In this document: positions 1 to 64,000 of the stretch, one piece after another
Position numbering within the stretch: the first letter of the stretch is position 1
How the letters are laid out: each line of letters starts with the position of its first letter
NCBI RefSeq assembly: GCF_900002575.1
Contig: NZ_LN650648.1
Location: forward strand, 2,581,565 to 2,645,564
Reading direction: 5' to 3'
Length of the DNA: 64,000 bases
Source: Romboutsia hominis
Lineage (GTDB): Bacteria > Bacillota > Clostridia > Peptostreptococcales > Peptostreptococcaceae
Notes under the pieces: model-generated
Database searches by the model: none
What the model saw: only the letters and a program-made list of their open reading frames with translations
What the model was told of the DNA's origin: nothing
Made by a program: the position numbers and the translations under genes

Positions 1-13
1 AGTTTTTTCTCAT
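1..13 (-). CDS. first codons of an unidentified gene running off the left edge
   Basis: On the minus strand an ATG at 13-11 follows an AAGGA ribosome-binding site and a good promoter (45-73). Only four codons (Met-Arg-Lys-Asn) are inside the window, so nothing can be said about the product. The stretch 14-215 between it and the rplT terminator holds its leader and promoter and no other gene that I can see. Confidence 0.5.
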
Positions 14-44
14 TAGATACATCCTTCTTTTCAATTATTACTAT

Positions 45-73
45 ATTATATTCCAAAACCTATATAAAAACAA
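45..73 (-). promoter_or_regulatory. sigma-A-type promoter of the left-edge gene
   Basis: Reading the minus strand, TTGTTT (73-68) is followed after exactly 17 bases by TATAAT (50-45). Start of transcription would fall near 38, leaving a leader of about 25 bases that carries the ribosome-binding site. Confidence 0.6.
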
Positions 74-210
74 TAAAGGATATGTAAATTGGCCTATTTA
101 AAATATTCACAATTTATAAACTTCCTTTACATATTTTTAACAAAACGTATTCATATTATATAATTTTTTATTTTTTTATAGAGTATAAAATCTATAATTT
201 TATGGATATA

Positions 211-245
211 AAAAAAGCCTTTGAATTTTATTCAAAGGCTTTTTA
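211..245 (-). terminator. terminator of the infC-rpmI-rplT operon
   Basis: A perfect 10-bp stem (216-225 with 231-240, AGCCTTTGAA type) with a 5-base loop is followed on the minus strand by a run of T. A T run on the other side means it could also work in the plus direction. It lies 18 bases past the rplT stop. Confidence 0.85.
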
Positions 246-262
246 TGAACTTAACTATTTAA

Positions 263-619
263 TTAAGCTAATTTTGACTTAGCAACTTCTACTAATTTAG
301 CAAATCCTTGAGGATCGTTTATAGCCATTTCAGATAACATCTTTCTGTTAACTTCAACACCTGCTAATTTTAATCCGTTCATGAATCTTGAGTATGATAA
401 TCCATGAGCTCTAGTTCCAGCGTTTATTCTTTGTATCCAAAGTTTTCTGAAGTCTCTCTTCTTTAACTTTCTTCCTATATATGCGTTCTTTAACGCCTTC
501 ATTACGAATGTATTAGCTGGTCTGTATAACTTGCTTCTAGATCCTCTGAATCCTTTTGCAAGCTTTAATATTTTCTTATGCTTTTTACGAGCGTTCATTG
601 CTTTTTTAACTCTTGCCAT
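263..619 (-). CDS. rplT: 50S ribosomal protein L20
   Basis: The 118-residue protein has the usual length and the basic, Lys/Arg-rich N-terminal extension of L20 ([16 protein letters not shown]), which threads into 23S rRNA during early 50S assembly, followed by the globular C-terminal half. In Firmicutes the free protein also binds the leader of its own operon and shuts it down; a leader of that type is present upstream of infC (1421-1601). It is the last gene of infC-rpmI-rplT, starts at an ATG with a strong AGGAGGT site, and is followed directly by a terminator. Confidence 0.97.
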
Positions 620-677
620 CTCTGTGACCTCCTTTGTTTTTCTCTTTTAAAATTTCTATTTTAATTTAATCCGATTT

Positions 678-872
678 TTAGTATGGTAATAATTGTGCTA
701 TTCTTCTAGCATCACCTTCACTAACTATTCCTGCTTTTCTTAATTGCATCTTAGTTTTAGCAGCTTTCTTAGTTAATATATGTCTTCTGAAAGCTTTAGC
801 TCTCTTTAATTTTCCACTTCCAGTTTTTTTGAATCTTTTAGCAGCTCCTCTATGAGTTTTCATTTTAGGCAT
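678..872 (-). CDS. rpmI: 50S ribosomal protein L35
   Basis: A 64-residue, strongly basic protein starting [21 protein letters not shown], the standard L35 signature and length. L35 sits on the 23S rRNA of the large subunit. It is the middle gene of the infC-rpmI-rplT operon, 27 bases after infC and 58 bases before rplT, with a GAGGAGG ribosome-binding site. Expression should follow the L20-controlled leader ahead of infC. Confidence 0.97.
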
Positions 873-899
873 TTTTATTTCCTCCTCTCAGTTTATCAT

Positions 900-1409
900 C
901 TATTTTTTTGGATCTATGATTACAACCATGTTATTGCCCTCAAATTTTGGTGGCTTTGCTGGTTCTCCAAACTCTTTTACTATATCTATAAACTTAAGCA
1001 TTACTTCTTTTCCAAGATCTTTATGTCCTAATTCTCTACCTCTAAATCTTAGCTCAACCTTAACTTTATCTCCTTTTTTAAGGAACTTTATAGCGTTGTT
1101 AGCCTTAGTATTTAAATCATTTGATTCTATACCTGGTCTAAGTCTTACTTCTTTAACAGTTACAACTTTCTGCTTTTTCTTAGACTCTTTTTCTTTTCTA
1201 GCTTGTTCGTACTTATACTTACCATAATCCATTATTCTGCATACCGGTGGTTGTGCATTAGGTGATATCATAACTAAGTCTAAGTTTCTTTCGTTAGCTA
1301 TTAATTGAGCTTCTCTAGCTGACATTATTCCTAATTGTTCTCCATCATGTGAAAGAACTCTTATTTCTTTTTCTCTTATTTGTTCGTTGATTGCTAATTC
1401 CTTGCTAAT
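900..1409 (-). CDS. infC: translation initiation factor IF-3 (ATT start)
   Basis: IF-3 binds the 30S subunit, blocks premature joining of 50S and checks the start codon. An ATG-only reading gives 141 residues beginning MSAREAQLIA, which cuts off the first strand of the N domain. The frame extends upstream without a stop to an ATT codon at 1409-1407, reading (M)SKELAINEQIREKEIR, with GGAGGTG placed just before it. This gives 169 residues, the family's usual length. Use of a rare AUU/AUA start is the known way IF-3 limits its own synthesis. It is the first gene of the operon; the L20-type leader lies directly upstream. Confidence 0.95.
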   Translation of the reverse strand: MSKELAINEQIREKEIRVLSHDGEQLGIMSAREAQLIANERNLDLVMISPNAQPPVCRIMDYGKYKYEQARKEKESKKKQKVVTVKEVRLRPGIESNDLNTKANNAIKFLKKGDKVKVELRFRGRELGHKDLGKEVMLKFIDIVKEFGEPAKPPKFEGNNMVVIIDPKK

Positions 1410-1420
1410 GGTAGGACACC

Positions 1421-1601
1421 TCCAAATTTTTTATATAAAATAAAAGGCGAATGATATAATCACCCGCCATATAAGTCAACAAATTTATATAAACCTAAAC
1501 ATATTGAAATAATATATTTAAAGTTTTGAACTTATATTTACCAGACAACCTAAGTCGAAAGGTGAGAAGCGGACTTCTACTTGCTTTTGTTATTAATTAC
1601 T
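1421..1601 (-). promoter_or_regulatory. L20/infC leader with attenuator
   Basis: The roughly 190-base untranslated leader contains the segment AGTAGAAGTCCGCTTCTCAC (1564-1583 on the minus strand), which I recognise as the conserved part of Firmicute infC/L20 leaders, where L20 binds. Near its 3' end is a stem (1460-1468 with 1446-1454, GGCGGGTGA pairing with TCATTCGCC through two G-T pairs) followed by a T-rich run. It can act as the attenuator that stops transcription when L20 is bound. Recognition is by memory of the family; the fold was not computed. Confidence 0.8.
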
Positions 1602-1607
1602 CTATAT

Positions 1608-1636
1608 AATATATCACTTCTAAATATTATTTGCAA
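1608..1636 (-). promoter_or_regulatory. promoter of infC-rpmI-rplT
   Basis: On the minus strand TTGCAA (1636-1631) and TATATT (1613-1608) are separated by exactly 17 bases, placing the transcript start near 1601, just ahead of the L20 leader. Confidence 0.7.
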
Positions 1637-1820
1637 CTATTTTTTTATTATTTTTTAAATTTTTTAATTCTCATAATATGTATAACTAACCTAAAATTTA
1701 TATTCTTAGTAATGATTAAACAAAGTTTTGGTTATACTTAAATATAAACAAATGATTTTTCGATGGTTTTTGGTTTGTTAGAAATTATAAAACCAATAAA
1801 CAATTTTTTATCTGAGGTGT

Positions 1821-3230
1821 ATGACTATGAAAATGTTAGACAATTTCTTTAAAAAGATTAACAAACCAGTACCTGTATTTGCTCAAACTAAACTTGAGAA
1901 AGAATCTCCTAAGGAAGACTCGGCTTCTACTAAACCTAAAACTACATTTTGTGATGTAGCTGGTTTAGATGAAGTAAAAGAAGAGTTGTTTGAAATAGTA
2001 GATTTTATGAAGTCTCCTGATAAGTACAAAAAAATGGGTGCTAAAATACCAAAAGGAGTATTATTTTATGGACCTCCTGGTACAGGTAAAACATTACTTG
2101 CATCCGCTGTAGCTGGTGAGACAAATTCATCTTTTTTCAATGTTACTGGTTCTGAGTTTGTTGAAAAATACGTTGGTGTAGGTGCTAAGCGTGTAAGAAC
2201 ACTTTTTGAAAAAGCTAGAAAAGAATCTCCTAGCATCATTTTTATAGATGAAATAGATGCTATTGGAGCAAAAAGACATCTTGAAAGTAATAACGAAAAA
2301 GATCAAACACTAAATCAATTATTAGTTGAAATGGATGGATTCACTAAAGACTCAAATGTCATAATAATAGGAGCTACTAATAGACTTGATCTTTTAGATG
2401 AAGCTCTCCTTAGACCCGGAAGATTTGACAGACATATACACATAGGTTCTCCTAACTATCATACTAGATGTGAAATTTTAAAAGTTCATACAAACAATAA
2501 ACCTCTTGATCCATCTGTAGATTTGGAATTACTTGCTAAGAAAACTCATGGATTTAACGGTGCTCATCTTTCAAATATAGCTAATGAAGCTGCTATATTT
2601 GCAGTTAGAGATAATAGTGATGTTATAACAACTGATCACTTTGATAAAGCACTTGAGAGAGTTATTGCAGGACTTGAATCTAAAAACTCTAAGTTAATAG
2701 AAAAAGAAAAACAAATAGTATCTTATCATGAGGCAGGACATGCTATTGTTAGCAATATACTTGGAATTTGTCCTATACAAAAAATATCAATAATACCTAG
2801 AGGACAAGCATTAGGGTATGTTCTCCAATTACCTGATGAAGATAGATATATCTACACAAAAGAAGAATTAATTGGTAAAATGAAAATTTTATTAGCAGGT
2901 AAAGCATCTGAAGAAATAATTTTTAATCATAAATCAACAGGCGCAAAAGATGACTTAAAAAAGGTAACAGATATAGCAAATCAAATGGTTTGTGAGTATG
3001 GTATGAGTAACTTAGGATTTATGACTATAGATGGAAATGTAAAAACATTTATGTCTGAACAAGTTCAAAAAGAAGCCAATGATATTGTCCAAAATTGTTA
3101 CAATGAAACTTTAAGTCTTTTAAAGGATAATATAAATGATCTACATGTAGTTTCTAAACATTTATTTGATAATGAAACTATGACTCATGAAGAATTAAAG
3201 TCTTTGATAACTAAACAATTTATAAATTAA
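1821..3230 (+). CDS. FtsH-like AAA+ zinc metalloprotease without membrane anchor
   Basis: An ATP-driven protease of the FtsH (M41) family. Visible are Walker A GPPGTGKT (residues 84-91), Walker B FIDEID (141-146), the second region of homology ([20 protein letters not shown]), and the zinc-protease motif HEAGH (303-307) with a downstream acidic ligand near [11 protein letters not shown]. At 469 residues it is about 140-180 shorter than classical FtsH: the two N-terminal membrane segments and the periplasmic domain are missing, replaced by about 40 polar residues. It should therefore be a soluble hexamer. The start ATG has a GAGGTG site. The leader carries a small inverted repeat (TTGGTTT 1770-1776, AAACCAA 1790-1796) of unknown meaning. 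A normal membrane-bound ftsH probably exists elsewhere in the genome, which I cannot see. Confidence 0.9.
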
Positions 3231-3232
3231 TC

Positions 3233-3275
3233 AAAAAAGGGTATTAATAAAATTTTATTAATACCCTTTTTCTTT
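3233..3275. terminator. bidirectional terminator between the ftsH-like gene and thrS
   Basis: A long A/T-rich inverted repeat around GGGTATTAATAAA / TTTATTAATACCC, with an A run on the left and a T run on the right. It sits between the convergent ends of the two genes and can serve both. Confidence 0.85.
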
Positions 3276-3276
3276 A

Positions 3277-5196
3277 TTAGGCTAACTCTATATTAGTTCT
3301 TTCTTCTATTTCTTTTAATATAGTTTCTAAGAATTCATTTAAGTCTAAGCTTCCTATTTCTCCATTATCTCTTGATCTAACAGATACTTTCTTATCAGCT
3401 TCTTCTTTTTCTCCTACTATTAACATGTAAGGTACTTTTTGAAGCTGAGCTTCTCTTATCTTGAATCCTGTTTTTTCTGCTCTATCATCTATTTCAACTC
3501 TTATACCTTTGTCAAATAAAGCTTTTTTAACTTCCTTAGCATAATCATTGTATTTATCTGATATAGGTAATATCTTAACTTGAGTTGGAGCTAACCAAAC
3601 TGGGAATTTACCAGCATAGTGCTCTATTAATATACCTATAAATCTTTCTATACTTCCGAATGCAACTCTGTGTATCATTACTGGTCTATGCTTTTCACCA
3701 TCTTGACCTATATAAGTTATATCAAATCTTTGAGGTAATTGCATATCTAATTGTATTGTTCCACATTGCCAAGTTCTTCCTAAACAATCTCTTAAGTGGA
3801 AGTCTATCTTAGGTCCGTAGAATGCTCCATCTCCTGGATTTAACTTATATGGTAAATTTAACTCTTCTAAAGCTTCTCTTAATCCATTTTCAGCTACTTC
3901 CCACTCTTCATCAGTTCCTATAGAAGATTCTGGTCTAGTAGATAACTCCATATGATATTCGAATCCAAATACCTTATAAACACTATCTATTAATGAAACT
4001 ACACCTTTTATTTCATCTTTTATTTGTTCTGGTAACATGAATATATGTGCATCATCTTGAGTAAATGCTCTAACTCTCATAAGTCCATGTAATGCTCCAG
4101 ATAATTCATGTCTATGAACTCTACCTAATTCAGCAACTCTCATAGGGAAATCTCTGTATGAATGTGGCTTGAAGTTGTAGAATAACATTCCTCCCGGACA
4201 GTTCATTGGTTTTATAGCGAAATCTTGCTCATCTATACCCACAGTATACATATTTTCTTTGTAGTGGAACCAGTGACCTGAAGTTTCCCATAATTGTCTG
4301 TTTAATATTATTGGAGTTTCTATTTCTACATAGTTATCTTTTCTATGAACTTCTCTCCAGAAGTTTAATAATGCATTTTTAAGTTCCATACCTTTTGGTA
4401 GGAATAATGGGAATCCTGGACCTTCTTCTGGTATGAAGAATAACTCTAATTCTTTACCTAATTTTCTATGGTCTCTCTTTTTAGCTTCTTCTAACATGTG
4501 TAGGTATTCTTCTAAATCTTTATTCTTTTCGAAAGATATTCCGTATACTCTTTGAAGCATTTTGTTCTTTTCATCTCCACGCCAGTAAGCTCCTGTTACA
4601 TTTAATAACTTAACTGATTTTACCTTCTTAGTTGATGGTAAATGTGGCCCTCTACATAAATCAGTAAAGTCCCCTTGCTTATAGAAAGATATTACTTCCC
4701 CTTCTGGTAACTCTGATATAAGCTCTACTTTATAATCTTCACCATTTTCTTTAGCCCAAGCTAAAGCTTCTTCTCTTGGTAATTCAAATCTTTCTATAGC
4801 TAAATCTTCTTTAGCTATTTTCTTCATTTCTTTCTCTATTTTTTCTAAATCTTCAGCTGATAATCTGTGCTCTAAGTCTATATCATAGTAGAATCCATTT
4901 TCTATACTTGGTCCTATTGCAAGCTTAGCTTCTGGATATAATCTCTTTATAGCTTGAGCTAACATATGAGCTGATGTATGTCTAAATACATCTTTTCCTT
5001 CTACATCATCAAATTTAAATAAGTTTAATTCACAATCTTCATTTATTTTATAGTCTAAACCTACTACTTCTCCATTTACAGATGCTGCTACTATAGCTCT
5101 AGCTAAGCCTTCACTTATAGATTTTGCTACATCCATGATAGAGATACCTTGTTCAAATTCTTTTACTGAACCATCTTTTAAAGTTACTTTAACCAT
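3277..5196 (-). CDS. thrS: threonine--tRNA ligase
   Basis: Charges tRNA-Thr with threonine. The 639 residues show all domains in order: N-terminal TGS domain (1-60), the editing domain with HTSAH and the CRGPH motif (about 70-220), the class II core with motif 1, motif 2 (RHELSGALHGLMRVRAFTQDD) and motif 3 (GSIERFIGILIEH), the zinc site with MNCPGG, and the anticodon-binding domain (about 540-639). ATG with GAGGAGG site. Expression is set by the T-box leader upstream (5197-5552), so the gene should be read through only when uncharged tRNA-Thr accumulates. Confidence 0.98.
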   Translation of the reverse strand: MVKVTLKDGSVKEFEQGISIMDVAKSISEGLARAIVAASVNGEVVGLDYKINEDCELNLFKFDDVEGKDVFRHTSAHMLAQAIKRLYPEAKLAIGPSIENGFYYDIDLEHRLSAEDLEKIEKEMKKIAKEDLAIERFELPREEALAWAKENGEDYKVELISELPEGEVISFYKQGDFTDLCRGPHLPSTKKVKSVKLLNVTGAYWRGDEKNKMLQRVYGISFEKNKDLEEYLHMLEEAKKRDHRKLGKELELFFIPEEGPGFPLFLPKGMELKNALLNFWREVHRKDNYVEIETPIILNRQLWETSGHWFHYKENMYTVGIDEQDFAIKPMNCPGGMLFYNFKPHSYRDFPMRVAELGRVHRHELSGALHGLMRVRAFTQDDAHIFMLPEQIKDEIKGVVSLIDSVYKVFGFEYHMELSTRPESSIGTDEEWEVAENGLREALEELNLPYKLNPGDGAFYGPKIDFHLRDCLGRTWQCGTIQLDMQLPQRFDITYIGQDGEKHRPVMIHRVAFGSIERFIGILIEHYAGKFPVWLAPTQVKILPISDKYNDYAKEVKKALFDKGIRVEIDDRAEKTGFKIREAQLQKVPYMLIVGEKEEADKKVSVRSRDNGEIGSLDLNEFLETILKEIEERTNIELA

Positions 5197-5552
5197 TTTT
5201 GTTACCTCCTCTATTATTTTTTAATTTATTTCCTATTTATTTAGATATACTGATATCTAAATATAATTACCTAAATCATTTTTATTATTTCATGAAATTA
5301 AAAAAACTCGACCCAAATATATATATTTGGGACGAGTATAAATTCGCGGTTCCACCCAAGTTGATGTATATAATACACCCTCTTAAGACGACTATAAGGT
5401 AGTCAACCGAATACTTTCACATATGCTACTAAATTCTGCTCCAAGGTAGTTTTCAAATAGACATATTTAGACGAGCTTTCAGCCGGTGACTCATCTTCTC
5501 TGGAAATTGTTTCTATTTTACTTGTCCTTTTCATCGCAATTTCTATTAAGTT
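5197..5552 (-). promoter_or_regulatory. T-box leader of thrS (tRNA-Thr sensing)
   Basis: The minus strand carries the hallmark T-box sequence TGGAACCGCGA (about 5354-5344) just upstream of a strong terminator stem (arms around 5306-5320 and 5323-5337, one A-A mismatch) followed by seven T. Upstream lies the long stem I region with GATGAGTCACCGGCTGAAAG. ACC at 5447-5445, in CTACCTT, is a likely threonine specifier codon. Known mechanism: uncharged tRNA pairs with the specifier and the T-box and favours antitermination. The specifier assignment is inference. Confidence 0.93.
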
Positions 5553-5558
5553 AGTATC

Positions 5559-5587
5559 ATTATATCAGATAGTAATAGTTCTATCAA
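5559..5587 (-). promoter_or_regulatory. promoter of thrS
   Basis: TTGATA (5587-5582) and TATAAT (5564-5559) on the minus strand with exactly 17 bases between them. The start would fall near 5552, at the head of the T-box leader. No clear terminator separates it from the DUF445 gene upstream. Confidence 0.8.
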
Positions 5588-5595
5588 CCATAATA

Positions 5596-6198
5596 TTATA
5601 GAATTACTATTATTATTCCTTGCACTATTCCTATTGCAAAACCTAATACAAATCCTAAGATCTCTATATGCTTTAATTCATTTTTAGCAACTTTAAGAAT
5701 TATTTCTTCTAATTCATATAAGTCAAGTTCATTAATCTTATCTTCTATCATTTGCTGGATATTTATTCTTTTACTAGCCTTATTTATCATTTCACTACTT
5801 AAATCATCTATACTATTTTTTATTTCTTCTTCTATCATATCTGATACATAAGATTGTATAAGATTTTTTATTGAACTTGGTGCAAATGACATTTTTTCAT
5901 TTAATATACTTTTTATTTTAATTTGTATATACTCTGCTATTTTATCCTTATCTTCATCTGTAATAACTTGATTAAGTATTTCATCAATAGATAAAAATTC
6001 ATCTTGTATAATCTCACCTATATTAGTTGCTATTTCACTTCTTCTTTTTGGTATTATACCGATTATTTCTGTATTAATTATAGGTATTTTTATTGGATTA
6101 ATAGGCCTAAATATTAACTTTATTGCTATTATATTAGTAATATATCCTATTACGCCCCCTATAATCGCAAGTATTAAAACTTTTAATAAATTATCCAT
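5596..6198 (-). CDS. DUF445-family membrane protein (YheB-like)
   Basis: A 200-residue protein with one hydrophobic segment at the N terminus (residues about 5-30, LKVLILAIIGGVIGYITNIIAIKL) and one at the C terminus (about 178-200), flanking a charged helical middle. The sequence GYITNIIAIKLIFRP is characteristic of DUF445, which includes Bacillus YheB. The function is not established; family members are membrane proteins. It is short for the family, which often reaches 370-400 residues. It lies upstream of thrS and downstream of the YtxC-like gene. Confidence 0.75.
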   Translation of the reverse strand: MDNLLKVLILAIIGGVIGYITNIIAIKLIFRPINPIKIPIINTEIIGIIPKRRSEIATNIGEIIQDEFLSIDEILNQVITDEDKDKIAEYIQIKIKSILNEKMSFAPSSIKNLIQSYVSDMIEEEIKNSIDDLSSEMINKASKRINIQQMIEDKINELDLYELEEIILKVAKNELKHIEILGFVLGFAIGIVQGIIIVIL

Positions 6199-6336
6199 TT
6201 TGCAATCTCCTTACTAATATTAATTCTGTCCATATCTTACATAATTATAAGCTTTTTCATTTAATAAATAAAGCTATCTAATTATTGTATAATATTAACA
6301 TAACTTACATTAGTTAAGAAGAATTATCTATATTCT

Positions 6337-7110
6337 TTAATTTTGATATACTATACTAACCTTATCTCCAAATATAGATTTTATGGTATTTATCATTTCT
6401 TTAGATATATTATTTTTTAATGTATCTAGTATTTCTATTTTCTTAGGGCATAAACTTAGTAAAGTGCTTATTAAAAAATCTTCTGAATTTAAGTTTTCTT
6501 CTATAACCATATTTACAATATCTTCATTATTCATTTCATTTATTCTATTGCCATTTTTATCATATATAAGAAAAGTATCTTCGTCTTTTATATGCACTTT
6601 CACTAAGTCAATTTTATCATCTTGAATTTCTATAAAATATTTAAGAACCTTTATAAATTCATCTTGGTCCTTTTTAATTATGTATTCTTCTACTGCCCTA
6701 TCTGTTACAGCTAATATGTATTTTTTAAAATTTTTCATCCTAAAATTAACAAATCCATCTAAATTTATGTAGTCATTTGTCCTTATATAATCTAGCAGCT
6801 TTTGCCGTATGGATTCTTCTATAAATGGTTCCTTATTTTTTAATATTTCTAAAGAATATATATATATTTCATCTTTTTCATCTGGATAAATATTACTATA
6901 TTCCTTATCTATATGGTCTTTTAATATTTTATCTCTTATAATTTTCATTACTATACTAGATATCCCATTTATAGTAGATTTGTTATTCTCATTAATATCA
7001 AGTTCAATTTCTACAATTTCATTATCCTCTGATATATTCTTGCTTTTAGAAAAAATATTTTTAGCATAAAGTTTTTCTTCTGATAATAAACTCACTTTTA
7101 TTGTCTTCAT
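6337..7110 (-). CDS. ytxC: YtxC-like putative sporulation protein
   Basis: A soluble 257-residue protein without recognisable catalytic motifs. The segments ...REKLLDYIRTNDYINLDGFVNFRMKNF and AVDRAVEEYI-like stretches (here VTDRAVEEYIIKKDQDEFIKVLKYF) match what I remember of the YtxC family, annotated as a putative sporulation protein. The position supports this: ytxC lies close to thrS in Bacillus. Function is unknown. ATG with AAGGAT site. Confidence 0.75.
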   Translation of the reverse strand: MKTIKVSLLSEEKLYAKNIFSKSKNISEDNEIVEIELDINENNKSTINGISSIVMKIIRDKILKDHIDKEYSNIYPDEKDEIYIYSLEILKNKEPFIEESIRQKLLDYIRTNDYINLDGFVNFRMKNFKKYILAVTDRAVEEYIIKKDQDEFIKVLKYFIEIQDDKIDLVKVHIKDEDTFLIYDKNGNRINEMNNEDIVNMVIEENLNSEDFLISTLLSLCPKKIEILDTLKNNISKEMINTIKSIFGDKVSIVYQN

Positions 7111-7244
7111 ACCTAACTTGTGATCCTTTCTTGATTTAAGAGGAACCTAGATAATTATTTCAAGATAGTTGTTTATATCAATATATCTTATAGATTTTAT
7201 TATATGTGTTTTTATATTTTTAATTCATATTATATTAATTTTTA

Positions 7245-7278
7245 AAAAAAATGATAGCTTTAAGCTATCATTTTTTTG
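7245..7278 (-). terminator. terminator of the BMP-type ABC operon
   Basis: Stem AAATGATAGCTT / AAGCTATCATTT (7249-7272) flanked by an A run and a T run, directly after the last permease gene. It can act in both directions. Confidence 0.85.
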
Positions 7279-7279
7279 A

Positions 7280-8215
7280 TTATCTTTCACCTTTTTTATA
7301 AGGGTTACCAAGTGCTGCTGGTGCTTTAGAACTCTTAACGAAGATAACTAAAACTATTAATGTTACAACATATGGTATCATAGATAATAAGTTTTCATTT
7401 ATGCTAAATGGCAATGACGGATTACCAAAGAATACTGATAATGCTGTAGAGAATCCAAATAATAGACAAGCTACCATTGCCCATTGAGGTCTCCACTTAC
7501 CAAATATAACTGCTGCTAATGCTATATATCCTTGACCTGATATTAATGTAGGTCTGAATGAAGAAACAACAGCTAAACTCATTGATGCTCCCCCTAAACC
7601 TGCTAATATACCAGATATTATAACTGCTGCATATCTTGTTTTAGCAACACTTATACCTAATGTATCTGCTGCACCTGGATGTTCTCCAACTGCTCTAACT
7701 CTTAAACCAAATTTAGTTTTATATAGTACATAATAAACTACTGCAACTAATATAAATGCTAAAAATACTGTTGCATATGAATTAAATATTGTATCTAATA
7801 TACTTCCTGTTTCAAATAAACCATGTAAAGGTCTTGGTATTTTATTTTCCATTGGTATTGTTGGTGTCATTGTTGCACCATCAAACATTATCTTAGATGT
7901 AAATAATGCTACCCCAGGAGCTAATAAGTTTATTGCAACCCCTGATATTGTGTGGTCTGCATTACAAGTTATTGTTGCAAATGCATGTATTAAAGCAAAT
8001 AGTCCACCTGCTAATCCACCAATTAAAAATGCTATCCAAGGATTTCCTATAAGAACACCTGCTGCTGCTGCTGAGAATGCTCCTATTGTCATCATTCCTT
8101 CTAGTCCTATATTAACTATACCTGAATTCTCTGAAAATACTCCACCTAATGCTGCAAATATAAGGGGCGTAGAGTACATTAAAGTGGTACTAATGATTAA
8201 AGCTAAATCTTCCAT
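7280..8215 (-). CDS. ABC transporter permease, nucleoside-type (NupQ-like)
   Basis: An integral membrane permease of 311 residues and about 8-9 hydrophobic segments, BPD_transp_2 family. The stretch GGVFSENSGIVNIGLEGMM near residue 25 is typical of the second permease of BMP-linked nucleoside importers (NupQ/YufQ). It pairs with the NupP-like permease upstream, with which it shares one base of overlap (start/stop at 8215), and with the double ATPase further up. Substrate, by family, is purine or pyrimidine nucleosides; this is not shown by the sequence. Confidence 0.9.
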   Translation of the reverse strand: MEDLALIISTTLMYSTPLIFAALGGVFSENSGIVNIGLEGMMTIGAFSAAAAGVLIGNPWIAFLIGGLAGGLFALIHAFATITCNADHTISGVAINLLAPGVALFTSKIMFDGATMTPTIPMENKIPRPLHGLFETGSILDTIFNSYATVFLAFILVAVVYYVLYKTKFGLRVRAVGEHPGAADTLGISVAKTRYAAVIISGILAGLGGASMSLAVVSSFRPTLISGQGYIALAAVIFGKWRPQWAMVACLLFGFSTALSVFFGNPSLPFSINENLLSMIPYVVTLIVLVIFVKSSKAPAALGNPYKKGER

Positions 8216-9315
8216 TATGCAATTCCCCCTTTATTTTTTTTATCTCTCATTTTTATATATAAATTTCTTAATACACTACTTAATGCTATAAAGAATACTA
8301 TAGATCCTATAACTATATTTACTACTTCTGAAGGAGCCCCTATAGCTTGCATCTTAGTTGATCCATACTTAAGCCCTCCGAATAATAATCCTGAGAATAT
8401 AACTCCAATTGGATTACTATTTGCAATTAAAGCAACTGCTATACCATCAAATCCATAACCTTCTTGAGCTGCTAATATTGTTATGTTATTTGATACACCC
8501 ATAACTTGTATAGCTCCAGCTATACCAGCAAGTAAACCTGCTATTGCCATTGATTTTAATATTGCTGAGTTAACATTTATACCTGCATATTCAGCACCAA
8601 ATTTGTTGTATCCAACTCCTCTTAATTCAAAACCTAAAGTAGTTTTAAATAATATGAATGCTATTATTAAAACAAGTATTATTGATATAACTATACCCCA
8701 GTTAACTTTAGTAGCTGGTCCTACTAATCCATTTAACCAACTTATACCTATGCTAGCCGAGTCATGTATACTAATTGATGCTTCACTGTTTGGTCTAGCT
8801 AACCAAGTATTTTTTATCATATAGTTACTTAAGTAAAATGCTATCCAGTTAAGCATTATAGTTGATATAACTTCATTTATTCCAAACTTAGATTTTAACC
8901 AACCAGCAAATCCCCCCCAAACAGCTCCAGCCAATGCTGCTGCTAAAAGAGTAAGTGGTACGTGTATTATTGCTGGTAATTGTACCCCAGCTCCTACGAT
9001 AGTTGCTACTAAAGAACCTACTATAAATTGCCCTTCAGCTCCTATGTTGAATAGTCCTGTTCTAAATGCAAATGCAATAGATAGACCTGTTAATATAAGT
9101 GGCGTTGATCTTATTATAGCCCAAGCTATAAACTTTGGTTTTCCAAATACACCATCTATCATAGCTGAATAAGCTTCTATTGGATTAAACCCTGCTATTA
9201 TTAATGCTATTGCTCCTACTAATAGTCCTAAAACTATCGAGATAATAGAAAATAAAATAGTATTATCAGCTAAAGATAGTTTTTTCTTATTTACCTTACT
9301 ACTCATTATCTTCAC
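8215..9315 (-). CDS. ABC transporter permease, nucleoside-type (NupP-like)
   Basis: A 366-residue membrane protein with about ten hydrophobic segments, BPD_transp_2 family. GLSIAFAFRTGLFNIGAEGQF (about residues 77-97) marks the first permease of BMP-type nucleoside importers (NupP/YufP). Its start overlaps the ATPase gene by 17 bases and its end touches the next permease, so the three are translated together. The N terminus has a cytosolic, Lys-rich stretch before the first membrane segment. Confidence 0.9.
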   Translation of the reverse strand: MKIMSSKVNKKKLSLADNTILFSIISIVLGLLVGAIALIIAGFNPIEAYSAMIDGVFGKPKFIAWAIIRSTPLILTGLSIAFAFRTGLFNIGAEGQFIVGSLVATIVGAGVQLPAIIHVPLTLLAAALAGAVWGGFAGWLKSKFGINEVISTIMLNWIAFYLSNYMIKNTWLARPNSEASISIHDSASIGISWLNGLVGPATKVNWGIVISIILVLIIAFILFKTTLGFELRGVGYNKFGAEYAGINVNSAILKSMAIAGLLAGIAGAIQVMGVSNNITILAAQEGYGFDGIAVALIANSNPIGVIFSGLLFGGLKYGSTKMQAIGAPSEVVNIVIGSIVFFIALSSVLRNLYIKMRDKKNKGGIA

Positions 9316-10867
9316 CTCCAGCCATCATTAATCCTAATGTATTTTCATCTGCATCTTTTGCATCGACGATTCCAACTATTTTTCCTTCATATATTACAGC
9401 TATTCTGTCTGATACATTCATAACTTCATCTAGTTCTAATGATACTAATAGTACTGCATTTCCTTCATCTCTTTGTTTAACTAATGCTTGATGAACGAAC
9501 TCTATAGCTCCAACATCTAATCCTCTTGTTGGTTGAGTTGCTATTAATAATTGTGCCTCTTTAGTAGTGGCTCTTGCTACCTCTATATTGTCAACCTCTC
9601 TACCTATTATAACCTTTTGTTGGTTACCTCCAGATAAAGCTCTTGATTTAACAGTATGATCTGTAGGTCTTACGTCAAATCTTTCTATTATTTCATCTGC
9701 ATATTTTTCTATTGCAGCTTTATTTAATATTCCATTTTTAGAGAATCTCTTATCTTTATAGTTTTGTAAAACTGTATTTTCTGCTACTGTGAAGTCTAGT
9801 ATTAATCCTCTCTTATGTCTATCTTCTGGTATATTTTTAATACCATTGTTAAACATTTCTTTTGGATTTTTATTTAATAATTCTTTTCCATTTATTTTTA
9901 TACTTCCAGATTCAGCTTTTCTAAGGCCTGTTAAAGCCTCAACTAATTCTGATTGCCCATTTCCATCTATACCAGCTATCCCTAATATTTCACCAGCTTT
10001 TACTTCTAACGATAATTCATCTACTACTGATATTTTTCTATTGTCTTTAACAGTTAAATTATTTATCTCTAAAACAACATTACTTGGCTTAGCTTCCTTT
10101 TTGTCTACTTTAAAGTTAACTTCTCTACCAACCATCATAGCTGCTAAATCATCTTCTGTAACATCTGATACTTTTACTGTATCTATATATTTACCTCTTC
10201 TAATTATTGTACAGTGGTCTGCAGCTGCTTTTATCTCTTTTAATTTATGAGTTATTATTATTACTGACTTACCTTCTTTTGTTAAGTTTCTTATTATTTG
10301 TATAAGTTCTTGTATTTCTTGTGGCGTTAAAACTGCTGTTGGTTCATCTAGTATTAATATTTCTGCCCCTCTATATAATGCTTTTAGTATTTCTACTCTT
10401 TGTTGCATACCAACTGATATATCTTCTATCTTTGCATTTGGATCAACATATAGACCATATTTTTCAGATATAGCTTTTACATCATCAATAGCCTTGTTTA
10501 TATCTACAGCTCCAAGTCCTTTTGTAGGCTCAGTACCTAATATTATGTTCTGAGCTACTGTAAATGGTTGTACTAACATGAAATGTTGATGAACCATCCC
10601 TATACCATTTGCTATAGCAACATTTGGATTATCCATTTCAACTAATTTACCATTTATGTATATTTCTCCTGATGTTGGTTGGTATAATCCATATAATATG
10701 TTCATTAAAGTAGATTTACCCGCTCCATTTTCACCTAAAAGAGCATGTACTTCCCCTTTATGTACAGTCAAATTTATATTATCATTTGCGACAAAGTTTC
10801 CGAATTTTTTTGTTACATTTTTCATTTCTACAACTTTTTGACTGTAGTTAACATTACTATTATTCAT
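9299..10867 (-). CDS. ABC transporter ATP-binding protein with two NBDs (NupO-like)
   Basis: A 522-residue double ATPase that drives the importer. The first NBD has Walker A GENGAGKST, signature VGMQQRVEI and Walker B ILILDEPTAVLTP. The second has a relaxed Walker A (GIDGNGQSE), signature LSGGNQQKV and QPTRGLDVGA. This mixed state is normal for the nucleoside/monosaccharide class (NupO, RbsA type) and does not suggest decay. It has its own promoter (10909-10938) although the lipoprotein gene lies 276 bases upstream on the same strand. ATG with GGAGGG site. Confidence 0.93.
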   Translation of the reverse strand: MNNSNVNYSQKVVEMKNVTKKFGNFVANDNINLTVHKGEVHALLGENGAGKSTLMNILYGLYQPTSGEIYINGKLVEMDNPNVAIANGIGMVHQHFMLVQPFTVAQNIILGTEPTKGLGAVDINKAIDDVKAISEKYGLYVDPNAKIEDISVGMQQRVEILKALYRGAEILILDEPTAVLTPQEIQELIQIIRNLTKEGKSVIIITHKLKEIKAAADHCTIIRRGKYIDTVKVSDVTEDDLAAMMVGREVNFKVDKKEAKPSNVVLEINNLTVKDNRKISVVDELSLEVKAGEILGIAGIDGNGQSELVEALTGLRKAESGSIKINGKELLNKNPKEMFNNGIKNIPEDRHKRGLILDFTVAENTVLQNYKDKRFSKNGILNKAAIEKYADEIIERFDVRPTDHTVKSRALSGGNQQKVIIGREVDNIEVARATTKEAQLLIATQPTRGLDVGAIEFVHQALVKQRDEGNAVLLVSLELDEVMNVSDRIAVIYEGKIVGIVDAKDADENTLGLMMAGGEDNE

Positions 10868-10908
10868 CGCTCTTTCTTACCCTCCTTAATTTAAATTTCT
10901 AGTATTTT

Positions 10909-10938
10909 TATTATACTAAAATATCGTATATATAACAA
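10909..10938 (-). promoter_or_regulatory. promoter of the nucleoside ABC ATPase/permease genes
   Basis: TTGTTA (10938-10933) and TATAAT (10914-10909) on the minus strand, 18 bases apart, about 40 bases ahead of the ATPase start. It lets ATPase and permeases be made apart from the more abundant lipoprotein. Confidence 0.6.
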
Positions 10939-11106
10939 ACTATTTTAACTATTTTTGATAAAAAAGTCATTTTTTATCGCTTTTTGTTGTACATTATATA
11001 TAAATTAAAACTTATTTATACATCATATTTATCTAATTGTATGGAAAATACGATTTATTACATAGTTTTATTCTTTCCAATTTATATATAATTTATTTTT
11101 AAATAT

Positions 11107-11140
11107 TAAAGGCTATCCTATTCTTACAGGATAGCCTTTA
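11107..11140 (-). terminator. terminator after the first BMP lipoprotein gene
   Basis: A 13-bp stem, TAAAGGCTATCCT / AGGATAGCCTTTA (11107-11119 with 11128-11140), three bases past the stop codon. The stem is strong but the following T run on the minus strand is broken, so some read-through into the ABC genes is possible. Confidence 0.8.
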
Positions 11141-11143
11141 ATG

Positions 11144-12193
11144 TTATTTATTTAATTCTTTATATTCTTTTTCATTTTGTGGAACTTTTATTTCACCAGA
11201 TTTTATTTTTTCTGCTTCTTTTTGAACATATTCTAAAACATCTGGTGGAACATTCTTATCACTAGTTGGAGCTATTCCAACTCCATCCATGTCTAGTGTG
11301 TTTACTATAACTTGTCCACCTTTATAAGTTCCATCCATCATAGACTTAACTAAGTTAAATACTGCAACATCTATATTCTTCATAGCTGAAGTTATTACAT
11401 TGTTTGGAGCTAACTTGTTTTGGTCTTGGTCAACACCTATAGCTTTTTTATTATTTTCTTTAGCTGCTTCTATAGCTCCTATACCTGCAGCACCTGCAGC
11501 AGAGAATATGATATCTACATTATCTTTGTGCATTTGATTAGCTATAGACTTTCCTAATGCTGAATCAGTAAAGCTGTTTGCATATTGAACTACTACTTTT
11601 GCATCTGGGTTAGCAGCTTTAACACCTGCTCTATATCCGTAATCAAATCTATCTATAACTTCTCCTTCTACACCACCTATGAAACCAACTTTATTAGTTT
11701 CAGTCATTTTACCAGCTATTAATCCTGTTAAATAAGCTGATACGTTATCTTCAAATAATAATGATGTAACATTTTTTGGTTGTTTTGGATAAGCAGCATC
11801 TATAAGAGCAAATTGATTTTCTGGATAATGCTCAGCTGCTTCTTTTATAGCATCTGCTAATTTAAATCCTACACCTATTATTAAATCCATATCTTGATCT
11901 ACAAATGTTTCTATATTTGGAACATAGTCAGCATCTTGCTTAGATTCTAAGTACTTAACTTCTATTTTATCTCCGTACTCTTTCTTAGCTTTCTCAAGGC
12001 CTGCCCATGCAGATTGGTTGAATGATTCATCGTTTACTCCACCAACATCAGTAACCATACCTACTCTAATTACTTTTTCATTCCCCTCAGCAGCCTCTGA
12101 AGAGTCTGCATTCTTGCTAGATGAGCATCCAACTAACATACTAGCACTCATAACTACAGTTAACCCTAAAGTTAATAACTTTTTAAGTTTCAT
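11144..12193 (-). CDS. BMP-family nucleoside-binding lipoprotein
   Basis: The 349-residue substrate-binding protein of the ABC importer downstream. A lipoprotein signal ends in LVGC (Cys about residue 23), followed by a Ser/Ala/Glu-rich linker and the two-lobed BMP/PnrA fold (VGMVTDVGGVNDESFNQSAW, IFSAAGAAGIGAIEAA, GVDQDQNKLAPNNVITSAMKN). PnrA-type proteins bind purine nucleosides; the blocks listed match that family. It is clearly a paralogue of the lipoprotein at 57964-58986. A 9-base inverted repeat (12216-12247) lies over the promoter region, suggesting repression. Confidence 0.92.
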   Translation of the reverse strand: MKLKKLLTLGLTVVMSASMLVGCSSSKNADSSEAAEGNEKVIRVGMVTDVGGVNDESFNQSAWAGLEKAKKEYGDKIEVKYLESKQDADYVPNIETFVDQDMDLIIGVGFKLADAIKEAAEHYPENQFALIDAAYPKQPKNVTSLLFEDNVSAYLTGLIAGKMTETNKVGFIGGVEGEVIDRFDYGYRAGVKAANPDAKVVVQYANSFTDSALGKSIANQMHKDNVDIIFSAAGAAGIGAIEAAKENNKKAIGVDQDQNKLAPNNVITSAMKNIDVAVFNLVKSMMDGTYKGGQVIVNTLDMDGVGIAPTSDKNVPPDVLEYVQKEAEKIKSGEIKVPQNEKEYKELNK

Positions 12194-12215
12194 GTATTTC
12201 CTCCCAATTTTAAAT

Positions 12216-12247
12216 ATAGTGTACTATTTATTTATATTGTACACTAT
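12216..12247 (-). promoter_or_regulatory. inverted-repeat operator ahead of the BMP lipoprotein gene
   Basis: ATAGTGTAC (12216-12224) and GTACACTAT (12239-12247) form a perfect 9-base inverted repeat with a 14-base A/T spacer, 23 bases upstream of the start codon. A -10-like TACAAT lies inside it. This is a likely repressor site; the regulator is unknown. The stretch from 12248 to the degV terminator at 12473 is A/T-rich and shows no gene. Confidence 0.6.
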
Positions 12248-12472
12248 TTTAAAAACTTTTTCTACATAAAAATTTATTTTTATGGCAAATTATATTATTT
12301 TTCTTAAAAATTTGTGTTTAAGACTTATTTTAAACATAATAATTCATTTATTAATTAAATATATATGTAAAATATAATTTATATATCACTTTACAGAAAA
12401 TATTATTATTTAATTTCAAACTATTAGTTTTAAGCCATTTTATTTTATTAAGTCATTATAAGTAGAAAAATA

Positions 12473-12504
12473 AAAAAAGAGTCTTAAGCTTAAGACTCTT
12501 TTTT
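12473..12504 (-). terminator. terminator of degV
   Basis: Perfect palindrome AAAAGAGTCTTAAG / CTTAAGACTCTTTT centred at 12488-12489 with flanking A and T runs, just past the degV stop. Confidence 0.85.
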
Positions 12505-12512
12505 ATGTTACA

Positions 12513-13361
12513 CTATTTATTTTTAATGCATACTATTCCAGTTAATCCTGGACCTGCATGAGAACCAACACAAGATCCTATTTGGAAATATAGTATATCT
12601 TTTGGATTAAATTCAGCTTTAACAGCTTCAGTTAATCTTTCTCTTTCTTTAAAATCATCACTGTATCCAATACATATTGTTTGGTCTTGTAGATTTTCTC
12701 CACAATTATCTTTTACTAATTCTATCATCTTAGATATGACATTCTTTTTGCCTCTAACTTGGCAAACTGGAGCAACTAAACCATTTTTTATATCTAATAT
12801 CGGCTTAATATTTAATATACTTCCTATAGCCGCTTTAGTTGAAGATATTCTTCCACCTTTTTGTAGATATTCTAACGTATCTACTGAGAATAAAACATAA
12901 GTCTTATCTCTTAACTCTTCTATGGCTTTCATTATCTCATCTATATCATATCCTTCTGATGCCATTCTTGCAGCTTCAACTACTAATATTCCTATAACAT
13001 AAGAAAATGCTTGAGAATCATATGTATATATTTCTCCATCTGTATCATTTTTAGCCATAACAGCACTTTGATAAGTTCCTGTTGCAACTGATGAACCTGC
13101 TATATATAGTACTCTTTTTCCTTGATTAACGTATTTTTCAAATACTTCTTTAAATTGAGCATATGTAGCTTGAGATGTTTTTGGATATACATTCTCTTCC
13201 CTAAGAGTTTTATAAAATTCATCATTTGATATATCTACACCATCTTTATATTCTTTTTCATTTAAGATTACAGTTAATGGTACTACTTCTATATCATATT
13301 TTTCTATTAATTCATTAGGTATATCTGATAAACTATCACATATTATTTTTATATCTTTCAT
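12513..13361 (-). CDS. DegV-family fatty-acid-binding protein
   Basis: A 282-residue DegV protein. The N-terminal DSLSDIP, the GSSVATGTY block and the later DTLEYLQKGGRISS motif are the family landmarks; the fold binds a single fatty acid whose carboxylate contacts the conserved Ser/Thr residues. In Firmicutes such proteins (FakB) hand exogenous fatty acids to the kinase FakA. No FakA is in the window, so a FakB role is inference from family. ATG with GGGGG site; it stands 38 bases downstream of trmL. Confidence 0.9.
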   Translation of the reverse strand: MKDIKIICDSLSDIPNELIEKYDIEVVPLTVILNEKEYKDGVDISNDEFYKTLREENVYPKTSQATYAQFKEVFEKYVNQGKRVLYIAGSSVATGTYQSAVMAKNDTDGEIYTYDSQAFSYVIGILVVEAARMASEGYDIDEIMKAIEELRDKTYVLFSVDTLEYLQKGGRISSTKAAIGSILNIKPILDIKNGLVAPVCQVRGKKNVISKMIELVKDNCGENLQDQTICIGYSDDFKERERLTEAVKAEFNPKDILYFQIGSCVGSHAGPGLTGIVCIKNK

Positions 13362-13399
13362 GTACTTCCCCCTTATTACTTTATAGTAAGGTTAGTTTA

Positions 13400-13870
13400 T
13401 TATCTCATTTTTGGATAATCTAATTGTCTTAATGCTTCATAAACAACTATAGCAACTGAGTTAGATAAATTTAACGACCTTGCTTTCTCAATGTCTAACA
13501 TTGGTATTCTTATACATGTTTCTAAGTTAGCTTCTATTAATTCTTTTGGTAATCCTTTTGTTTCTTTTCCAAAAACTATAAATGAATTATCTACATAATC
13601 AACATCTGAGTGAGCTTGATTGACTTTAGTAGTTGCGAAGAAAAACTTACCTTCAGGGTTTTTTTCTACAACTTCTTCAAAGCTATCATAATACTTTATA
13701 TTGGCTATATCCCAATAGTCAAGTCCGCTTCTTTTTAAATACTTATCTTCTAGAGAAAATCCTAAAGGTTTAACTAAGTGTAAGTTTGTGCCTGTTGCTG
13801 CACATGTTCTTATTATGTTTCCAGTATTTTGAGGTATCTCTGGCTCTACTAAAACTATATTTAATGACAT
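13400..13870 (-). CDS. trmL: tRNA (cytidine/uridine-34-2'-O)-methyltransferase
   Basis: A 156-residue SPOUT methyltransferase with the trefoil-knot motifs in order: IVLVEPEIPQNTGNIIRTCA at the N terminus, FGKETKGLP (about 107-115) and RSLNLSNSVAIVVYEALRQ (about 132-150). It methylates the ribose of the wobble base of tRNA-Leu isoacceptors using S-adenosylmethionine. The length is standard for TrmL (CspR). It lies upstream of degV; 38 bases between them allow co-transcription. Confidence 0.93.
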   Translation of the reverse strand: MSLNIVLVEPEIPQNTGNIIRTCAATGTNLHLVKPLGFSLEDKYLKRSGLDYWDIANIKYYDSFEEVVEKNPEGKFFFATTKVNQAHSDVDYVDNSFIVFGKETKGLPKELIEANLETCIRIPMLDIEKARSLNLSNSVAIVVYEALRQLDYPKMR

Positions 13871-14035
13871 ATTTTCCCTCCTTACTTATTTAAATAACAA
13901 CTATACTTACCTATATTAAAGTACGTTCAATTTTATTATGCCTTATCACTTAAAACTCTAATATTCTAAATTATATTATAACAGAAATTACGTTTATAAC
14001 AATAATGCAGTCTTCTAATTTAATTCTTCATAAAA

Positions 14036-14068
14036 ACATAAAAACCTCTTGTATTTAAAACAAGAGGT
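14036..14068 (-). terminator. terminator of nth
   Basis: Stem ACCTCTTGT / ACAAGAGGT (14044-14052 with 14060-14068), 7-base loop, followed on the minus strand by TTTTTATG. It abuts the nth stop codon. Confidence 0.85.
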
Positions 14069-14069
14069 C

Positions 14070-14696
14070 CTATTTATTTTCTTTATAGTACTTACAATAC
14101 TTTTGTATAGGACATATTTCACACTCTGGCTTTCTTGCCTTGCATATTCTTCTTCCATGAAAAATTAATAAATGATGAGAATGAGACCATCTTTTCTTAG
14201 GTATAACTTTCATTAATGGAAATTCTGTTTTTTCTGGAGTTGTCGTATTTACCATACCTATTCTATTAGCAACTCTAAATACATGAGTATCTATAGCTAA
14301 AGCATCTTGTCCAAAAGCATTACTAAGTACAACATTAGCTGTTTTTCTTCCCACTCCAGGCAACTTAATTAATTCATCTAGGCTATCTGGAACTTGTCCA
14401 TTATAAAGTTCACAAATTTTAATTGATGTTTCTTTTATTTTTTGAGCTTTGCTTTTGTATAATCCACAACTTTTTATTTCTTCACTAATTTCTTCTATGC
14501 TTAATTTAGCAAAAGCTTCTGGAGTATTATATTTTTTAAACATCTCTTCTGTTACCTTATTTACTCTAACATCTGTACATTGAGCTGATAGTATTGTAGC
14601 AATCAAAAGTTCAAATGGCGTAGTATAATTTAATTCACATTTAGCATCAGGATAAGTTTCTTCTAATATATCTAATATCTTATTTATATTTTTCAT
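14070..14696 (-). CDS. nth: endonuclease III
   Basis: A DNA glycosylase/AP lyase that removes oxidised pyrimidines. The helix-hairpin-helix LPGVGRKTANVVL carries the catalytic Lys, IDTHVFRVANR the catalytic Asp, and the C terminus the [4Fe-4S] loop C-x6-C-x2-C-x5-C (CKARKPECEICPIQKYC). An ATG at 14711 would add five residues, but a GAGGGAG site lies six bases before the ATG at 14696 and inside the longer reading, so the shorter form (208 residues) is preferred. Confidence 0.95.
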   Translation of the reverse strand: MKNINKILDILEETYPDAKCELNYTTPFELLIATILSAQCTDVRVNKVTEEMFKKYNTPEAFAKLSIEEISEEIKSCGLYKSKAQKIKETSIKICELYNGQVPDSLDELIKLPGVGRKTANVVLSNAFGQDALAIDTHVFRVANRIGMVNTTTPEKTEFPLMKVIPKKRWSHSHHLLIFHGRRICKARKPECEICPIQKYCKYYKENK

Positions 14697-14837
14697 CTTA
14701 GACTCCCTCATTATCTTGTATATTATTTATTATTTATATTATTTTTATATATATGTGTAAAATTTTAATTATTAATCTCTATATAAAATTTAAATCTATA
14801 TGTTAATTTTATATACTGTAGTATTTTGATATTCTAT

Positions 14838-14876
14838 AAAAGGAAGTAAAATTTTAAATAATTTTACTTCCTTTTA
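14838..14876 (-). terminator. terminator of the Lon-related protease gene
   Basis: Stem AAAAGGAAGTAAAAT / ATTTTACTTCCTTTT (about 14838-14851 with 14861-14875), 30 bases past the stop codon. Confidence 0.8.
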
Positions 14877-14904
14877 TATCTTACCCATGAAATTTATAAT
14901 AAAA

Positions 14905-17139
14905 CTAGTCTTTTAACTTCTTATTTATATTGCTAAATTCTTTAAGCCTTTCTATTGTTTTTTTCTTAACATCTTCAAAACTCATATCCGTTAAAATCTC
15001 TATAGCTTCTTTTACATTTTCTACTTCATATATTTTAAATTTATTGTCTCTTATAGCATCACTAACTTCATCACATAAAACTAAATTTCTTCTATTATTC
15101 TTAGGTATTATAACTCCTTGTTCTCCACTTAATCCTTTTTTCTTACAAGTATAATAAAATCCCTCTACTTTTTCAGTTATTCCTCCTACAACTTGTATTT
15201 CCCCTTTTTGGTTCATAGAACCAGTAACTGCAATATTTTGCTTTAAAGGAATTTTACTTATAGAAGATATAAGTGCATATAATTCTGCTCCTGTAGCACT
15301 GTCACCATCTATTCCACCATAGTTTTGTTCAAAGCATATATATGCATTTAGAGATAATAAAAAGTCCGTTGCAAAGTTTTCAGATAGATATCCACCTAAT
15401 ATTAATACGCCTTTATTATGAATTGGACCACTCATGTTTACTTCTCTCTCTATATTTACTATGCCTTTATTTCCAGGGCTAGTAGTTACTGTTATTCTAG
15501 ATGGTCTACCAAATGAATATTCACCCATATTTAGTACAGAGAGCCCATTTATAACTCCTACTCTACACCCCTCTGTTTCTATTAAAGTAAATCCATTTTC
15601 TAAGGATTCATCCATTTTACTTTCTATCCTGCTAAGTCTTTTCCTTCTTTCATTTATTGCTTTTTTTACATCATCTTTATCTACAAACTCTGCATTTCTA
15701 ATTGTGGCATAAGCATCACCTTCAATTATAATCTCTAGTATTTTGTTAAACTGAGTAGATATTTTAAAACTATCACCTGATAGTCTTATAGAAAACTTTA
15801 TAACTTCTTCTACTGCTTCATAGGTAAAATGTTTTAATTTATTTTTTTCACATTGTAATGCTATAAATCTAGCTATTCCATCTCTATTAATTTCACTTTC
15901 ATCCATTTCATTATCAAAATCCACTAATATCTTAAAATACTTACTAAAATCTTTATCATAATGATATAAAAGATTATACATATAATTATCACCTATAAGA
16001 ATTACCTTTACATCTATAGGTATGCTTTCTGGAGTTATAGATGTTTGCGTATCTATACTTATTTTTCTAGTTTGAATCGTTTTCTTTAGAATATCCCAAG
16101 ATAACCCATATCTAAGCAGTTGATCTGTGTATAATACTAGATATCCTCCATTAGCTTTATGTATGGCCCCTGGTATAAGTTTTGTAAAATCAGTTTTTAT
16201 ACTTCCATTATTATAATCATATTCTGCTTTTCCAAATAAATTAGATACACTAGGATTTATTTCTGTGATTATTGGTGCTGATTCGTTTTCTTTATCTCCA
16301 CCATTGTCTACAAATAAATTTACTTTATATTTTATAAAATGTTCTTTATCATATTTATCTTTTAATTCTTCTTCACTCATATAAAATAAATAAACATACT
16401 CTAATATATCTTTCCTCATATTATCTAGATATAAATTTACCTTTTCATACTCTTTATACTTTTCTTTAAGGTTATCTATATGTGGATCAATAATATACTT
16501 TGCAGTTTCCTCTTCTAGGTCAAGCAATGCATCTTTTGCTGCATCTTCTAAATCCCTTATTTTATATGCAACTTGTATTGCCATATTTTCTAACTCTCTT
16601 TTTAATTTATAGAATTCATCATCATCTACTTCTTCTCCATTTTCCTCTATTGGCATAAATACCATTCCAACTTTACTAGTTTTTAGCTTAAATCCTTTTT
16701 CTTCTCCATATTTCTTTATCTGCTTAAGCAAAGCATCTTTTTCTATTTCATACTCTTCTACAAGTTGATTTTTGCTTAATTCAAAATCTTCACTTTCAAA
16801 AGCTTCTATCAATTCATCTAATAAAGTCTCAATTAATTTCTCTATATCTTTTTTAAATATTTTCCCAGATCCCTTTCTTAATCCTATAGCTATTGGCTCT
16901 CTTGGATGCTCAAAATTATACACATAACACCAATCCTTATGTGTATCTTTTTCTAATGAATATTTTTTAAGAGCTTTCATTGCATAAGTAGTTTTTCCTG
17001 TTCCTGGTTCTCCAGCTAAATATATATTATACGCAGGGTTGTTTATTTTAAGACCTATCTCCATAGCTTCAATAGCTCTTTCTTGCCCCAATATACTTTC
17101 TAGAGGTTCTATTTCTGATGTGTTTTTATACACTAACAT
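14905..17139 (-). CDS. Lon-related ATP-dependent serine protease (AAA_32/S16)
   Basis: A 744-residue protease of the Lon-related group that includes E. coli YcbZ. An N-terminal AAA+ module holds Walker A AGEPGTGKT (about 42-50); a long charged coiled-coil insert (about 110-280) follows; then Walker B-type NGGYLVLY and a C-terminal S16 protease domain with catalytic Ser in GDSATGAELYAL and Lys in GGITEKVEGFY. It lacks the Lon N-terminal substrate domain. No membrane segment is visible, so it is not LonB of the archaeal type. It is monocistronic between two terminators. Confidence 0.9.
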   Translation of the reverse strand: MLVYKNTSEIEPLESILGQERAIEAMEIGLKINNPAYNIYLAGEPGTGKTTYAMKALKKYSLEKDTHKDWCYVYNFEHPREPIAIGLRKGSGKIFKKDIEKLIETLLDELIEAFESEDFELSKNQLVEEYEIEKDALLKQIKKYGEEKGFKLKTSKVGMVFMPIEENGEEVDDDEFYKLKRELENMAIQVAYKIRDLEDAAKDALLDLEEETAKYIIDPHIDNLKEKYKEYEKVNLYLDNMRKDILEYVYLFYMSEEELKDKYDKEHFIKYKVNLFVDNGGDKENESAPIITEINPSVSNLFGKAEYDYNNGSIKTDFTKLIPGAIHKANGGYLVLYTDQLLRYGLSWDILKKTIQTRKISIDTQTSITPESIPIDVKVILIGDNYMYNLLYHYDKDFSKYFKILVDFDNEMDESEINRDGIARFIALQCEKNKLKHFTYEAVEEVIKFSIRLSGDSFKISTQFNKILEIIIEGDAYATIRNAEFVDKDDVKKAINERRKRLSRIESKMDESLENGFTLIETEGCRVGVINGLSVLNMGEYSFGRPSRITVTTSPGNKGIVNIEREVNMSGPIHNKGVLILGGYLSENFATDFLLSLNAYICFEQNYGGIDGDSATGAELYALISSISKIPLKQNIAVTGSMNQKGEIQVVGGITEKVEGFYYTCKKKGLSGEQGVIIPKNNRRNLVLCDEVSDAIRDNKFKIYEVENVKEAIEILTDMSFEDVKKKTIERLKEFSNINKKLKD

Positions 17140-17206
17140 ATGTATACCTCCTCAACTCTTTTATACATTTTATGTTGTATAGCTTGTAAAAGTTTCGTAG
17201 ATATAT

Positions 17207-17244
17207 CTATAAAAAAAGTCTTAATCTAAAAGACTAAGACTTTT
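17207..17244 (-). terminator. terminator of queG
   Basis: Stem AAAAGTCTTA / TAAGACTTTT (17214-17223 with 17235-17244), 11-base loop, with T run on the minus strand. Its first arm overlaps the last codons of queG. Confidence 0.75.
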
Positions 17245-18133
17245 CTAATATTATTTCTATATTTCTTTTTATTATTTTTTTGCCTCTCCAACTAAAAGCT
17301 CTATTTCCATATCTCCTTTTAAACTCTTTGTTTGATATTTCATCAATTTCTTCAAAATCTAAATTTAATATTAAATCTTTCATAAATTCTTCTATATGAG
17401 TTTCTTTTATATTTTTATTGTGAGGACATACTTCTTGGCATATATCACATCCAAAAATTTTCCCACTATTTTTAATTGCTTTAACTTCTTCTAAAGATAA
17501 TTCTTCTTTCTTCTGAGTTATATATGATAAACACTTTCTAGGGTTCATATCATAATTTCCTAAAAGAGCATTTCCCGGACAATATTTTACACATTTTCCA
17601 CATTTCATACATTCTTTATCCAATGGCTTATCTAAAGAAAATTCATAATTATTTATAATATAACCAATAAATACATAAGAACCATATTTATCTGTTATTA
17701 TATTATTATTTATTCCAAAATACCCTATTCCAGACAAATAAGCTAATTCTCTATCTACTAATGGACCATTATCTACAAATATTTTATATTCAAATCCTTC
17801 GATATTCTCATCTAAATAATCGCATACTTTCTGTAATAATTCTTTCGCTACTATATGATAATCTAAACCTCTACAGTATCTAGATAAATTTGACTCTTTT
17901 TCATTATCTATATGGTATGGAAAGGCACATACTATTATAGATTTAGCATCTTTCATTATATTTTTAGGATTAATTCTGTTTTCTAAAATAGGTTCTTCCA
18001 TTCCAGTAATATGTTCTTTTTCTATTCTTTCTTTTAATTTTTTTTCTAATTCATAGTTTACATTAACTCCTGTTATGCCTACTGTATCTAAGCCCAATGA
18101 TTTAAAGTACTCTTTTAATTTTTCTTTATTCAT
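17234..18133 (-). CDS. queG: epoxyqueuosine reductase (short form)
   Basis: Catalyses the last step of queuosine synthesis in tRNA, using cobalamin and two [4Fe-4S] clusters. The N-terminal DUF1730 half is followed by CMKCGKCVKYCPGNAL and later FGCDICQEVCPHN, the two cluster motifs. An ATG at 18148 exists, but GGAAGGG sits just before the ATG at 18133, which gives 299 residues. That is about 80 shorter than E. coli or Bacillus QueG: the C-terminal HEAT-repeat region is missing after RAFSWRGKKIIKRN. The cobalamin need connects it loosely to the B12 riboswitch at 59.5 kb. Confidence 0.92.
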   Translation of the reverse strand: MNKEKLKEYFKSLGLDTVGITGVNVNYELEKKLKERIEKEHITGMEEPILENRINPKNIMKDAKSIIVCAFPYHIDNEKESNLSRYCRGLDYHIVAKELLQKVCDYLDENIEGFEYKIFVDNGPLVDRELAYLSGIGYFGINNNIITDKYGSYVFIGYIINNYEFSLDKPLDKECMKCGKCVKYCPGNALLGNYDMNPRKCLSYITQKKEELSLEEVKAIKNSGKIFGCDICQEVCPHNKNIKETHIEEFMKDLILNLDFEEIDEISNKEFKRRYGNRAFSWRGKKIIKRNIEIILEKS

Positions 18134-18197
18134 AAAATTCCCTTCCATTAATTTTTTATTAGCTTTATAATATTTAAGATGTAAGGATGGTGATAAA

Positions 18198-18602
18198 TTG
18201 ATTAAATTAACAATCCCAGGTAGACCAATAAGTAAGTCTAATTTTAAACTTCACAACGTCCATGGTCAAGCATGGATGCCATCAAAAGGTAAACACTCTA
18301 AATATTTAGCCTATGAAAACATGATAGCAGGTTATATAAACCAACAATATGATGGAGAAACTATAGAAGAAGATTTAATAACTATTTTAAAATTATATTT
18401 CCCTAATAAACGTATGGGCGATTTACATAACTATCCTAAAAGTATATGTGATGGAATAGAAAAAAGTGGAATAATAAAAAATGATAAACAGTTAAAACCT
18501 GTATTATTATTTGATTTTATAGATAAAGAAAATCCTCGTGTTGAAATAGAACTTTATCCTGCTTCTGAATATGATGTTTCTTATAGCATTCTTAAAAAAT
18601 AA
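18198..18602 (+). CDS. RusA-like Holliday junction resolvase
   Basis: A 134-residue protein with the RusA layout: IPGRPISKSNF near the start and the metal-binding stretch GDLHNYPKSICDGIEKSGIIKND (about 74-96), whose Asp residues correspond to the catalytic D..N..K...D....ND pattern. RusA cuts four-way DNA junctions. It starts at TTG with an AAGGATGG site; an in-frame ATG is absent. RusA genes are usually carried by phages, but no other phage gene is near, so this is a stand-alone chromosomal copy. It faces the aldo/keto reductase gene. Confidence 0.8.
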   Translation: MIKLTIPGRPISKSNFKLHNVHGQAWMPSKGKHSKYLAYENMIAGYINQQYDGETIEEDLITILKLYFPNKRMGDLHNYPKSICDGIEKSGIIKNDKQLKPVLLFDFIDKENPRVEIELYPASEYDVSYSILKK

Positions 18603-18678
18603 ATAGTAACATAAACTTTTTGATTTTTACTTTGATTATTTTTTCTAAAAACTATATAAGCTATAAGATTTTATATCT

Positions 18679-18715
18679 AAAAAGAGAACTTAATCTAAAT
18701 TAAGTTCTCTTTTTA
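18679..18715. terminator. bidirectional terminator between the RusA-like and aldo/keto reductase genes
   Basis: Stem AAAAGAGAACTTAA / TTAAGTTCTCTTTT (about 18680-18693 with 18700-18713) with A and T runs on either side, between convergent genes. Confidence 0.85.
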
Positions 18716-19726
18716 TTAACCAAGTTTAGCGCATACTTCTTTTAACATTTCTCTTATTGGTAAATTATATGGACATTTAGTTTCACATAACCCACAATTT
18801 ACACATTCATTAGCTTTACCAACTGTAGATGCATATCTTTCTTTTGCCCATTTTTTAAGGTTATATCTAGTATAATATCCTTCTAGTAAAAAATTGGCTG
18901 GGATATTTACTCCTACTGGACATGGTAAGCAATATTCACATCTTCTACAAAATCTTTTGCCTAATGTACTTTTTATTTCTTCTATTTTTTTATTGTCATC
19001 TTCATTTAATTCTAGATTATTAAGTACCGCACTATTTTGCTTTACCTGCTCTATACTTTCCATACCTGGTATAGCAACATCAATATAATCTTTTGATAAT
19101 ATATACTTAATAGCTAAAGTTGCATCATCTAGTGCTCCTCCTGCTAAAGGTTTCATTACTATTATTCCTATACCCTTCTCATTAGCTTTTTTAAATACTT
19201 CATCTGCTTGATTCTCAACTATATTATAAGGAAACTGTATAGTTTCAAATTTATCATTTTCAACTACCTTTTCTATAGTTTCTAAACTATGGCTAGTTAT
19301 TCCTATATGTTTTATTTTTCCTTCTTTTTTAGCTTCTAACAAAGCTTTATATGCTTTATTATCTGCAAATATTTCATCATATTCTTCACTTTTTACATTG
19401 TGTAGTTGATATAAATCTATATAATCTGTTTTTAAGTTCTTAAGACTTATTTCTATATCATTTTTCATAGCCTCATAGTCTCTAGACATACTCTTTGTGG
19501 CTATAAAAAATTTTTCTCTTTTTTCTTCAATTGCATTTCCTATATACTCTTCACTAACTGTATATCCTCTAGCTGTATCTATAAAGTTTATTCCTTGTGC
19601 TTCAAGTTCATTTATTACTTTATTAGTCTCTTCTTGGGTAATTCTTTGTATAGGTATTCCCCCAAATCCTACTCTTTTAACCTTCATATTAGTTTTACCT
19701 AATTCTCTCAATCTACTTCCCTCCAC
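18716..19726 (-). CDS. aldo/keto reductase with C-terminal [4Fe-4S] domain
   Basis: A 336-residue oxidoreductase. The first ~265 residues are the aldo/keto reductase barrel (GFGGIPIQRI, FIDTARGYTVSEEYIG with the catalytic Asp/Tyr, LYQLHNV, GITSHS, GIIVMKPLAGGAL). The tail carries Cys clusters FCRRCEYCLPCP and ECVNCGLCETKCPYNLP, a ferredoxin-type addition common in anaerobes. Substrate unknown. It lies ten bases downstream of nfo and is probably co-transcribed with it. ATG with GGAGGG site. Confidence 0.9.
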   Translation of the reverse strand: MEGSRLRELGKTNMKVKRVGFGGIPIQRITQEETNKVINELEAQGINFIDTARGYTVSEEYIGNAIEEKREKFFIATKSMSRDYEAMKNDIEISLKNLKTDYIDLYQLHNVKSEEYDEIFADNKAYKALLEAKKEGKIKHIGITSHSLETIEKVVENDKFETIQFPYNIVENQADEVFKKANEKGIGIIVMKPLAGGALDDATLAIKYILSKDYIDVAIPGMESIEQVKQNSAVLNNLELNEDDNKKIEEIKSTLGKRFCRRCEYCLPCPVGVNIPANFLLEGYYTRYNLKKWAKERYASTVGKANECVNCGLCETKCPYNLPIREMLKEVCAKLG

Positions 19727-19736
19727 TTAAACTTTA

Positions 19737-20573
19737 CTATTTAGTTTCTATTATATCCCTTAGCATTTTTATTTCTTTTTTATGACCTTCATCTTCAAGA
19801 GGTGTTTCTAAGAAAAATGGTAAATCCTTTATCTTTGGATGTGTCATAAAATTAATAATAGCATCTAATCCTATTTTACCTTCTCCTATTACTGAATGTC
19901 TATCTTTCTTTTCACCAAATCCCATCATACTATCATTTAAATGTATTGTTTTCAATCTATCTAATCCTATGATTTCATCAAATTGATTTAAAACTTCATC
20001 TAAGTTATTTACTATATCATATCCTGCTGAGAATATATGGCAAGTGTCTAAACATACCCCTAGTTTTTCATTATGTTCTACACCATCTATAATTCTTTTT
20101 ATTTGTTCAAACTCAAATCCTATTTCAGTACCTTTTCCAGACATAGTTTCTAAAAGAACTGTTATATTTTCATTTCCTGTTAAGGCTTCATTTAGTGCTG
20201 CTATTATCTTATTTATTCCAGCATCAATCCCTCCACCAACATGGCTGCCTGGATGGAAACATATATACTCTATTCCTAAAGAATCCATTCTTTCTATATC
20301 TTCTTTTATGACTTTTCTTCCAAATTCATATACATCATCTTTAGCAGCTGCCAAGTTCATAGTATATGGTGCATGTGCCAATAATGGGCCAAAGTTATTT
20401 TCTTTTCTTATTTCTTGAAAGTTTGCTATATCTTTTGTATCAAATTCTCTGGCATTTCCTCCTCTTGGATTTCTACTAAAGAATTGAAATGTGTTAGCTC
20501 CTATTTCGACTGCTGTTTTTGCAGCTTTTGCATATCCTTTTGCTATTGATATATGTGGTCCTATTATAATCAT
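19737..20573 (-). CDS. nfo: endonuclease IV
   Basis: An AP endonuclease that cuts 5' to abasic sites, using three zinc ions. The metal-ligand segments are all present: [60 protein letters not shown] and FFLETP. An ATG at 20600 would add nine residues, but AAGGAG lies ahead of the ATG at 20573, giving MIIIGPHIS and 278 residues, the family length. The aldo/keto reductase gene follows after ten bases. Confidence 0.95.
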
Positions 20574-20632
20574 ATTTACTCTCCTTATGTCTTTTATCAT
20601 ATTTTGATTTATTTTATATTTTAATTATACCC

Positions 20633-20667
20633 AAAAAAATAAGTATCAACAAAGGTCGATACTTATT
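20633..20667 (-). terminator. terminator of the ArsR-type regulator gene
   Basis: Stem AATAAGTATC / GATACTTATT (20638-20647 with 20658-20667) followed on the minus strand by seven T. Overlaps the last base pairs of the gene. Confidence 0.85.
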
Positions 20668-21217
20668 ATATGCTAATCGCTTCTTCTACTGGTATTGCCA
20701 ATACTGATATGTTATATCCTATTTCATTTTCATCAGTATTTCTAGAATCTACGATTTCTTGTATTTTTATCTTAATTGCATTATTTAACTCTATAAGTTC
20801 ACTTTCCGTAAGTGATATATTTTGATATTCAACTATACTTTCATCAAGCAACCTATTTCCCTCTGCTGCACTATAAAATAATTCGCTCATGTTTTCAAAC
20901 TTAGATATACTAAGTTGTTCTTCATCTGTTAGTGAGAAGTTAAGAATCTTTTGCCCAATAACTATATTTTTTGCACTCGGGTAATAGTACTTCTCTACTA
21001 TTCCAGATTTTATCTTTTCTTCTACTAACTCCAAAATTCCTACCTTATAAAGAGTTTTTATATGATAGTTAATTTTTGCATGAGGCTCATCTAATAATTG
21101 TGATAATTGCTTTGCTGATAGTGGTGATTTATCAAATGTTTTTAAAATGTCTATTCTTCTAGGATGTGCAATTGCTTTTATACATTCTAAGTCCCTAAGC
21201 ACTAGTACTTCCTTCAT
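20666..21217 (-). CDS. ArsR-type winged-helix transcriptional regulator
   Basis: A 183-residue protein whose first ~80 residues form an ArsR/HTH_20 DNA-binding domain (IKAIAHPRRIDILKTF, SAKQLSQLLDEPHAKINYHIKTLYKVGILELVEE). No cysteine metal site is visible. The remaining 100 residues are helical and unassigned. It begins 82 bases after the glutaminase stop on the same strand with no terminator between, so it may be co-transcribed with glsA. Target unknown; sites in the glsA promoter would be the first guess. Confidence 0.85.
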   Translation of the reverse strand: MKEVLVLRDLECIKAIAHPRRIDILKTFDKSPLSAKQLSQLLDEPHAKINYHIKTLYKVGILELVEEKIKSGIVEKYYYPSAKNIVIGQKILNFSLTDEEQLSISKFENMSELFYSAAEGNRLLDESIVEYQNISLTESELIELNNAIKIKIQEIVDSRNTDENEIGYNISVLAIPVEEAISI

Positions 21218-21299
21218 TCCCCCACCCCTATAAAAAAATTGTTTTATTTATAAGATAATTATATATTAAGGACTTGTAGTTGTCAAAAAATTCTATAAT

Positions 21300-22217
21300 T
21301 TAAAATATGTTAAGTTCTAACTTTTGAGATAATTCTTCTAGTATCTTTATACCAGCTATACTATTTCCCTTTTTATCTAGAGCTGGTCCGTATACTCCAA
21401 TACCCATAGTATTTGGAACAGATGCTAGTATTCCTCCACCAACTCCTGATTTTGCAGGTATTCCAACTTTTATAGCAAACTCTCCTGATGCGTCATACAT
21501 TCCACATGTAACCATAAATGTCTTAACTATCCTTGATACTTTTTCATCTATTATTCTTTCACCAGTTTCTATGTCTACACCATAAGATGCAAGATTAACT
21601 CCTATTCGTGCTAAATCTAATGTGTCAACTTCTATCGAACATTGTTTAAAGTATAAATCTAATAATTCTTCTACATCTCCTTGTATAAACCCGTCATTTC
21701 TTAAAAGATAAGCCATAGCTCTATTTCTATCTCCGGTCATTTTCTCTGACTTATACACATCATAATTTATTCCCAAGTTATCATTTTTAGCTAATTTTCT
21801 AAAGAACTTTAACATTCTTTCTTCTTTTTCTTCTAAACTAGCACCTTTTATTAAAGATGTAGTTACTATAGCACCTGCATTTATCATTGGATTACTTGGC
21901 TTTTTAGTATCATTTGTTTCTAATTTCATTATTGAGTTAAATGGATCACCACTAGGTTCTTTACCTACTTTAGAAAAAACATATTGCCAGTCATTATCCA
22001 TCAACGCCATCGCAAGAACAACTATTTTAGATACACTTTGAATCGTAAATTTAGTATCCCAATTACCAGCTTTATATATGTTGTTATCTTTATCTATTAC
22101 ACATATACCCAGATCATCTCTTTTGGCTTTCTTTAATTCTGGTATGTATCCTGCTACCTGTCCATAATTTGTATATTTCCTATTTGAATTTAATACTTCT
22201 TCAAGAATCTTTTCCAT
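21300..22217 (-). CDS. glsA: glutaminase
   Basis: Hydrolyses glutamine to glutamate and ammonia. The 305 residues show the serine beta-lactamase-like fold of the family: nucleophile motif SVSK (S-x-x-K, about residues 61-64), PSNPMINAGAI, the Tyr of AYLLRNDGFI and the closing IPAKSGVGGGI. Length is standard. ATG with GGAGGAG site. Upstream (22218-22270) is a short promoter region. Confidence 0.96.
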   Translation of the reverse strand: MEKILEEVLNSNRKYTNYGQVAGYIPELKKAKRDDLGICVIDKDNNIYKAGNWDTKFTIQSVSKIVVLAMALMDNDWQYVFSKVGKEPSGDPFNSIMKLETNDTKKPSNPMINAGAIVTTSLIKGASLEEKEERMLKFFRKLAKNDNLGINYDVYKSEKMTGDRNRAMAYLLRNDGFIQGDVEELLDLYFKQCSIEVDTLDLARIGVNLASYGVDIETGERIIDEKVSRIVKTFMVTCGMYDASGEFAIKVGIPAKSGVGGGILASVPNTMGIGVYGPALDKKGNSIAGIKILEELSQKLELNIF

Positions 22218-22270
22218 ACTTCTCCTCCTAATTTAATTACGTTTCCAAATGTCTAATAAATATATAATAC

Positions 22271-22305
22271 AGAAACCCCTGATATTCTGTCAACATCAGG
22301 GGTTT
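22271..22305 (-). terminator. terminator after the ThrRS-like/kinase fusion gene
   Basis: Stem AAACCCCTGAT / ATCAGGGGTTT (22273-22283 with 22294-22304), GC-rich for this DNA, with only a short T stretch on the minus strand. Confidence 0.7.
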
Positions 22306-22312
22306 TATAGTA

Positions 22313-23980
22313 TTAATCAACTATTTTACTTCCACCTACAAACTCTCTCAATATTGATGTTGGTGGTATATCTGATATGTCTGATAACTCAACAAAATAT
22401 TGAAGAAACTTTAAAAGTCTATTAGCTTCTATATATGAACTATTTTCCTTATCAATTTCCTCTAGTAATGGTTTTGCGTACTTTTTCAATACTGCTAATT
22501 CATAAATACATGCAGAGTTAAATATTATATCCGCTTCCTCTTGATATGGGAATATATTTTTCTTCTCTCCACGTCTTACTGATTCCCACTGCATTATTGT
22601 CTTTTCTGCGCTATAACCTCTAAAATTATAATCTCTAACCATTCTTCTTATTAACCTTAAATCCGTTGTAGGTATTCTATTATGGTCATCTAAATTAATT
22701 TGAGTTAGGGCACTTATATAAATTTTAAATTTATCTTCATCTGGTATTGATGATGTTAGCATAGGATTTAATCCATGTATTCCTTCTAATATTATTGGCT
22801 GATTTTCTTTTATTTTTAACTTCTTTCCTTTTTCTTCTCTTATTCCTAATTTAAAATTAAACTTAGGTAAACTTATTTCCTTACCTTCTAGTAAATCTTT
22901 TAAATCTTTATTAAATCTCTCTAAATCTATTGCATATATAGACTCAAAATCATAATTTCCAAATTCATCTAGTGGAGTATGCTCTCTATTAACAAAGTAA
23001 TCATCTAAAGATATTGATACAGGATTTAGATTATTGACTCTAAGATGTATTGATAATCTATGAGCAAAACTTGTTTTACCTGATGATGAAGGAGCTGCTA
23101 TTAATATAACTCTCTTATTTTTTTCTTTTATAATATCTGCTATTTGAGATAATTTTTTCTCATGTAGAGCTTCTACTGTTCTTATAATTTCTCCATACTC
23201 TTTTCTTTCTATTACCTCATTAAGTGTAGTTACTTTACTTACTCCCATAAGCTTTGACCAATTCTCCGCTTCATGATATACACTCGATAACTTAGGCTGT
23301 TCTTTAAATTTAGTTGGTATATTTTTATTTTCTTCACTTGGACCTAATACTATTATTCCATTTTTATATGGTTTTAAATCAAATGTCTTTATATATCCCG
23401 TAGATGGTAACATATATCCATAGAAATGATTTATATGATTGTTACACTTATATATCTTTACATCATCATGTTCCTTGTATTTAAGAAGCTCTGCTTTCTC
23501 ATACATTTTATTATCTTTAAATATTTTTATTGCTTCTTCTTTATTAGTGTCTATTCTTTCTATTTTATAATTAGACTCTATTATATCTTTCATTTTTTTG
23601 TTTATAGCTTCTACATCTTTCTCTATCAATTCTCCATCTTTATGAACTTCACAATATAATCCCTTTGATAGAGAATGTTCTATTACTACTCGACAATCTT
23701 TAAATACTTCGTTACAAGCCATTATAAATATAAATGACACAGTTCTAAAGTATACTCTTAATCCATCTTCGCTAGTTGTATCTAAAAAACTTAATTTACA
23801 GTCTTTGTTTATACTATAATTTAATTCTCTTAGTTTGTTGTCTATAACTCCTAATGTTATGTATCCTTTATAGTCTTTATCTATTTCTTTTACTATACTT
23901 TCTAGTTTTACTCCTGGAGAATCTTTTTCTATTTTATAAACTTTTTCATTTCCTTCTACATTGATAGTTATATTTTTCAT
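22313..23980 (-). CDS. uridine kinase-like protein fused to ThrRS-like TGS/editing domains
   Basis: A 555-residue fusion. Residues 1-65 resemble a TGS domain and 70-215 the editing domain of ThrRS (GLYCEVHKDGELIEKDVEAINKKM parallels ThrRS; MLPSTGYIKTFDL parallels HLPSTKKVKSV). The zinc-binding HTSAH of ThrRS is replaced here by RTVSF, so editing activity is unlikely. Residues 285-500 are a phosphoribulokinase/uridine-kinase-type P-loop domain: Walker A APSSSGKT (296-303), ISLDDYFVNRE, ILEGIHGLNP, RRMVRDYNFRG. The real substrate is unknown; similar fusions occur in clostridia annotated as nucleoside kinase. ATG with AGGAGA site. Confidence 0.88.
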   Translation of the reverse strand: MKNITINVEGNEKVYKIEKDSPGVKLESIVKEIDKDYKGYITLGVIDNKLRELNYSINKDCKLSFLDTTSEDGLRVYFRTVSFIFIMACNEVFKDCRVVIEHSLSKGLYCEVHKDGELIEKDVEAINKKMKDIIESNYKIERIDTNKEEAIKIFKDNKMYEKAELLKYKEHDDVKIYKCNNHINHFYGYMLPSTGYIKTFDLKPYKNGIIVLGPSEENKNIPTKFKEQPKLSSVYHEAENWSKLMGVSKVTTLNEVIERKEYGEIIRTVEALHEKKLSQIADIIKEKNKRVILIAAPSSSGKTSFAHRLSIHLRVNNLNPVSISLDDYFVNREHTPLDEFGNYDFESIYAIDLERFNKDLKDLLEGKEISLPKFNFKLGIREEKGKKLKIKENQPIILEGIHGLNPMLTSSIPDEDKFKIYISALTQINLDDHNRIPTTDLRLIRRMVRDYNFRGYSAEKTIMQWESVRRGEKKNIFPYQEEADIIFNSACIYELAVLKKYAKPLLEEIDKENSSYIEANRLLKFLQYFVELSDISDIPPTSILREFVGGSKIVD

Positions 23981-24004
23981 AGTAATCTCCTTTCTTTTAT
24001 ACTT

Positions 24005-24030
24005 AAAAAGAGGTATTTAAACCTCTTTTT
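24005..24030 (-). terminator. terminator of the HEPN-lepB-TIM barrel operon
   Basis: Stem AAAAAGAGGT / ACCTCTTTTT (24005-24014 with 24021-24030), overlapping the final codons of the TIM-barrel gene. Confidence 0.8.
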
Positions 24031-24778
24031 TAATCTCTTTTATATATTCTATACTTTCCTTTATATCATGATATTTTATCTCTAATATTAAGAACTCTGG
24101 TTCTAAGTCAATGATAGTTTTAACTTCTTTTTTATCTAATATACCTTTATTTATCCCTATATGTATATCTTTCTTTCCATCATTGTCACTTAAATGAACT
24201 ATTCTAATCTTGTTATGTAATTTGTCTATATAATTATCCCTATTGATTAGATTATGGCCTGTATCATAACAAAACCATAATTTTTCATTTTCTACTTTAT
24301 TAAATATATATTCAAAATCATATAGTTTGTTACCTACATTTGATAAATCACCATTATTAGAATAAGTATTTTCTATTGATATATTAGCTTTCGTCTTATT
24401 TATAATATCATTTAACATACTACATGATATATCTAAATATTTTTCTCTATTTTTATCTAATCTATCAGATATAACATACCCTAGGTGAAGATTGTAGTAA
24501 CAAATATTTAAATGTTTTAATTTATAGTTCATTTCTTCTACAAATCTTACCCAAGATTGTCTAATAAATTCTATATTCTCACACAAGTTTAACTCCATAG
24601 GTAAATGAATACTTAAAGATACATTTAATTCTTTAAGCTTGTCTATATATTTGTATATCTCATCACACTCATATAAGTTATCTATACCAAGTTCTATATG
24701 TTTTATTTCATCTATCTCTTTGCACAAATTTATTGCTTCATCAAGATTATATAATAATGCTGATATACCAATTTTCAT
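24017..24778 (-). CDS. sugar phosphate isomerase/epimerase-like TIM barrel protein
   Basis: A 253-residue member of the xylose isomerase-like/AP-endonuclease 2 superfamily. Metal-site strands are recognisable: LSIHLPMEL, YYNLHLGY, ISIENTYS, FCYDTGHNL, IVHLSDNDGKKDIHIGINKG. Substrate unknown. A GTG at 24787 directly follows the lepB stop, but AGGTG seven bases ahead of the ATG at 24778 favours that start. It is the third gene of a probable operon with the HEPN-type gene and lepB. Confidence 0.85.
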   Translation of the reverse strand: MKIGISALLYNLDEAINLCKEIDEIKHIELGIDNLYECDEIYKYIDKLKELNVSLSIHLPMELNLCENIEFIRQSWVRFVEEMNYKLKHLNICYYNLHLGYVISDRLDKNREKYLDISCSMLNDIINKTKANISIENTYSNNGDLSNVGNKLYDFEYIFNKVENEKLWFCYDTGHNLINRDNYIDKLHNKIRIVHLSDNDGKKDIHIGINKGILDKKEVKTIIDLEPEFLILEIKYHDIKESIEYIKEIKKEV

Positions 24779-24787
24779 GTAATTCAC

Positions 24788-25321
24788 CTATTTTACAGTT
24801 CCTATTTTATTAAATGGATATAACCTTATCATTACCTTACCCATTATATTTTTTTCATTTACTAACCCGACATCTTCATATCTACTATCTAAACTCTTCT
24901 CTCTATTATCTCCCATTGCAAATACTTCACCCTTTGGAACTGTCATATCTATATATCCATCTGTATAATTATCATGTATATATGGTTCATCTAATAACTT
25001 TCCATTTACATATACTTTGGAATTTTCTATCTTAATATGATCTCCTCCGGTTGCTATAACTCTCTTTACTAAGTCTTTAGGTTTTCCATTGTCTTGAAGT
25101 AAATTCGTATGGAATACTATTATGTCTCCCTTTTTTGGCTCTCCTATTTTATAAGCCATTCTATTAATTATTAAATAATCATTTTCCTTTAAAGTAGGAT
25201 ACATAGATTCTCCCTTAACTAAAGTAGGTCTTATAAATTGAGTTATTATAAATGCAAAAATAAGAGCAGTAGCTATTACCTTAATCCACTCTATTGCTTC
25301 TTTTTTTAATTTTTCACTCAT
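24788..25321 (-). CDS. lepB: signal peptidase I
   Basis: A 177-residue membrane-bound signal peptidase of the Gram-positive type. One N-terminal membrane segment (about residues 13-30) is followed by GESMYPTL with the catalytic Ser39, DLVKRVIATGGD with the general base Lys86, and GDNREKSLDSR, box E. It releases exported proteins from their signal peptides. Gene order is HEPN-type protein, lepB (31 bases later), TIM-barrel protein, all on the minus strand, so they are probably one transcript. Confidence 0.96.
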   Translation of the reverse strand: MSEKLKKEAIEWIKVIATALIFAFIITQFIRPTLVKGESMYPTLKENDYLIINRMAYKIGEPKKGDIIVFHTNLLQDNGKPKDLVKRVIATGGDHIKIENSKVYVNGKLLDEPYIHDNYTDGYIDMTVPKGEVFAMGDNREKSLDSRYEDVGLVNEKNIMGKVMIRLYPFNKIGTVK

Positions 25322-25352
25322 CCTAATAATCTCCTCCTAAATTTTAATTTAG

Positions 25353-26153
25353 TTAATAATTGGTGTAACTTCCTATCATTTGTATAGCCATCTCATTTAT
25401 ATTATCATATTTATCCATTTTTATACCTAAGTCTAGTAATTCACATGCTTTAACTAAGTCCTGAACTACTTCCATGGGATTGCCATATAACTCTTCAATA
25501 TCTTCTTTGCTAACCCCTTTAAATCCATGTCCAACTGGGCTTTCATGTCTAATCTTAATTAAATTTTCTAGTCTTTCTCCATTTAATATATCAACAACCT
25601 TTTCCATTCTTTTTGTTTTTTTAATATACCTATTTATATAGTTAGTCACCCCAGTTATTAGATTTCCATTATATATATTATACTTCTTTTTTAATGTATA
25701 TAGAATATTTTTCTTTGATACCATATAACCATGCATATTTACTTTATATTTTTTATTTTCCTTAGTACTTACAAATATATATTTAAATAATGCTTCCTTT
25801 AATCTATATAACCTTCCCAAAAAATCAATATACTCTTCATTAACAATTTGTATCTTCATATTTTCTATGAGCTCTGATAATATGTCTTCAGGTTCTCCAT
25901 TTTCTAGATTTTCTAGGTTAGAAACCAATCTTTTTATCTCTCTTCTACTTAACATCTCACTGCTCATCTTTTTTAAACTTATCGATGCTTTTTTAAAGTC
26001 AAAGTTTATAGCATACTTAGATGATTCCATTAATAGGTATAGATCTCCTTCGACTATACCAACTTCTTCTAATACATCAATTACCGCATCATAATCATAT
26101 CTTTGTAAAAATTTATATATAACATACTCTTTACTTTTATCTAATGGATTCAT
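25353..26153 (-). CDS. hypothetical protein with Csm6/Csx1-like HEPN signature
   Basis: A soluble, mostly helical protein of 266 residues with no membrane segment. Three segments recall the C-terminal HEPN half of Csm6/Csx1-type proteins: KYAINFDFKKASISLKK (about 46-62), FLGRLYRLKEALFKYIF (111-127) and R202-H-E-S-P-V-G-H209, an R-x6-H arrangement followed by GFKGVSKEDIEELYG. R-x4-6-H is the catalytic motif of HEPN ribonucleases. The N-terminal CARF sensor of Csm6 is absent and no CRISPR or cas gene is near. It is the first gene of the probable operon with lepB. The assignment is by eye; confidence in the HEPN idea is moderate. Confidence 0.6.
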   Translation of the reverse strand: MNPLDKSKEYVIYKFLQRYDYDAVIDVLEEVGIVEGDLYLLMESSKYAINFDFKKASISLKKMSSEMLSRREIKRLVSNLENLENGEPEDILSELIENMKIQIVNEEYIDFLGRLYRLKEALFKYIFVSTKENKKYKVNMHGYMVSKKNILYTLKKKYNIYNGNLITGVTNYINRYIKKTKRMEKVVDILNGERLENLIKIRHESPVGHGFKGVSKEDIEELYGNPMEVVQDLVKACELLDLGIKMDKYDNINEMAIQMIGSYTNY

Positions 26154-26330
26154 ATTTCCCTCCTAGTTGTACCTCTTTTTAATACACATATATTTATTAT
26201 TAAACTAGAAGGTTTATATTATGTAAAAAAGCTCATATTAAATATAATATATTAAGGCTTTTTTGAATAATATATATAATAATTATATTTATCTATAAAT
26301 TTAAAATAAGTGTGTCTACATATATACTAT

Positions 26331-26364
26331 AAAAAGGTACTAAGTTATAACTTAGTACCTTTTT
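26331..26364 (-). terminator. terminator of prsW-rsmF
   Basis: Stem AAAAAGGTACTAAGT / ACTTAGTACCTTTTT (26331-26345 with 26350-26364). A weaker hairpin (AAAAAAGC ... GCTTTTTT, 26224-26260) lies further on; 26165-26330 has no gene. Confidence 0.85.
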
Positions 26365-26373
26365 ATAGCTACT

Positions 26374-27672
26374 TTAGTATTTTATTCTAAGACCTTTCGG
26401 ATAGTGGTTTTTTAATACTCCATTGGATTCTTTTCCCCACCCTAGTGGTATATTTTCTACTGTTACTAATACCCATCCTCTACTTTGTCCTGTATTTATG
26501 ATATTTCCTCTTAAATAATTTAATACTTCTTCATCTTGTATTGATAAATTCTCTGTATACTTAACTTGATTTGGCTTTAAATAATGAGACAATGCATGTG
26601 ATGGCTCAAACCTATTTTTCTTTAGTATTCCCAAATGAAGTCCATATCTTAAAACTTTTAATTTTTTAGTTTCTGGACTTTCTTCTGGCAATAGATATAA
26701 ATTTTCTCCTCTTATATCAAATTTATTTCCTATTGACTCATTTAAAAATTTCTTTTCAAATTCTCTAAAATCCTTTAATTCTGTATCTAATCTTTTAACT
26801 TTTAATTCTTTAGTTTTTATATCCTCTTCTTCATTTTTTTGTATTTTAGCTACAAAGTGACCTTCTCCTTTTATCTTGTGAGGCCATAATCTTTCCATCT
26901 CTATAAGCTTAGCATTTTCATATTCTTCTATAAACTCATTTATAACTGTTTCATTTTCTTCTTTCGCAAATGTACATGTAGAATATACTAACGTACCTCC
27001 ATTTTTAAGCATCTCATATCCATCTCTTATTATTTCTCTTTGAATAGATTGACATTCTAATACTTTTGCATAGCTCCAATCACTTATAGCAACTTCATCT
27101 TTCCTAAACATTCCTTGCCCTGAACAAGGAGCATCTATTACTATTTTATCAAAGTATCCTCTAAATACCTTCTTTAGATTATTTGAGTCTGTATTTGTTA
27201 TTATACAATTTTTAGCTCCAAATCTCTCTAGATTTTCTCCTAGTGCTTTTATTCTCATTGGGTTTATTTCATTTGATACTAATAATCCTGTATTATTTAG
27301 TTTTGATAGTATGTATGTTGATTTTCCTCCTGGAGCAGCACACATATCTAGAATTTTTTCACCTTCTTTAATATCCAACTTTGGCACAACACTCATAGCT
27401 GATGGTTCTTGTAAATAATATGCTCCTGCCTCATGTAGTGGATTTTTGCCGGGTCTATCTATATCTTCATCATAATAAAAGCCTTCATTTACCCAAGGTA
27501 TTTGTTCTAGTTTAAATAAATTTAATTTATCTAAGTCATTTTTACTTATTTTTAATGTATTAACTCTAAGGCCGGTAGTTTTTTTATCATCATATGTTTT
27601 TATAAATTCATCATACTCATCTTTTAGTATTTCTTTCATATCACTTAAAAATCTTTCAGGTAGCTTTGTCAA
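26374..27672 (-). CDS. rRNA m5C methyltransferase, NOL1/NOP2/Sun family (RsmF-like)
   Basis: A 432-residue RNA cytosine-C5 methyltransferase. The SAM site CAAPGGKSTY (about 110-119), the DAPCSGQGMFRKD catalytic block and the second Cys motif YSTCTFAKEENE are complete. The C-terminal ~150 residues form the extra RNA-binding part seen in RsmF/YebU (ends SRGWVLVTVENIPLGWGK). The exact target base is not determinable. It starts at TTG with a GGAAGGA site and overlaps the prsW stop by four bases, so the two are translationally coupled. Confidence 0.9.
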   Translation of the reverse strand: MTKLPERFLSDMKEILKDEYDEFIKTYDDKKTTGLRVNTLKISKNDLDKLNLFKLEQIPWVNEGFYYDEDIDRPGKNPLHEAGAYYLQEPSAMSVVPKLDIKEGEKILDMCAAPGGKSTYILSKLNNTGLLVSNEINPMRIKALGENLERFGAKNCIITNTDSNNLKKVFRGYFDKIVIDAPCSGQGMFRKDEVAISDWSYAKVLECQSIQREIIRDGYEMLKNGGTLVYSTCTFAKEENETVINEFIEEYENAKLIEMERLWPHKIKGEGHFVAKIQKNEEEDIKTKELKVKRLDTELKDFREFEKKFLNESIGNKFDIRGENLYLLPEESPETKKLKVLRYGLHLGILKKNRFEPSHALSHYLKPNQVKYTENLSIQDEEVLNYLRGNIINTGQSRGWVLVTVENIPLGWGKESNGVLKNHYPKGLRIKY

Positions 27673-28394
27673 TTCTTATCGTCCTTCCTCGTTCTCTTTT
27701 TTCTTCTCTTAAATCTATTTTTTGAACTAATTATGTATTTATCTAATTTGTCTAAGTTTAATTTACATAAAAAAATTATATAAACCACAAACAATATAAT
27801 AGACCATCTATACTCTATCATCAATATAAAATCAAAAACTCCATGTATTAAAATTGGTATTAAAACAGATAGTATTAAATATTCTCTTTTTTTAAATTTC
27901 TCTGTACTAAATTTATATTTAGATATATAGTATCCCATGGTTATTGCAAATAACATGTGAGCTGGTGTAGATATTATAGCTCTAATCAATCCAACCTCCA
28001 TCACTGTGCTTTTATCTTCTTTTAAGATATATAATACATTTTCTAGTGTTGCAAATCCTAATGACAAAAACATGGAGTAAATAATTCCATCTAGTTTTTC
28101 ATTAAAATATTTTTCTTTTAAAAGATTTGGAATCAATACAATTGCCTTTAATCCTTCCTCTGTCATACCTGCTACTATAAAAGATATATATATTATACTT
28201 GTATATCCTGTTAATATATCTAATTTCAATAATAAAAGCTCTACAATAAGAGCAATTATCCCCATAAATACTCCTAATAAAAAAAACTTTGCTAACCTAT
28301 TTATAGGTTCTTTATCATATTTATCTTTTAGGTATATCCAAAATATATAAGCTATAGTTGGTGCTATGGCCAATGTAAATATATTTATGTTCAT
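27669..28394 (-). CDS. PrsW-family intramembrane metalloprotease
   Basis: A 241-residue protein with about seven membrane segments and the PrsW motifs: GMTEEGLKA (E-E-x-x-K), LGFATLENVLYI (E-x-x-x-Y), TPAHMLFAITMGYY and LIHGVFDF. In Bacillus PrsW starts degradation of an anti-sigma factor (RsiW); in Clostridioides PrsW acts on RsiT. No ECF sigma/anti-sigma pair is visible next to it here, though a DUF3298 membrane-anchored protein lies 1.5 kb away (29871-31241). The tail is very basic. Confidence 0.88.
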   Translation of the reverse strand: MNINIFTLAIAPTIAYIFWIYLKDKYDKEPINRLAKFFLLGVFMGIIALIVELLLLKLDILTGYTSIIYISFIVAGMTEEGLKAIVLIPNLLKEKYFNEKLDGIIYSMFLSLGFATLENVLYILKEDKSTVMEVGLIRAIISTPAHMLFAITMGYYISKYKFSTEKFKKREYLILSVLIPILIHGVFDFILMIEYRWSIILFVVYIIFLCKLNLDKLDKYIISSKNRFKRRKKRTRKDDKN

Positions 28395-28507
28395 ATAATC
28401 ACTTCTTTCTTTTTTGTATAATCTATATTATTTCCATTTTCCTTAACAAAATAAGATGTTTATTCATACTATAAAATAATAAGATACTATTTTTAAGGGG
28501 TGATTGC

Positions 28508-29782
28508 ATGCAAGATGGTTTCTTAACGGTTAGTGTTATAGATAGCAATACTAATCAACCAATAGAAAATGCTACTGTTAATATCTACTCTATTCCAGAG
28601 TCAGAGCAACGTTTAACTAAAGTTTACGAAAACTTAAAAACAGACTCTTCTGGTCAAATCACAGGTTTAACACTAGATGCTCCAGATGTAAATTATTCAC
28701 TAGATCCTTCTTCACCTATAAGACCATATAGCATTTATTCTGTTGAGGTGTCTAAAGATGGTTATGAAACAGTTTTAATAGACGGTACGCAGATCTTAGC
28801 TACTGTAGAAGCTCGACAAACAGTTCCTGTTAATTTAAAAACTAGATCTAGAAATTCTTATTCCAGACAAAATGAACAAGTATTTGATATTCCAGACCAT
28901 ACCCTATATGGAGATTATCCGCCTAAAATCCCTGAAAGTAGTTTAAAACCTCTACCACCTCCTACTGGGTTTGTTGTTCTTGATAATCCAGTAGTTCCAG
29001 AATTTATAGTCGTTCATGATGGAATGCCTGAAGATACTTCAGCTCCTAACTATTGGATACCTTTTAAAGACTATATAAAAAACGTAGCTTCTTCTGAAAT
29101 ATATTCTACGTGGCCTGAACAAACTATTTATGCTAATGTAATAGCTATAGTTTCATTCACTTTAAATAGAGTATTTACTGAATGGTACAGAAATAAAGGC
29201 TATAGCTATACTATTACTTCTACTACTGCTTTTGACCATAAATTTATTAATAATAGAAACTTCTTTGATACTATTAATGTTGTAGTTGATGATATATTTA
29301 ATACTTTTATAAAAAGACCACCTACCTCTAGACAGCCCCTTTTAGCTCAATATTGTGATGGTGTAAAATCTCAATGCCCAAATCAAATGACTCAATGGGG
29401 AAGTAAATACCTTGGAGATGAAGGTAAAGACTATGAAAGTATATTAAGATCATTTTATGGTGAGCAAATAATCTTTGAAAAAGCACCTATCGTAAGTGGT
29501 GTTCCTATATCTTTCCCTGGCCAAATTTTACAAGTAGGTTCTAATAATAACTATGTTAAAACTATTCAAAACCAACTTAATGCAATCTCTAATTCATACC
29601 CTCTAATACCTAAAGTTAAAGAAGATGGCATTTTTGGAGAATCTACTGCTGAGGCTGTTAAAGTATTTCAAGGAATTTTTGGCCTACCTAAAAATGGTAT
29701 TGTTGATTTTAAAACATGGTACGAAATATCTAGAATATATGTAGCTGTAACTAAAATAGCTTCTTTAAATCCTACAATATAG
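28508..29782 (+). CDS. SpoIID/LytB-like protein with peptidoglycan-binding domain
   Basis: A 424-residue protein without signal peptide. Residues 1-115 look like a beta-sandwich of the carboxypeptidase-regulatory type (LTVSVIDSNTNQPIENATV, VEVSKDGYETV). The middle (about 190-320) resembles a SpoIID/LytB amidase-enhancer domain (VASSEIYSTWPEQTIYANVIA) and contains two Cys (QYCDGVKSQCP). Residues 345-415 are a PG_binding_1 repeat (LQVGSNNNYVKTIQNQL, DGIFGESTAEAVKVFQ). Absence of a signal peptide fits a mother-cell or spore protein. ATG with AAGGGG site; a sigma-E-like CATACTAT lies at 28465-28472, a weak hint of sporulation control. Confidence 0.8.
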   Translation: MQDGFLTVSVIDSNTNQPIENATVNIYSIPESEQRLTKVYENLKTDSSGQITGLTLDAPDVNYSLDPSSPIRPYSIYSVEVSKDGYETVLIDGTQILATVEARQTVPVNLKTRSRNSYSRQNEQVFDIPDHTLYGDYPPKIPESSLKPLPPPTGFVVLDNPVVPEFIVVHDGMPEDTSAPNYWIPFKDYIKNVASSEIYSTWPEQTIYANVIAIVSFTLNRVFTEWYRNKGYSYTITSTTAFDHKFINNRNFFDTINVVVDDIFNTFIKRPPTSRQPLLAQYCDGVKSQCPNQMTQWGSKYLGDEGKDYESILRSFYGEQIIFEKAPIVSGVPISFPGQILQVGSNNNYVKTIQNQLNAISNSYPLIPKVKEDGIFGESTAEAVKVFQGIFGLPKNGIVDFKTWYEISRIYVAVTKIASLNPTI

Positions 29783-29806
29783 ATATAAAATATATTTCTA
29801 AATAAT

Positions 29807-29862
29807 AAAAGCTTTACTGATTATGATCTAATTTTTATTAGATATAAATAGTAAAGCTTTTT
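29807..29862. terminator. terminator between convergent SpoIID-like and DUF3298 genes
   Basis: Outer stem AAAAGCTTTACT / AGTAAAGCTTTT (29807-29818 with 29850-29861) enclosing a smaller hairpin ATCTAAT / ATTAGAT (29826-29842), with T run on the plus side. Confidence 0.75.
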
Positions 29863-29870
29863 ATTATTAT

Positions 29871-31241
29871 CTATTTTAGTATTTCTAAGTATTCTTCTTT
29901 TAACATATGACTTATTATACTATTATTTATTTTAAATTCTGGTATCCCTGCTGCAAATGGTGCAATTTTATATAAATCAAAGTAAATAACTATATTATTG
30001 TCCTCTATATAAAACTTATTGTCTTTTTCTATTGATTCAAATTGATATATACCTTCATACTCCTTATTATTTTTAACTAATTCCTCTATTTGCCTTCTAA
30101 TCTCATTATTTATTACTTTTATATAATCTGAGTTTGGCTTAAATAAATCGCTTAATTTTAATATTCTTCCACTTCTCATGTCTATATTATAACTTATATC
30201 TTCATAGTCTTCATGAGCTCCTCCACTATATTGATGGTAAGTTACTTTTATACTTAATATATCATCACTATTTTTTTTAACTTCATAATCCACATTTGCA
30301 ACAAATTTATCTTTTGATACATCAACATTATCAAAATAGTTTTTAGCGCTCTCATAAACTTTATTATAAAAATCCATTATATCTTTTCTAATTTTATAAT
30401 TTAATTCTTTATCTATATCCTTATTTGAAGATATTATTATAGGAATATTTAATATACTATTTATATATTTATTATTTTGAGTAATTGTTTGCGTATCTAC
30501 ATTTGCAATTATATTTTTTGTGTTTATTGATTTTACTTTGTTATTAAAAACATCATATGGAACTTTAAATTCATATTCTCTCATCTTACCATCTTTATTT
30601 TGGTCCAATATTATTGATAATCCCCCGTCTACAATTATAAAATTAGTTTCCTTATCTATAATTACTAGATTTTTGTCTATATCTATTTTATTTTCATCTA
30701 TAGTCTTATTTATATAAGATTTTATTAATTCTTTATAGTTTTCATCTTCTCCTAAAAGATTATCTATATATATTCTTTGCCCTGTCTTTAAATCAAAAAC
30801 ATAACTTTCTTTGTTGGTTGAAAATTTATTTTTTCCACTTTTAGTTTCTTTTACTATAACTATATTGATTACATCTTTACTTTGAAACGCTAAATTATAT
30901 TCTAATAATATATTAGTTTTTTGTTTATTATTTTGTAATTCTATATCTTGCCTCTTATGATTTATATAACTATTTATATTATTTCTGATAAAAGAATTAA
31001 TGTACCTTTCAGCATTTTTATTATCACAATATAATTTAGGCATTCTAACTGTTATTGATAAATTTTTACATTCTATTTTACTTCTTTCTTCAGTAACCTT
31101 TACTATTTTTATACTATCTACTATGTTAGCTTTTACTTTACTTGATATATCTACTAACTCAGTATTATATAAAAGTATTAAAGATAGTAATGCTATACAT
31201 ATTAATGACATAAATACTCTTATATTTCTTTTTTTATTCAT
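29871..31241 (-). CDS. membrane-anchored protein with two DUF4163/DUF3298-type units
   Basis: A 456-residue protein with a single N-terminal membrane anchor (about residues 9-27), the rest outside the cell. Two similar halves are visible: about 60-245 and 250-450. Each has a paired unit; the second holds the signature YHQYSGGAHEDYEDISYNID followed by RSGRILKLSDLF, and the first has the parallel SYVFDLKTGQRIYIDNLLG. DUF3298 occurs in RsiV, the lysozyme-sensing anti-sigma factor, and in the peptidoglycan deacetylase PdaC. Here neither a sigma-binding region nor a deacetylase domain is seen. A role in envelope sensing is inference. Confidence 0.75.
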   Translation of the reverse strand: MNKKRNIRVFMSLICIALLSLILLYNTELVDISSKVKANIVDSIKIVKVTEERSKIECKNLSITVRMPKLYCDNKNAERYINSFIRNNINSYINHKRQDIELQNNKQKTNILLEYNLAFQSKDVINIVIVKETKSGKNKFSTNKESYVFDLKTGQRIYIDNLLGEDENYKELIKSYINKTIDENKIDIDKNLVIIDKETNFIIVDGGLSIILDQNKDGKMREYEFKVPYDVFNNKVKSINTKNIIANVDTQTITQNNKYINSILNIPIIISSNKDIDKELNYKIRKDIMDFYNKVYESAKNYFDNVDVSKDKFVANVDYEVKKNSDDILSIKVTYHQYSGGAHEDYEDISYNIDMRSGRILKLSDLFKPNSDYIKVINNEIRRQIEELVKNNKEYEGIYQFESIEKDNKFYIEDNNIVIYFDLYKIAPFAAGIPEFKINNSIISHMLKEEYLEILK

Positions 31242-31303
31242 TTATAATTCCTCCAAAACATAATTGCATTACTATGTTTTGAATTTATTATATTTTTATT
31301 CTA

Positions 31304-31960
31304 CTAAAAACTTTTTAATTTTGATTTATTTGCCATTGCTAGTATAAGCCCTAGTGCTATAGATGCAAATGCAGACACTATAACTTGATATTGTGGTTCA
31401 AATAAAAATACAATCGTATGGCAAGGTATCCAGAAAAATGGTATAGTTTTTAACACTGTGAAATCAATGTACGTATACCAGTCGATTTTATTTGTTATAT
31501 CTCTAAGACTTACTCTTCCTCCATTTTTATAATGTCTTATATCTATGTACGTATCTGTACACTTATGAAATAAAAATACTGCTGGTGATTGTAATATATT
31601 CATAATCGCACTTGTCAAAAATGCATGTGCAAAAATAGACTCTTTAAAAGGAAGCTTTCCCATCTCTTGAGCAGCCTCTACACCTTTAGAGAATACTGGC
31701 AATCCTAATGTTATAACAATACCTATTACACCCCAAATAATCGCTCTAAACATAACTCCATTTGGTTGCTTCCAGTACCCATAACTTATTCTCATACCTA
31801 GTAACTCTCCCATTGTAGCTAAGACCGCAAATTTAATAAATCCACTTACATATGGATACTCTCCTGTTACAGTAATGAATAAATCCCTACTAACTGGTAT
31901 AACTAATATAAGTATCCAGATAAGAAGAATTCCTCCCCATATAAAATCCCCTTTTTTCAT
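31304..31960 (-). CDS. integral membrane protein, possibly Mpv17/PMP22-like
   Basis: A 218-residue protein with about five hydrophobic segments (near 10-28, 42-56, 72-92, 112-128, 168-208). The end TVLKTIPFFWIPCHTIVFLFEP recalls the C-terminal motif of the Mpv17/PMP22 group (nF..VP..y), but the resemblance is weak. No catalytic residues are evident. It is conserved-looking and preceded by a GGGGGG ribosome site; function unknown. It reads toward the DUF3298 gene with 62 bases between. Confidence 0.6.
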   Translation of the reverse strand: MKKGDFIWGGILLIWILILVIPVSRDLFITVTGEYPYVSGFIKFAVLATMGELLGMRISYGYWKQPNGVMFRAIIWGVIGIVITLGLPVFSKGVEAAQEMGKLPFKESIFAHAFLTSAIMNILQSPAVFLFHKCTDTYIDIRHYKNGGRVSLRDITNKIDWYTYIDFTVLKTIPFFWIPCHTIVFLFEPQYQVIVSAFASIALGLILAMANKSKLKSF

Positions 31961-32143
31961 TAATGTCCCCCCTTGATATACTTTACATTTACTTAGTATA
32001 TTTTCTTCATTAAGTATTAATACTCCTCTAATTTACACAATTTGCTATATCATAATTTGACTATATTAATACAACTTAATATATATTTAAAAATATATGA
32101 CAAACTATCTTAAAGAATATAATCAATATACTTTTTATAAAAT

Positions 32144-32180
32144 ACAAAAGAGTATTGAATTTAATTCAATACTCTTTTGT
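32144..32180 (-). terminator. terminator of the chb operon
   Basis: Near-perfect palindrome ACAAAAGAGTATTGAA / TTCAATACTCTTTTGT (32144-32159 with 32165-32180), 14 bases past the IIA stop. The stretch 31961-32143 holds only the promoter region of the membrane protein. Confidence 0.85.
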
Positions 32181-32193
32181 ATAAAAAAATATT

Positions 32194-32511
32194 TTACTTA
32201 CTTTCTAATTTTTCGTATAAATCTATAAACTCTTCTGCTAACTGCTGAAAATTCATGGCATTCATCAAATGATCTTGTGCATGAACTAATAAAACACTCA
32301 CTTCTGTTTTGCTTCCATTAGCCTCACCTTGTATAAGCTCTGTTTGGAATCTATGAGCTTTAGTTATTACTTCCTTAGAATTTTTCATAGTTTCTCTTGC
32401 TGCTTCTATATTCCCCTTTTTAGCTTGGGCTATTGCTTCAAAAGCTAATCCTTTTGCGTCCCCTGCATATCCTATTATGCCAAATGATATTTCAAATATT
32501 TTTTCATCCAT
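32194..32511 (-). CDS. chbA: PTS lactose/cellobiose-family IIA component
   Basis: A 105-residue helical phosphocarrier. The active-site histidine is in VLLVHAQDHLMNA (about residue 77), where it takes phosphate from HPr and passes it to IIB. Length and the AGDAKGLAFEAI start are typical of ChbA/CelC. It is the last gene of the operon, 13 bases after chbG, with an AGGAGG site lying in the gap. Confidence 0.94.
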   Translation of the reverse strand: MDEKIFEISFGIIGYAGDAKGLAFEAIAQAKKGNIEAARETMKNSKEVITKAHRFQTELIQGEANGSKTEVSVLLVHAQDHLMNAMNFQQLAEEFIDLYEKLESK

Positions 32512-32524
32512 TTAAAAAAACCTC

Positions 32525-33250
32525 CTAAATGTCCCTGTAACTACTCAATTCAAAGTTATCATTTAAATACTTTTTAACTTCCTCTGATGTCAATATCTCA
32601 TGCTCTTTTGTTCTTTGCATTGCATAAGATGTAGAGTTTAAAATATATGCATCTAAGTATGCTGGATGAGTCATTATATCTAAAGCGTCATATTCTTTTA
32701 AAGTATTTATATTCTTCTTAAAGTAATCAATTTCCACATTATCACTATAAAAAGTATCTAACATAGGTACTACTTTTGAATATTCTAGATTATATTCAAA
32801 TCCACCTCTTATTGGTAACTTATACTTTTCTATTATCCTTTCAATAACTGGCTGTAGTTTCTTTAAAGTATGAACATGGTGATGACTATCAAGATGAGAA
32901 ATTTCAGTGTATTTCTTTACTTTTTCTATTTGAGCACAAAGTTCTTCATAAATTTCATCTAAGTTCATCTTATCTATTACATCATTAGTGATTCGCCTAA
33001 AAAATCTTCCATTTTCGTCTACTAGGCTTTCCAAATTAGGAAGTACTGGTCTATTACAACTAATAGTCATATGGACTCCACATGCCAAACCTGGATTTTC
33101 CTTTAAAAGTTTCATAGCATGCTCAAATCCTGGCATATTAGCCATAACTGTTGTAGATTTTACTACTCCTTCTTTATACGCTGATATTATCCCGTAATTT
33201 ACAGCTTTACAATATCCAAAATCATCTGCATTTACTATAAGTTTAGTCAT
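32525..33250 (-). CDS. chbG: ChbG/YdjC-family carbohydrate deacetylase
   Basis: A metal-dependent deacetylase that in E. coli removes an acetyl group from chitobiose-6-phosphate, a step needed before the GH4 enzyme can cut it. Metal ligands are in NADDFGYC (Asp), SHLDSHHHVH and MTHPAYLD. A GTG at 33259 follows the previous stop directly, but AGGTG lies seven bases ahead of the ATG at 33250, giving 241 residues. Its presence suggests the operon handles N-acetylated chitobiose rather than only cellobiose. Confidence 0.92.
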   Translation of the reverse strand: MTKLIVNADDFGYCKAVNYGIISAYKEGVVKSTTVMANMPGFEHAMKLLKENPGLACGVHMTISCNRPVLPNLESLVDENGRFFRRITNDVIDKMNLDEIYEELCAQIEKVKKYTEISHLDSHHHVHTLKKLQPVIERIIEKYKLPIRGGFEYNLEYSKVVPMLDTFYSDNVEIDYFKKNINTLKEYDALDIMTHPAYLDAYILNSTSYAMQRTKEHEILTSEEVKKYLNDNFELSSYRDI

Positions 33251-33259
33251 AAATTTCAC

Positions 33260-34570
33260 CTACTTATTAAATTGAGGTAAGTACTCTTTATGAGCCTCTA
33301 ACATCTCATCTAATATAGTTTTTGCTAAATCATCTGAAGGTATTAATGGGTTGATACAAAGTGCTAATAATGCACTTTCGTAATCTCCATATACGGCTGC
33401 TTTGGCTGCCAATATTTCAAAAGATTTTATATCACTTACTAAACCATCAGTACACTGCGGAAGATATCCCATTGATAAAGGTTTTGGTCCTTCGCTAGTT
33501 ATTACACTACTAACTTCAACAGCTTGATCATCTCTAAAGTTTCTTATGGCTCCATTATTTAATGTATTAACTACTTGTATATCCCTTTTATCATTGTATA
33601 TAGAACTTATTAAGTTACAAGCTGCATCACTATAATATGCTCCTCCCCTTTTCTCAAGTTGAGGTGGTTTTATGTCTAAACTTTCATCTTTATAAAGTTC
33701 AAATAGTTGCCCTTCTAATTCTTTAACAACTTGACCTCTTGCTTTACCTTTTTTAAATTCTTCTAATTCTTCATCTAGCATTTCTTTAGTTTTATAATAA
33801 TATCTATGGTATGGACAAGGTATAGCACCTAAAGCTTTAACAAACTCTGGATTAAAATCTATTGCCTTTATATTTTCCATACTTATTTTAGAACTTACAA
33901 ACTTATCTATTGCTTCCTTTGTGACATCTTTGCCATCCAAAATAACATTAAGCCCATATACCATATGATTAAGTCCAGCAAAATCCATATATATTCTATC
34001 ACTTTCTACTTCAAATAACTTTGCAACTCCATTTCTAACACCTATAGGAACATTACATAATCCTACATAGTTTTTGAAGTTTGTGTATTTAAATACTGCT
34101 TCAGTTATTACACCTGTTGGATTTGTAAAATTTATTAACCATGCATTTGGACACAACTCTTCTATATCTTTTATTATATCTAGTATAACTGGTACAGTGC
34201 GAAGGGCTTTAAACAGCCCTCCTGCACCATTAGTTTCTTGACCTATTACTCCATGTGATAAAGGAATACTTTCATCTTTTATTCTAGCATCTAATAATCC
34301 AACTCTTAATTGAGTTGTTACAAAATCTGCACCTTTTAAAGCTTCTCTTCTATCTAATGTAAGGTTAATTTTAATATCTAATCCAGATTTTTTAATCATT
34401 CTCTTGGCAAGATTACCTACTATTTCTAATTTTTCTTTCCCTGCTTCTATATCTACAAGCCATAGTTCTTTAACTGGTAGCTCACTATATCTTTTTATAA
34501 ATCCTTCTATTAATTCGGGGGTATAACTTGATCCTCCCCCTATTGTAACTATCTTAAGACCTTTTTTCAT
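33260..34570 (-). CDS. chbF: 6-phospho-beta-glucosidase, GH4
   Basis: A 436-residue NAD- and metal-dependent glycosidase of family GH4. It has the N-terminal NAD site (IVTIGGGSSYTPEL), the LINFTNPTG block and the metal motif LCNVPIG (about 170-176). It cleaves phosphorylated beta-disaccharides brought in by the PTS using an oxidation-elimination mechanism. Placement between IIC and ChbG fits ChbF; LicH/CelF would be the alternative name if the sugar is cellobiose or lichenan. Confidence 0.93.
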   Translation of the reverse strand: MKKGLKIVTIGGGSSYTPELIEGFIKRYSELPVKELWLVDIEAGKEKLEIVGNLAKRMIKKSGLDIKINLTLDRREALKGADFVTTQLRVGLLDARIKDESIPLSHGVIGQETNGAGGLFKALRTVPVILDIIKDIEELCPNAWLINFTNPTGVITEAVFKYTNFKNYVGLCNVPIGVRNGVAKLFEVESDRIYMDFAGLNHMVYGLNVILDGKDVTKEAIDKFVSSKISMENIKAIDFNPEFVKALGAIPCPYHRYYYKTKEMLDEELEEFKKGKARGQVVKELEGQLFELYKDESLDIKPPQLEKRGGAYYSDAACNLISSIYNDKRDIQVVNTLNNGAIRNFRDDQAVEVSSVITSEGPKPLSMGYLPQCTDGLVSDIKSFEILAAKAAVYGDYESALLALCINPLIPSDDLAKTILDEMLEAHKEYLPQFNK

Positions 34571-34603
34571 AATCTTCTACCACCCAATCTCTATGATTAT
34601 TAA

Positions 34604-35920
34604 CTAACCTTGTTGTTTAGCTAATCTTTTTTTTGCCATTCTTTCATCTGCAACTACAAATGGTAAATATATAACAACAGATATTATTAAGTTAACTGCT
34701 GCTAATGCTCCACCAGTCCAATGCCCTGTAGCCATTATTCCACTAAATATTGGAGGAGTTATCCAAGGAATTTTTGCCATTAAAACTGGTGCTACTATCC
34801 CACTGGATATAGCTAAGTATGAAGTTATTGTACATAATACTGGCGCTAGTACAAATGGAATCATGTATATTGGATTTAATACTATTGGCATACCAAATAT
34901 CATAGGCTCACTTATATTGAAACATGCTGGTGGTCCACCTAAAGCTATCATTTCTTTACGTCTTCTACCTGCTATTATTAATGCTATTATTAATCCAAGT
35001 ATCATCCCTGAACCACCTAAGTATACAAATGCATCTAAAAATGCTCCTGCAAATACATGGTAACCTTCTGTTGCTCCTGCTGATGCTAACTCAGCATTTT
35101 TACCACCTAATTCCATTAATATTGGCTCTACTGCAGGAAGTGCTATGTTTGCACCATGTAATCCAAATATCCATAAAACATGGATAAACAATACTGTAAA
35201 CATAGCCCCTCCTAAAGAGTCAGCCATACCAGTTAAAGGTTTCGATAAATATGTTGATAATAAATCATTTATAAATAATCCGTTTGATAAAAGTTTTACT
35301 ATTATACCTATTATACCTACTATAAATAACGCTATTACTCCTGGTAATAATTTTGCAAATGATCTAGAAACTGCTGGTGGTACACCATCTGGCATTTTTA
35401 TAGTTAACCAAGTTACTTTAGATAATCTTACATAAATTTCTGTTGTTACTAGTGCTACTACCATAGCAGTAAATAGTGCATTAGTTGACACATAACCCCA
35501 AGGTATAAACCCCCACCCTGAAACTGCCTCTCCTGCCTCAGTTACTATGTCTGCAGTTTGAGGAGATAACACTAAAAATCCACATAATGCTAGAAGTCCT
35601 GCTTGTAAACCATTTGCTTCATATGATTTTGCTAAAGAATAGGCTACTGACACAGCTAAAAATAATGACATCATTGCAAGTGATCCCCACCATAAATCGC
35701 CTCCAAGTGCAGATATTTGTTGACCAACTGTAGTGTTAGCTAACATATCTTGGTAAGGTTTTAATGGTAAGTTTTTTATAAGTGATCCAAATGCCCCAAC
35801 CATAGTTACTGGTATCATAGCAATGAAACCATCTCTTATTGCTACTAAGTGTCTTTGTGAGCCAACCTTAGATGCTATTGGAACTAAATGTCTTTCCATA
35901 AAGTTCATTAATGCTTCCAT
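34604..35920 (-). CDS. chbC: PTS lactose/cellobiose-family IIC permease
   Basis: The 438-residue membrane channel of the sugar PTS, with about ten hydrophobic segments. GLHGANIALP (about 255-264) and NISEPMIFGMPIVLNP (about 333-348) are the substrate-site motifs of the CelB/ChbC class. It works with the IIB protein encoded 23 bases upstream and the IIA at the operon end. ATG with GGGGG site. Confidence 0.94.
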   Translation of the reverse strand: MEALMNFMERHLVPIASKVGSQRHLVAIRDGFIAMIPVTMVGAFGSLIKNLPLKPYQDMLANTTVGQQISALGGDLWWGSLAMMSLFLAVSVAYSLAKSYEANGLQAGLLALCGFLVLSPQTADIVTEAGEAVSGWGFIPWGYVSTNALFTAMVVALVTTEIYVRLSKVTWLTIKMPDGVPPAVSRSFAKLLPGVIALFIVGIIGIIVKLLSNGLFINDLLSTYLSKPLTGMADSLGGAMFTVLFIHVLWIFGLHGANIALPAVEPILMELGGKNAELASAGATEGYHVFAGAFLDAFVYLGGSGMILGLIIALIIAGRRRKEMIALGGPPACFNISEPMIFGMPIVLNPIYMIPFVLAPVLCTITSYLAISSGIVAPVLMAKIPWITPPIFSGIMATGHWTGGALAAVNLIISVVIYLPFVVADERMAKKRLAKQQG

Positions 35921-35942
35921 TTTGATTATCCCCCTTTTTAAT

Positions 35943-36254
35943 TTACTTTGAATTATATAACTCCATTGCTCTATCTAATACAGCTTTACCATTACATGTT
36001 CCATAGTGCATCATATTTATAACCTCTACTGGTACATTGTATGGCTTAGCCATCTCTGTCGCTTTACCTAATATATATCTAACTTGCGGTCCTAATAATA
36101 AAACGTCACAATTTCCTATTTCCCTATCTAAGTTAACTTCTGATATAGCCCATATTTCTACCTCTATATCTTTTTCCTTCGCTGCAGCCTCCATTTTTGT
36201 AACTAGTAAACTAGTTGACATCCCCGCTGAACAAGCTAACATTATTTTTACCAT
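35943..36254 (-). CDS. chbB: PTS lactose/cellobiose-family IIB component
   Basis: The phosphocarrier whose Cys in MLACSAGMSTSLL (about residue 8) passes phosphate to the sugar. The frame is open back to 36305, but GGGGAGG ahead of the ATG at 36254 gives MVKIMLACSAG and 103 residues, the usual ChbB/CelA length; the longer form would run through the operator. It is the first gene of the operon, right behind the promoter and its inverted repeat. Confidence 0.94.
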   Translation of the reverse strand: MVKIMLACSAGMSTSLLVTKMEAAAKEKDIEVEIWAISEVNLDREIGNCDVLLLGPQVRYILGKATEMAKPYNVPVEVINMMHYGTCNGKAVLDRAMELYNSK

Positions 36255-36291
36255 TTTTTGTACCTCCCCAAAATATATTTTATTAAAATTT

Positions 36292-36336
36292 AAATGTCTA
36301 TACATTTATTATGTATTAAATGTATAGACATTTCAA
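36292..36336 (-). promoter_or_regulatory. chb promoter with 17-base inverted-repeat operator
   Basis: AAATGTCTATACATTTA (36292-36308) and its exact reverse complement (36317-36333) are 8 bases apart. Each arm holds a TGTCTATACA core, a near-palindrome of the GntR/HutC type. On the minus strand a promoter, TTGAAA (36336-36331), 17 bases, CATAAT (36313-36308), lies inside, so one arm covers the -35/spacer and the other starts at the -10. Binding by the GntR regulator next door would block the operon. Confidence 0.8.
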
Positions 36337-36349
36337 GAAAACATTTTCA
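36336..36349 (-). promoter_or_regulatory. possible cre (CcpA) site of the chb operon
   Basis: TGAAAATGTTTTCT on the minus strand, just upstream of the -35, resembles the catabolite-response element with one departure from the central CG. It would add glucose repression. Confidence 0.4.
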
Positions 36350-36363
36350 CACTATATGTATTT

Positions 36364-37068
36364 TTATTTAGATATAGCGTTAACGGTTAAAGTATAACCA
36401 TAATGGTATGTATGAGAGTATTCAAATGCTTCACCGTTATCAAGTCTGCAAACTTGCTTTATATATAATAACGGTTCTTTTCTATCCAATTTTAGATTTT
36501 CTTCTAACTCATCATTAGATATGACAGCCTCTACTTCTCTTTCTGATATAGCTATCTTACGTCCGCTAACTTCTTCAACATATTCATATAAAGAACCCTT
36601 GCAGTGAGTTTCATTTATATTTGGAAATAGTTTATCTGGCATATATGTAATCATATACGATAATCTCTTATCATTTGCTAGTCTAACTCTCTTTATCTCC
36701 CAAACATAATCACCTTCACTTATATTTAGCTTTTCAGAAATTTCATCATCTGATTCTATTTTTTCTAAACTAACTAATATACTTGATACTTTATATCCTT
36801 TGCTATTCATCTCTTTTGTAAAACCACTTATAGAAGATATATTGTCATATACCTTACTTCCTAAAACTATACTTCCTATACCCCTCCTCCTTGCTATATA
36901 TCCTTCTTTAACTAGATTATTAAGTGCTGATCTAACAGTCATTCTTGTTACATTAAATTCTTCGCATAATTGATGTTCTGATGGTATTAAATCTCCTTGA
37001 TTTAATTTTCCTGAATTAATTAATTCTTTTACATAGTTCTCTATTATTTTATATATAGGTTGACCCAT
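36364..37068 (-). CDS. GntR/HutC-family transcriptional regulator of the chb operon
   Basis: A 234-residue regulator: winged helix at residues 1-70 (LIPSEHQLCEEFNVTRMTVRSALNNL) and a UTRA effector domain at about 85-230. It lies directly upstream of the PTS operon, on the same strand, and both promoters carry TGT-TATA-ACA sites (36292-36333 and 37115-37124), so it most likely represses the operon and itself until a phosphorylated sugar binds. ATG with GGGAGGA site. Confidence 0.9.
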   Translation of the reverse strand: MGQPIYKIIENYVKELINSGKLNQGDLIPSEHQLCEEFNVTRMTVRSALNNLVKEGYIARRRGIGSIVLGSKVYDNISSISGFTKEMNSKGYKVSSILVSLEKIESDDEISEKLNISEGDYVWEIKRVRLANDKRLSYMITYMPDKLFPNINETHCKGSLYEYVEEVSGRKIAISEREVEAVISNDELEENLKLDRKEPLLYIKQVCRLDNGEAFEYSHTYHYGYTLTVNAISK

Positions 37069-37114
37069 AACTTTCCTCCCTCGGCTTTAGACATGAACTT
37101 ATTGCCTATTTAAT

Positions 37115-37124
37115 TGTATATACA
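37115..37124 (-). promoter_or_regulatory. GntR half-site ahead of the regulator gene
   Basis: The perfect palindrome TGTATATACA, followed by TTTAA, matches the core and flank of the chb operator arms (TGTCTATACATTTA). Its place 46 bases ahead of the regulator start suggests autoregulation. Confidence 0.55.
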
Positions 37125-37276
37125 TTTAATAATATATTAATTTGTAACTTTTATAAACTCTTTTGATATAATTTTTATAATAACACTCCTTTATTATATC
37201 TTTTATATAGTCTTTGGTTAATATTTCAAATCAAATTATTCAAAGTATACAAAGTTTTTAATTGCTTTACACTTAA

Positions 37277-37311
37277 AATAAGACCACCTAAATTTATAGG
37301 TAGTCTTATTG
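37277..37311 (-). terminator. terminator of rlmD-type methyltransferase gene
   Basis: Stem AATAAGACCACCTA / TAGGTAGTCTTATT (about 37277-37290 with 37298-37311) with T run on the minus strand. Confidence 0.8.
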
Positions 37312-37323
37312 ATATAATCTATA

Positions 37324-38679
37324 TTAAGCTTTTTTTAACTTAACAACAGTTTCAACATGAGGTGTATTTGGGAACATATCCATACATTTAACTAATTCTA
37401 CTTCGTATCCATAGTTTTTAAATTCAACTAAATCTAATACTAATGTCTTTGGATTACAAGATATATATATTATTTCCTTAGAATCAAATCCACATATATC
37501 TCTTATAGCATCTTTGTGTACACCTGGTCTTGGTGGGTCAACTATTATTAAATCTGGCTTTTCTTTTAATTTGTTTACTGTTTTAGCAACATCTCCTGCT
37601 ATAAATTCACAGTTTGTTAAACCGTTTAATTTTGCATTTTGATTAGCAGCTGCTACAGCTTCTTCTATTATTTCTATACCATAAACTTTCTTAGCAGATC
37701 CTGCCATAACTTGTCCTATAGTACCAGTTCCACTGTATAAGTCAAATACTACCTTGTCACTGTGGTCTCCAACAAACTCTCTAGCTATAGAGTAAAGCTC
37801 TTCTGCTCCTTTAGTATTTGTTTGGAAGAATGAGAATGGAGATATTTTAAATTTTAACCCTAATATTTCTTCTTGTATATAATCTCTTCCATAAAGAATT
37901 CTTAATTCATCACAATTTACTGCATCTGCTAATCCATCATTTATAGTGTGTAGTATACTTACTAATTCTGCATCTAAACCTAAATTTAAAAGCATGTTTT
38001 TATACTCAGTCATATCAAAATCTAGTTGAGAAGATGTAACTATGTTTACCATCATCTCTTTAGTATTTATACCTTTTCTAACTACAAGGTTTCTTAAGTA
38101 TCCTTTGTGATTAAATGTTCTGTAATATGGTATTTGCTTTTCATTAAAGTACTCTACAGTAGCTTTTAATATATTTATGAAGTCTTGGTCTACTAAATAA
38201 CATCCATCAACAGTTATTATATCTATATGTTTTCCTTTTTTGTGAAGACCTAAAGATAGTGGACCATCTTTAACCTCATCTCCAAAAGTATATTCCATTT
38301 TATTTCTGTACATTCTTTGCTCAGGACTTCCTTGTATTCCTAAGAATTTGAATCCAAATAACTCTTGTTGTAAGAATAAATCCATTACTTGTCTTTCTTT
38401 TATTTGAAGTTGTTTTTCATAAGGAACTGATAATATACTACATCCTCCACATTGATTGAAATGTTTGCATGGCTCTTCTGTTTCTAGCGGTGAGTTTTCT
38501 AGAAGTTCTAGCATTTTAACTTCAGCTTTTTTACTTCTAGCTTTTTGAACTACTGCTTTAACTTTTTGTCCAGTTATTCCGCCCTTCATATATATATCTT
38601 TTCCATCATATAAACTTACAGAAGTTCCACCGAACTCCATTTTATCTATTTCAAACTCTATTATGTCTCTTCTTTTCAC
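37324..38679 (-). CDS. 23S rRNA (uracil-C5)-methyltransferase, TrmA/RlmD family
   Basis: A 451-residue SAM-dependent RNA m5U methyltransferase. A TRAM domain (about 1-60) is followed by the iron-sulfur cluster motif CKHFNQCGGC, then the methyltransferase fold: DLYSGTGTIGQ, VDPPRPGVH and the catalytic ISCNPKTL. Gram-positive members (RlmCD) modify U747 and U1939; which base is modified here cannot be read from the sequence. GTG start with GGAGGT site. It follows the RsuA-type gene by 22 bases. Confidence 0.92.
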   Translation of the reverse strand: MKRRDIIEFEIDKMEFGGTSVSLYDGKDIYMKGGITGQKVKAVVQKARSKKAEVKMLELLENSPLETEEPCKHFNQCGGCSILSVPYEKQLQIKERQVMDLFLQQELFGFKFLGIQGSPEQRMYRNKMEYTFGDEVKDGPLSLGLHKKGKHIDIITVDGCYLVDQDFINILKATVEYFNEKQIPYYRTFNHKGYLRNLVVRKGINTKEMMVNIVTSSQLDFDMTEYKNMLLNLGLDAELVSILHTINDGLADAVNCDELRILYGRDYIQEEILGLKFKISPFSFFQTNTKGAEELYSIAREFVGDHSDKVVFDLYSGTGTIGQVMAGSAKKVYGIEIIEEAVAAANQNAKLNGLTNCEFIAGDVAKTVNKLKEKPDLIIVDPPRPGVHKDAIRDICGFDSKEIIYISCNPKTLVLDLVEFKNYGYEVELVKCMDMFPNTPHVETVVKLKKA

Positions 38680-38701
38680 TAAAACTACCTCCGCTCAATT
38701 G

Positions 38702-39424
38702 TTATCTTTCTTCTAATAATTTTATTTCATCTTCTGTTAATTCTCTATATTCTCCTAGCTCTAGATTTTTATCTAGCTCTAATTTTCCCATAGACAGTCT
38801 TTTTAAGTATACTACTTTTTTACCTACACTCTCAAACATTCTTTTAACTTGGTGGAATTTTCCTTCATGTATAGTAAGTTCTATTTCTGATATTTCATCA
38901 CTCTTTAATATTTTAAGTTGTGACGGCATAGTTTCATATCCATCATCAAGCGTAACTCCTTTTGAGAAAGCAACTACATCCTCTTTTGTTACAATTCCTT
39001 CTATTTTAGCATAGTAAGTTTTTGGTACATGCTTTTTTGGTGATAATACCCTATGTGCAAGTTGTCCATCATTTGTTAATACCAATAGCCCTTCTGTATC
39101 TTTGTCTAACCTACCTACTGGAAATGGTTCAAAAACATAGTATGATGAATCTATTAAGTCTAATACTATTGGGTCATGCTTATCAAAAGTCGCCGATATA
39201 TATCCATCTGGTTTATTTAACATTATGTACACAAATTCTCTATAGTTTACTTCTTCTCCATTAAAAAGTATTTTATCATTTTCTGGGTCAACTTGAATCC
39301 CTGGATTATTTATATTTTTTCCATTTACAGATATCATACCTTGCTTACAGTATTTTTTTATTTCCGCTCTACTACCATATCCTATATTAGAAAGTATTTT
39401 ATCTATACGTAATTTTTTAGCCAT
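38702..39424 (-). CDS. RsuA/RluB-family pseudouridine synthase
   Basis: A 240-residue rRNA-modifying enzyme. An S4 domain (LRIDKILSNIGYGSRAEIKKY, 1-60) precedes the catalytic domain with GRLDKDTEGLLVLTNDG, whose Asp is the nucleophile. The size and the MLNKPDGYISA block fit the RsuA group, which acts on 16S rRNA. It shares one base with the stop of the DUF1904 gene upstream, so the two are translationally coupled, and the m5U methyltransferase follows. Confidence 0.92.
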   Translation of the reverse strand: MAKKLRIDKILSNIGYGSRAEIKKYCKQGMISVNGKNINNPGIQVDPENDKILFNGEEVNYREFVYIMLNKPDGYISATFDKHDPIVLDLIDSSYYVFEPFPVGRLDKDTEGLLVLTNDGQLAHRVLSPKKHVPKTYYAKIEGIVTKEDVVAFSKGVTLDDGYETMPSQLKILKSDEISEIELTIHEGKFHQVKRMFESVGKKVVYLKRLSMGKLELDKNLELGEYRELTEDEIKLLEER

Positions 39425-39753
39425 TAAAAATGTTCTCCATTTTCATAGTATTTTTCCTTTTCAAAAACAGTAAATGCTAAATCCATACTTTCTACTTTTA
39501 ATCCATCCCTTATACTATCTGTTATTATTTTAGCTACTGTGTCTTGGACTTCTTGTCCTCTATCAAACCAAGCTACTTCCACAAATGGATATACATCTGC
39601 TATTTTTCCGTCTCTTATTGCTACAGATTTTATACATTCTATTTCAAAATAATCTCTAGGACATTTTACTGCTTCCACTAATTTATCTATCATATTTTCA
39701 CTTATTTTACATATATCATTTTCATTTATACCTCTTACTTTTATTTGTGGCAT
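39424..39753 (-). CDS. DUF1904-family protein (tautomerase-like)
   Basis: A 109-residue protein beginning MPQIKVRGI, with Pro1 after Met removal, the arrangement used by 4-oxalocrotonate tautomerases. The sequence IKVRGINENDICKISENMIDKLVEAVKCPRDYFEIE fits DUF1904. No activity is known. It is the first gene of a three-gene unit with two rRNA-modifying enzymes. ATG with GAGAGGA site. Confidence 0.75.
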   Translation of the reverse strand: MPQIKVRGINENDICKISENMIDKLVEAVKCPRDYFEIECIKSVAIRDGKIADVYPFVEVAWFDRGQEVQDTVAKIITDSIRDGLKVESMDLAFTVFEKEKYYENGEHF

Positions 39754-39927
39754 ATATAATTCCTCTCTTTTCTTAAAATTTATTTAGTTATAGATATTAT
39801 TATACTTTTAATTACTAGTTATTACAATTTACTATGTACTTTTTTTGTATTAGGGTTATAATATTAATTGATGGGTAAATTTTATATTTGATTATTTTTA
39901 ATAATTAATTGTATGGAGGGTTTATAT

Positions 39928-40791
39928 ATGTTAGTTTCAGCTAAAGACATGTTACAAAAAGCTAGAGAAGGAAAATACGCAGTAGGTCAATTCAACATAA
40001 ATAACTTAGAATGGACTAAGGCAATATTATTAACTGCTCAGGAAAACAATTCTCCAGTTATATTAGGAGTATCTGAAGGTGCTGCTAAATATATGTGTGG
40101 TTTTAAAACTATAGTCAATATGGTTGAAGGAATGATGGAAGAATTAAACATAACTGTTCCAGTTGCTGTTCATTTAGACCACGGAAGCTACGATGGAGCT
40201 AAAAAAGCTATGGAAGCTGGTTTCTCTTCAATAATGTTTGATGGTTCTCACTATCCAATCGAAGAAAATATAGCTAAAACTAAAGAAATGGTTGAATTAG
40301 CTCATGCTAAAGGTCTTTCTTTAGAAGCAGAAGTTGGTTCTATAGGTGGAGAAGAAGACGGTGTTGTTGGTGCTGGTGAAGTTGCAGATCCAGCTGAATG
40401 TAAATTAATAGCAGATTTAGGAATAGATATGCTAGCTGCTGGTATAGGTAATATACATGGTAAATATCCAGAAAATTGGGCTGGATTAAACTTTGATGCT
40501 TTAGCTGCTATAAATAATGCTACAGGAAACATGCCATTAGTATTACACGGAGGAACTGGTATACCTGCTGAAATGATACAAAAAGCTATATCATTAGGTG
40601 TTTCTAAAATAAACGTTAATACTGAGTGTCAATTAGCATTTGCTGATGCTACTCGTAAGTATATAGAAGCTGGTAAAGACTTAGAAGGTAAAGGATTTGA
40701 CCCTCGTAAGCTTTTAGCTCCAGGGTTTGAATCTATAAAAACTACTGTTAAAGAAAAAATGGAATTATTCGGATCAATAAATAAAGCTTAA
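39928..40791 (+). CDS. fba: fructose-bisphosphate aldolase, class II
   Basis: Splits fructose-1,6-bisphosphate in glycolysis using zinc. Metal ligands are in VHLDHGSYDGA, GNIHGKYP and LVLHGGTGIP; the substrate loop is INVNTECQLAF. An ATG at 39913 is in frame, but GGAGGG lies between it and the ATG at 39928, which gives MLVSAKDML and 287 residues, the family length. A TATAAT at 39857-39862 is a probable -10. Related tagatose-bisphosphate aldolases cannot be excluded. Confidence 0.95.
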   Translation: MLVSAKDMLQKAREGKYAVGQFNINNLEWTKAILLTAQENNSPVILGVSEGAAKYMCGFKTIVNMVEGMMEELNITVPVAVHLDHGSYDGAKKAMEAGFSSIMFDGSHYPIEENIAKTKEMVELAHAKGLSLEAEVGSIGGEEDGVVGAGEVADPAECKLIADLGIDMLAAGIGNIHGKYPENWAGLNFDALAAINNATGNMPLVLHGGTGIPAEMIQKAISLGVSKINVNTECQLAFADATRKYIEAGKDLEGKGFDPRKLLAPGFESIKTTVKEKMELFGSINKA

Positions 40792-40811
40792 TTCCTTTTA
40801 AAAATTAAATG

Positions 40812-40845
40812 AAAAGAGCATCTTTGTATACAGATGCTCTTTTTT
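40812..40845. terminator. terminator of fba
   Basis: Stem AAAAGAGCATCT / AGATGCTCTTTT (40812-40823 with 40832-40843) followed by T run on the plus strand; an A run on the left lets it also end the convergent gene. Confidence 0.85.
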
Positions 40846-40880
40846 ATTTCTATATTAATCTTTTATATTATTTATAATCC

Positions 40881-41366
40881 TTAGCTATAGAATTTTGATG
40901 CTCCTACTAACTGTCTTTTTCCTACTATTTTAGATAGGTTAGCTAATGATGCTATTTTTATATCCTTGAAGCTAACTAAAAATACAAATTTAAAATCTGT
41001 AAAAGATTCATCTATATTATAAATATCAAAGAAACATCTTACATTATCAAATAAATATTTATCCTGAAGTTCTTCTTCAATTTCATCTGTAGCATCTTTT
41101 AAATATGCTCTTACATCTTCAAATAATACTTGGAAATAGCTTTCGTCTAAGTCTTCTCCTATTTCATCTAGTACATCTTCTATATCTTGCATATTAAATA
41201 CATCTTGAGACAGTTTGCAGTCAAATGCCATTATACCATCTTGATTAATTGTATTTGATATATCTCTTGTATATTCTATATCTGGTCTTATTTTGATGAT
41301 TTCTTTAACATCATTGCTATTTATGCTTATATTGCCTTTTCGATTTTCTACTTTTAATTCGACCAT
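40881..41366 (-). CDS. hypothetical acidic protein
   Basis: A soluble 161-residue protein, rich in Asp, Glu, Ile and Phe, with no membrane segment or motif I recognise. The start is probably at 41366 (ATG with GGGGAGGTGG site). It follows the 5'-nucleotidase-like gene by 31 bases and is likely co-transcribed. It may be a small lineage-specific protein. Confidence 0.7.
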   Translation of the reverse strand: MVELKVENRKGNISINSNDVKEIIKIRPDIEYTRDISNTINQDGIMAFDCKLSQDVFNMQDIEDVLDEIGEDLDESYFQVLFEDVRAYLKDATDEIEEELQDKYLFDNVRCFFDIYNIDESFTDFKFVFLVSFKDIKIASLANLSKIVGKRQLVGASKFYS

Positions 41367-41397
41367 AAGACCACCTCCCCCTATAGTATTGCTATGT

Positions 41398-41961
41398 TTA
41401 CTTGTACAATTCTATGAATTTATCTATGTCTTTCCAAGTGTCTACTCTTGTTATATTATCATGTTCTACACCTTGATTGTAGTTGGTATTTATTAGTAGT
41501 ATTTTCATACCTTCACTTGCAAGTTGCATTGCATTTGATGGATTGTCTTCTATAAATATATTGCATTCTAATTCTTTAGCTTTAGCTATTTTATCGTGAC
41601 TACCTAATAAGTGAACATCTATATCAGAAAATCCTTTATCGTTTAACCATCTTGTAGTTATCTCTGTAAGACTTTTATCTCTTGCCGTTACAAAATATAA
41701 GTTGTGGCTATTAGCTAACCACTTTTCTATAACGTCCTTAGCATATTCTACTATTTCTGCTTCTTCATAAGAATGCATACAGCTACTATGGAATTTATTT
41801 AATATTTCATCCATGGTATCACCATATAATTGTTCCCAGTTATAAGTTACACATTCTTCTTCTTTTATATTTTTATTATATATCTCATTTAAGTACGGAA
41901 TAAAATGATATGGACTTGTTATAGTTCCATCTATATCTATACATATATTTAATCTTCCCAT
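41398..41961 (-). CDS. HAD-superfamily 5'(3')-deoxyribonucleotidase-like phosphatase
   Basis: A 187-residue protein with the HAD motifs: nucleophile ICIDIDGTIT (about 6-15), FVTARDKS (motif II Thr), a Lys in SHDKIAKAKE and the acidic IEDNPSNA. The overall layout fits the NT5C family (5' nucleotidase, deoxy, cytosolic type C). Substrate is not certain. ATG with GGGAGGT site. Confidence 0.85.
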   Translation of the reverse strand: MGRLNICIDIDGTITSPYHFIPYLNEIYNKNIKEEECVTYNWEQLYGDTMDEILNKFHSSCMHSYEEAEIVEYAKDVIEKWLANSHNLYFVTARDKSLTEITTRWLNDKGFSDIDVHLLGSHDKIAKAKELECNIFIEDNPSNAMQLASEGMKILLINTNYNQGVEHDNITRVDTWKDIDKFIELYK

Positions 41962-42045
41962 ACATACCTCCCTGATTAACGTTATAATCGAAAATTATAT
42001 CATATGTTATATTATAAATCAAAATTTATGCATTATAGTATATTT

Positions 42046-42071
42046 AAAGCTTATCATAAAAGATAAGCTTT
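42046..42071 (-). terminator. terminator of the hypothetical membrane protein gene
   Basis: Stem AAAGCTTATC / GATAAGCTTT (42046-42055 with 42062-42071), just past the stop; the T run on the minus strand is short. Confidence 0.7.
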
Positions 42072-42073
42072 TG

Positions 42074-42880
42074 TTATTTTATATTTAGACTTAGCTTATC
42101 TATTCTATCCTTAAAATTTGCTATGTGCTCATCAGATAAGCTTAAATACTCTGTTATTTTTCCAATATATTTTGGATTCTTACTTTCTACTAAGTTTATA
42201 GACTCGTTCATAGCCTTTTCTCTTAGCTCATAAGCCTTTTTAACATCATCTCTTGCATTGCTTAGTATTGTAGTATATTGTTCATCTGAAAGACTAGGTA
42301 TATCCATACTTTCATAAAGTTCTATAACTTCTTTACATTTTTTGCTGGCATATTTTAAGTCATTTTCTATAGTCGGTAATTTTTTTATACTCTCAGATAT
42401 ATTTTTTGTATAAGGAATACAATCCCTCATAGGAATTAATGCTTTTCTTTCTATATTGTAAATTTCTTTTTTGAAATCACTAATTATTTCTTTATCAGTT
42501 TTTTTAATAACTTCTACTTCTTTATCCTGATTTAATTCTACTTCTTTTGATTCTAGTGCTACTTCATTTGATTTATCTCCTTTACTTTCATACACTTCAC
42601 TGTCTTGCTTATCTACTTTATAAATTTCATCAATATTCTCTTCTTTGCCTACATTATCCTTATATTCGTATGGCTCATCATTAACATAACTGTAATAATA
42701 TATAGCTTCTCTGATTTTATTTAATCCACTCATATAAAGATTTGTTGCTACTATCATTGTAACTAATACAACATAAATACTACTATATATGTACGATCTT
42801 CTCAAATTTTTATAATTTCTAAATAATATTATCAAGGGGATAAGATACAAAAATAAGAATACTAATATCCATCTCATCAT
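42074..42880 (-). CDS. hypothetical membrane-anchored protein with charged linker
   Basis: A 268-residue protein with two hydrophobic N-terminal segments (about 3-20 and 30-50), an acidic Glu/Lys/Asp linker (about 70-130) and a helical domain on the far side. The frame is open to 42922, but AAGGAG lies six bases ahead of the ATG at 42880 (MMRWILVFLF), which is the better start. No family recognised. Confidence 0.7.
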   Translation of the reverse strand: MMRWILVFLFLYLIPLIILFRNYKNLRRSYIYSSIYVVLVTMIVATNLYMSGLNKIREAIYYYSYVNDEPYEYKDNVGKEENIDEIYKVDKQDSEVYESKGDKSNEVALESKEVELNQDKEVEVIKKTDKEIISDFKKEIYNIERKALIPMRDCIPYTKNISESIKKLPTIENDLKYASKKCKEVIELYESMDIPSLSDEQYTTILSNARDDVKKAYELREKAMNESINLVESKNPKYIGKITEYLSLSDEHIANFKDRIDKLSLNIK

Positions 42881-42969
42881 TAACATCTCCTTCTTTTGTA
42901 TATTTAAACAAAAATCCCCCAATTTTCATATTTTAACCATATATAATAGTATTTACAATTTTAAGATTA

Positions 42970-43662
42970 TTAATCTAATATTTTTATTAATTTAAAATCA
43001 GTGTAATCACAAGATGCTAATATATATTCAATTCCATTTCTTACACCTCTTAATCCCATTTTAAATGATTCTTTTCCGTGCAAGTGTCCATATATAACTT
43101 TTTCAACTTTATATTCTTCATATAATTTAGTGAATAACGATTCTTCAAGTTTATCATTAGTAGGAGGATAGTGAGTGATAACTATAAATTTAGTATGTCC
43201 TTTCTTCTTAGCAGCTTCTAAAGATATTCTTATCCTATTTTCTTCTCTCTTATATATTTTAGCGTCATTTTCATCAAACTTAAAATCATTCGGACATATC
43301 CATCCTCTTCCTCCACAAATAGCATAATCTTTGTATTCATAGAAATTAGTTTGTAAAAAGTTCATATTATCATACTGCTTATTTAATGCTGTTACAGTAG
43401 TCCACCAATAATCATGATTGCCTTTTATAAATATCTTTTTCCCCGGCAAATTATCTATTATATCTAAATCACTTCTTGCTTCGTCTAGATTTATTCCCCA
43501 AGAAGTATCTCCTAATACTAATACTAAATCTTCATCACTTACTTTCTCTTTCCAGTCTTCTATTAACTTTTCCTCATGACCTATCCAATTCTTTCCAAAA
43601 ACATCCATAGGCTTATTTACTGATGTTGAAAAGTGTAAATCTCCTATTGCATATAAGTTCAT
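42970..43662 (-). CDS. calcineurin-like metallophosphoesterase
   Basis: A 230-residue phosphoesterase with the two-metal motifs in order: GDLHFS, LGDTSWG, KGNHDYWW, ITHYPPT and YGHLHG. Substrate is unknown; the neighbour context (membrane protein, alarmone synthetase) does not settle it. ATG with AGGAAA site. A terminator-like stem of the next gene is 97 bases downstream on its 5' side. Confidence 0.9.
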   Translation of the reverse strand: MNLYAIGDLHFSTSVNKPMDVFGKNWIGHEEKLIEDWKEKVSDEDLVLVLGDTSWGINLDEARSDLDIIDNLPGKKIFIKGNHDYWWTTVTALNKQYDNMNFLQTNFYEYKDYAICGGRGWICPNDFKFDENDAKIYKREENRIRISLEAAKKKGHTKFIVITHYPPTNDKLEESLFTKLYEEYKVEKVIYGHLHGKESFKMGLRGVRNGIEYILASCDYTDFKLIKILD

Positions 43663-43754
43663 GTCTTTTTTCCTTTCTTATGTAGCTTTTCTTATATATT
43701 CTATATTAATACCTATAGTTTAAATTTAAATTCAATTACTATACTATTATATAA

Positions 43755-43781
43755 AGAAAGTTATCCATGAATATGGATAAC
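43755..43781 (-). terminator. terminator of the small alarmone synthetase gene
   Basis: Stem GTTATCCAT / ATGGATAAC (43760-43768 with 43773-43781), 4-base loop, followed on the minus strand by TTTCTTTAT. Confidence 0.75.
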
Positions 43782-43783
43782 CT

Positions 43784-44584
43784 CTATCTAACTTTATTAT
43801 TGTTATTGTAAAATTCTAATAAATTATCTACCTCACTTTGAAGATGTAATATTTCTTCTATATCTTGTTCATTATCTATTTTATCTAGCCTTCTTTGATA
43901 TATAAGCGCTTTATGTGTTTCTCCTAGATTATATAATTCTTGAATCTTACTAAGTACATCTCTTACTGTAACTGATTTTACCTGGCACATAACTTGAGCT
44001 TTCATTATATCTTCTCTTATCTCGCTCATTTCTTGATCTAATAGGAATGCTGCATCAGATGCTCTTCTTAATCTAACTGCTAATTCCTCTGGTATGTAAT
44101 GTTCATATTTATATTTTAAAGAATGTTCTATAGTTGCCCAAAAGTTCATAGCTAAAGTTCTTATTTGGATTTCACACAATATTTCTTTTGAACCTGCTAT
44201 CGTATTTATAGGATATTTTATTATAACATGATAACTTCTGTATCCACTATCCTTAAAGTTTTTTATATAATCTTTTGCATATACTATACTCATATCACAT
44301 CTATTTTGTATAAGTTCAACTACTGTATATATATCTTCTACAAACTTACACATTATTCTTATACCTGCAATATCTTCCATCTCACCCTCTATATCTTCAA
44401 TTCCTAGGCGCTTTGATTTAGATATTATAGAAGCTATTTTTTTAGTCCTTCCTGTTACAAACTCTATAGGACAGTATTCTCCTTTTGCTAAGAATTCTTT
44501 TCTTATATTCTTAAACTTAACTTTTAATTCTTCTACTGCATGGTCATAAGGTGTTAGTATTTCATCCCATTTTTCAAATTCCAT
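43784..44584 (-). CDS. small alarmone synthetase (RelQ-like GTP pyrophosphokinase)
   Basis: A RelA/SpoT-domain protein that makes (p)ppGpp from GTP/GDP and ATP. The synthetase core is clear: FVTGRTKKIASIISK, DIAGIRIMCKFVEDIY, KDSGYRSYHVIIKYP and EIQIRTLAMNFWATIEHSLKYK. There is no hydrolase, TGS or ACT domain; length (266) matches the YjbM/RelQ class of tetramers. A GTG at 44593 is possible, but AGGGTG six bases ahead of the ATG at 44584 favours the latter. It lies 57 bases after the MBL gene. Confidence 0.92.
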   Translation of the reverse strand: MEFEKWDEILTPYDHAVEELKVKFKNIRKEFLAKGEYCPIEFVTGRTKKIASIISKSKRLGIEDIEGEMEDIAGIRIMCKFVEDIYTVVELIQNRCDMSIVYAKDYIKNFKDSGYRSYHVIIKYPINTIAGSKEILCEIQIRTLAMNFWATIEHSLKYKYEHYIPEELAVRLRRASDAAFLLDQEMSEIREDIMKAQVMCQVKSVTVRDVLSKIQELYNLGETHKALIYQRRLDKIDNEQDIEEILHLQSEVDNLLEFYNNNNKVR

Positions 44585-44641
44585 CGTACTCACCCTTTAT
44601 CTTATTTTGAGTCTTTTTTAACATATCTATTTTAGCATAAT

Positions 44642-45553
44642 TTATTTTTTTTTGGTACAATAAAGCAATTCTCCATCATTTAATATATAGTCTATTTCAT
44701 CTAAATCAGCTAAATAGCTTATCATCGAAACTAAAGATGACTTAAAAAAATGATATTCTTTATAATTGCACTTTAAATTATTATCTATTATAATTTTTTT
44801 TAATAATTCTTCTAACGTTATTGGTACATTTAAATCTTCTCTTACTTTATTTAAGTACTTATCAATAGCATTTAAATGCATTTCTGTTATAAACTTAGAA
44901 TCTTTTTTACTTATTACTTCTTTACTATGCCCTAAGACTAAATAATCAAAATCTATTTCTTTTAATTTCATTATTGAGTCTATTTCTTTCTTTATATCAT
45001 ACAAAAATAAGAAATCATACTTTTTAAGCATATCTAAGCCTATTAGAAGGTCTCCAGTAAATAAAACTTTATCTTTAGTTAATATTCCTATGCTTCCTTC
45101 AGTATGTCCCTTTAAATCTATTATTTCAAATTCTTCATTATTTAATAACAGACTTCCTTCTTTTGCTATTTTATCTACTTTTATTTCATCTAATGATTTA
45201 TTTTTTAATTTATCCACAAAAAATCTATTATATTTACCACCCATTATATATTTGCCAAATAGATAAGGCTTTTCTATATATAATTTAGCTTCATCTGATG
45301 ATAATATACAAATATCATTATAATACTCTTTAAATTGGTTACACGCTCCATAATGATCATCATGTTCATGTGTATTTATTATAAAATTTACCTTGATATT
45401 TTTTTCTTCTAACATATTTATAATTCTCTTAGGTCTTGAACCAGCTAACCCAGGATCTATTATCAAAGCTTTATTATCATCAAAAATATAAACACCAGTG
45501 TTAGTTCCACCCTTTATATAAAATGTGTTTCCTTTTATTTTTTTAAGCTCCAT
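44642..45553 (-). CDS. MBL-fold metallo-hydrolase
   Basis: A 303-residue metallo-beta-lactamase-fold protein. NTHEHDDHYG supplies HxHxDH; LKGHTEGSIGI, FTGDLLIG and VLGHSKE supply the remaining ligands. The C-terminal ~90 residues form a helical tail. Substrate unknown; thioesterase-like (glyoxalase II-type) activity is common for this layout. It is 12 bases downstream of the Cys-rich YkgJ-type gene, so the two form an operon. Confidence 0.85.
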   Translation of the reverse strand: MELKKIKGNTFYIKGGTNTGVYIFDDNKALIIDPGLAGSRPKRIINMLEEKNIKVNFIINTHEHDDHYGACNQFKEYYNDICILSSDEAKLYIEKPYLFGKYIMGGKYNRFFVDKLKNKSLDEIKVDKIAKEGSLLLNNEEFEIIDLKGHTEGSIGILTKDKVLFTGDLLIGLDMLKKYDFLFLYDIKKEIDSIMKLKEIDFDYLVLGHSKEVISKKDSKFITEMHLNAIDKYLNKVREDLNVPITLEELLKKIIIDNNLKCNYKEYHFFKSSLVSMISYLADLDEIDYILNDGELLYCTKKK

Positions 45554-45565
45554 TTAATCACCTAA

Positions 45566-46294
45566 TTATAATAGTATCTTTTTTAATCTTTTTAATGCTA
45601 TCTCTCTTACCTCTTCATCTTTTGATAATCTTATTTTTATATTGTAAGCAGTATCATCTTTTAATAAAGCTTCTATAAAATATTCAACTATACCTCTATC
45701 TTTAAAATCTATATCTATAATACCTTTAGAATATAACTTAGAATCTAGTATCATTAGCTCATCTGCAAAACTTAATCTAGTCGATTTATCTAAATATCCA
45801 TTTTGGGGTTTAAAATCCTCACAGTATTTTATTTTGTAATTAACAACTTTTTCACTTATATCAAATCCATACTTTGATTTCATAAGATCACTATATTCTC
45901 TATTCCTTTTAGTTATATTTGATAAATTTTTATTATAATCCTCTTTTTTCCAATGACCAAAAATTCTACAATTTAGTGGCCTCACTTCATATATTAAACA
46001 TCTGTTATTTTCATCTTTAAATGGACACGCACTCTTTTTAGTAAATTCTAAAAAATAGTAGTCTATAATTTTACTTAAACTTGTCTTTCTTAATTCATCT
46101 TTGTCTAATAAGTAGCTATATATATTAATAAATTCAATTAAATTTATACCTACTGATTCCATACAACAATTACCACAGCCAGTACAATCTCCACTTGGTA
46201 GTGATTTGTAAGTATCATTTAACTTATCAAACAGCTCATTTTCCTTACAATAATTTATACAATTTAAAATATCATTTCTATTTATACTAGCCAT
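45566..46294 (-). CDS. YkgJ-family cysteine-cluster protein
   Basis: A 242-residue protein with the YkgJ zinc/iron-chelating layout: CTGCGNCCMES (about 37-47), then CPFKDENNRCLIYEVRPLNCRIFGHW (about 90-115) and a later Cys in YCEDF. Function of the family is not settled. ATG with AGGAG site. First gene of the YkgJ-MBL(-alarmone synthetase) unit. Confidence 0.85.
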   Translation of the reverse strand: MASINRNDILNCINYCKENELFDKLNDTYKSLPSGDCTGCGNCCMESVGINLIEFINIYSYLLDKDELRKTSLSKIIDYYFLEFTKKSACPFKDENNRCLIYEVRPLNCRIFGHWKKEDYNKNLSNITKRNREYSDLMKSKYGFDISEKVVNYKIKYCEDFKPQNGYLDKSTRLSFADELMILDSKLYSKGIIDIDFKDRGIVEYFIEALLKDDTAYNIKIRLSKDEEVREIALKRLKKILL

Positions 46295-46437
46295 TATTAT
46301 TACTCCTTGTTATAATTATTAGGTTAATACAAAAACTTATTATATCACACTTTTTATTAGTGTGATACGAATTAGTTAAGTGAAGAAAAATATTTACTTA
46401 AGAAATAAATATTCAATTTAACATACAGGAGGTAATC

Positions 46438-46689
46438 ATGACTAGATATACAAAAATAATAAACATGATGGATAGTTATTATACAAAGGATTATGAAAAA
46501 CAAAAGAAAAATATAACTAAAGTTAGGGAAGTTAGAGAAGAAACAGTTAGAAAGTTCTTCTTACAAGGTGACTGTGAAGTTCTAGTTGTGCTAGAAGAAA
46601 GTGGTAGAGAAATTCTTATAGATGATTTTTCATCTGATGACGATATAAGAAAATACCTTGGACCTAAGTTTATAAACAAGAAGAGATAG
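46438..46689 (+). CDS. small hypothetical protein, 83 residues
   Basis: Begins at an ATG with a perfect AGGAGGT site. It is highly charged (a Lys/Arg/Glu-rich N-terminal half, an acidic DDFSSDDDIRKYLGP stretch) and has no hydrophobic segment. I do not recognise it. The good ribosome site, the downstream terminator (46787-46815) and normal codon use support a real gene. Confidence 0.7.
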   Translation: MTRYTKIINMMDSYYTKDYEKQKKNITKVREVREETVRKFFLQGDCEVLVVLEESGREILIDDFSSDDDIRKYLGPKFINKKR

Positions 46690-46786
46690 ATTTAAAAATA
46701 TTTTATAAATTTATGTATAGATTAAAGTTATCTGTCCATAATAGTAATATAAAATTAAATATTTAACTCAATCTCCCCCAAATTAA

Positions 46787-46815
46787 GTCTTCGTTCCCCC
46801 AACGAAGGCTTTTTA
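46787..46815 (+). terminator. terminator after the 83-residue protein gene
   Basis: Stem GTCTTCGTT / AACGAAGGC (46787-46795 with 46801-46809), loop of five C, followed by TTTTTATTTTT. Confidence 0.8.
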
Positions 46816-46903
46816 TTTTTCAAAACATTTTACAAATGTATAGTTAGCTATCATTCTATAATGTATAATATATAAAAAAACTTTCGGTAGAAGAGGTTGT
46901 AAA

Positions 46904-47239
46904 ATGGTAACTTTCGGTAAATTAAACTTAGATACAGACTTTGAATACAGAGTCATAAGGGAAGAAGAAAATGATTTAGACTTATTTATAGACTTAAACT
47001 ATCGCAGCTTAGATATTAAACTAGAAGACTCAAATTTCTTTAATTCAAGAGTACAGTTTCCATTTGTTAGGTCTATTATATTAAGATTAAACAAAGAGAG
47101 CGATATTATTACTATGCATTTAATGAGAGACATTGATTTATTCTCTGCTTTTGCCAATTTTGAAATTAATATCTCTAATTCTATAATAAGCATAAAAAAT
47201 GAATATGAAAAAGTTGTTATGTACAAGTCTATAAAATAA
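46904..47239 (+). CDS. hypothetical protein, 111 residues
   Basis: A soluble acidic protein with a beta-rich look (alternating hydrophobic residues in RVQFPFVRSIILRLN and FANFEINISNSIISI). No family recognised. ATG with AGAGGT site. The first codons contain a copy of AACTTTCGGTA; a second copy lies 30 bases upstream, in the leader (46879-46889 and 46909-46919). Confidence 0.65.
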   Translation: MVTFGKLNLDTDFEYRVIREEENDLDLFIDLNYRSLDIKLEDSNFFNSRVQFPFVRSIILRLNKESDIITMHLMRDIDLFSAFANFEINISNSIISIKNEYEKVVMYKSIK

Positions 47240-47272
47240 AGAGGGAGCCTTAATAAGGCCCCTCTTTATTTT
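47239..47272. terminator. bidirectional terminator between the 111-residue gene and adhE
   Basis: Stem around AAAGAGGG-AGCCTTA / TAAGGC-CCCTCTTT (47238-47266) followed by TATTTTAT; lies between convergent genes. Confidence 0.8.
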
Positions 47273-47313
47273 ATATTTTAATGTTCAATATACTTTCTTA
47301 ATTTTTGAACTAT

Positions 47314-49950
47314 TTACTTAGTTTTCTTATCTCCATATATTGTCTTATATATTTCTACTAACTCTGATACTAATGGTTGTCTTGGGTTAGCTGGAGTACA
47401 TTGGTCATCAAAAGCATCTAATGCTAACTTTTCTATAGCTCCCATATATATTTTTTCTTCTATACCACATTCTCTTATAGTCATTGGCATATTTAATTCT
47501 CTCATTAAGTTTCTTATAGCTTCTACTAAGCTCTTAACTCCTTCTTCTGTAGTGTTAGCTTTTAATCCTAACATCTTAGCTATCTCAGCATATTTCTTAT
47601 CTGCTACAAAAGATTTGTATCTTGGGAATGCAGCAAACTTAGTTGGCATAGATGCATTGTACTCTATTACGTATGGTAATAATATAGCATTTGCTCTACC
47701 ATGAGGTATATGGAATTCTGATCCTAACTTATGAGCTAATGAATGGTTAATTCCTAAGAATGCATTGGCAAATGCCATCCCTGCCATACAAGATGCATTG
47801 TGCATTTTTTCTCTAGCTTCTTTACCTTCTTGAGTATTTGCTCCTTTATATGATTTTGGTAGATATTCAAATACCATTTGTATAGCTTTCATAGCTAAAG
47901 CATCTGTATAATCAGTTGCCATTACAGAAACATAAGCTTCTATAGCATGAGTTAATACGTCTAATCCTGTATCTGCAGTAACAGCTGCTGGCACAGACAT
48001 TACAAATGTAGGATCTATTATAGCTACATCTGGAGTTAACTCATAGTCAGCTAAAGGATATTTAATATTATTAACTTTATCAGTTATAACTGCGAAAGAA
48101 GTAACTTCTGAACCAGTTCCTGAAGTAGTTGGTATAGCCACCATCTTAGCTTGTCTTCCTAATTTAGGGAATTTATATATTCTCTTTCTTATATCCATAA
48201 ACTTAAGTCTTAAATCTTCAAAGTCTGCTTCTGGATTTTCGTAGAATAACCACATACCTTTAGCAGCATCCATTGCAGATCCTCCACCTAAAGCTATTAT
48301 AGTATCTGGCTTGAACTTTCTCATAGCATCAGCACCATTTAACACTGTATCAACAGATGGATCTGGCTCTACATCAGCAAATACTTCTATCATAACTGGG
48401 TTTCTTCTTTTTCTTAAATGATATTGTAATTTTTCAACATATCCTAATTGAACCATCATTCTATCAGTAACTATCATTACTCTCTCAACTTGTGGTAGTT
48501 TTTCTAAGTATTGTATAGATCCAACTTCATGATATATTCTTTCAGGTACTTTAAACCATTGCATATTTACTCTTCTCTTAGTAACTTTCTTAAGGTTTAT
48601 TAAATTTACCGCTGATACATTATCTGTAGTTGAGTTATTACCCATAGATCCACATCCTAGTGTTAATGATGGTGTATTCACGTTATATACATCTCCTATT
48701 GCTCCGAAAGTAGATGGCGCATTTACTAATAATCTTCCTGTTCTTACTTTCTCGCTAAATTTTAGTATTATGTCATCATTTTCTGAATGTATAACCGCTG
48801 AGTGACCTAATCCACCAAATTCAGTCATTTCTACACATCTTTGTATTCCTTCTTCAGCATTTTTAACTTTTAAGCAAGCAAGTACAGGACTTAACTTTTC
48901 TTTTGATAATGGGTAATCCATACCTACACCTTCTATTTCAGCTACTAACATTTTAGCATCTTTAGGTACTTCAAATCCTGCCATTTGAGCTATCTTATAA
49001 GGACTTTGCCCAACTATATTAGGATTTAATGTTTTAGTTTCTGGATTTATAACTGTTTTTTCTAATAATTCTCTTTCTTTTTTGTTTACAAAGTAGCAAT
49101 TGTATCCCTTCATTATATCTACTACTTCATTGTATATTGGCTCTTCTATTATAACTGCTTGCTCTGAAGCACATATCATTCCATTGTCAAATGTTTTTGA
49201 TAATATTAAATCGTTAACGGCTTGTTTTATATCTGCTGATTTTTCTATAAAACAAGGTACGTTTCCTGCCCCAACCCCTAAGGCTGGTTTACCTGAAGAG
49301 TAAGCTGCCTTAACCATTCCAGGTCCACCAGTAGCTAATATTAATGCTACTTTGTTATTTTTCATTAAAGCACTTGATGCTTCTAATGATGGTTCTTCTA
49401 TCCATTGTATACAATTTTCTGGAGCTCCAGCTTCTATAGCTGCATCTCTTAAAATTCTAGCAGCTTCTGCTGAACATTTTTGAGCTGATGGATGGAAGCT
49501 AAATATTATTGGATTTCTTCCTTTTATAGCTATTAATGATTTGAACATTGTTGTTGAAGTTGGATTAGTAACAGGTGTAACACCTGCTATAACTCCTATT
49601 GGTTCCGCAACCATCATGTAGTTTTCTTCATCATTTTCTTCTACTACACCAACAGTTTTTGTATATTTTATACTATTATAAACATATTCTGTAGCGAATA
49701 TATTTTTAGTTACTTTATCTTCAAATATTCCTCTTTCAGTTTCTTCTACTGCCATTTGTGCAAGTTCTATATGCTTATCAAGACCAGCCTTAGCCATAGC
49801 TTTTACTATCTTGTCTACCGCTTCTTGGTCTAATTTTAACATTTCCTCTTTAGCCTTATTTCCTTTTGTTACTAAATCGTTTATCATACTTTCTACAGTT
49901 ATTTCTTGCTTTTCTTTTACATTTTTAACTTTTTTTAAATCTTTAGTCAT
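47314..49950 (-). CDS. adhE: bifunctional acetaldehyde-CoA/alcohol dehydrogenase
   Basis: An 878-residue fermentation enzyme that turns acetyl-CoA into ethanol and regenerates NAD. The N-terminal aldehyde dehydrogenase half (about 1-440) has the catalytic Cys in NGMICASEQAV. The C-terminal iron-dependent alcohol dehydrogenase half (about 460-878) has GGGSAMDAAKG, TSGTGSEVTSFAV and the iron-site histidines in HSLAHKLGSEFHIPHGRANA. It forms long spirosomes in other bacteria. A strong promoter and a Rex-like site lie upstream, consistent with induction at high NADH. Confidence 0.97.
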   Translation of the reverse strand: MTKDLKKVKNVKEKQEITVESMINDLVTKGNKAKEEMLKLDQEAVDKIVKAMAKAGLDKHIELAQMAVEETERGIFEDKVTKNIFATEYVYNSIKYTKTVGVVEENDEENYMMVAEPIGVIAGVTPVTNPTSTTMFKSLIAIKGRNPIIFSFHPSAQKCSAEAARILRDAAIEAGAPENCIQWIEEPSLEASSALMKNNKVALILATGGPGMVKAAYSSGKPALGVGAGNVPCFIEKSADIKQAVNDLILSKTFDNGMICASEQAVIIEEPIYNEVVDIMKGYNCYFVNKKERELLEKTVINPETKTLNPNIVGQSPYKIAQMAGFEVPKDAKMLVAEIEGVGMDYPLSKEKLSPVLACLKVKNAEEGIQRCVEMTEFGGLGHSAVIHSENDDIILKFSEKVRTGRLLVNAPSTFGAIGDVYNVNTPSLTLGCGSMGNNSTTDNVSAVNLINLKKVTKRRVNMQWFKVPERIYHEVGSIQYLEKLPQVERVMIVTDRMMVQLGYVEKLQYHLRKRRNPVMIEVFADVEPDPSVDTVLNGADAMRKFKPDTIIALGGGSAMDAAKGMWLFYENPEADFEDLRLKFMDIRKRIYKFPKLGRQAKMVAIPTTSGTGSEVTSFAVITDKVNNIKYPLADYELTPDVAIIDPTFVMSVPAAVTADTGLDVLTHAIEAYVSVMATDYTDALAMKAIQMVFEYLPKSYKGANTQEGKEAREKMHNASCMAGMAFANAFLGINHSLAHKLGSEFHIPHGRANAILLPYVIEYNASMPTKFAAFPRYKSFVADKKYAEIAKMLGLKANTTEEGVKSLVEAIRNLMRELNMPMTIRECGIEEKIYMGAIEKLALDAFDDQCTPANPRQPLVSELVEIYKTIYGDKKTK

Positions 49951-49984
49951 TATGCTTTCCTCCCAGGCAATTTATATAAAACTG

Positions 49985-50001
49985 TGTTAGTTATTTAACA
50001 A
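49985..50001 (-). promoter_or_regulatory. Rex-like operator of adhE
   Basis: TTGTTAAATAACTAACA on the minus strand matches the Rex consensus TTGTTAA-N4-TTAACAA with two departures. It lies just downstream of the predicted transcript start (about 50010), where a bound repressor would block elongation or initiation. Confidence 0.65.
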
Positions 50002-50016
50002 ACTATCTATGTTTAG

Positions 50017-50045
50017 ATAATACATCACATAGATAAAACTGTCAA
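50017..50045 (-). promoter_or_regulatory. promoter of adhE
   Basis: Consensus TTGACA (50045-50040), exactly 17 bases, TATTAT (50022-50017) on the minus strand. One of the best promoters in the window. Confidence 0.85.
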
Positions 50046-50397
50046 TATTTTTTGTTAAATTTTTATCTTATTTGTTTTATGAAATCGTTTTTATAATTTA
50101 TTTTAATTTTCTACATCTTTATTTATAAGTTTAAATTTATTTTAAAATCTTACTTTAAGTATTTAAAATTCATTTAATTACAATAGTTAATTTTTAATCA
50201 AACTATTTATTTTTGCATTTTTACATTAGATCAAATATTATTATAGTAATTTTTAATTTACTTATTTTAATAATATTTCAATATACTATATATTTTCATA
50301 GTAATACACTATTTGTTATTGCTATTACTAAAATTGGCAATAATATAATATACTTTTTTAAATTTTTTATTTTTTGAACAATTTTTTTAGTTATTTT

Positions 50398-50405
50398 GAT
50401 ATAAT
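50398..50405 (+). promoter_or_regulatory. possible extended -10 of ppaC; 50046-50541 otherwise empty
   Basis: TGATATAAT at 50397-50405 looks like an extended -10, with TTGAAC 20 bases further up as a weak -35. The rest of the roughly 500-base gap between adhE and ppaC is very A/T-rich and I see no gene, RNA or repeat array in it. Confidence 0.4.
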
Positions 50406-50541
50406 ATCTTTGTTATTAACAAATATATTTATAATGTATATTAAATTTTAGTACTATTAATTATAGATATAGTGTTTTATTCTCTTATATAGAGGTTTAT
50501 TTTTTAAATTAATACATAATTTTGCGAAAGGAGTTTTTTGT

Positions 50542-51456
50542 ATGACATTATTAGTTTTCGGGCATAAAAATCCAGATACAGATTCTATATGCTCTTCAAT
50601 TTCGTTAGCTTACCTAAAAAATCAATTAGGTGAAGAAGCTACTGCTTATGCTTTAGGGGAGGTAAGAAAAGAAGCTCAATACGCTTTAAATCACTTCAAT
50701 GTTGAAGCTCCTCAAATATTAAATATAGATGATTTAACTAATAAAAATGTAGTTTTAGTTGATCACAATGAATACGCTCAAAGTGCAGATGGCATAGAAA
50801 ATGCTAATATAGTAGAAATAATTGACCACCATAAAATAGGTGGTATAACTACAGATGTACCTATATCATTTAGAGTAATGCCTGTTGGATGTACTTGTAC
50901 TATAATTTACAACATGTTTAAAGAAAATAATGTTGAGGTTCCAAAACATATAGCTGGACTTTTATTATCTGCTATATTATCAGATACATTATTATTTAAA
51001 TCTCCAACTACTACAGAAAAAGATAAGTTAGCTTGTGAGGAATTAAGTAAAATAGCTGATGTTGATATGGAAAGCTATGCTATGGATATGTTTAAAGCTG
51101 GTACTTCACTAGATGAATACAGCATAGAAGAAATAGTTAATATGGACTTTAAAGAATTTGATATGAGTGGAAAAAGAGTTGGTATAGGTCAAGTATTCAC
51201 TTTAGATATAGATTCTATATTTGATAAAAAAGATGAATTTTTATCTTATATAAACTCTACTGATTACGATATGTTAGTTCTTGCTATAACTGACATAATA
51301 AAAGAAGGTTCTTACCTAATATACAAAGCTGAAGATAAAGTAATATCTGAAGCATTTAATGTTGAAGCTCATCAAGGAGTATTTGCTGAGGGTGTAGTTT
51401 CTAGAAAGAAACAATTAGTTCCAAATTTAACTTCTGCTATTAAGAATAATTTATAA
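50542..51456 (+). CDS. ppaC: manganese-dependent inorganic pyrophosphatase
   Basis: A class II (DHH family) pyrophosphatase of 304 residues that drives biosynthesis by removing PPi. Metal-site motifs are FGHKNPDTDSI, VLVDHNE, EIIDHHKIGG and the C-terminal SRKKQLVPNL substrate loop. There is no CBS-domain insert, so it is the unregulated short form. ATG with AAAGGAG site. Confidence 0.97.
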   Translation: MTLLVFGHKNPDTDSICSSISLAYLKNQLGEEATAYALGEVRKEAQYALNHFNVEAPQILNIDDLTNKNVVLVDHNEYAQSADGIENANIVEIIDHHKIGGITTDVPISFRVMPVGCTCTIIYNMFKENNVEVPKHIAGLLLSAILSDTLLFKSPTTTEKDKLACEELSKIADVDMESYAMDMFKAGTSLDEYSIEEIVNMDFKEFDMSGKRVGIGQVFTLDIDSIFDKKDEFLSYINSTDYDMLVLAITDIIKEGSYLIYKAEDKVISEAFNVEAHQGVFAEGVVSRKKQLVPNLTSAIKNNL

Positions 51457-51464
51457 TAATAAAT

Positions 51465-51511
51465 AAAAAGTATTTATAATGATTTTATAATCTTTTATAA
51501 ATACTTTTTTG
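51465..51511 (+). terminator. terminator of ppaC
   Basis: Stem AAAAAGTATTTATAA / TTATAAATACTTTTT (51465-51479 with 51495-51509) directly followed by more T. Confidence 0.8.
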
Positions 51512-51536
51512 TTTACTATAATATATTTAATATATA

Positions 51537-51576
51537 GAAAAAGGAGCTATCTTTAATATAGATTAGCTCCTTTTTC
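51537..51576. terminator. second hairpin between ppaC and ppiB
   Basis: Stem AAAAAGGAGCT / AGCTCCTTTTT (51538-51548 with 51564-51574) with A and T runs; could end read-through from either side. Confidence 0.7.
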
Positions 51577-51628
51577 ATATGTTATAAATTTAAATCGTCT
51601 ACTTATAAATAATGTAGATTAATAAAAT

Positions 51629-51680
51629 GGTTTAATTTCTGTATTTTGTGTGTTTTGTGTGTTTCGGTTAGGATTAAACC
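51629..51680. repeat. inverted repeat with GT-repeat loop
   Basis: GGTTTAAT (51629-51636) and ATTAAACC (51673-51680) enclose a loop with TTTTGTGTG twice (about 51644-51661). It lies between the second hairpin and ppiB. No function assigned; it could be part of a small RNA or the ppiB 3' region. Confidence 0.4.
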
Positions 51681-51744
51681 TTATAATATTTTAAAATAAT
51701 TTAGTTAGATTGTAAATAGTTATTTTTTACCTTTTAGAAACTAA

Positions 51745-52269
51745 CTAGCATTTTTCAACATCTGAATAATCTTTTCCAAATGTCTCCACTGTTACAGACT
51801 TCATAATTTGAGGAGTCTTAGGCTTGTCAGCTCTATCTGTCGCAGTTGTAGCTATTTCATTAACAACGTCCATTCCTTCTATTACTCTACCAAATGCAGC
51901 ATATTGTCCATCTAAATGTGGAGAATTTTTATGCATTATGAAAAATTGTGATCCAGCTGAGTTTGGAGCCATAGTTCTAGCCATAGATAATACTCCAGCT
52001 TCATGCTTTAAGTTATTAGTGAATCCATTTCCTCTGAATTCTCCCTTTATAGAATATCCTGGTCCACCCATTCCATTTCCATTAGGGCATCCACCTTGTA
52101 TCATAAATCCTTCTATTACTCTGTGGAACCCTACTCCGTTGTAGAATCCTTGGTTTACTAGTGTTACAAAGTTTTTAACTGTGTTAGGAGCTATATTGGG
52201 ATATAATTCAGCTACTATTTTCTTTCCATTTTCCATTTCTATAGTTACTATTGGGTTTTTAGTTTCCAT
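51745..52269 (-). CDS. ppiB: peptidyl-prolyl cis-trans isomerase, cyclophilin type
   Basis: A 174-residue cytoplasmic cyclophilin that speeds proline isomerisation in folding proteins. Catalytic and binding blocks are FHRVIEGFMIQGGCP, AGSQFFIM and GQYAAFGRVIEGMDVV. No signal peptide. ATG with AAAGGAA site. Single gene between a hairpin and the P-loop gene's terminator. Confidence 0.95.
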   Translation of the reverse strand: METKNPIVTIEMENGKKIVAELYPNIAPNTVKNFVTLVNQGFYNGVGFHRVIEGFMIQGGCPNGNGMGGPGYSIKGEFRGNGFTNNLKHEAGVLSMARTMAPNSAGSQFFIMHKNSPHLDGQYAAFGRVIEGMDVVNEIATTATDRADKPKTPQIMKSVTVETFGKDYSDVEKC

Positions 52270-52380
52270 TTTTTTAATTCCTTTCTTCTTATCTTTATGT
52301 ATTTTCTATTTATTATTATATACTAACTTTGAAATAATTCTCTACATATTTGAATTATAAAGTAATTATTTTTGTATAAG

Positions 52381-52414
52381 TAAAATAAGCTACTATATAA
52401 TAGTAGCTTATTTT
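52381..52414 (-). terminator. terminator of the P-loop NTPase gene
   Basis: Stem AAATAAGCTACTA / TAGTAGCTTATTT (52383-52395 with 52401-52413) overlapping the last codons of the gene. Confidence 0.8.
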
Positions 52415-53001
52415 TCTTCTCCATCTAATTGTGGAGTATCTTGATATTTTATATCTAATAACTCTAATATTTGCTTAGCTCTTTCTTTTGTAGAGCCTTT
52501 AACTTCTACAAAGTTTACATTCTCAGCTTTTAAGAAACTTAATATAGCTTCATCTATTTTAAGAGCGATTTCTTCATCTTGCCATCTTACACCATCTTGC
52601 ACATATCCAAACTCTCGTGGCACATATATTATAGTGTCATAGTTTTGTATATCTTCTATTGCTAGACAGTATAAATCTTTAAGTATTTGTATTTCTTTTT
52701 TACTTCTTTCCTTATTTCCTAACATAAATCTTCCATATATGTAAGGTACGAAAGTAGCATAGTCTGTTAGAGCATAATCAAATGTTGATAACTCATCTTC
52801 TATTCTCTTTTGCCCTAAGTATATTCCGTATTGTTCAGATATAGTCTCTATCATACCCTTATCTTTTAAATAATCAGTTGAGTATTCTAAAGCATATCCT
52901 ACATTTAATCCTGCTATTTTCATTTCAACGTATAGGTGTTGTATTAGTGTAGTTTTACCACATCTAGGCCCACCTAAAACTGCTATTCTCTTAGTTGCCA
53001 T
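52408..53001 (-). CDS. AAA_28-type P-loop NTPase/kinase-like protein
   Basis: A 197-residue nucleotide-binding protein: P-loop GGPRCGKTT (about 9-17) at the N terminus, DYALTDY as likely Walker B, then helical and mixed segments (TIIYVPREFGYVQDGVRW). The layout recalls AAA_28 proteins related to the NadR ribosylnicotinamide kinase domain. Substrate unknown. Monocistronic. ATG; ribosome site is weak (GGAG-like). Confidence 0.75.
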   Translation of the reverse strand: MATKRIAVLGGPRCGKTTLIQHLYVEMKIAGLNVGYALEYSTDYLKDKGMIETISEQYGIYLGQKRIEDELSTFDYALTDYATFVPYIYGRFMLGNKERSKKEIQILKDLYCLAIEDIQNYDTIIYVPREFGYVQDGVRWQDEEIALKIDEAILSFLKAENVNFVEVKGSTKERAKQILELLDIKYQDTPQLDGEEK

Positions 53002-53149
53002 TATTTATATCAACTCCATAATTTATATTCTTTTTAAGGAACTTTTATATTATACTAATATTTAGCAGTTTATTCAATGTTTTTGATACAATTCTATATA
53101 TTTACATAGAAATGTTCATATTTTAATATTTACTCTAAAAAGAACTATT

Positions 53150-53899
53150 TTATATGTGCATAGAAAAATTCTTTCCTATTTCATATCCTTCATTGTATAT
53201 TTTTTTACAAAATTCTTTTTCAAATCTTAATGTAGCATTTTTTTCAAAAGGTTTTTTAGGCTTTATTATAAAAATATTGTCTTTACCAAATTTATCGCTT
53301 ATTTCTGCAGGTAGTTCATATTCTGTATGTGTATCTATTATTATTATTTTATCTAAGTCTTGTTCTACTAATGGCTGTATTAATGTATTATTAACTAATC
53401 CTCCATCAAGATTAAATCCATCATATAGCCCTTCACTTACATCTTTCATAAACTGCTGTCCTAGCGGTAAAGTTGCTTTTGGGTTACATGGTAATAAAGA
53501 ACTATACTTAATACTTTCTAAAGCTTTAGACTTATCTACATCTTTTATATTCATTACCTTTTCATTTAGATTTTTATTTTTTATTTCTATATAATTAACA
53601 TAAAAGTCTATTTCCGCTTCTTTACTTACTTCTAAAGTTTTTAATCCTTCTATCACATAAGAATTATCCACAGTATTATCTATTATTTTGATATCGTTTG
53701 CAGGATCTATTTCTATATTTGTCCACATATCCTCTAACTTTTCAACATTTCCTGTGAATATATAATATCCATTAATTGCTCCTATAGATGTTCCCGATAT
53801 TGCACTAAAATCTAACCCTCTGTCATAAAGAGCCTTTATAACTCCTGCTTGATAAGCTCCTTTAGCTCCTCCTCCAGAAAGGCATAATCCTATTTTCAT
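53150..53899 (-). CDS. patatin-like phospholipase
   Basis: A lipid acyl hydrolase of 249 residues. Oxyanion loop LSGGGAKGAYQAG, nucleophile elbow GTSIGAING (Ser about 42) and catalytic DGGLVNN (Asp) are complete. The frame opens at 53908, but AGGAG sits nine bases ahead of the ATG at 53899 and touches the earlier ATG, so 53899 is preferred. It lies 16 bases after the M18 peptidase gene; probably one operon. Confidence 0.9.
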   Translation of the reverse strand: MKIGLCLSGGGAKGAYQAGVIKALYDRGLDFSAISGTSIGAINGYYIFTGNVEKLEDMWTNIEIDPANDIKIIDNTVDNSYVIEGLKTLEVSKEAEIDFYVNYIEIKNKNLNEKVMNIKDVDKSKALESIKYSSLLPCNPKATLPLGQQFMKDVSEGLYDGFNLDGGLVNNTLIQPLVEQDLDKIIIIDTHTEYELPAEISDKFGKDNIFIIKPKKPFEKNATLRFEKEFCKKIYNEGYEIGKNFSMHI

Positions 53900-53915
53900 C
53901 TGTCTCATCTCCTAT

Positions 53916-55214
53916 TTATATTTCATAAAATTTATTAAATGTCTTATATATACTATAATGATCTTTTACACTTCCTAATTCTCTTATAGAGTGCATTGCA
54001 AGTATTGGTGAACCTACATCAACAGATGGTATATCTATATGTGTTGATGAAATTGGCCCTATAGTACTTCCTCCTCTTTCATCTGATCTATTTACAAATT
54101 CTTGATACTTAACGTTAGCTTCTTTGCATATAGCTTTGTATATAGATATTGAGCTGGCATCACTTGTATATGCTTGATTTGCATTTATCTTTATAACTGG
54201 TCCTTTACCCATTACTGGTTTGTTTGTTGGGTCATGCTTTTCTCCTAAGTTTGGATGCACTGCATGTGCTAAATCAGCTGATATAATAAATGAAGAATAT
54301 AATGCTGTAAAGAATTCTTCTCTTGATTTACCTAAAGATATACATATTCTTTCTAGTATGTTTAATAACATATTAGAATCTGCACCTTGTTTAGTAGAAC
54401 TTCCTACTTCTTCATTATCAAATACAGCTACTAAATTTACACCATTTTTACCATTAGCATTTATAAGTGCATGTAAACTAGCATGTGCCATTGATAAATT
54501 ATCTAATCTGCTTGTTGATATAAACTCCTCATTAGGACCCATTAAAGAACCTTTTTCATATTCATATAAGAATAAATCAAAGTCTAATATTTCTTCCTTA
54601 TTTATACCTAGTGACTTACTTATTTCATTTATTAAGAAGTTATCTTTTTCTAAACTTTCGTTTATAAGACCTACTAAAGGTAACATATCCTTTTGTTTAT
54701 TTAGTGCATATCCATCATTTACTCCTCTATTTAAATGAATAGCTATATTTGGTATGATACATATTGGTTTATTTATATTTACCATTTTTTCTACTGGATT
54801 TAATATACTTTCTCCCTTTAATACAACCCTTCCAGCTATGGCTAAAGGTCTATCTAACCAAGTATTTAATATTGGTCCACCATAGCATTCAGTATTTAAT
54901 TTTAAGTATGTACCTTCAGAACACATTTCAGCATTTGGCTTTATTCTAAATGTAGGTGAGTCAGTATGAGAACCTACTATTCTAAATCCTTCTTTTTCTA
55001 TGTTATTAGAGTTAACCTCAAAGGCTATTATAGCAGAAGAATTCTTTGTTACATAATACTTCCCATTTACTTCTATGTTCCATATATCATCTAATTTTAA
55101 TTCTTTAAAGTTATTATCCTCTAAAAGCTTTATAGATGTTTCTACTGCTTGAAATGATGTTGGACTTTTATAAATAAAATCTATTAAATCTTTAGCAAAT
55201 CTCTTTTGTTCCAT
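53916..55214 (-). CDS. apeB: M18-family aminopeptidase
   Basis: A 432-residue two-zinc aminopeptidase. Ligand segments are GSHTDSPTFRIKP (His), NEEVGSSTKQGADS (catalytic Glu and ligand), SADLAHAVHPN and the closing MHSIRELG. It trims peptides, often with acidic or neutral N-termini, as a large cytosolic dodecamer. ATG with GGGAGG site; patatin gene follows. Confidence 0.93.
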   Translation of the reverse strand: MEQKRFAKDLIDFIYKSPTSFQAVETSIKLLEDNNFKELKLDDIWNIEVNGKYYVTKNSSAIIAFEVNSNNIEKEGFRIVGSHTDSPTFRIKPNAEMCSEGTYLKLNTECYGGPILNTWLDRPLAIAGRVVLKGESILNPVEKMVNINKPICIIPNIAIHLNRGVNDGYALNKQKDMLPLVGLINESLEKDNFLINEISKSLGINKEEILDFDLFLYEYEKGSLMGPNEEFISTSRLDNLSMAHASLHALINANGKNGVNLVAVFDNEEVGSSTKQGADSNMLLNILERICISLGKSREEFFTALYSSFIISADLAHAVHPNLGEKHDPTNKPVMGKGPVIKINANQAYTSDASSISIYKAICKEANVKYQEFVNRSDERGGSTIGPISSTHIDIPSVDVGSPILAMHSIRELGSVKDHYSIYKTFNKFYEI

Positions 55215-55410
55215 TTTGTAGCCTCCCTAGTAAATGTAAATTAATGTATTTCTACATTATAAATATATTATAATACTAATTTTCCCAATCTTAAACAGAG
55301 TATTTTAATCTTTAAAATAAAGATTTACTATATTTATATTTGTCATTAACTTAGTGAGTTCTAATGTGTTATATAGTTAACCTAAGCTTTTTAAATATAT
55401 TATTTAAATA

Positions 55411-55444
55411 AAAATAAAGGATATATAAATATATCCTTTATTTT
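55411..55444 (-). terminator. terminator of pcrA
   Basis: Stem AATAAAGGATATA / TATATCCTTTATT (55413-55425 with 55430-55442) with A and T runs, eight bases past the pcrA stop. Confidence 0.8.
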
Positions 55445-55451
55445 TTATTTA

Positions 55452-57674
55452 CTATAATACATCTAATGTTGTGTATTCTTTATTTATTTTTTTAATTCCT
55501 TGTTCTTTAAATGCTATTGTAACATCAGAGCCCATCATACCAACAACAGTACCTTCTCCAAATTTTGGATGATGTACCTTTGCTCCTAGCTTTATATCAT
55601 CTATATCAGTTTCTTTTTTAGTATCTTTTATAGTCGCATTTACTTTTTTAGCAACTGTGGACTTATTCATAGTGTTCATATATTTTTGTTTGTACTTATC
55701 TAATACATTATAATTAGCCTTTGAGTAAGTTAATTCTTTTTCTACTTTGTTAAGCTTCTCTATACATTGTTCTGGTAATTCTTCCATAAATCTAGATGCT
55801 ATTGATGGATTAGTTTTTCCATATAAAGTTCTTCTTTGAGTTAATGTCATATAAAGAACTTCTTTTGCTCTTGTTATACCAACATAGCAAAGTCTTCTTT
55901 CTTCTTCTATATCTGACTCACTCATTGACCTTACAGCTCTAGATATTGGGAATAATCCCTCTTCCATACCAATTAAGAATACAACAGGGAATTCTAGCCC
56001 TTTTGATGTGTGTATAGTCATTAATGATACTTTTTCTATCTCTTCATCTTCACTAGATTCAGATGAAAGTGCAACACCTGTTAAGAATGTTTGTAAATCT
56101 TTTTCTTCGCTACTTTGCTCAAATTCTAATGCTATAGATATAAACTCTTTTAGATTATCAATTCTATCTTGAGCTTCTTCACTTTTGTCCTTAGATAGCT
56201 CATCTATATATCCTGTAGTCTCTAATACTTTCTCTATAAGCTTACTTACAGGATATACTTCTTTTATAGTTCTAAGTGTTCCTACTGTATCAACAAATCC
56301 ATTTATACTATTTTTAGCTTTTGTTGATATATCTGAATTTGTATCTATATCTATTAGTACAGAGTACATACTCTCTTGCTTTAAACTAGCTCTATCTTCT
56401 ATTTTTTCTATAGTTCTAAGACCTATACCTCTTCTAGGTACGTTTATTATCCTCTTTAAAGATATATCATCTTGAGGATTTTGTATAACCCTTAAATATG
56501 CTAGTAAATCTTTTATTTCTTTTCTTTCATAGAATTTTGTTCCACCATATATATTATATGGTATTTGGCTTCTATTAAGTGCATCTTCTACTGGACGAGC
56601 CTGAGCATTAGCTCTATAAAGTACAGCAAAGTCCTTATAAGTTCTACCTTGCTCTCTTGCTATTTTAGCTATCATATCTGCAACAAAATCAGATTCATTT
56701 ATTTCATTTTCAGATAGTTGTATCTTTATTAGCTCTCCTTCTTTTTTCTCACTCCAAAGTTTCTTTCTTTTTCTTTCTATATTATTAGATATAACAGTAT
56801 TTGCTGCATCTAGTATAACTTGAGTAGATCTATAGTTTTGTTCTAGCTTAACAACATGAACATCATCATAGTCTCTTTCAAACTCAAGTATATTTCTTAT
56901 ATCCGCACCTCTCCATCCATATATACTTTGGTCATCATCTCCAACAACACATATATTTTGATGTTCCTTTGCTAATAATTTTATTAGTTCATATTGAGCT
57001 TTACTTGTATCTTGATACTCATCTACCATTATATATTTAAATCTACTTCTATAAAATTCTAAAACTTCTTCTTCAGATTTTAAAAGTTCTACTGTTTTAT
57101 ATATTAAATCATCAAAATCTAAAGCACTATTTCTTTTTAAACGATCTTGATATAGTGCATATACATCTGCAATCTTACTCATTCTATTATCATGTCTATG
57201 CATATCTTTAAATTGTGATGGGCTATACAGCTTATCTTTTGCCCCTGATATTGTACTTATTATTACCTTAGGTTCAAATACTTTATCACTTAAATTTAAC
57301 TCTTTTAAACAGTCCTTTACTAAGGTAACTTGGTCAGCACTATCATATATAACAAAACTTCTATTGTATCCGATTCTATTTATATCTTTTCTTAGTATAC
57401 GCACACAGCAAGAGTGGAAAGTACTTATCCACATTTCCTTTGTATCTGTTCCTAAAGTTTCCTCTACTCTCTCTCTCATTTCATTAGCAGCTTTATTTGT
57501 AAATGTTATTGCTAATATATTTGGGGCTTGTACACCTTTATCTTCTATAAGATGTGCTATTCTCGTTGTTAAAACTCTAGTTTTCCCTGACCCAGCTCCA
57601 GCTAGTATAAGTACCGGTCCTTCTGTTTTTTCTACAGCTTCTCTCTGGGCAGGATTTAATGTATCTAAATTCAT
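55452..57674 (-). CDS. pcrA: ATP-dependent DNA helicase PcrA
   Basis: A 740-residue superfamily 1A helicase that unwinds DNA 3' to 5' in repair and replication. Motifs in order: AGAGSGKTRVLTTRIAHL (I), VDEYQDTSKAQYELI (II), GDDDQSIYGWRGAD (III), LEQNYRST (IV), TIHTSKGLEFPVVFLIGMEEG (V) and YVGITRAKEVLYM (VI). The C-terminal ~55 residues form the Tudor-like RNA polymerase-binding domain (HHPKFGEGTVVGM). ATG with AGGAGG site. No ligA follows, unlike in Bacillus. Confidence 0.97.
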   Translation of the reverse strand: MNLDTLNPAQREAVEKTEGPVLILAGAGSGKTRVLTTRIAHLIEDKGVQAPNILAITFTNKAANEMRERVEETLGTDTKEMWISTFHSCCVRILRKDINRIGYNRSFVIYDSADQVTLVKDCLKELNLSDKVFEPKVIISTISGAKDKLYSPSQFKDMHRHDNRMSKIADVYALYQDRLKRNSALDFDDLIYKTVELLKSEEEVLEFYRSRFKYIMVDEYQDTSKAQYELIKLLAKEHQNICVVGDDDQSIYGWRGADIRNILEFERDYDDVHVVKLEQNYRSTQVILDAANTVISNNIERKRKKLWSEKKEGELIKIQLSENEINESDFVADMIAKIAREQGRTYKDFAVLYRANAQARPVEDALNRSQIPYNIYGGTKFYERKEIKDLLAYLRVIQNPQDDISLKRIINVPRRGIGLRTIEKIEDRASLKQESMYSVLIDIDTNSDISTKAKNSINGFVDTVGTLRTIKEVYPVSKLIEKVLETTGYIDELSKDKSEEAQDRIDNLKEFISIALEFEQSSEEKDLQTFLTGVALSSESSEDEEIEKVSLMTIHTSKGLEFPVVFLIGMEEGLFPISRAVRSMSESDIEEERRLCYVGITRAKEVLYMTLTQRRTLYGKTNPSIASRFMEELPEQCIEKLNKVEKELTYSKANYNVLDKYKQKYMNTMNKSTVAKKVNATIKDTKKETDIDDIKLGAKVHHPKFGEGTVVGMMGSDVTIAFKEQGIKKINKEYTTLDVL

Positions 57675-57877
57675 AATTTTCCTCCTGTCGCTATTCCTAT
57701 AACTATATTTTAATCTATAATAAATATTTATTCAAACTTTAAATCAGTCCTATATTTTGATAATCTCCATAATCTAATTATTCTAAAATGGATATTATAA
57801 AAATATAATTTATTTATTAAATGAAATTATACTATACCATACTTTATATTATTCTTGTATTTTATTTAAAATAAATA

Positions 57878-57946
57878 GGCTATCTAAAAATAATAATCCT
57901 TGCAATTTATACTTTCTTAAGTTACAAGTTATTATTTTAAATAGCC
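57878..57946 (-). terminator. long hairpin after the second BMP lipoprotein gene
   Basis: GGCTATCTAAAAATAATAAT (57878-57897) continuing to 57902 pairs with the stretch 57925-57946 ending AAATAGCC, giving a stem of over 20 bp with some mismatches and a loop of about 22 bases. It lies 18 bases past the gene; the T run is weak. Likely a terminator or 3' stabiliser. Confidence 0.55.
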
Positions 57947-57963
57947 ATTTTATATCTTATGTA

Positions 57964-58986
57964 TTATTTTACTTCTAATTTTCCTTCTATTATATCCTCT
58001 GCTTTTTTGTTAACATAATCAATTATTTCTTTAGGTACATTTTTACCAGTACTTGGTGCTATCCCAACTGCCTCTTCTTTTAATCCATAAACTACAGCTT
58101 TTCCGCCTTCAAATTTTCCTTCTTTTATCTTTGATATTGTATCAAAAACACCAATATCAACTCTTTTCATAGCTGAAGTTATTACATTGTCAGGAGCTAA
58201 ATTATTTTGGTCCATATCTACTCCTATAGCATACTTATCTTTTTCTTTAGCTGACTCTATCGCACCAGTTCCAACACCACCTGCAGCTGAGAATATTACA
58301 TCTACTTTATTATTATACATTTGATTAGCTATAGACTTTCCTAAGCTAGCATCATCAAAGGAATTTGCATATTGAGATAAATACTCTACATCTTTATTTT
58401 CCGACTTTACCCCAGCTTTAAATCCCTCTTCAAATCTTGTTATATTTGGTATTTCCATACCACCTATAAATCCAACTTTATTAGTTTCACTCATCTTAGA
58501 TGCTATTATACCTACTAAATATGCTGCCTCTCTTTCATCAAAAGTCATACATATCATATTGTCTGGTATTTCTTGTCCCTCTTCTTCATAATTATGATCA
58601 ATTATGACAAACTGTCTATCTGGATAAAGTTTTGCTGCATTTAACATTGATTCTGCTGTTGTATATCCAACACCTATAATTACATCACGTTCTTGGTCTA
58701 TAAAGGTTTCTATATTAGGTGCATAATCTGCATCTTGGTTTGACTCCAAGTATGAGCCATCTATACCTAGTTCTGATTTTGCCTTTTCTAATCCTTCTAA
58801 TGATGATTGATTAAAGCTTTGGTCATTAGCCCCACCTTCTCCAAGCACTATTCCTACAGAAAATTTTTCTTCGTCACCTTTCATGTTTTTGCTACCTTCT
58901 TTTGAGTCATTACTACATCCAATCATGCTTAAAGACATAATCCCTACTATTGCTGTAAATATTAATCTCTTCTTTAACTTTAACAT
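57964..58986 (-). CDS. BMP-family lipoprotein, second copy
   Basis: A 340-residue extracellular substrate-binding protein, paralogous to the one at 11144-12193 (shared blocks: NDQSFNQSS, ESNQDADYAPNIETF, IFSAAGGVGTGAIESA, VDMDQNNLAPDNVITSAMKR). The lipobox is SMIGC (Cys about 24). No permease or ATPase is adjacent, so it may share the ABC importer at 7.3-10.9 kb or feed another. Upstream lie an inverted-repeat operator, two terminators and a cobalamin riboswitch. ATG with GGGGGAG site. Confidence 0.9.
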   Translation of the reverse strand: MLKLKKRLIFTAIVGIMSLSMIGCSNDSKEGSKNMKGDEEKFSVGIVLGEGGANDQSFNQSSLEGLEKAKSELGIDGSYLESNQDADYAPNIETFIDQERDVIIGVGYTTAESMLNAAKLYPDRQFVIIDHNYEEEGQEIPDNMICMTFDEREAAYLVGIIASKMSETNKVGFIGGMEIPNITRFEEGFKAGVKSENKDVEYLSQYANSFDDASLGKSIANQMYNNKVDVIFSAAGGVGTGAIESAKEKDKYAIGVDMDQNNLAPDNVITSAMKRVDIGVFDTISKIKEGKFEGGKAVVYGLKEEAVGIAPSTGKNVPKEIIDYVNKKAEDIIEGKLEVK

Positions 58987-59013
58987 ATACTAAATCTCCC
59001 CCTGATAAATTAT

Positions 59014-59064
59014 GTTTACACATAAATTGTATTATATGTCTTTACACATGTAAACAATTTATGT
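59014..59064 (-). promoter_or_regulatory. operator region of the second BMP lipoprotein gene
   Basis: An 11-base inverted repeat, ACATAAATTGT (59020-59030) with ACAATTTATGT (59054-59064), encloses TTTACACATGTAAA (59041-59054), itself a 6-base inverted repeat. TTTACACAT also occurs as a direct repeat at 59015 and 59041. A -10-like TATAAT (59034-59029 on the minus strand) lies inside. Probably a repressor site different from that at 12216-12247. Confidence 0.55.
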
Positions 59065-59203
59065 TAAATAAAAAATTTACTTCGCTCATATCACTTATGG
59101 CTTCATGTATTTTTTAATATTTTTACATTTTCATACTAATTAATGTGTATTATCAATATGAATTATCTACATTTTTATTCTTAATATAAGATCATTACAT
59201 AAA

Positions 59204-59238
59204 AAAATAAGCCCTTAAATGTAATAAGGGCTTTTTAA
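59204..59238. terminator. terminator between the B12 riboswitch region and the BMP gene
   Basis: Stem AAGCCCTTA / TAAGGGCTT (59209-59217 with 59225-59233), A run on the left and T run on the right, so it works on both strands. The stretch 59240-59418 between the two terminators has no gene I can see. Confidence 0.75.
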
Positions 59239-59418
59239 GCATAAAGCTTTAGATATAAAATTTATATTAAATTTAGGCTTAAGGCAAATTAATTTTAAGA
59301 CTTATACATTACAAGTCTCTTTTTAATGCAAACTATCTTGCATAGCTTAATCTTATATACTTCATCTATTTAAAATATTTCTTAATATCATTTATATAAA
59401 ATTTTAAACTTTTCACAA

Positions 59419-59455
59419 TAAAAAAGCCTAATCCACAGGGATTAGACTTTATCTA
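59419..59455 (-). terminator. terminator hairpin of the cobalamin riboswitch
   Basis: AAGTCTAATCC / GGATTAGGCTT on the minus strand (59449-59439 with 59434-59424), loop CTGT, then six T. The one non-Watson-Crick pair is U-G in minus-strand RNA but C-A in plus-strand RNA, which shows the minus strand is the working one. Confidence 0.85.
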
Positions 59456-59496
59456 CATAAATAACTATATAAGTAGCTTAAAGACATTCTCCATCC

Positions 59497-59672
59497 CCGA
59501 AGAAATCATTTAATATTATTAGGCAGGTCTCCTGACTTAGCTTCATTTTACTCTTTCTCCTTCCCATAATCTAATATTACAGTGGTTTTAGAAATTTCAT
59601 CAGCATCACAGTAGCGGGGGCTGTAGAGGATTTTAACCTCTTTCCCTATTAATCTTATATTAAGAACCTATA
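59497..59672 (-). promoter_or_regulatory. cobalamin (adenosylcobalamin) riboswitch
   Basis: On the minus strand: TAGGGAA, then GGTTAAAATCCTCTACAG, CCCCCGCTACTGTGATG (about 59620-59604), the variable arm, and AGTCAGGAGACCTGCCT (59537-59521). These are the conserved parts of the B12 riboswitch, including the B12 box equivalent. The terminator at 59419-59455 is its expression platform. It is read away from the AAA+/VWA genes, toward the BMP lipoprotein 510 bases further on, with a second terminator in between. Function: stop transcription when B12 is plentiful. Confidence 0.9.
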
Positions 59673-59732
59673 ATATATACTTTTCTATATTAAATTATAT
59701 TCGCTATATATTTTAATATTCCTTTTATTTTT

Positions 59733-61505
59733 CTAATTTCTTATTATCTTTTTTAAATACATGGAAACCACATCAGAAAACCTCTGGATGTCTTTAGTAT
59801 ATATGAAGTCTTTACCATATATAATTTTTTCTACTTCTAAATCTATTTCTTTTCCTGTAAATACTCCTAGTACCATTATTCCCTTTTGCCTAGCTTTTCT
59901 TACTTCTGATGCAGTATCTTTTGCTCCAATCATACCTTTATAAGACATTTCTCCTCTTATACTTCTTTCCCTGTCTTTACCTATCTTTATGTCATTCGGT
60001 CTTCCATCACTTAATACAATTAAGATTTTATTTTCTTCTTCTCTTTCTAATAATCCTTCACAAATAGATTTTATGGCTAGTCCATCTCTATTATTTCCAG
60101 CACAAAAATATTCAAATATGTTCTCATTATTGGTTATTTTATCTTCATAGTCTCTAAATCTTTTTAATATAGTGTAATCCATAAGGCTTGAGAATCCCAT
60201 AACTCTATTTGGTATACCAGCCTTAGTTAAAGCTGTTGATATTATATATGCTTGTATCGCTACATTGGCTTGATTTCTAGTTTGAGACCCACTAGAATCT
60301 AAAAGTATATCTATTACATACCTACCTTTCTCATTTTCAATATCTTTGTAGAAAATTTTATTATTATTGCTTCTAGTTGCTCTCCATGCCCTATTTGCAT
60401 ATATAGTACCACTATCACAATAAACTCTACTTTTCTCATTTTCTTCTATTAATATTCTCAATAGAGTTTCCTTTAATTTTAATATATTCCTTTTATATAT
60501 TTTTATGTTTTCTCTAAATTTACGAGTATTATTTTCTTTTTGTCTAGTTGCATATTTTATCTGAGCTATATTACTACATTCACTTCTTAATACTCCATCT
60601 GTAAAATGTACTCTACATCCCTCATGAACCCCTCTACAACATTTGCTTTCTATTTTTTTTAATTCTAAGTCACCTATATATGATTTCCCGTAGTAATGCT
60701 CTATTTTCTTATATATCTTATTTAAAGTTTCCTCATCAACATATAGTACATTGTTAGAACTATGTTTTGAGCCTTTAATATCAACTTCTCCTAAGCTTTC
60801 AATTAACATAGATGATGATATCTCGCTTATTTGATTTTCTATAGTTTTACTGTATTCATTATCATAAAGTTCTTCATACATAAAATCTGAAAATGTGTCA
60901 AAATCTATATTTGAATTTATTATTCTTTCATTTTCATAGTTTTCATTATCATATTTATTTGAAGTATCATTAAAATAATTTATATAAATTTCATCTATTC
61001 CCCTAAGTATTTCAACTATATTTTCATTAAGATTAATTTCATTTATTTTATTTACTATCCTTCTACTTAGTCCGTCTATAGTTGGATGTTTTCCCATCCT
61101 TTCTAAAACTAAAAAGTATTTTATTTTTTGTAGTATTTCTTCATTATGTATTTTACTAAAACCTGATAAAATATCTTTGTAAGCACTTAATCTTATATCT
61201 TCAATACCTGGTCTTTCCTTTATAATCTTTTCTTCAACTAACCTATCTAATGTTATATGCAATAAATCAGATATAACATCAATATCATATCCCATTTTAG
61301 CTCTACTTAATAAGTATCTTTTTACTAAGATCCAATCTATGTATTTATGCCTTCCTCCTGCCATCGTAGCAAAATACAAGGCGATATCTTTAGATGAATA
61401 TTCATTTTTAGATATTTGAATATCATCATTATAATCTCCTGCTACAGTCCAAGATAGATTGCTAATTCTATTTTCAAATTCATAATTCCCATATACCCAT
61501 TTCAT
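59733..61505 (-). CDS. VWA-domain protein, CobT/NorD-like
   Basis: A 590-residue protein whose last ~200 residues are a von Willebrand A domain with a complete MIDAS: ILLDSSGSQT (D-x-S-x-S), NNRDGLAI (Thr position replaced by Asp-Gly) and IVLSDGRPND. The long N-terminal part is helical and acidic, with two Cys-Cys/Cys motifs (SKCCRGVHEGCRVHF). Layout matches the CobT/NorD type that works with MoxR/CobS-like AAA+ ATPases in metal insertion or complex activation. It follows its AAA+ partner by 14 bases. ATG with AGGAAA site. Confidence 0.85.
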   Translation of the reverse strand: MKWVYGNYEFENRISNLSWTVAGDYNDDIQISKNEYSSKDIALYFATMAGGRHKYIDWILVKRYLLSRAKMGYDIDVISDLLHITLDRLVEEKIIKERPGIEDIRLSAYKDILSGFSKIHNEEILQKIKYFLVLERMGKHPTIDGLSRRIVNKINEINLNENIVEILRGIDEIYINYFNDTSNKYDNENYENERIINSNIDFDTFSDFMYEELYDNEYSKTIENQISEISSSMLIESLGEVDIKGSKHSSNNVLYVDEETLNKIYKKIEHYYGKSYIGDLELKKIESKCCRGVHEGCRVHFTDGVLRSECSNIAQIKYATRQKENNTRKFRENIKIYKRNILKLKETLLRILIEENEKSRVYCDSGTIYANRAWRATRSNNNKIFYKDIENEKGRYVIDILLDSSGSQTRNQANVAIQAYIISTALTKAGIPNRVMGFSSLMDYTILKRFRDYEDKITNNENIFEYFCAGNNRDGLAIKSICEGLLEREEENKILIVLSDGRPNDIKIGKDRERSIRGEMSYKGMIGAKDTASEVRKARQKGIMVLGVFTGKEIDLEVEKIIYGKDFIYTKDIQRFSDVVSMYLKKIIRN

Positions 61506-61519
61506 AATTATTTCCTACT

Positions 61520-62452
61520 TTAATATGTATTTATTTTAGGAAATATATCTTTAGTTTCCCATTTATCTGGTATTCTAGTCTTTATAATATCTCCTACAAT
61601 CTCTTTCTCATATACATCAAATGTTTTACTTGTTACTCCCATATTAACCGCTAAAGATGGTTTTAATCCTCTTCTGATAGCTTTTAGTGATCCTATTAAT
61701 CCTCTCAAATCTACTGATTTACTAGATATTTCTCCATTTTGTGATTTTAATTGTAAGTCTAAGAATATACCTCCAAATTGGATTAATTTTTCTTCATCTG
61801 CATCCTCAAATTCTTTTTTTAATATTAGCATTAATTTTTCTTCTTCTACAGCAGGTATATCTATGACCATAAACCTAGAAACTAGTGCCTCATTTAATTC
61901 TTTTGTCCCTGCATATTCATAATTCATAGTTCCTATAAATCTCGTTGCATCATGAAGATTTATTCTTTCATATCCAGGTACATCTATTACTCTTCTATAA
62001 TCTAACGCTGAATGTAGTACTGCAATTGCATCATTTTTAGCCATATTTATTTCATCAAATATACCAAATCCCCCATTTATAGCACATTCATATACTGAGC
62101 CTCTTCTTAACTTAACTTCATTATCTATAAATGTATCTGTACCTATTAAAGTTGTACTATCTGTATTTATATGGAACGATGTATTCCACTGAGGTCTTCC
62201 AAATAACTCTGATAAATTATCTGCTAGTAGATTTTTTCCTGTCGCCTTTGGGCCAGATAATAGTATGTTTTCTCCCTCTAATATAGCTGATATAGCCATA
62301 TTCCATATATCTTTTCCATAAAAATACTTAGTCGAATCTGATATCCTATGTTTAAGATTCTCATCTATTTTATAGAATTCTTTAAACTTTATTGCATCAT
62401 TTATTAATTTTTCGTCTACACCTTGGTTTAATAAACTTACTATTATACCCAT
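61520..62452 (-). CDS. MoxR/CobS-like AAA+ ATPase
   Basis: A 310-residue AAA_5-type ATPase: Walker A LSGPKATGKN (about 82-91), the NTDSTTLIGTD substrate loop, Walker B GIFDEINMA, sensor IGTMNYEYAGTKELNEALVSRF with arginine finger. It resembles CobS of cobaltochelatase and MoxR chaperones, which act with a VWA protein encoded next to them, as here. A CobN-like large chelatase subunit is not in the window. ATG with AAGGGGG site. Confidence 0.88.
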   Translation of the reverse strand: MGIIVSLLNQGVDEKLINDAIKFKEFYKIDENLKHRISDSTKYFYGKDIWNMAISAILEGENILLSGPKATGKNLLADNLSELFGRPQWNTSFHINTDSTTLIGTDTFIDNEVKLRRGSVYECAINGGFGIFDEINMAKNDAIAVLHSALDYRRVIDVPGYERINLHDATRFIGTMNYEYAGTKELNEALVSRFMVIDIPAVEEEKLMLILKKEFEDADEEKLIQFGGIFLDLQLKSQNGEISSKSVDLRGLIGSLKAIRRGLKPSLAVNMGVTSKTFDVYEKEIVGDIIKTRIPDKWETKDIFPKINTY

Positions 62453-62661
62453 AGTCAGTCCCCCTTGTCTTTGTTATATACTATAATATTAGCATATAAT
62501 CTATAATCTGATATAATATTTTATCCTTACACTACCTTGTTAATTTATCTAAAATTTACTTAAATACCTTACGTTTAAATACTTTGACTGTTTTATGGAT
62601 TTAAAATTACTTAATATCTAAATTATCTCAATTCTTTATTAGAACAAAATAAAATTTTATT

Positions 62662-62706
62662 AAAAAATAAGAGGCTTAGTATATAACCTAACCCCCTACT
62701 TATTTT
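62662..62706 (-). terminator. terminator-like stem after the pseudogene
   Basis: AAATAAGAGG / CCTACTTATTT (about 62664-62673 with 62692-62702), one bulged base, A and T runs outside. The stretch 62453-62661 holds the promoter region of the AAA+ gene and nothing else visible. Confidence 0.6.
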
Positions 62707-62709
62707 TAT

Positions 62710-63026
62710 TTATAATCCGTACTTACATAAAATATAGTCTACAAACTTTCCATTTTCATAGAATAATTCTCCATCAGCATATATATTACTACAACTTCTT
62801 ATATCACATAACTTATCCCAATACAGTGATTATTTATTTTTGACTGCTGCCTCTAACATAAAATCCCCTATTACCATATAAATAATTCCTTCTATCTTTT
62901 CATAAAATAGCATATTTGAAGTGAATTTTTCATACCATAATTTGTGCTTATTGTCTTACCGTTTTTTACTTCTGCTAAATAATTTGCTAATAACTTATCT
63001 AATTTATTTAACCTTTTTAAATATCA
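62710..63026 (-). pseudogene. decayed gene fragment of unknown function
   Basis: On the minus strand three blocks of protein-like sequence follow one another in different frames: first NKLDKLLANYLAEVKNGKTI (ending at a stop near 62906), then MLFYEKIEGIIYMVIGDFML to a stop near 62830, then DKLCDIRSCSNIYADGELFY through CKYGL and a final TAA at 62712-62710. Joined, they read as one protein of about 105 residues broken by at least two frameshifts. No ribosome site precedes it. I do not recognise the family. Confidence 0.6.
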
Positions 63027-63047
63027 TAACAGTAAACTTATAAAATA

Positions 63048-63078
63048 AAAAAGAGATAGCCTTAAATAGCTATCTATA
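63048..63078 (-). terminator. terminator of the rRNA operon
   Basis: Stem AGATAGC / GCTATCT (63054-63060 with 63069-63075) followed on the minus strand by TCTTTTTTATTTTA, about 40 bases after the 5S gene. Confidence 0.75.
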
Positions 63079-63111
63079 CATATCTAATATTTTATAAAAT
63101 AAAAAAAAGAT

Positions 63112-63232
63112 TACGTGGCTACGTCTTACTCTCCCAGGAGGTCGCCCCCCAAGTACCATCAGCGCTAAAGAGCTTAACTTCTGTGTTCGGTATGGGAACA
63201 GGTGTATCCTCTTTGCTATAATAACCACATAA
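63112..63232 (-). rRNA. rrf: 5S ribosomal RNA
   Basis: The minus strand reads the standard clostridial 5S core: ACACCTGTTCCCATACCGAA (about 63211-63192) and GATGGTACTTGGGGGGCGAC. The terminal helix ATTATGTGG / CCACGTAAT closes at about 63112 and 63232. It lies 58 bases after the end of 23S, with no tRNA between them. Confidence 0.93.
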
Positions 63233-63289
63233 TCTTTATCTTTTAGAGTTAATACTCTGAAAACTGTATATCATTTAGTTAATGATTTT

Positions 63290-64000
<711 letters not shown>

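Follow-up and report, generated by a model that had tools for sequence, protein, structure and literature searches.

What does the ribonuclease part of a type III CRISPR effector do in a cell that encodes it alone? A gene in a 64,000-nucleotide stretch of the Romboutsia hominis genome (hereafter the window) raises this question. Type III Csm6 and Csx1 proteins carry an N-terminal CARF domain and belong to type III CRISPR systems, whereas the window's gene has no CARF part and its genome has no match to Cas1 or Cas10. The features that matter here are the following:

25353..26153, minus strand: stand-alone 6H-HEPN gene (C-terminal half of Csm6/Csx1), 266 aa; from ORF, profile and predicted fold
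25893..26153, minus strand: 6H helical domain, residues 1 to ~87; approximate boundary, by analogy with Thermus Csm6 and the scheme in PMC4748810
25410..25892, minus strand: HEPN domain, residues ~88-248; approximate boundary, from profile and predicted fold
25527..25550, minus strand: predicted catalytic motif R202-H-E-S-P-V-G-H209 (R-x6-H)
25794..25796, minus strand: E120, invariant in homologues
24788..25321, minus strand: lepB, signal peptidase I (Peptidase_S26), next gene; from ORF and Pfam
24017..24787, minus strand: TIM-barrel protein, weakly like CbiR (cobamide remodelling; 56 bits, cut-off 105)
22313..23980, minus strand: URK, a ThrRS-like and phosphoribulokinase/uridine-kinase fusion; from profile matches
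26374..27672, minus strand: rsmF, rRNA methyltransferase, upstream neighbour; from ORF and Pfam
26327..26368, no strand: perfect 21-nt inverted repeat between rsmF and the HEPN gene

The gene begins with ATG inside an open frame of 269 aa, and an in-frame stop lies right before the start. A preliminary description of this DNA had called the product CARF-less, and the short frame agrees with this, as do homologue frames of 255-316 aa. It had also pointed to R202-x6-H209 followed by G-F-x-G-V-S; GFKGVS indeed comes directly after the motif. To judge the motif we used as background all 58 window frames of at least 150 aa, read stop to stop on both strands, whether genes or not. R-x4-6-H occurred in 16 of them, R-x6-H in 8 and R-x6-H-G in one. 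By itself the R-x4-6-H motif is weak evidence; it is raised above chance because profile, fold and conservation agree.

The PADLOC Csx1 profile PDLC01509 matched with E 2e-32, its positions 186-437 (of 440) aligning to residues 8-258. Other CARF-HEPN profiles matched mainly through their C-terminal parts. Thus, the protein corresponds to no more than the C-terminal half of Csx1/Csm6. Two profiles stayed below their cut-offs: Pfam Csm6 HEPN (23.6 bits, cut-off 27) and NCBIfam TIGR02710 (18.2, curated cut-off 83.9). An AlphaFold model built on an alignment of 28 family members was all helical (pLDDT 91.1, pTM 0.88), and the HEPN fold is present in this predicted model. Foldseek gave a single match under E 0.001, Streptococcus mutans Csm6 (SmCsm6, 4rgp; E 5e-5, TM 0.55, rmsd 9.1); all other Csm6 entries were above E 0.001. 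A second structural alignment also placed 4rgp on top (Z 16.4 over 230 residues, 3.6 A, 12% identity). The next ten rows were all Csm6 or Csx1-Crn2 (Z 14.5-8.4) and the following row had Z 6.6; AbiV (9bj7) aligned at Z 4.7. According to the aligner's own note a best Z of 14 is typical for helical models that have no clear match, so the fold case depends on three things: the 4rgp match, the drop in Z after the eleven Csm6/Csx1 rows, and the consistency with the PADLOC result. TPR and kinesin-light-chain rows (Z 5-7) were ascribed to a common helical arrangement.

The assignment to Csm6/Csx1-type HEPN proteins is therefore borne out by the PADLOC match and the best structural match, and no confident non-HEPN fold appeared. 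Two upstream helices had been read as part of the HEPN half. Both lie in predicted helices, but only FLGRLYRLKEALFKYI (residues 111-126, inside predicted helix 108-131) belongs to HEPN; FDFKKASISLKK (residues 51-62, mostly in predicted helix 53-61) falls within the 6H part. The N-terminal 6H domain had not been set apart before. Sequence alone did not lead to a solved structure: a single-protein search of the PDB found nothing, and the family profiles A1 and A2 gave weak matches and no confident one. In the profile search, the weak matches to cysteine desulfurase SufS (E 0.12-0.3) and to a designed NTF2 (E 0.01-0.14) were taken as chance.

Among known systems, SmCsm6 is the closest in architecture: it too has 6H and HEPN but no CARF (the searched chain has 255 residues), and PMC4748810 also describes it as lacking this domain. 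A naturally CARF-less Csm6 is thus already known from 4RGP. At 12% identity and a family-profile E of 0.7, orthology between SmCsm6 and the window's protein is not supported at the sequence level. Thermus thermophilus Csm6 (5FSH) has the 6H and HEPN half in common with it (Z about 11-12), and Thermus Csm6 and type III effectors show an R-[N/H]-x5-H motif and a conserved Glu, as the window's protein does. HEPN-MNT toxins and Abi proteins also combine R-x4-6-H with predicted RNase activity (PMC3710099), and RNase LS is named among HEPN RNases (PMC4012209). These form a different subfamily, and no MNT partner or mobile setting was seen at the window locus.

We asked how widely the gene occurs. 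It was matched at E 0.001 or better in 33 of 61 genomes (the window's own and relatives), 26/37 in the window's family and 7/24 in other families of the order. Order-wide, 91 of 393 genomes matched, 89 of them with one full-length frame each; at 255-316 aa these frames are too short for CARF and are thus CARF-less. Four of the 89 (G028, G008, G480 and G490) had one TAA within the matched stretch; in G028 and G008 (loci L006 and L010) the frame was intact on direct reading, 263 aa from the chosen start. G452 (locus L115) carries, at the usual site, a homologue broken into three short frames, either a pseudogene or an assembly error. A match in G584 was dropped when a second look found no HEPN match, as was a weak second match in G019 with four stops. 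The sole longer protein among the 61 genomes, a 478-aa frame in G050 matched by the Csx1 model (E 1.1e-4), shows that CARF-HEPN-sized relatives occur in the order. A class-wide sample of 391 genomes gave seven matches, three stand-alone ones in members of the order and four with frames of 440-1176 aa. In a phylum sample of 398 genomes the Csx1 model matched 21; besides the window's gene and G928 the frames measured 406-523 aa. G928, from another family of the phylum, has a 304-aa 6H-HEPN frame (L170, 4172-5083) that lies 39 nt from a contig end; it may represent either another stand-alone lineage or a truncated CARF-HEPN gene. Searches of 50,697 phage and 72,556 plasmid records found no match; in viral contigs 12 stretches fitted a peptide pattern, but no relative could be confirmed among them. 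The gene is chromosomal, apparently inherited vertically, and not mobile.

In the window, 31 nt lie between the HEPN gene and the start of lepB, which has the same orientation, so the joint operon that had been proposed for the two genes is likely. The 21-nt inverted repeat, probably a bidirectional terminator, separates the HEPN gene from rsmF, consistent with the HEPN gene being first in its transcription unit; a terminator scan over 24700-26600 scored no site. The gene's leader holds an imperfect inverted repeat (26215-26274, 18-nt arms, 89%), a possible attenuator. The neighbours are lepB, the TIM barrel, URK, RsmF and PrsW, with no nucleotidyltransferase of the HEPN-MNT antitoxin kind among those scanned. 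URK has its ThrRS-like stretch at residues 88-206 and its phosphoribulokinase/uridine-kinase domain at 291-489; a structure prediction run on it without an alignment was discarded (pLDDT 33.9), and the literature searched held no paper on such a fusion.

Is lepB a constant companion, the point that the preliminary description proposed to check? In a first set of 39 loci (33 distinct proteins) lepB was the next recognised gene in all 39. When the set was widened to 63 loci in four families, the broken copy L115 included, the nearest recognised downstream gene was lepB in 45 and URK in 18, where only query-like genes are recognised and at large distances an unrecognised gene may lie between. The nearest downstream gene was within 120 nt in 62/63 loci, and URK lay somewhere downstream in 60/63; of the other three, L077 has only 1,254 nt of downstream sequence and L177 and L178 have about 5 kb. 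Upstream, prsW (9/21), rsmF (7/21) or no recognised gene (5/21) was nearest in the window's family. Outside this family a pseudouridine synthase was the nearest recognised upstream gene in 38/42 loci, within 120 nt in 33, and rsmF and a second pseudouridine synthase lay further upstream in several loci; for L084, L113 and L103 we read the ORF order directly. Pfam identified RNA pseudouridylate synthase and S4 domains in two of these upstream neighbours. We presume the two synthases to be RluD-type and RsuA-type, and take another neighbour to be a GNAT protein.

From the 28 genomes without the HEPN gene we looked up 17, 8 in the window's family and 9 in others. All eight had rsmF or prsW followed by lepB (gap at most 253 nt), and four of the nine had a pseudouridine synthase followed by lepB (gap at most 307 nt), gaps too small to hold the HEPN gene. 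The other five showed no recognised gene beside lepB on that side within 1.5 kb, save prsW at ~700 nt in L129. Thus, the HEPN gene is a clean optional member of an old operon. We therefore rejected lepB as the defining functional partner: URK is next in 18/63 loci, and lepB is kept where the HEPN gene is missing. A CBS-domain neighbour, considered as a nucleotide sensor acting in trans, was set aside because it also stands beside lepB in genomes lacking the HEPN gene (L128, L129). Tandem duplicates of lepB were seen at the locus both without the HEPN gene (L118, L124, L125, L128, L130) and with it (L012, L013).

Taken together, fold and setting suggest that the product is probably a dimeric, active endoribonuclease independent of CARF, encoded in a translation/secretion operon, with an activity and a target that we infer. 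A narrower proposal, which we hold only tentatively, is that a Csm6-type RNase became, or always was, a translation housekeeping enzyme that would cut rRNA, tRNA or ribosome-bound mRNA, encoded with rRNA methyl- and pseudouridine-modifying enzymes and URK. The steady company of rsmF, pseudouridine synthases, the URK fusion and lepB makes a translation-linked cellular RNA the probable substrate; against this link, the same company persists in genomes that lack the HEPN gene. An ungated RNase would also be expected to be toxic, and that no antitoxin is evident counts against the main reading. Could the gene encode a chromosomal toxin that arrests growth, with a neighbour, for example URK or a different product of the operon, serving as antitoxin? 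Toxin roles are described for many HEPN domains (PMC3710099), and the downstream gene is close enough to overlap by 8, 4 or 1 nt in 14/63 loci with the chosen starts. However, the adjacent partner varies between families (lepB or URK), both candidates persist where the HEPN gene is absent, no nucleotidyltransferase was seen among the neighbours scanned, and searches of plasmid, phage and viral collections did not find the gene, which sits at a single conserved location. We regard a toxin as unlikely.

We also searched for CRISPR genes. The window's genome is a single contig (completeness 99.92). It gave no match to Cas10 (TIGR02578, a model that matches 7/14 control genomes) or to Cas1 (9/14 controls), and two Csx1/CARF-HEPN models matched the HEPN gene alone; the earlier statement that CRISPR genes are missing therefore holds for the models tried. 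Across the 61 genomes, TIGR02578 matched 33 at E 0.001, mostly weakly, and three over its cut-off; Cas10 forms outside this model may be missed. The 6H and HEPN half of Csm6/Csx1 is present, and its N-terminal CARF domain and its association with Cas10 are not. These counts bear on the idea that the protein is a defence effector gated in trans, by a separate CARF protein or another sensor, during infection. The fold is that of the type III effectors, the 6H domain, which is retained, is the proposed signal relay of Csm6 (PMC4748810), and the HEPN gene is present in each of the three genomes whose Cas10 match exceeds the cut-off (G020, G021, G046). Against it, those are only 3 of 61 genomes, the window's is not among them, and Cas10-like matches, including sub-cut-off ones under E 1e-8, are found in 5/33 genomes with the HEPN gene and 4/28 without, which is no association. 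This makes trans gating quite unlikely.

To examine the active site, we aligned 72 distinct homologues, excluding the broken copy L115; 39 of the rows are whole stop-to-stop frames that can include residues before the true start. R202, H209, G208, G210, E120, D110, R114, R117 and K124 were invariant in 72/72, down to 30% identity to the window's protein, so the two catalytic residues singled out earlier do not vary freely. Position 203 was Asn in 45 homologues and His, as in the window's protein, in 27. Outside the stand-alone group, R and H of the motif aligned in 17/17 relatives and D110, R114, R117 and E120 in 14-15 of the 17. In Thermus Csm6, Arg415, Asn416, His422 and Glu332 are each needed, and a protein without CARF (delta 1-190) is as active as the full length (PMC4748810). 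By order and conservation E120 is probably the counterpart of Glu332. One residue speaks against activity: the window's protein has His203 where Thermus Csm6 needs Asn416.

A non-catalytic RNA-binding or scaffold protein retaining the HEPN fold would accommodate this N/H variation, as well as the many invariant positions beyond the active site. A pure scaffold, however, has no need of the R, H and E found in every homologue, and we consider it very improbable. A decaying CRISPR effector, the inactive relic once suggested, is hardly credible. One broken copy (G452) speaks for it, but full-length frames stand in 89/91 matching genomes, and the gene is not a relic because the active site is invariant and dN/dS is 0.01-0.19 across 12 close pairs, which shows purifying selection.

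The likeliest reading remains a housekeeping RNase that works without cyclic oligoadenylate, its activity being predicted. Such a 6H-HEPN protein would be a homodimeric, metal-independent, single-strand-specific endoribonuclease, with a composite site built from R202, H209 and E120 of the two chains together with H203 (most homologues have Asn here). Cleavage would leave 5'-hydroxyl and 2',3'-cyclic-phosphate ends. Dimer, chemistry and product ends are carried over from Csm6 (PMC4748810) by analogy. Cyclic oligoadenylate would not be needed; activity might instead be set by operon expression, substrate specificity or a partner, and the substrate would probably be a cellular RNA linked to translation.

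How did the stand-alone form arise? We built a tree from 27 of the 72 stand-alone rows and 17 others, the latter labelled as CARF proteins by open-frame length and partial profile coverage and including G928, whose N-terminus is unseen. The 27 stand-alone rows formed one group apart from the 17 (support 89/95; 84% of 200 bootstrap trees). The tree is unrooted and several of the other rows are long-branched, so the tree fits a CARF loss as well as the capture of a free HEPN protein by CARF. CRISPR type III may thus have recruited its RNase from a cellular family of this kind.

Either way, the RNase half of a type III effector has been kept alone under strong selection in four families of one order, with no Cas10 association in the sample. 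This suggests that a kind of ribonuclease known from defence may also have an everyday job, and raises the question of how a cell lives with such a CARF-ungated RNase and what it cuts. A caution also follows: PADLOC Csx1, a defence-gene profile, gives a high score here to what is probably no CRISPR effector. Among the literature matches listed, in a search that covered few subscription journals, none described a conserved, apparently vertically inherited CARF-less family in a translation/secretion operon.

Elsewhere in the window, Rfam RF03531 (n00280) matched at 55835-55934 on the minus strand; this Clostridioides difficile sRNA reportedly lies within a helicase gene, and the match may reflect coding conservation. 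The window also holds a T-box leader (5325-5543, minus strand) and a cobalamin riboswitch (59505-59685, minus strand).
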